Positions 1 through 16,494 of a stretch of DNA of 16,494 bases are shown one piece after another (the stretch's first letter is position 1; each line of letters starts with the position of its first letter). Source of the stretch: Deltaproteobacteria bacterium (GTDB lineage Bacteria > Desulfobacterota > Desulfarculia > Desulfarculales > Desulfarculaceae); contig JAHLLK010000098.1 in the NCBI GenBank assembly GCA_020444165.1, positions 1 through 16,494 of the forward strand, in the 5' to 3' direction. The translations under genes were made by a program, and so were the position numbers. A model generated the notes under the pieces. It ran no database searches and was not told where the DNA came from. It worked only from the letters and a program-made list of their open reading frames with translations.

Positions 1-17
1 CAATTTTGCCAAGCCGA

Positions 18-48
18 CATTGCATGGGGCAGGACGCCCCGTGCAATG
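18..48. repeat. Intergenic stem-loop of unknown role
   Basis: Arms 18-30 and 36-48 pair over 13 positions, with one G-T wobble, around the 5-nt loop AGGAC. No T-run follows on either strand, so it does not look like a classical terminator. It could be a REP-like palindrome or an mRNA 3' structure for a gene outside the window. Confidence 0.4.
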
Positions 49-146
49 CTCTCAAATGGGTTGTGCTTTGGCCATCTCCCATAAGGAATCCCCGCCTAAA
101 GTGGGGACTGGGCTGAGAACCACCTTGGTAAGGTTTCTCCCAAAGA

Positions 147-168
147 CGCCTGGTCAGCCGGCCAGGCG
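147..168 (-). terminator. Possible weak terminator overlapping the end of the DUF188 gene
   Basis: A 7-bp stem (CGCCTGG at 147-153 with CCAGGCG at 162-168) includes the TCA complement of the stop codon in its loop. In the minus-strand transcript it is followed by the short T-rich stretch TCTTT. The stem is short and the tract broken, so this is tentative. Confidence 0.3.
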
Positions 169-621
169 GCGGGTGAGGAAGCGGTCCAGGGCGGCGGCGA
201 AGCGTTCCTTGTCCTTGCGGGAATAGGGCGGCGGGCCGCCCACTTCCTGGCCGGTCTCCCGGAGTCCCATGAGGAAGTCGCGCATGGACAAGCGCTCGCG
301 CACGTTCTCCTCGGTGTAGGTCTCGCCGCGGGGATTGATGGCCACCGCGCCGGATTCCACCACCGCCGCGGCCAGGGGCAGGTCAGCGGTGATCACCAGG
401 TCGCCTGGGCCCACTTGCTCCACAATGTGGCGGTCGGCCGAGTCCATATCCCGGGGCACTACCACGCTGGTGATACGCGGCGAAGGCTGGCGGCCCAGCG
501 GCCGGTCAGCCACTAAAACTACCGGGATTTGCAGGCGGTCCGAGGCCCGGAACACCGTGTCTTTGACCGGGCGGGGACAGCCGTCGGCATCGATCCAAAT
601 TTTGAAGTCGGGCTCAGTCAT
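154..621 (-). CDS. YaiI/YqxD family (DUF188, UPF0178) protein
   Basis: This 155-residue protein belongs to the widespread UPF0178/DUF188 family, predicted to have a PIN/NYN-like nuclease fold but with no established biochemical role. The family signature is visible: an N-terminal IDADGCP block at residues 10-16 carrying acidic residues D11 and D13, a central ITADLPLAAAVV block, the INPRGE block, and a C-terminal YSRKDKERFAAALDRFL segment. The length matches the usual 145-160 residues. The ATG at 619-621 lies directly before the conserved region, with only a weak AAGGTG-like ribosome site upstream. The gene is transcribed alone, divergently from the RRM gene. Family assignment is confident; cellular function is unknown. 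Confidence 0.9.
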   Translation of the reverse strand: MTEPDFKIWIDADGCPRPVKDTVFRASDRLQIPVVLVADRPLGRQPSPRITSVVVPRDMDSADRHIVEQVGPGDLVITADLPLAAAVVESGAVAINPRGETYTEENVRERLSMRDFLMGLRETGQEVGGPPPYSRKDKERFAAALDRFLTRRLAG

Positions 622-720
622 GACGAGGCACCTTCGATTAAGTCAATATTTTAAGCTTGATAAGCTGCAGCTACTCCGAATTTCCGGGCCAAGGGCCTGT
701 TAAGGGTAGCAAAAAGGTGG

Positions 721-748
721 TTGACATGGGTATTTTTTTAGCTATCAT
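721..748 (+). promoter_or_regulatory. Sigma-70-type promoter of the RRM gene
   Basis: A perfect -35 box TTGACA (721-726) is separated by 16 bp from TATCAT (743-748), which matches 5 of 6 bases of the -10 consensus. The spacer contains an AT-rich run. Transcription would begin near 755, giving a leader of about 147 nt. This is one of the best consensus promoters in the window. Confidence 0.7.
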
Positions 749-850
749 GGTCGGAGAATCCGGCCGAGTAGTCGAAATTTTCCGCTAGATGCGCCCACAA
801 GCTTTGGTCAAATCTAAGCATAGAAAGTAAGGCTCGTTAGGCCGCGGAGA

Positions 851-890
851 CCCTCCTTTGGCGGGAGGGGTGATCGCATTTGCAAAGGAG
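851..890 (+). promoter_or_regulatory. RRM leader with alternative SD-sequestering and SD-free folds
   Basis: Two pairings compete for the same bases. CCCTCC (851-856) can pair with GGAGGG (864-869) as a local hairpin with a 7-nt loop. Alternatively CTCCTTTG (853-860) pairs perfectly over 8 bp with CAAAGGAG (883-890), which contains the ribosome binding site of the RRM gene. The stretch CCTCCTTT is identical to the 16S rRNA anti-SD core. The geometry suggests cis control of translation, by temperature, protein or ribosome. The pairing is seen; the regulation is inferred. Confidence 0.5.
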
Positions 891-901
891 TTCGAGAAAA
901 G

Positions 902-1171
902 ATGGTAAAGAACATTTACGTGGGCAACTTGTCGTTCAATTCCGATGACCAGGAATTGCGCAGCTGGTTTGAGCAGTATGGCACAGTGCACTCCGCCAAG
1001 GTCATTACCGACCGGGAGACCGGCCGGTCGCGCGGTTTTGGTTTCGTGGAAATGGACGACGAAGGCTCCGATGAGGCCATCCGGAACCTGAACGGCGCCG
1101 ATATGGGCGGCCGCATCCTCAAGGTCAACGAAGCCCGTCCCCGCGAGCCCCGTCCCCCCCGCCGCTGGTAA
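902..1171 (+). CDS. Single-RRM RNA-binding protein
   Basis: An 89-residue protein consisting of one RNA recognition motif followed by a short Arg/Pro-rich tail (residues 80-89). RNP2 is IYVGNL at residues 5-10 and RNP1 is RGFGFVEM at 44-51, with the aromatic residues that stack on RNA (Y6, F46, F48) intact. Small RRM proteins of this type occur in cyanobacteria and several proteobacterial lineages, where some are cold-induced; they bind RNA and are thought to act as chaperones or regulators. The ATG at 902 follows AAAGGAG (884-890) at an 11-nt spacing. The gene is monocistronic, with its own promoter, long leader and strong terminator. The leader arrangement suggests post-transcriptional control, possibly autoregulation, but that is inference. 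Confidence 0.95.
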   Translation: MVKNIYVGNLSFNSDDQELRSWFEQYGTVHSAKVITDRETGRSRGFGFVEMDDEGSDEAIRNLNGADMGGRILKVNEARPREPRPPRRW

Positions 1172-1210
1172 GTACCCGCCGGACGGCCGGCGGAAGCCAC
1201 GGAAAAACCA

Positions 1211-1242
1211 CGAACCCCGCCCCCAGGCGGGGTTCGTTTTTT
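1211..1242 (+). terminator. Strong bidirectional rho-independent terminator
   Basis: An 11-bp perfect stem (CGAACCCCGCC at 1211-1221, partner 1226-1236) with a CCCA loop is followed by six T residues (1237-1242). On the opposite strand the stem is followed by TGGTTTTTCC. It therefore serves both the RRM gene and the convergent pyrG-kdsA-kdsC operon. Confidence 0.92.
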
Positions 1243-1293
1243 ATTCTGGGCCGAAAAAACGCCTTGGCCGGTGGCCGGCTATCCTGGCGGAGC

Positions 1294-1854
1294 TCAGTCG
1301 CAGGCCTTTTCCCCCGGCGCGGGCCCGCCGTAGTAACGGTCCGTGACTTCGGCCCATTTGCCATTGGACTTCATGAGCAGTTCGCAGGCCTCGCGCACCG
1401 CTCCCTTGCCCCCGGGCTTCTTGCTCACCCAGTGAGCCTGCTGGCGCACCTCCACCACCGCGTCGGCCGGGCACAGGGCCAGCCCCACCTGGCGCATGGG
1501 CGGCAGGTCGATGACGTCATCGCCCATGAAGGCCACGGCCTCGGGCGCCAGGCCCCGGGCCGCCAGCATCTCCTCCAACACCGGCAGCTTGAAGTGGCAG
1601 TTCTCGCGCAGCTCGCTGATGGCCAGCTCCGCGGCCCGCACCTGGTTGGCCTTGGAGCCGCGGCCGGAAAGCCAGGCCACCTCGATGCCGGCCCGCATCA
1701 AGAGCTTCAGGCCGTGGCCGTCGCGGATATCGAAGGTTTTCAGCTCGTTGCCGGAGTCATCATAGGTCACCCGGCCGTCAGTGAGTACGCCGTCCACATC
1801 CAGGATCAAAAGCTTTATGGCGCGGGCCCGCTGGGCCACCGTGGGTTGATCCAT
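1294..1854 (-). CDS. kdsC: 3-deoxy-D-manno-octulosonate 8-phosphate phosphatase (KdsC)
   Basis: This 186-residue HAD-superfamily phosphatase hydrolyses Kdo-8-phosphate to Kdo in the cytoplasm, the step before CMP-Kdo formation for lipid A-core assembly. HAD motif I is LDVDGVLTDG, with nucleophile D19 and acid/base D21. Motif II is LSGRGS at 68-73, and motif IV is GDDVIDLPPM at 111-120. The size is that of stand-alone KdsC (about 170-190), with no cap domain, as usual in this tetrameric family. It is the last gene of the pyrG-kdsA-kdsC operon, starting 3 nt after the kdsA stop, with an AAGGGGA ribosome site inside the kdsA end. The bidirectional terminator lies about 57 nt downstream, so lpt genes often found next in other bacteria do not follow here. 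Confidence 0.95.
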   Translation of the reverse strand: MDQPTVAQRARAIKLLILDVDGVLTDGRVTYDDSGNELKTFDIRDGHGLKLLMRAGIEVAWLSGRGSKANQVRAAELAISELRENCHFKLPVLEEMLAARGLAPEAVAFMGDDVIDLPPMRQVGLALCPADAVVEVRQQAHWVSKKPGGKGAVREACELLMKSNGKWAEVTDRYYGGPAPGEKACD

Positions 1855-1857
1855 TAA

Positions 1858-2700
1858 TCATTCCCCTTGTTCATGGGCCTGTTGGCTGACCTGGTGGATG
1901 GCCAGGAGTTGGCGGACCAAAGGCTCCACCTGCTCCAGGGCCAGGCTGTTGGGCCCGTCGCACAGGGCCTGGTCCGGCTGGGGGTGCACCTCCAGGAACA
2001 CGCCGTGGGCCCCGGCCGCCACCGCGGCCCGGGCCAACAGCGGCACCATGCCGCGGTCGCCGCCGCTGGCGTGGCCCAGGCCGCCGGGAAGCTGCACGCT
2101 GTGGGTGGCGTCCATGATCACCGGGCAGCCGGTGGCCGCCATGACTTTGAAGCCCCGCATGTCCACCACCAGGTTGTTGTAACCAAAGCTGGAGCCCCGC
2201 TCGGTGAGCCAGACCTGGTCGTTGCCGCTGCCCAGAATCTTCTGCACCACCGGGGCCATGTCGTGGGGAGCCACGAACTGGCCCTTCTTCACGTTCACCG
2301 GCCGGCCGGTGGCCGCCGCGGCCACCAACAGGTCGGTCTGGCGGCAGAGGAAAGCCGGAATCTGCAACACGTCCAGCACCTGGGCCGCCGGGGCGGCCTG
2401 CCCGGGCTGGTGGACGTCCGAGATCACCGGCAGGCCGGTAGCGGCCTTGATGCGGGCCATGGCCTCCAGGCCCTGTTCCAGGCCCGGGCCGCGGAAGCTG
2501 TCCAGGCTGGTGCGGTTGGCCTTGTCAAAGCTGGCCTTGAACAACACCGGCAGGTCCAGGCGGGCGGCCAACTCGGCCAGGTGTTCGGCCACCCGGAGCC
2601 CCAGTTCCGGGGTCTCCAGCACGCAGGGCCCGGCGATGAGGAACAGCCGCCGGCGGCCAAAGGGCTTGCCCCCCAGGATGACCTCTTCCCGAGGTTTCAC
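1858..2700 (-). CDS. kdsA: 2-dehydro-3-deoxyphosphooctonate aldolase (Kdo-8-P synthase)
   Basis: A 280-residue TIM-barrel enzyme that condenses phosphoenolpyruvate with arabinose-5-phosphate to give Kdo-8-phosphate. Recognisable family blocks are [34 protein letters not shown]-type [32 protein letters not shown] and CDGPN. The N-terminal block reads IAGPCVLE with Cys at position 26, where the metal-independent E. coli type has Asn. With the His of DATHSV, the Glu of FLEVHP and the Asp of CDGPN, this fits the metal-dependent class. Translation starts at GTG (2698-2700), overlapping the pyrG TGA as GTGA, with no strong SD, so coupled translation is likely. KdsC follows after 3 nt. Confidence 0.96.
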
Positions 2701-4343
2701 GACTTGGCCTGCTTTTCCAGGCTGTGCCGGAGCGCCGCGCGGATGTAGTCCCGGAACAATGGATGGGGATTCATGGGCCGGGATTTGAACTCCGGGTGGA
2801 ACTGGCAGGCCAGGAACCAGGGATGGTCCTTCAGCTCCACGATCTCCACCAGCTCGCCGTCCGGGCTGGTGCCGGAGACCAGGAGCCCTTTGGCGATCAT
2901 GTCATCCCGGAACTGGTTGTTGTACTCATAGCGGTGGCGGTGGCGCTCGCTGACCTGGTCCACCCGGTAGGCCTTGTGGGCCAGGGTGCCTTCCACCAGG
3001 GTGCAGGGGTAGGCCCCCAGGCGCATGGTGCCCCCCATCTCGCTGGACTCGTCGCGGCGCTCGATCTTCTGGGAGCGGAAGTCGAACCACTCGCGCATGA
3101 GGTAGATGACCGGGTAGGGGGTGTTGGGGTCGATCTCCTCGGTGTGGGCTTCCTTCAGCCCCAGCACGTGGCGGGCAAACTCGATTACCGCCATGTGCAT
3201 GCCGTAGCAGATGCCGAAGTAGGGGATCTTGTTCTCCCGGGCCAGGCGCACGGCTTTGATCTTGCCTTCCACCCCGCGGGCTCCGAAGCCGCCCGGCACC
3301 AGGATGCCGTCCACCGGGCCCATGATCTCCACCCCCTCGCGCTCCACCTCCTCGCTGTCCACGAACTTGATGTTCACCTTGGCGTTGTTGGCCACCCCGC
3401 CGTGGCACAGGGCCTCGTTCAAGCTCTTGTACGATTCCTTGAGGTCCACGTACTTGCCCACCATGGCGATGGTGAGTTCGTGGGAGGGGTTTTTGAGCTT
3501 GTAGACCAGGTCTTCCCAGTTCTGGAGGTGGGGCGAGCGGGTCCAGATGTTGAGCTTCTTGCAGATCTGCTCGTCCAGGCCCTGCTCGTGGAACTTCAGC
3601 GGCACCTCGTAGATGTTGTCCACGTCCACCGCGGTGATGACGCTTTCGGTGTCCACGTTACAGAACAGCGCGATCTTTTCCTTGAGCCCGCGGGACAAGG
3701 GCTGCTCGGTGCGGCAGAGGAGGATGTCGGGCTGGATGCCCACCCGGCGGAGTTCGCTGACCGAGTGCTGGGTGGGCTTGGTCTTCAGTTCGCCCGCGGT
3801 TTTCACGTAGGGCACCAGGGTCAGGTGGATGTAGAGGCAGTTCTCCTTGCCCACGTCGCTACGGAACTGGCGGATGGCCTCCAGGAAGGGCAGGGACTCG
3901 ATATCGCCCACCGTGCCGCCGATCTCCACGATCACCAGGTCCTCGCCGTTGATGGCCCCCCGGATGGCGTTTTTGATCTCGTCGGTGATGTGGGGGATGA
4001 TCTGCACGGTGCCGCCCAGGTAGTCGCCCCGCCGCTCCTTCTGGATAACATTGAAATAGATGGAGCCGGTGGTGTGGTTGCAGCGCTTGCAGAGCCGGGC
4101 TTGGGTGAAGCGTTCGTAGTGGCCCAGGTCCAGGTCGGTTTCCGCCCCGTCGTCGGTGACGAAGACCTCGCCGTGCTGGAAGGGGTTCATGGTGCCGGGG
4201 TCTACGTTGACGTAGGGGTCCAGCTTTTGGATGATGACGCTGAGGCCGCGGGACTCCAAGAGCGCCCCGATGGAGGCCGAAGCCAGTCCCTTGCCCAGAG
4301 AGGAGAGCACTCCTCCGGTAACGAATATGTATTTCGGGGTCAT
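2697..4343 (-). CDS. pyrG: CTP synthase (glutamine-hydrolysing)
   Basis: This 548-residue protein makes CTP from UTP, ATP and glutamine. The N-terminal synthetase domain shows the P-loop region [10 protein letters not shown] (10-19), the [19 protein letters not shown] block (48-66) and the [10 protein letters not shown] block (140-149). The C-terminal class I glutamine amidotransferase domain has the GICYGMH nucleophile elbow with C379, and the His-Glu pair in FHPEF near the C terminus. I chose the ATG at 4341-4343 because family homology begins there and GGAGG lies 6 nt upstream; an in-frame extension to 4454 would run across the promoter. It is the first gene of pyrG-kdsA-kdsC, overlapping kdsA by 4 nt. 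CTP is also the nucleotide donor for CMP-Kdo, which explains the grouping. Confidence 0.97.
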
Positions 4344-4434
4344 GAACGGCCTCCCGCGGCGGTGCTGCCTGCTTGGGCTGGTGCACCGAAAGGTTGGCCT
4401 GGCGCGCGGCCGGCCAACATGAGTTTGGGTATAA

Positions 4435-4462
4435 ATTATGTTTATTTCAGACAATCTGTCAA
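4435..4462 (-). promoter_or_regulatory. Sigma-70-type promoter of the pyrG-kdsA-kdsC operon
   Basis: Read on the minus strand, a perfect TTGACA (4462-4457) is followed after 16 bp by CATAAT (4440-4435), 5 of 6 matches to the -10 consensus. Transcription would start near 4428, leaving a leader of about 85 nt. The leader contains a TTGGCC/GGCCAA dyad around a GC-rich core (about 4393-4416). Confidence 0.65.
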
Positions 4463-4887
4463 GCTACAGATATGAAGCCCCGGACGCTATCCTGCAACCT
4501 GTTTTTAAAAAGTGCACTGCCCCGCCACAATCGTTCGGCAAGGCGTATACTTGGCTTCTTCTGACCCATGGGTCAGAAAACCCCGGCCAAAAAAAACCCA
4601 CGTGACCGTCCCTGTTTTTGCTAAAGATAAGGAAGCCCGCCGCCCGGCGAACCGGGGGGCCTCCCGGCCGGGGGCGTCTCCACCGCCGGAGGGCGCGGAG
4701 TTGCCGGCAGTCCCCGGCCCGCGCGGGGCCTTTGCTTCCCTGCCCGCTTGCCCGGGGCGGCCGCCCCCGGGCATAGTAGTATTTGGCTGCCTTCGGCTGG
4801 CCAAGTGGTTCGCCACCCTGGACAGGGCCGCCCCCCGCGGGCGCCCGCCGGCGGGTTTACGCCGCCCTTGCTACCTCGGAGGTCGTT
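4463..4887. other. Intergenic region between pyrG and the CBS-ACT gene
   Basis: About 425 bases without a supportable gene. The left part is AT-rich and contains the 20-bp palindrome described separately. From about 4625 on it is very GC-rich, with a further hairpin (arms 4750-4757 and 4765-4772). Open frames here lack ribosome sites and recognisable sequence. A promoter for the CBS-ACT/larE pair should lie within it; a weak TAGTAT at 4777-4782 has no matching -35 box. Confidence 0.5.
4559..4578. promoter_or_regulatory. Perfect 20-bp palindrome, candidate operator
   Basis: TTCTGACCCATGGGTCAGAA is its own reverse complement across all 20 bases. It lies about 97 bp upstream of the pyrG -35 box and about 310 bp upstream of the CBS-ACT start. 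No T-run of terminator quality follows on the plus strand (AAAACCCC follows). On the minus strand the flank is AAGAAGCC. A dimeric regulator site is the simplest reading, but no regulator can be named. Confidence 0.45.
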
Positions 4888-5481
4888 GTGAAGGTTCGCG
4901 AGCGCATGTCCCCCAACCCGGTGATCATCGGGCCCGAAGCCACCGTGGACGAGGCCCTCAAGGTGATGAAGGAGCACGGCGTCCGGCATCTGCCCGTGAT
5001 GGAGGAAAACCGCCTGGTGGGCCTGGTCACCGACGTGGAACTCCGCACCGCCTGGTTCCCCAGCCTGTTGGAGCAGTTGGTGGTGCGGGATGTAATGCTG
5101 GCCGATCCTCCCACCATCGAAGCCGAGGACACGGTGTACCAGGCCGCGCGGCTGTTGCACCGGCACAAGCTCACCGGCCTCCTGGTCCTGGACGAGGGGC
5201 GCTTGGCCGGGATCATCACCCTGGCCGATATCCTGAAGGTGTTCGTGGAGATCTTGGGCCTGTTGGAGGAGACTTCCCGGCTGGACGTGACCTTGCCGCC
5301 GGGCGAGGGCAAGCTGCAGGAAGTGCACACGCTTCTCCGGCAGCACGGCCTGGAGGTCATCAGCCTGGCCCACATCTCCACCGGCCCCGAAGGCCGGGTC
5401 TACTCCTTCCGGCTGCCCCGGGCCGACCTGGGTCCCGTGAAGGATAGCCTGGTCAAGGCGGGGCTCAAGGTGGTGATGTGA
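4888..5481 (+). CDS. AcuB-like CBS-CBS-ACT protein
   Basis: A 197-residue cytoplasmic protein with two CBS domains (about residues 1-58 and 65-125), each with the typical pattern of a MSPNPVII/MLADPPTI start, a VxxAxxLM-like helix and an LVGLVTDVEL or LAGIITLADI strand. A C-terminal region of about 60 residues (GLEVISLAHIS...GRVYSFRL) resembles an ACT domain. This is the architecture of AcuB-type proteins. CBS pairs bind adenine nucleotides and regulate partners; no catalytic domain is present. I selected GTG at 4888 because GGAGG (4878-4882) lies 5 nt upstream and homology starts immediately; the in-frame ATG at 4783 would add 35 unlike residues. Its stop overlaps the larE start as GTGA, so the two are probably co-translated. 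The target is unknown. Confidence 0.85.
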   Translation: MKVRERMSPNPVIIGPEATVDEALKVMKEHGVRHLPVMEENRLVGLVTDVELRTAWFPSLLEQLVVRDVMLADPPTIEAEDTVYQAARLLHRHKLTGLLVLDEGRLAGIITLADILKVFVEILGLLEETSRLDVTLPPGEGKLQEVHTLLRQHGLEVISLAHISTGPEGRVYSFRLPRADLGPVKDSLVKAGLKVVM

Positions 5482-6308
5482 CCCCCGCGCCGCCGGGCGG
5501 GCCGGAGGGGCTGTCCCCGTCCCTGGCCGCGGCCTGGGCGGCGCTCCGGGACCGGCTGGCCAATCTGGATTCCCTGTTGGTGGCCTTTTCCGGCGGGGTG
5601 GACTCGGGTCTCCTGTTGGCCGCGGCGGCCCGGGTGCTGGGCCCGCGGGTGACCGCCGCCCTGTGCACCGGCCCCTTCACTCCCCCCTGGGAGGCGGCGC
5701 GGGCGCGGGGCATGGCCCGGGAGTTGGGGGTGGAGCTGCTGGAGCTGGACGCTGGCGAACTGGCCCAGCCGGCCCTGGCCGCCAACCTGGCTGACCGCTG
5801 CTATCTCTGCAAGCGTCGCCGCCTGGAACTGCTCGTCGAGGAGGCCCAGCGCCGGGGCATCGCCGCGGTGGCCGAGGGCAGCCAAGCCGACGACCGGGCC
5901 GCGGACCGGCCCGGCAGCCGGGCCGTGGCCGAGCTGGGCGTGCTCTCGCCCCTCAGGGAGGCCGGCCTGGACAAGGCCCGTGTGCGGGCCTTGAGCCAGG
6001 CCCTGGACCTGCCCACCGCCGCCGCGCCGGCCGCGGCCTGCCTGGCCACCCGCATCCCCACCGGCACTCCGCTCACCGCCGAGGCCCTGGCCCGGGTGGC
6101 CCGGGCCGAAGCCGCGGCCCGGGAGGTGCTGGGCGAGGTGCGGCTCCGGGTGCGCGACCATTTTCCCCTGGCCCGCCTGGAACTGGACCCCGAGCTGCTG
6201 GCGCTGGCCGTCTCACCCGCCCTGCGCGACCGCCTGAAGGAGGGCCTGGTGGCCGCGGGTTACCGCTGGGCCTGCCTGGACCTGGCCGGCTACCACTCGG
6301 GAGGGTGA
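5478..6308 (+). CDS. larE: LarE-like ATP-dependent sacrificial sulfur transferase
   Basis: A 276-residue PP-loop ATPase of the LarE family. In studied species LarE adenylates the dicarboxylated pyridinium mononucleotide made by LarB and donates sulfur from its own cysteine, on the way to the nickel-pincer cofactor of lactate racemase LarA and relatives. Visible motifs are the ATP pyrophosphatase loop SGGVDS (38-43), NLADRCYLCKRRR with C108 and C111, EGSQADD (133-139), and AACLATRIPTG with C188, the expected sacrificial Cys. The start is GTG at 5478, overlapping the upstream stop by 4 nt with only a weak AAGGTGG upstream. Length is normal for the family (about 270). No larA, larB or larC is in the window. 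The sequence is extremely Ala/Arg-rich, reflecting high GC. Confidence 0.88.
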   Translation: MTPAPPGGPEGLSPSLAAAWAALRDRLANLDSLLVAFSGGVDSGLLLAAAARVLGPRVTAALCTGPFTPPWEAARARGMARELGVELLELDAGELAQPALAANLADRCYLCKRRRLELLVEEAQRRGIAAVAEGSQADDRAADRPGSRAVAELGVLSPLREAGLDKARVRALSQALDLPTAAAPAAACLATRIPTGTPLTAEALARVARAEAAAREVLGEVRLRVRDHFPLARLELDPELLALAVSPALRDRLKEGLVAAGYRWACLDLAGYHSGG

Positions 6309-7089
6309 GCTTCTTCTCTGCTGGATCGTCCCCCCACCTTTTTTCTCTGTTTGCGCCTGGGCTGGGCCCCGCTCTGGTGACGCATCCCTGCGAGCAGGCG
6401 GAGGCCTGGAAGGATCTAGTCTGGAATAAGGGGGAGAGGGGCGTCTTGCGTGACGCAGCGGTTCCCTTTTGGCCGGGCTCGCGTCTGCACACCGGTCTGG
6501 CGCGCAGGGTCGCCGCCCAATGGCGGGCTCGCGGCGCCGCGAAGGGCTGGAGGCCGTTTGGTTGGGAATGTGGGGGGGGAGGTAGTTGCGGGAGGTCGTT
6601 CTTCGTTTCTGGCGTTTCCCCCCTGGCCCGGCCCTGCGCTGGGCAAGGCCTTCAGACCTCCCACCGGCGAAGCGGCCCAACCCCCCGGTTAGCGCCGCTT
6701 AATATCCCCAGATAACCCGCTGACCCTTCGCCCCAGGATTCCTGAATTTCTTTCCACCAGTCTGGCGCCAGCCAACGCCAATGTGGCGGCCCGACTCCCC
6801 TGGCCCGGGCCGGCGCAATACCCTCTGACCCTCTGCTGGCGCGCCGGCTCATCCCCCCCGGGACGACATCGCACCTACCGCCCAACCCACCGTTGGCGTA
6901 CCGGGCTAACTCGCCAGGATACCAGAGCGTTTGCGGCAACATTATCGCGCCACCGAGCGGGCCAAAGGCGCGAGCCACAGGCGAGCTCCCGGCGGAAGAT
7001 CGCCGGGATTCACTCCCGGCGATTTTCAAGAACAAAGGCCAAGGATGGCTTTGGGTGACCTGGCTTGATCAGGCTTTTTGCGCTCTACC
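6309..7089. other. Non-coding stretch of about 780 bp, content unrecognised
   Basis: The region lies between the 3' ends of larE and the patatin gene. Open frames of 120-140 codons occur on both strands but show no ribosome sites, domains or plausible residue patterns; they look like products of high GC. I see the stem-loop at 6999-7023, a short dyad TGCGTGACGCA near 6444-6454, and a G-run/C-run pair (6571-6577 and 6617-6622). No tRNA, rRNA or obvious terminator directly after larE is visible. It may hold decayed sequence, repeats or an RNA I cannot identify. Confidence 0.5.
6999..7026. repeat. Stem-loop between larE and the patatin gene
   Basis: ATCGCCGGGA (6999-7008) pairs perfectly over 10 bp with TCCCGGCGAT (7014-7023) around TTCAC. 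On the plus strand it runs into TTT then C, a short tract that might allow weak termination. On the minus strand it lies about 67 nt beyond the patatin stop and is followed by CTTCCG, so it is not a canonical terminator for that gene. Confidence 0.4.
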
Positions 7090-9294
7090 CTAGAAACCAC
7101 TCCCAAAGGTCAGGTAGGCCGCCAGGCGGCCCTGCTCGCCCACGCCCAGGATGACCCGGATGGGACCCAGGGGAGTGTCCACCCCCAGGCCGGTGCCGCC
7201 GCCCCAAAGCAGGCGGTAGTCCATGGTCTCCGCCAGGTTCAGGTCATCCCAGGCATTGCCCGCGTTCAACCCAAGCTCCCAGATCAGCATCTGGGAGAGC
7301 TTCCAACGGTACAAAAGCTGGGCCCGCACGTAATCCATGCCGTGCAACTCATCAAAGCCATAGCCCCACATGCCGTTTATCCCACCGATGAACATGGTCT
7401 GGCTCAGCGGCGGGTTGGAGAAGAACGAGGTGGCGGCCGACCAGTTCAGCTCCAGCACGTGCTTCTCGGCCAGGGCGTAGGGCCAGATCCCCTCCCACCA
7501 CAGCCGCTGGTACGAGACCGTGGAGCCCAGCTCCCGCAGCATCTGCCAGTACCGCAGCGAGGTGCTGATGCCCGAGGAAGGGAACCAGGCCCGGTCCAGG
7601 GAGTCCAGTCCCAGGAACAAATCCAAGCCACCGGAAACGCTGTCGTTTTCGCCAATATCGAGCTCGCCGATATTTTTGTTCAGGGTGTCGGCCATCAAGA
7701 GGTAGGACAAGCTGGTCTCGCCGAAGTTGCCCAGGTAACTCCCCGCCCCCAGTTTCAGGCCGAGGGTGGTCTGGGTGTACTCGGCCAGGATGTCCTGATC
7801 CTGGTATATCTCCCGGTAGCGGTGGGCCAGGAACACGGCCGGGCTCAGGAAGAAGTCATCCCAGGGGCGGTTGAACAGGATGGATTTCAGCCCGATGCCG
7901 CTCAAGCGCCCCAGGGCCAGGTCCAGGTCCGTGCGCGAGTCCTCCACCAGGAAGTCCTCCCGGCGGAAGTTGAAGAACACGTTGGCCCGGCCCGCGGATT
8001 GGGTGGCCACCTCCAGGGTCAACCCCATGCGGCCCGCCACCTCGCCCAGGTCCTTGGGGATCACCCGGAAGCGCACCTCGGTCTCCCCCCCGGGCAGCGG
8101 CAAAACGTCGTAGTTCACCGCCGCCACCGTGCCCAGGCCGTAGATGCGCTGCACCGTACGGTCCAGTTCGGCCACGGTAATTTTCTGGCCCGGTTCGAAG
8201 TGCATCATGCGCTTCAGGTCCTGCGAATAGCCCGCGGGTCCCTCCAGGCTGACCTTCTGCACCGTGAGGGCCAGGGGCGGGGTCACTCCGGCCCGCTGGT
8301 AGGGTTTCAGCGGGATATCGTGCTGCCGGCAAAGGCGGCGGATGTCCGCCTCGGCCTTTTCCGCGGCTTCCAAACCCGCCTGGCTGATGGGCCCGGCCTT
8401 GTCAAAATCCCCGCTGGTGTACGCCTCCAGCTCCGGGGTGATCACCAAATTGGCCAGCTTGGCCTGCTCGTTGGTGGACCTGATGATCTGCAGCGATAAG
8501 GACTGGTCCAGCACCTGGAAAAAGTTCTTCAACTGCTTGCGGGTGTAAAGCGGGGTGGAGACGTTGACCGCGATCACCACCTCGGCCCCCATCTCCTGCA
8601 CGGTCTGCACCGGCAGGTTCTGGGCCATGCCGCCGTCCACCAACAGCCGGTTGTCCAGCTCAAAAGGCGCGAACAAGGAGGGGATGGACATGGAGGCCCG
8701 CATGGCCAGGGCCAGATTGCCCTTGGCCAACACCACCTTCTCCCCGGTGACAATGTCCGTGGCCACCGCTCGGTAAGGGATGGGCAGGTCGTCGAAATCG
8801 CGGATCTTGGCCACCGGCAGGACGTAGGAGTTCAACAGCGCGGTCAGCTTGTAGCCCGAGAGCACCCCCGAAGGCAAAAGCACCCCCGTGCGGGCCAAGC
8901 CCACTTCCAGGAGATAGCGGCTCTCGTTCTTCTGGTCATAGCGCAACAACTCGCGGGCCGGGGTGGAGGAGAAGGCTTCGGTCCAGTTGACCTTGCCCAC
9001 GATCTCCGCCATCTGGTCCGGGGTGTAGCCCGCCGCATACAGCCCGCCGATGATGGAGCCCATGGACGTGCCGGCCACGTAGTCCACCGGCACCCCGATC
9101 TTCTCCATGATCTTCAGCACCCCGATGTGGGCCAGGCCCCGCGCGCCGCCGCCGGACAGGGCCAGGCCCACCTTGGGCCGGGGAGCCTCGGCCCAGCCGG
9201 GAAGCGCCGCGCCCCCGAGGGCCAGCCAAACCAGCAGGCTGGCGGCGATAAACTTCGCGAGCATGGTCCGCAACTTCATTCTCCTGGTGATCAT
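7090..9294 (-). CDS. Patatin-like phospholipase with POTRA and outer-membrane barrel (PlpD-like)
   Basis: This protein (734 residues from the first ATG) has the order signal peptide, patatin domain, one POTRA-like domain and C-terminal barrel. The signal region is hydrophobic (about 15-36, ending GWAEA). The patatin domain shows oxyanion loop GGGARG (48-53), nucleophile elbow GTSMG with S77, and catalytic D220 in VDGG, so the Ser-Asp dyad is intact. About 345-420 fits a POTRA, and about 425-734 alternates like BamA-type strands, ending in Phe. This matches type Vd autotransporters such as Pseudomonas PlpD, lipases secreted by their own Omp85-like barrel. The start is uncertain: ATGs at 9294, 9279 and 9264 lack well-spaced SD sites, while a TTG at 9273 sits 7 nt from AGGAG (9281-9285). 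It has no operon partner. Confidence 0.92.
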   Translation of the reverse strand: MITRRMKLRTMLAKFIAASLLVWLALGGAALPGWAEAPRPKVGLALSGGGARGLAHIGVLKIMEKIGVPVDYVAGTSMGSIIGGLYAAGYTPDQMAEIVGKVNWTEAFSSTPARELLRYDQKNESRYLLEVGLARTGVLLPSGVLSGYKLTALLNSYVLPVAKIRDFDDLPIPYRAVATDIVTGEKVVLAKGNLALAMRASMSIPSLFAPFELDNRLLVDGGMAQNLPVQTVQEMGAEVVIAVNVSTPLYTRKQLKNFFQVLDQSLSLQIIRSTNEQAKLANLVITPELEAYTSGDFDKAGPISQAGLEAAEKAEADIRRLCRQHDIPLKPYQRAGVTPPLALTVQKVSLEGPAGYSQDLKRMMHFEPGQKITVAELDRTVQRIYGLGTVAAVNYDVLPLPGGETEVRFRVIPKDLGEVAGRMGLTLEVATQSAGRANVFFNFRREDFLVEDSRTDLDLALGRLSGIGLKSILFNRPWDDFFLSPAVFLAHRYREIYQDQDILAEYTQTTLGLKLGAGSYLGNFGETSLSYLLMADTLNKNIGELDIGENDSVSGGLDLFLGLDSLDRAWFPSSGISTSLRYWQMLRELGSTVSYQRLWWEGIWPYALAEKHVLELNWSAATSFFSNPPLSQTMFIGGINGMWGYGFDELHGMDYVRAQLLYRWKLSQMLIWELGLNAGNAWDDLNLAETMDYRLLWGGGTGLGVDTPLGPIRVILGVGEQGRLAAYLTFGSGF

Positions 9295-9487
9295 AAGCTG
9301 TTAGTCGGGGAAGGCTCGGAAAAGGGGCTTTCAGAGCTTACCTAATTTACGCCGACCGCACAATGAATCCTCCTCCGGGCCGCGAAACAAACCCTTCCCG
9401 GCCCATTGCCTTCTGCCAACCGGGGTTGCAGCCCGCTGGCCCGCGCCTTATAAATAGTAAGCGACCCGTGCCAGAGGAGGTTTTTTC
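9295..9487. promoter_or_regulatory. Divergent promoter region, patatin gene and radical SAM gene
   Basis: These 193 bp serve two divergent genes. For the radical SAM gene, TTGCAG (9426-9431) and TATAAA (9449-9454) are 17 bp apart. The -10 is good (5 of 6) and the -35 weak (TTG only). GAGGAGG at 9474-9480 is a strong ribosome site 7 nt before ATG 9488. I found no convincing boxes on the minus strand for the patatin gene. Confidence 0.45.
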
Positions 9488-10384
9488 ATGGATTGCGCCA
9501 GCGAGCCCACCGGGTTCCATTACGTAGGCAACTGCATCCGGCCCCCCAGCGAGGCCGATTCCATACTCATCCAGGCCACCCTGGGGTGTTCGCACAACAA
9601 ATGCACCTTTTGCGGTACCTATCCCGATAAGCGTTTCGGCATCAAGGACCAGAAGTTCCTGGAAAACGACCTGGCCTTTGCCGCCCGCTATTGCCGGCGG
9701 CAATCCCGCCTCTTTGTCATGGACGGCGACGCCCTCATCATGCCCATGGCCCGCTGGGAATGGCTCCTGGGCCAAATCAAGGAAAAATTGCCCTGGGTCC
9801 GCCGGGTGGGCGCCTATGCCAACAGCAAAGGCATCGCCATGAAAACCGATGAGGAGCTGGCTCACCTCAAGGAACTGGGCCTCGGCATCCTCTACTATGG
9901 CGTGGAAAGCGGCCACCCCCAGGTCCTGGCCGACGTAAAGAAAGGCGCCACCCCCGAGAAACTGGTGCTCCAGGGCCGCCGGGTCAAAAAAGCCGGCATC
10001 AAGCTCAGCGTCACCGTGCTGGTGGGCCTCGGCGGCACCGCCCTGTCCCAGGAACACGCCCGCGCCACCGGTAAGGTGCTCAGCGAAATGGACCCCGACT
10101 TCATCGGCGCCCTCACCCTCATGCTCGTGCCCGGCACCCCCCTGCACCAGCTCCACGAACAAGGCCGGTTCCAGGTGCCCGACGCCCGCACCATGCTCCT
10201 GGAACTCCGCGAAATGATCGCCAATACCAACCTCACCGGCGGCCTGTTCTACGCCAACCACGCCAGCAACTACCTGCCCATCAAAGCCGCCCTGCCCAAG
10301 GAAAAAGAAGCCACCCTCGCCCTCATCGACGCCGCCCTCACAGGCAAAATCGGCCTCAAACCGGAGTGGCTGCGGGCTTTGTAA
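9488..10384 (+). CDS. Radical SAM protein with CX4CX2C motif
   Basis: A 298-residue radical SAM enzyme of unknown substrate, similar in layout to COG1032-type proteins. The cluster motif is LGCSHNKCTFCGTY with C34, C39 and C42, spaced CX4CX2C rather than the common CX3CX2C; the flanking QATLGCSHNKCTFC is, from memory, characteristic of a conserved uncharacterised subgroup. Further signs of the barrel are MDGDALIM (about 78-85), a YYGVESG block matching the radical SAM GxE-type strand, a VLVGLGG block, and LVPGTPL. There is no cobalamin-binding, SPASM or TRAM domain at this length. It has a strong SD and probably its own promoter, and is followed after 20 nt by a long hairpin. It is monocistronic, so context gives no clue to the reaction. 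Confidence 0.88.
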   Translation: MDCASEPTGFHYVGNCIRPPSEADSILIQATLGCSHNKCTFCGTYPDKRFGIKDQKFLENDLAFAARYCRRQSRLFVMDGDALIMPMARWEWLLGQIKEKLPWVRRVGAYANSKGIAMKTDEELAHLKELGLGILYYGVESGHPQVLADVKKGATPEKLVLQGRRVKKAGIKLSVTVLVGLGGTALSQEHARATGKVLSEMDPDFIGALTLMLVPGTPLHQLHEQGRFQVPDARTMLLELREMIANTNLTGGLFYANHASNYLPIKAALPKEKEATLALIDAALTGKIGLKPEWLRAL

Positions 10385-10404
10385 GGGGAGGTTGGGTAAG
10401 AAAT

Positions 10405-10455
10405 GTGGGGGAAACCCTTTCCTTTTGAAGCCAAAAGGAAAGGGTTTCCCCCCCA
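10405..10455 (+). terminator. Long 3' hairpin after the radical SAM gene (copy 1)
   Basis: A perfect 21-bp stem (10407-10427 with 10432-10452) closes on the loop AAGC, 20 nt after the stop codon. It runs GGGGG, AAA, CCC, TTT, CC, TTTTG on the left arm. The downstream tail is CCACCCCCTTCCC then AAA, not a T-run. It closely resembles the hairpin after livF in the same orientation relative to its gene. It may terminate transcription or protect the mRNA 3' end. Confidence 0.7.
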
Positions 10456-10704
10456 CCCCCTTCCCAAAGGAAAAGCGGCGGCAATCGGCTTAAGCCGTTT
10501 GCCGTGGGGGGATTTGGAGCGCCCGGGCTGGAGCGTGAAGCAGCCTTTAAGCACGCGTTGTTGGAATTTTCTCGCTCAGTGAGGCCTCGGACTACCTTTG
10601 GTTAGAAACCTGGCGCCTGCTCCCGACCATCAACAGGAATTTCAGATTACAGAAAACTATTACGCAAGCTGGCTAAAATTATAAAGTTTTTTTGAGGAAG
10701 GGGG
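10456..10704. other. Spacer between two convergent 3' hairpins
   Basis: No gene is supported here. The left half contains a near-perfect 26-nt dyad (10479-10504) centred on CGGCTTAAGCCG, with one T-T mismatch. The right end (about 10640-10695) is AT-rich, with TAAAATTATAAAG followed by seven T residues. Confidence 0.45.
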
Positions 10705-10705
10705 G

Positions 10706-10753
10706 TGTGGGGGGAAACCACTTTTTGTTCACAAAAAGGGGTTTCCCCCCACA
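10706..10753 (-). terminator. Long 3' hairpin after livF (copy 2)
   Basis: A stem of about 22 bp (10706-10727 with 10732-10753) with one A-G mismatch and a TTCA loop, 14 nt beyond the livF stop. The arms share TGTGGGGG(G)AAACC and a T5G/CA5 tip with copy 1. Read on the minus strand, the tail is CCCCCCTTCCTC followed by AAAAAAA. It probably ends or stabilises the liv transcript. Confidence 0.7.
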
Positions 10754-10767
10754 TCTTCTCTTATCTC

Positions 10768-11475
10768 CTAGTCCATGCCCAGGTAGGCTCGTTGCACCCG
10801 GCCGTCGGCGGCCAATTCCCGGCCGCTGGCCGCCAGCACCACCCGGCCGTTCTCCAGCACATAGCCCCGGTCGGCCACGCTCAGGGCGGCCGCCGCGTTT
10901 TGCTCGACCAGCAGCACGGTGACTCCGTTGGCGTGAATGTGCTGAATGATGTGGAACACCTCGGCCACCAACAGGGGCGCCAGGCCCAGGCTGGGCTCGT
11001 CCATCATCAGGAGCTTGGGTTTGCCCATCAAGGCCCGGCCCAGGGCCAGCATCTGCTGCTCCCCGCCTGAGAGCGTGCCGGCCGCCTGGCTCTGGCGTTC
11101 GGCCAAGCGGGGGAAAAGCTGGAAAATTTCCGCGATGTCGGCCTTGAGCGCCGCGTCCTGGGGCCGGGAGAAGCCGCCCAAGAGGAGATTTTCCCGCACC
11201 GTGAGGTTGGCGAATACCCGGCGTCCCTCGGGCACCAGGATGAGCCCCTCCCGGGCCAGTTGATGCGTTTTGCGGCCGTTCGTGGGCCGGCCCAGAAAGG
11301 ACACCGCGCCGCCGGCCGGCTTCACCAGGCCGCACACCGCACCCAAAAGCGTGCTCTTGCCCGCCCCGTTGGAGCCGATCAGGGTGACGATCTCGCCTTC
11401 CTCCACCCGCAGATCCACCCCGGCCAGGGCGGTGATGCCGCCGTAGCGCACCCGGAGGTCTCGCACCTCAAGCAT
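10768..11475 (-). CDS. livF: Branched-chain amino acid-type ABC transporter ATPase LivF
   Basis: A 235-residue nucleotide-binding subunit of a Liv (HAAT family) importer, acting at the inner face of the membrane. Walker A is GSNGAGKST (34-42), the signature is LSGGEQQ (135-141) and Walker B is LLMMDEP (155-161). The H-loop position reads VEQNA (190-194), which is usual for LivF rather than a defect, and YVLENGRVV is the typical C-terminal block. ATG 11475 lies inside the end of livG (8-nt overlap), with AAGGAGG about 8 nt upstream within the livG coding sequence. It is the last gene of the cluster and is followed by the long hairpin. Substrate cannot be read from this subunit. Confidence 0.95.
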   Translation of the reverse strand: MLEVRDLRVRYGGITALAGVDLRVEEGEIVTLIGSNGAGKSTLLGAVCGLVKPAGGAVSFLGRPTNGRKTHQLAREGLILVPEGRRVFANLTVRENLLLGGFSRPQDAALKADIAEIFQLFPRLAERQSQAAGTLSGGEQQMLALGRALMGKPKLLMMDEPSLGLAPLLVAEVFHIIQHIHANGVTVLLVEQNAAAALSVADRGYVLENGRVVLAASGRELAADGRVQRAYLGMD

Positions 11476-12266
11476 GGGCCGCGCCTCCTTCCCCTTCGCC
11501 GGGCAACTCGGCCCCCAGGTAGGCCTCGATCACCGCCGGATCATTCTGCACCGTGGGGGGATCGCCCCGGGCGATGACCCGGCCCTGGTCCAGCACGGTC
11601 AAATGCTCGCACAGGTTCATGACGAAATGCATGTCGTGCTCGATCAACAGCACGGTGATGCGCCGCTCGTCCCGGAGCCGCCGCACCAGCTTGGCCAGTT
11701 CCCCGGTCTCTTGGGGGTTCATGCCGGCGGCCGGCTCGTCCAAGAGGAGCAGGGTGGGCTGGGTGGCCAGAGCCCGGGCGATCTCCAACAGCCGCTGCTG
11801 ACCATAGGCCAGGTTGCCCGCCCGCTCCTGGGCCAGCCGGTCCAGGCCCATCAGCTCCAGGAGCCCTTCGGCCAACAGCCGCATGCGCCGCTCCTCGGCC
11901 ACGTAGCCCGGCAGGCGGAAGATGGCCGAGAGGAAGTTCGCGTCCAGCCGGCCGTGGCAGCCCACCAACACGTTCTCCAGGGCGGTCAGCTCGTCGAAAA
12001 GGCGGATGTTCTGGAAGGTGCGGGCAATGCCCAGCTTGTTCACCGCGTGGGGCTTCAGCCCGGCCAGGTTGCGGCCCAGAAAGCTCACGCTGCCGCCGGT
12101 GGGCCGGATCTTGCCGGCGATCAGGTTGAAGCAGGTGGTCTTGCCTGCCCCGTTGGGCCCGATGAGCCCGGCCAAGTCCCCCCGCTCCAGGGTCAGGTCC
12201 ACCTGGTCCACGGCCAACAGCCCGCCGAAGCGGCAGGCCAGGCCCCGGAGGTCCAACAGCCCCGGC

Positions 12267-12277
<11 letters not shown>
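11468..12277 (-). CDS. livG: Branched-chain amino acid-type ABC transporter ATPase LivG
   Basis: A 269-residue ATPase that pairs with LivF. Walker A is GPNGAGKTT (40-48), and the Q-loop is in ARTFQNIRLF. The signature is LAYGQQR (156-162), the usual LivG variant of LSGGQ. Walker B is LLLLDEP (176-182), followed by AAGMNP and the H-loop IEHDM (212-216). The C-terminal BCA-type extension, ending in PAVIEAYLG, is normal; the last 15 residues are Gly/Ala-rich and variable. ATG at 12277 has GGGAGG about 7 nt upstream and overlaps the end of livM by 11 nt, so translation is probably coupled. Confidence 0.96.
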
Positions 12278-13405
<1,128 letters not shown>

Positions 13406-13409
<4 letters not shown>

Positions 13410-14293
13410 TCCGGCAGCTCCTCACCCATGATGCCGGTGGGCCGGAAGATCAGGATGCCGATCAACAGAATGAAGGCCAAGGCGTCGCGGTACCCGGCCA
13501 GGTCGGGCAGCCAGGCCACCAGGAGGATCTCGGCCAGGCCCAGGAGTATGCCCCCCAGCATGGCCCCCACCACGTTGCCGATGCCCCCCAAGACCGCGGC
13601 CACAAAGGCCTTGAGCCCTGGCAGCACCCCCATCAGGGGGTTGATCTGGGGGTATTTCATGGCCCAGAACACCCCGCCGGCCGCGGCCAGGGCCGAGCCC
13701 AGGGCAAAGGTGATGGCCACCACCCGGTCGGTGTCGATGCCCATGAGGCGCACGGTGACCATGTCCCGGGACAAGGCCCGCATGGCCATGCCGGTGCGGG
13801 TGCGGTAGATGATGAAGAGCAAGAGCGCCAGGATGATGGCGGTGAACACCGGCACCCACAGGGACAAGGACAGCACCCGGATGTCGCCCCACTCCAGGAT
13901 CTGGTTGAAGATCTCCGGCCGGGCAAAGGCCTTGGGCCGGCCGCCGAACACCACCAGCCCGAAGTTTTCCAGGAAGAAGCTGACCCCGATGGCCGTGATC
14001 AGGGCGCTGATGCGGGGGGCCCGGCGGAGCGGCCGGTAGGCGCCCTGGTCGATGACCACCCCCAAAAGCGCCGTGAGGGCCATGGCCCCCACCAGCGCCG
14101 CCCACCAGGGCAGCCCGAACATCACCGCCCCGAACCAGGCGACATAGCAGCCCATCATCAACACGTCGCCGTGGGCGAAGTTGATGAGCCGGAGGATGCC
14201 GTAGACCATGGTGTAGCCGATGGCGATGAGGGCGTAGAGGCTGCCCAGGGCCAGGCCGTTGATGGTCTGTTGAACTATTTGCGCTGTTTCCAT
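13406..14293 (-). CDS. livH: Branched-chain amino acid-type ABC transporter permease LivH
   Basis: A 295-residue inner-membrane permease, the partner of LivM. It shows the family blocks INGLALGSLYALIAIGYTMVYGILRLINFAHGDV at the N terminus, the YRPLRRAPRISALITAIGVSFFLEN block, the EAA-like coupling region GMAMRALSRDMVTVRLMGIDTDRV and the C-terminal AAVLGGIGNVVGAMLGG and FRPTGIMG signatures. Length and about eight hydrophobic helices are typical. ATG 14293 has GGAAGG close upstream. It begins 43 nt after the stop of the binding-protein gene SBP1 and ends in a 4-nt overlap with livM, the usual Liv order. Confidence 0.95.
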
Positions 14294-14336
14294 CGGCCTT
14301 CCGGCTTGGGTATGAGGGCAGCCCGGGGCGGCTGCC

Positions 14337-15467
14337 TCAGGGATGCACCGTGTCCACGAATACGAACTTGCCCTGGTCCACCTTCATGATCACCGCCGGC
14401 TTCACCGCGTCATGGCTGGTCAGGGTCATCACCCCGGTGGCTCCGGCAAAGTCCTTGGTGTCCTCCAGGGCTTGGCGGATCGCCGCGGGGTCGGCCTTGC
14501 CGGCCCGCCGGATGGCGTCCATCACCACCAGGTGGGCGTCGTAGCCCAGGGCCCCCATGGCGTCCGGCGCCTGGCCATAGCGGTTGTTGTAGGCCTTGGC
14601 GTAGGCGTGGCCCGCGGGGGTGGTGACCCCCAGCTCGTCGAAATGGGTGGTGAAGTAGAGCCCTTCCACGGCCGGGCCGCCGATTTTGATCACTTCCTCG
14701 GCCTGGGCCGCGTCGCCGGAGAGGAACGGCGCCTTGATGCCCAGTTCGCGGGCTTGGCGGATGATCAACGGCTCCTCGGGCAGATACCCCGGCAGGTAGA
14801 TGATGTCCGGCCCCGCGGCCTGGATCTGGCCCAGTTGGGGGCTGAACTCCTGGTCACCGGAGGAATACAGGGCCTTGGCCACGATCTTGCCGCCGGCCGC
14901 TTCAAAGGCCTTTTGGAAGAAGTTGGCCAGGCCCACCGAGTAGTCGCGGCTGATGTCCACCAGCATGGCCGCCTTCCGGGCCCCCAGTTTGGCATAGGCG
15001 TAGCGGGCGGCCACCCCGCCCTGGAAGGGGTCCACGAAGCAGGTGCGGAACACCCATTTCTTGCCCTTGGTCACCAGGGGATTGGTGGCCCAGCCGGAAA
15101 CCAGGGGCACCTCGGCCGCCTCGGCCACCGGCGCCGCGGCCAGGGTGGTGGAGGAGGACAAGGCCCCGATGATCGCCTTGACCCCGTCCCGCTGCACCAG
15201 GCGCTGGGCCGCGTTGGAAGACTCCACCTTGTCGGATTTGTTGTCCAGCAGGATCAGCTTCACTTTGCGGCCCAAAACTTCGGGCTGGATTTCCCGGGCC
15301 AGCTCGATGCCGCGCCAGGCCATCTGGCCGTAGGCCGCCGCCGGGCCGGTCATGGGCAGGATCACCCCGAGGGGCAGCTCGTCCGCCGCCTGGGCCGGTC
15401 CGCTCCCCAGGCAGGAGAGCAAGGCCGTGGCTCCCAGGACCCATCCCAGTCTTCTGGCCAGCTTCAT
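14337..15467 (-). CDS. Liv-type ABC transporter substrate-binding protein (SBP1)
   Basis: A 376-residue type I periplasmic binding protein (Leu/Ile/Val or HAAT family). The signal peptide spans about 1-27, with a basic start, a hydrophobic core and the AQA|A site. A Cys at 19 in LLSC is a weak lipobox, so lipoprotein anchoring is not excluded. The mature protein begins with LPLGVILPMTGPAAAYGQ, the usual first strand and ligand loop, and continues with IGALSSSTTLAAAPVAE, SGWATNPLVT and DISRDYSVGLANFF, typical of this fold. Ligand cannot be assigned: branched-chain amino acids are the default, but urea, amides and aromatic acids are also bound by relatives. ATG 15467 has GGAGG 6 nt upstream. 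It lies between paralogue SBP2 and livH. Confidence 0.93.
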   Translation of the reverse strand: MKLARRLGWVLGATALLSCLGSGPAQAADELPLGVILPMTGPAAAYGQMAWRGIELAREIQPEVLGRKVKLILLDNKSDKVESSNAAQRLVQRDGVKAIIGALSSSTTLAAAPVAEAAEVPLVSGWATNPLVTKGKKWVFRTCFVDPFQGGVAARYAYAKLGARKAAMLVDISRDYSVGLANFFQKAFEAAGGKIVAKALYSSGDQEFSPQLGQIQAAGPDIIYLPGYLPEEPLIIRQARELGIKAPFLSGDAAQAEEVIKIGGPAVEGLYFTTHFDELGVTTPAGHAYAKAYNNRYGQAPDAMGALGYDAHLVVMDAIRRAGKADPAAIRQALEDTKDFAGATGVMTLTSHDAVKPAVIMKVDQGKFVFVDTVHP

Positions 15468-15535
15468 GCTTGCCTCCTCTCACCGTGCAGTGCAGGTTAG
15501 CGGTCGGGGGCCGGGGGCGCGCCGGCCCGGCAGGG

Positions 15536-15568
15536 CAAAGAAATCCGCCGCCCCCTGGGGGGCGGCGG
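15536..15568 (-). terminator. Terminator between the two binding-protein genes
   Basis: A GC stem of up to 11 bp (15545-15555 with 15558-15568), just after the SBP2 stop, is followed on the minus strand by ATTTCTTT. It would partly end the transcript after SBP2, letting the first binding protein be made in excess over downstream genes. I see no clear promoter in the remaining gap (15468-15535). Confidence 0.72.
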
Positions 15569-15578
15569 CGGGTTTCGC

Positions 15579-16494
15579 TTAGGGCTTCACCGTGTCCACG
15601 TACACGAATTTGCCGTTTTCCACCTTGAGGATGACGGCCGGCTTCACGGCGTTGTGGTCCACCAGGGTCAGCACGCCGGTCACTCCCGGGAAGTCCTTGG
15701 TCTGGTCCAGGGCGGCGGTCACCTTGGCGGCGTCGGTGCTCTGGACCTTTTCCATGGCGTCCAGGAGCACGTTGTAGGCGTCATAGGAAAGCGCGCTCAC
15801 CGAGTCGGGAGCCTCGTTGTACTTGGTCCGGTAGTCTTTCACGAAACGCTTGCCGGCCTCGGTGGTCACGCCCTTCTCGTCGAAGTGGGTGGTGAAGTAC
15901 AGGCCTTCCACCGCCTTGCCGCCGATGGTCAGAAGCTCCTGGGCCTGGGCCGCGTCACCGGCCAACAAGGGCGTCTTGAGGCCCAGTTCCCGGGCCTGGC
16001 GGGCGATGAGAGCGTCCTCGGTGAAGTAGCCGGTCACGTAGATCACCTCCGGCTTCGCGGCCTGGACCGTGCCGAGCTGGGCGGAGAAGTCCTGGTCATT
16101 GGTGGAAAAATGGGTCTTGGCCACGATCTTGCCGCCCATCTCGGTGAAGGCCCGCTCAAAGAAGGCGGCGATGCCCACACTGTAATCCTGGCTGATGTCG
16201 ATCATCACGGCCGCGGTCTTGGCCTTCAGGTTGTGCCGGGCGAAATTGGCCGCCACCCGCCCCTGGAAAGGATCGATGAAGCAGACCCGGTAGGCGAACT
16301 TCTTGTCCTGGGTCACCAGGGGGTTGGTGGCCCAGGGGCTGACCATGGGGATGCCGGCCGCCTCGCACACCGGGGCGGTGGCCAGGCTGTTGGAGCTGGT
16401 GAGGGCGCCGATCACCGCCGCCACCTTGTCCCGCTGGATCACCCGGTTGGCCGCGTTGGAGGCCTCCACCTTGTCGGACTTGTTGTCCGCGATC
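15579..16494 (-). CDS. Liv-type ABC transporter substrate-binding protein (SBP2), N terminus outside window
   Basis: The visible 304 residues are the C-terminal part of a second type I periplasmic binding protein; the start, signal peptide and first strand lie beyond the right edge. The reading frame enters at IADNKSDKVEASNAANR, which aligns without gaps to the equivalent part of SBP1. Similarity continues to the end: IGALTSSNSLATAP, ATNPLVT, DPFQGRVAA, DISQDYSVGI, GDAAQAQELLTIGGKAVEGLYFTTHFDEKGVTT, and the shared C terminus FVYVDTVKP. The close match implies tandem duplication. Differences cluster in positions such as SGWATN versus SPWATN, which could affect ligand choice. It is the most upstream visible gene of the Liv cluster and is followed by a hairpin terminator. 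Confidence 0.93.
   Translation of the reverse strand, partial: IADNKSDKVEASNAANRVIQRDKVAAVIGALTSSNSLATAPVCEAAGIPMVSPWATNPLVTQDKKFAYRVCFIDPFQGRVAANFARHNLKAKTAAVMIDISQDYSVGIAAFFERAFTEMGGKIVAKTHFSTNDQDFSAQLGTVQAAKPEVIYVTGYFTEDALIARQARELGLKTPLLAGDAAQAQELLTIGGKAVEGLYFTTHFDEKGVTTEAGKRFVKDYRTKYNEAPDSVSALSYDAYNVLLDAMEKVQSTDAAKVTAALDQTKDFPGVTGVLTLVDHNAVKPAVILKVENGKFVYVDTVKP

Follow-up and report, generated by a model that had tools for sequence, protein, structure and literature searches.

Many bacteria have small RRM proteins and, to our knowledge, the control of the corresponding genes has been little studied. Cold-induced RRM genes exist in bacteria, and in Escherichia coli the cold-box leaders of the csp and csdA genes keep their mRNAs translated after a temperature drop. 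According to the sections of PMC3485376 that we consulted, RNA helicases are often linked to cold stress, and the helicase gene crhR to autoregulation. In Bacteroides, the rbpB mRNA harbours a binding site for RbpB (PMC11697453, sections consulted).

Here we analyzed the leader of an RRM gene located in a 16,494-nt stretch of DNA (the whole stretch is called the window below) and compared it with the leaders of its relatives. It is very probable that a conserved functional element exists in this leader. As shown by comparison, the same element precedes, in the relatives, paralogous RRM genes and one RhlE-like helicase gene, the latter either immediately or with the RRM gene of an RRM-rhlE pair in between. 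The features of the locus are listed in Table 1.

Table 1. Features of the RRM gene and its leader, in window coordinates
Feature	Positions	Strand	Details
Predicted promoter	721–748	+	-35 TTGACA 721–726; -10 TATCAT 743–748
Domain I, conserved structured leader RNA	759–843	+	Model R1, 62.2 bits; this sequence was among the model rows
P1, 5' arm	762–773	+	GGCC 762–765, GA 766–767, AGUC 770–773; pairs with 831–843
P1c, 5' arm AUUUUC	777–782	+	Pairs with 823–828; pair probabilities 0.74–0.82
P2, 5' arm GCUAGAU	784–790	+	Pairs with 812–815 and 817–819; pair probabilities 0.80–0.83, one pair 0.41
P2, 3' arm AUCUaAGC	812–819	+	Pairs with 784–790; covarying pairs in P2
P1, 3' arm	831–843	+	GGCU 831–834, UU 837–838, GGCC 840–843
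Hairpin P4	844–877	+	Core 851–857/863–869, outer pairs 844–847/874–877; includes the anti-SD-like CCTCCTTT
Shine-Dalgarno (SD) AAGGAG	885–890	+	Read in the sequence
RRM protein gene	902–1171	+	89 aa; Pfam RRM_1; NCBIfam Rbp_regulator NF058537
Intrinsic-terminator-like site 3' of the RRM gene	1210–1237	+	12 pairs, U run

The RRM protein scores 117.9 bits with the NCBIfam model of bacterial Rbp RRM regulators (NF058537) and passes its curated cut-off of 100. The promoter-like sequence upstream of the gene, TTGACA-16-TATCAT at 721–748, has 11 matches out of 12; one such sequence is present between positions 400 and 1500, compared with a mean of 0.2 in 50 shuffles. It is compatible with a transcription start at about 755, and because of it the 147-nt leader suggested in an earlier sequence-only reading of this DNA is plausible, with a predicted promoter of its own. 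The predicted leader (about 755–901) contains domain I, hairpin P4 and the SD, in this order, followed by the ATG at 902, and stem P1 of domain I begins about 7 nt downstream of the predicted start site. In 33 of 35 leaders a -35-like box lies 172–188 nt upstream of the start codon (L098 lacks the box, and in L088, where the contig is short, it is misplaced). In the leaders that precede a helicase gene only, the box lies 37–38 nt before domain I in five cases out of five.

Two observations were made outside the leader. The region 1160–1243 resembles the Pseudomonas rnk leader below threshold (28.9 bits versus 55), and this resemblance rests mostly on the strong two-way terminator at 1210–1237. 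On the minus strand, positions 14337–16493 contain two adjacent and similar substrate-binding proteins of the branched-chain-amino-acid type, with ABC transporter genes alongside (ORF list, by eye).

Domain I is a long interrupted hairpin at the 5' end of the leader (P1-P2-P3). In this leader the pair probabilities of P1a, P1b, P1c and P2 are mostly about 0.8 (in P1, 0.81–0.83, and 0.44–0.56 at 766–767), and P3 is weak. The stability of domain I here does not differ significantly from that of dinucleotide shuffles (p = 0.10), p ≤ 0.05 being reached in 22 of the 35 leaders, and the whole stretch 755–940 is not more stable than chance (z = -0.24). Domain I is the best conserved part of the leader and is missing from the two alternative folds drawn in the sequence-only reading.

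A scan of genome contigs yielded 80 loci, including Candidatus Adiutrix. Within the class, represented by 63 genomes, an RRM match at E ≤ 1e-12 was present in 57, and RRM places with E > 1e-12 were left out of the counts. A CTP synthase match is present in 18 of the 23 genomes of the group and absent in five. The CTP synthase of this genome is 79–84% identical to 15 of these 18 (one gene is partial) and 62–69% identical to the other three. By this measure of sequence identity, the genome is placed in the closest group sharing the leader.

Two models were used to follow the element. Model R1 describes domain I and was built from RRM leaders only; of 35 leaders that were aligned, 27 entered the model, and L086, L088, L090, L126, L127, L128, L131 and L132 were omitted as divergent. 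Of these, L086 and L088 were later recovered by R1, L131 and L132 were matched by R2 at 24 bits, and for L090, L126, L127 and L128 there was no R2 match at E ≤ 0.1. Applied to the class with strict filters, R1 has matches at E ≤ 0.05 in 24 of 63 genomes, the weakest of them being noise. It recovered nine leaders outside the model, five of which stand directly before helicase genes. Among the R1 matches away from known RRM loci, a helicase gene lies behind five and an RRM gene behind one, with nothing sensible behind several weak ones; the weak matches L187 and L191–L193 were set aside as chance.

Model R2 has 36 rows. At 45 bits or more it gives 35 matches in 17 of the 23 genomes; since every one of the 35 belongs to the alignment from which R2 was made, this tally is a count and not a new discovery. 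The same element stands there before several related genes, namely 29 RRM and five helicase genes, and the remaining match is at a contig edge. The 23 genomes contain 66 RRM places; 31 of these have an R2 match, which in two cases is weak (24 bits), and 35 have none. A wider distribution of domain I was rejected: in the phylum only eight of 395 genomes have an R2 match at E ≤ 0.001, all of one clade and all also in the class group, in a scan whose stricter filters lose weak matches. In one further locus, L185 (G062:C54:151-234), a weak R2 match of 29.7 bits is followed by a P4-like hairpin and an SD; no RRM was found in this locus, which has a long sensor-like ORF, and L185 is perhaps a leader remaining after gene loss.

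Leaders of the closest group follow a common pattern: CCAATnAGCC, CCGCTAGAT, a variable hairpin, ATCTcAGC, A-rich letters and GGCTnnTTGG, the latter being in many relatives the counterpart of the 3' arm of P1. A separate hairpin, usually a U-rich stretch, and the SD come after it. In the alignment of relatives, P1 is formed by CCAATnAGCC with GGCTnnTTGG, and P2 by GCTAGAT with ATCTcAGC.

Covariation in P1, P1c and P2 was evaluated in two alignments, with statistics that are inflated in both by the kinship of the rows. In the model-fitted alignment of 36 leaders, 76.0% of the cells are paired, and 13 of the 20 pairs and 43 cells are changed on both sides; each of these values was reached in none of 500 shuffles, while further pair types were reached by six of 500. 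Slid registers of this alignment gave 17–52% paired cells, and a slide of +2 columns also gave 13 pairs. The MAFFT alignment, which was not fitted to structure and has nine rows fewer, gave 75.4% paired cells and 31 cells changed on both sides, neither being reached in 500 shuffles. Its nine pairs with change on both sides were equalled in 48 of 500 shuffles and by a slide of +1, and its further pair types were reached by 57 of 500. From the unfitted alignment of 35 rows, RNAalifold drew parts of P1, P2 and P4 unprompted; on alignment A4 it predicted no pairs. The nine leaders that R1 found outside the model keep 13–17 of the 20 pairs in an alignment fitted to R1.

Covarying stems across orthologs, as expected of a structured cis-regulatory leader, were thus found, the results for alignment A4, the G-U and A-C cells, the strand and the slid registers being weak or contrary. 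With 57 G-U versus 53 A-C cells, the two kinds hardly differ in number, and the sense strand is not proven by them; the numbers become 55 versus 24 after post hoc removal of three pairs that seem misregistered or spurious. In only five of 36 leaders is domain I more stable in sense than in antisense, and antisense is favoured by a mean of 6.9 kcal/mol. We read the better antisense folding as due to a conserved CC that faces a conserved AA and pairs with it as G-U on the antisense strand. These letters, the CC before P2 and the AA of the opposite loop, are conserved and unpaired within the element. The near-equality of G-U and A-C cells and the antisense stability count against a structured RNA. 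They favour the view that what is conserved here is not a structured mRNA leader, and is either a DNA operator or an antisense RNA, which we nevertheless consider very unlikely. The strong matches examined have a promoter-like site on one side and the gene on the other, and share the orientation of the gene (the match at the contig edge shows no gene); P2 is nested in P1 and both covary, and G-U cells exceed A-C cells once the three pairs are removed post hoc.

The element is not limited to RRM genes. Domain I lies directly before five genes for RhlE-like DEAD-box helicases, with R1 scores of 63.6, 40.8, 35.2, 31.6 and 27.6 bits; an unrelated place in G037, taken as chance, scores 28.9 bits, near two of these helicase leaders (27.6 and 31.6). 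All five helicases contain the Pfam domains DEAD and Helicase_C, and for the one helicase that was scanned the best NCBIfam models were those of RhlE, below cut-off. When one helicase was used as the query of a protein search, 37 places were matched: 22 have 38–49% identity, and 15 reach at least 66%, a set that includes the query itself and one place with an internal stop. Of these 15 orthologs, ten follow an RRM gene of the same strand at a distance of 124–200 nt, and five come directly after the leader. An R2 match is present upstream of 14 of the 15 orthologs (12 at 45 bits or more and two at 24; the ortholog of G043 is without one), and the helicase is therefore tied to this leader in those 14. 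Upstream of the 22 paralogs with 38–49% identity no R2 match was found. The simplest explanation of the tie is descent from an RRM-rhlE gene pair in which some lineages no longer have the RRM gene; leaders with a helicase gene only may then be remnants of such pairs, and would not be independent gains.

Downstream of domain I, the region 844–879 is more stable than chance in this leader (p = 0.010), and in 25 of 35 leaders the 36 nt 3' of domain I reach p ≤ 0.05 against dinucleotide shuffles. The local hairpin at 851–869, noticed already in the sequence-only reading, is real, and its counterpart recurs in relatives. If P4 were an intrinsic terminator and domain I decided whether it forms, the leader would act as a transcription attenuator. 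A loose consensus of this kind, a hairpin near P4 and then a U-rich stretch, is indeed seen in 16 of 35 leaders, and a T run of at least five in the last 60 nt in 28 of 35. This leader does not belong to the 16: its longest T run near P4 is 3, and no GC hairpin followed directly by a U run was found in it. Besides, in 15 of the 16 leaders with the loose consensus the T run does not begin at the stem, and P1 and P4 share no bases here. Attenuation by P4 is in our view decidedly unlikely, and as a general mechanism terminator attenuation was rejected because the terminator-like site is absent from this leader.

A different use of the same hairpin was proposed in the sequence-only reading, namely a two-state switch in which CTCCTTTG (853–860) masks the SD region CAAAGGAG (883–890) or the local hairpin, CCCTCC (851–856) with GGAGGG (864–869), frees it, temperature or the RRM protein choosing between the two. 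All of these strings are present, as is the copy of the anti-SD core CCTCCTTT (852–859), which by itself is unremarkable (one found, 0.65 expected). The arm pair of CTCCTTTG and CAAAGGAG is present at a single place in the window, none of 200 shuffles contains it, and the eight perfect pairs have p = 0.008 in this leader against 500 dinucleotide shuffles (uncorrected for the choice of leader). Against the switch stands its distribution: among 29 leaders (L090, L126, L127, L128, L131, L132 and L188 were omitted from this count), a perfect complement of at least 6 nt within 60 nt upstream of the SD is found in this one only, and anywhere in the leader in two. Comparison of orthologues thus retains the local hairpin as conserved and not the SD stem. 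Since pyrimidines often abound in the 5' arm of P4, a purine-rich SD easily finds a partial match there.

Predicted energies point the same way. The SD pairing has a probability of 0.003–0.004 at 4–37°C versus 0.92–0.95 for the competing hairpin, forcing it costs 4.0–5.1 kcal/mol relative to P4 over the same range, and P4 precedes it in the order of transcription. The predicted mean unpaired probability of the SD (886–890) is flat at 0.40 between 4 and 37°C and rises to 0.43 at 45°C and 0.58 at 60°C. A helix that sequesters the SD and is kept in orthologs, as an RNA thermometer would need, was found in one of 29 leaders. The SD/anti-SD switch was rejected on its poor conservation (1/29 leaders) and unfavourable energy, and the thermometer on the lack of a predicted temperature effect on folding at 4–37°C; we find such a switch hardly credible. 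The broader meaning that had been attached to the leader, a regulated gene for an RNA-binding protein, is supported as the likely one.

A regulatory leader most simply accounts for the near-fixed distance to the promoter, the position at the 5' terminus, the recurrence in front of RRM genes and the link with the helicase. The stem could also have a simpler purpose. In the ompA leader, a 5' stem protects the mRNA from 5'-end-dependent decay, and the 5'-terminal stem described here might merely stabilise its mRNA in the same manner; this agrees with the near-fixed distance between promoter and leader and with P1 beginning only some 7 nt downstream of where transcription is predicted to start. 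Since the conserved unpaired CC and AA exceed what a plain stem needs, we regard it as unlikely.

We judge the chances to be about even that the whole can be read as a conserved, structured leader RNA that regulates a set of RRM and helicase genes in cis, probably through feedback by a protein. In such a leader, an RNA-binding protein encoded by the set, be it the RRM protein, the helicase or each of them, would dock on domain I and feed back on the translation or stability of its own mRNAs; P4 may keep the region before the SD tidy or act as the output hairpin. Protein feedback is the first choice of mechanism, because the genes encode RNA-binding proteins and the rbpB mRNA harbours an RbpB site (PMC11697453, sections consulted); as the mechanism of this leader it is plausible, at somewhat less than an even chance.

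Cold regulation is a fair second reading, after protein feedback: a cold-shock leader would keep the RRM and helicase mRNAs translated when the temperature drops. The existence of cold-induced bacterial RRM genes is in line with it. The same can be said of the ties of helicases to cold stress and the autoregulation of crhR (PMC3485376, sections consulted). On the other side, the predicted folding of the SD region does not depend on temperature at 4–37°C, and no Rfam family matches at gathering threshold in the window. Taken as the function of this leader, cold-shock control is rather doubtful. A more permissive Rfam search (E ≤ 5) of positions 620–1260 gave seven matches, none within the leader. 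In 15 related loci the sole Rfam match was a c-di-GMP-I riboswitch outside the RRM leader (L073, 3913-3990 on the minus strand, 48.8 bits).

Structured leaders of other types were observed before RRM genes in other lineages. In the Desulfovibrionales (L018, L026, L073 and others), about 100 nt before the RRM start, there is a leader composed of a hairpin around GCATCTTGTAC with a U run, a hairpin of the GGCGCA..GGGCGCC type and an SD; no Rfam match was found in the RRM leader of the six Desulfovibrionales loci scanned. Model R3 of this leader gave 18 matches of at least 41 bits (13 of them in the model and five new) in eight of 14 genomes. A spread of the Desulfovibrionales leader to helicase genes was rejected: 17 of the 18 strong matches lie just before an RRM gene, and no helicase was found directly behind any of the 18. 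An R3 match of 43.5 bits in L277 (G443:C460:4495-4575), where no RRM was found in the locus, is possibly a leader remnant. These leaders are similar to the one described here in being two-hairpin structured leaders before paralogous RRM genes, and differ from it in sequence, in their hairpins and in that no helicase was found directly behind them.

In sister groups of the same class (L103–L106, L109, L110, L136 and L141), GGTCCGACCTGACAGGACCA with 0–1 mismatch and then a second hairpin are located upstream of the RRM start; judged from its sequence, this is a third type of RRM leader. With 0–1 mismatch GGTCCGACCTGACAGGACCA has nine matches, eight at RRM loci and one at a contig edge. At up to three mismatches there are 16 matches in 14 of 37 genomes, and the reversed control also matches at three mismatches.

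It is tempting to suppose that domain I is the receptor by which the RRM protein controls its own paralogs and the partner RhlE through one shared leader, forming a small RNA regulon, and that separate lineages (this clade, the Desulfovibrionales and the sister groups with GGTCCGACCTGACAGGACCA) each arrived at a leader structure of their own to the same end; we offer this tentatively, as possible rather than probable. A leader common to RRM and helicase genes is a concrete and testable RNA target for a small RRM protein. In a bounded literature search no description of such an RRM/helicase leader was found. We propose it as a previously undescribed leader RNA and a candidate new family, one that lies outside the usual model organisms.

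Among known systems, the cold-box of E. coli cspA and csdA is likewise a leader element common to a gene for an RNA-binding protein and a helicase gene; here, in contrast, the proteins are of the RRM and RhlE types, the structure is another one and there is no Rfam match in the window. The terms RRM and rbp are not used in the consulted text of a survey of cyanobacterial DEAD-box helicases (PMC8190605). In Synechocystis, crhR, a stress DEAD-box helicase gene, is under feedback similar to that proposed here; it belongs to another phylum, and the sections of PMC3485376 consulted name no leader common with an RRM gene. As for RbpB of Bacteroides thetaiotaomicron, no conserved structured leader is described in the consulted sections of PMC11697453 and the word helicase is absent from its main text; RbpB is, however, a bacterial RRM-1 protein, and likewise the RRM protein analyzed here passes the NCBIfam model Rbp_regulator.
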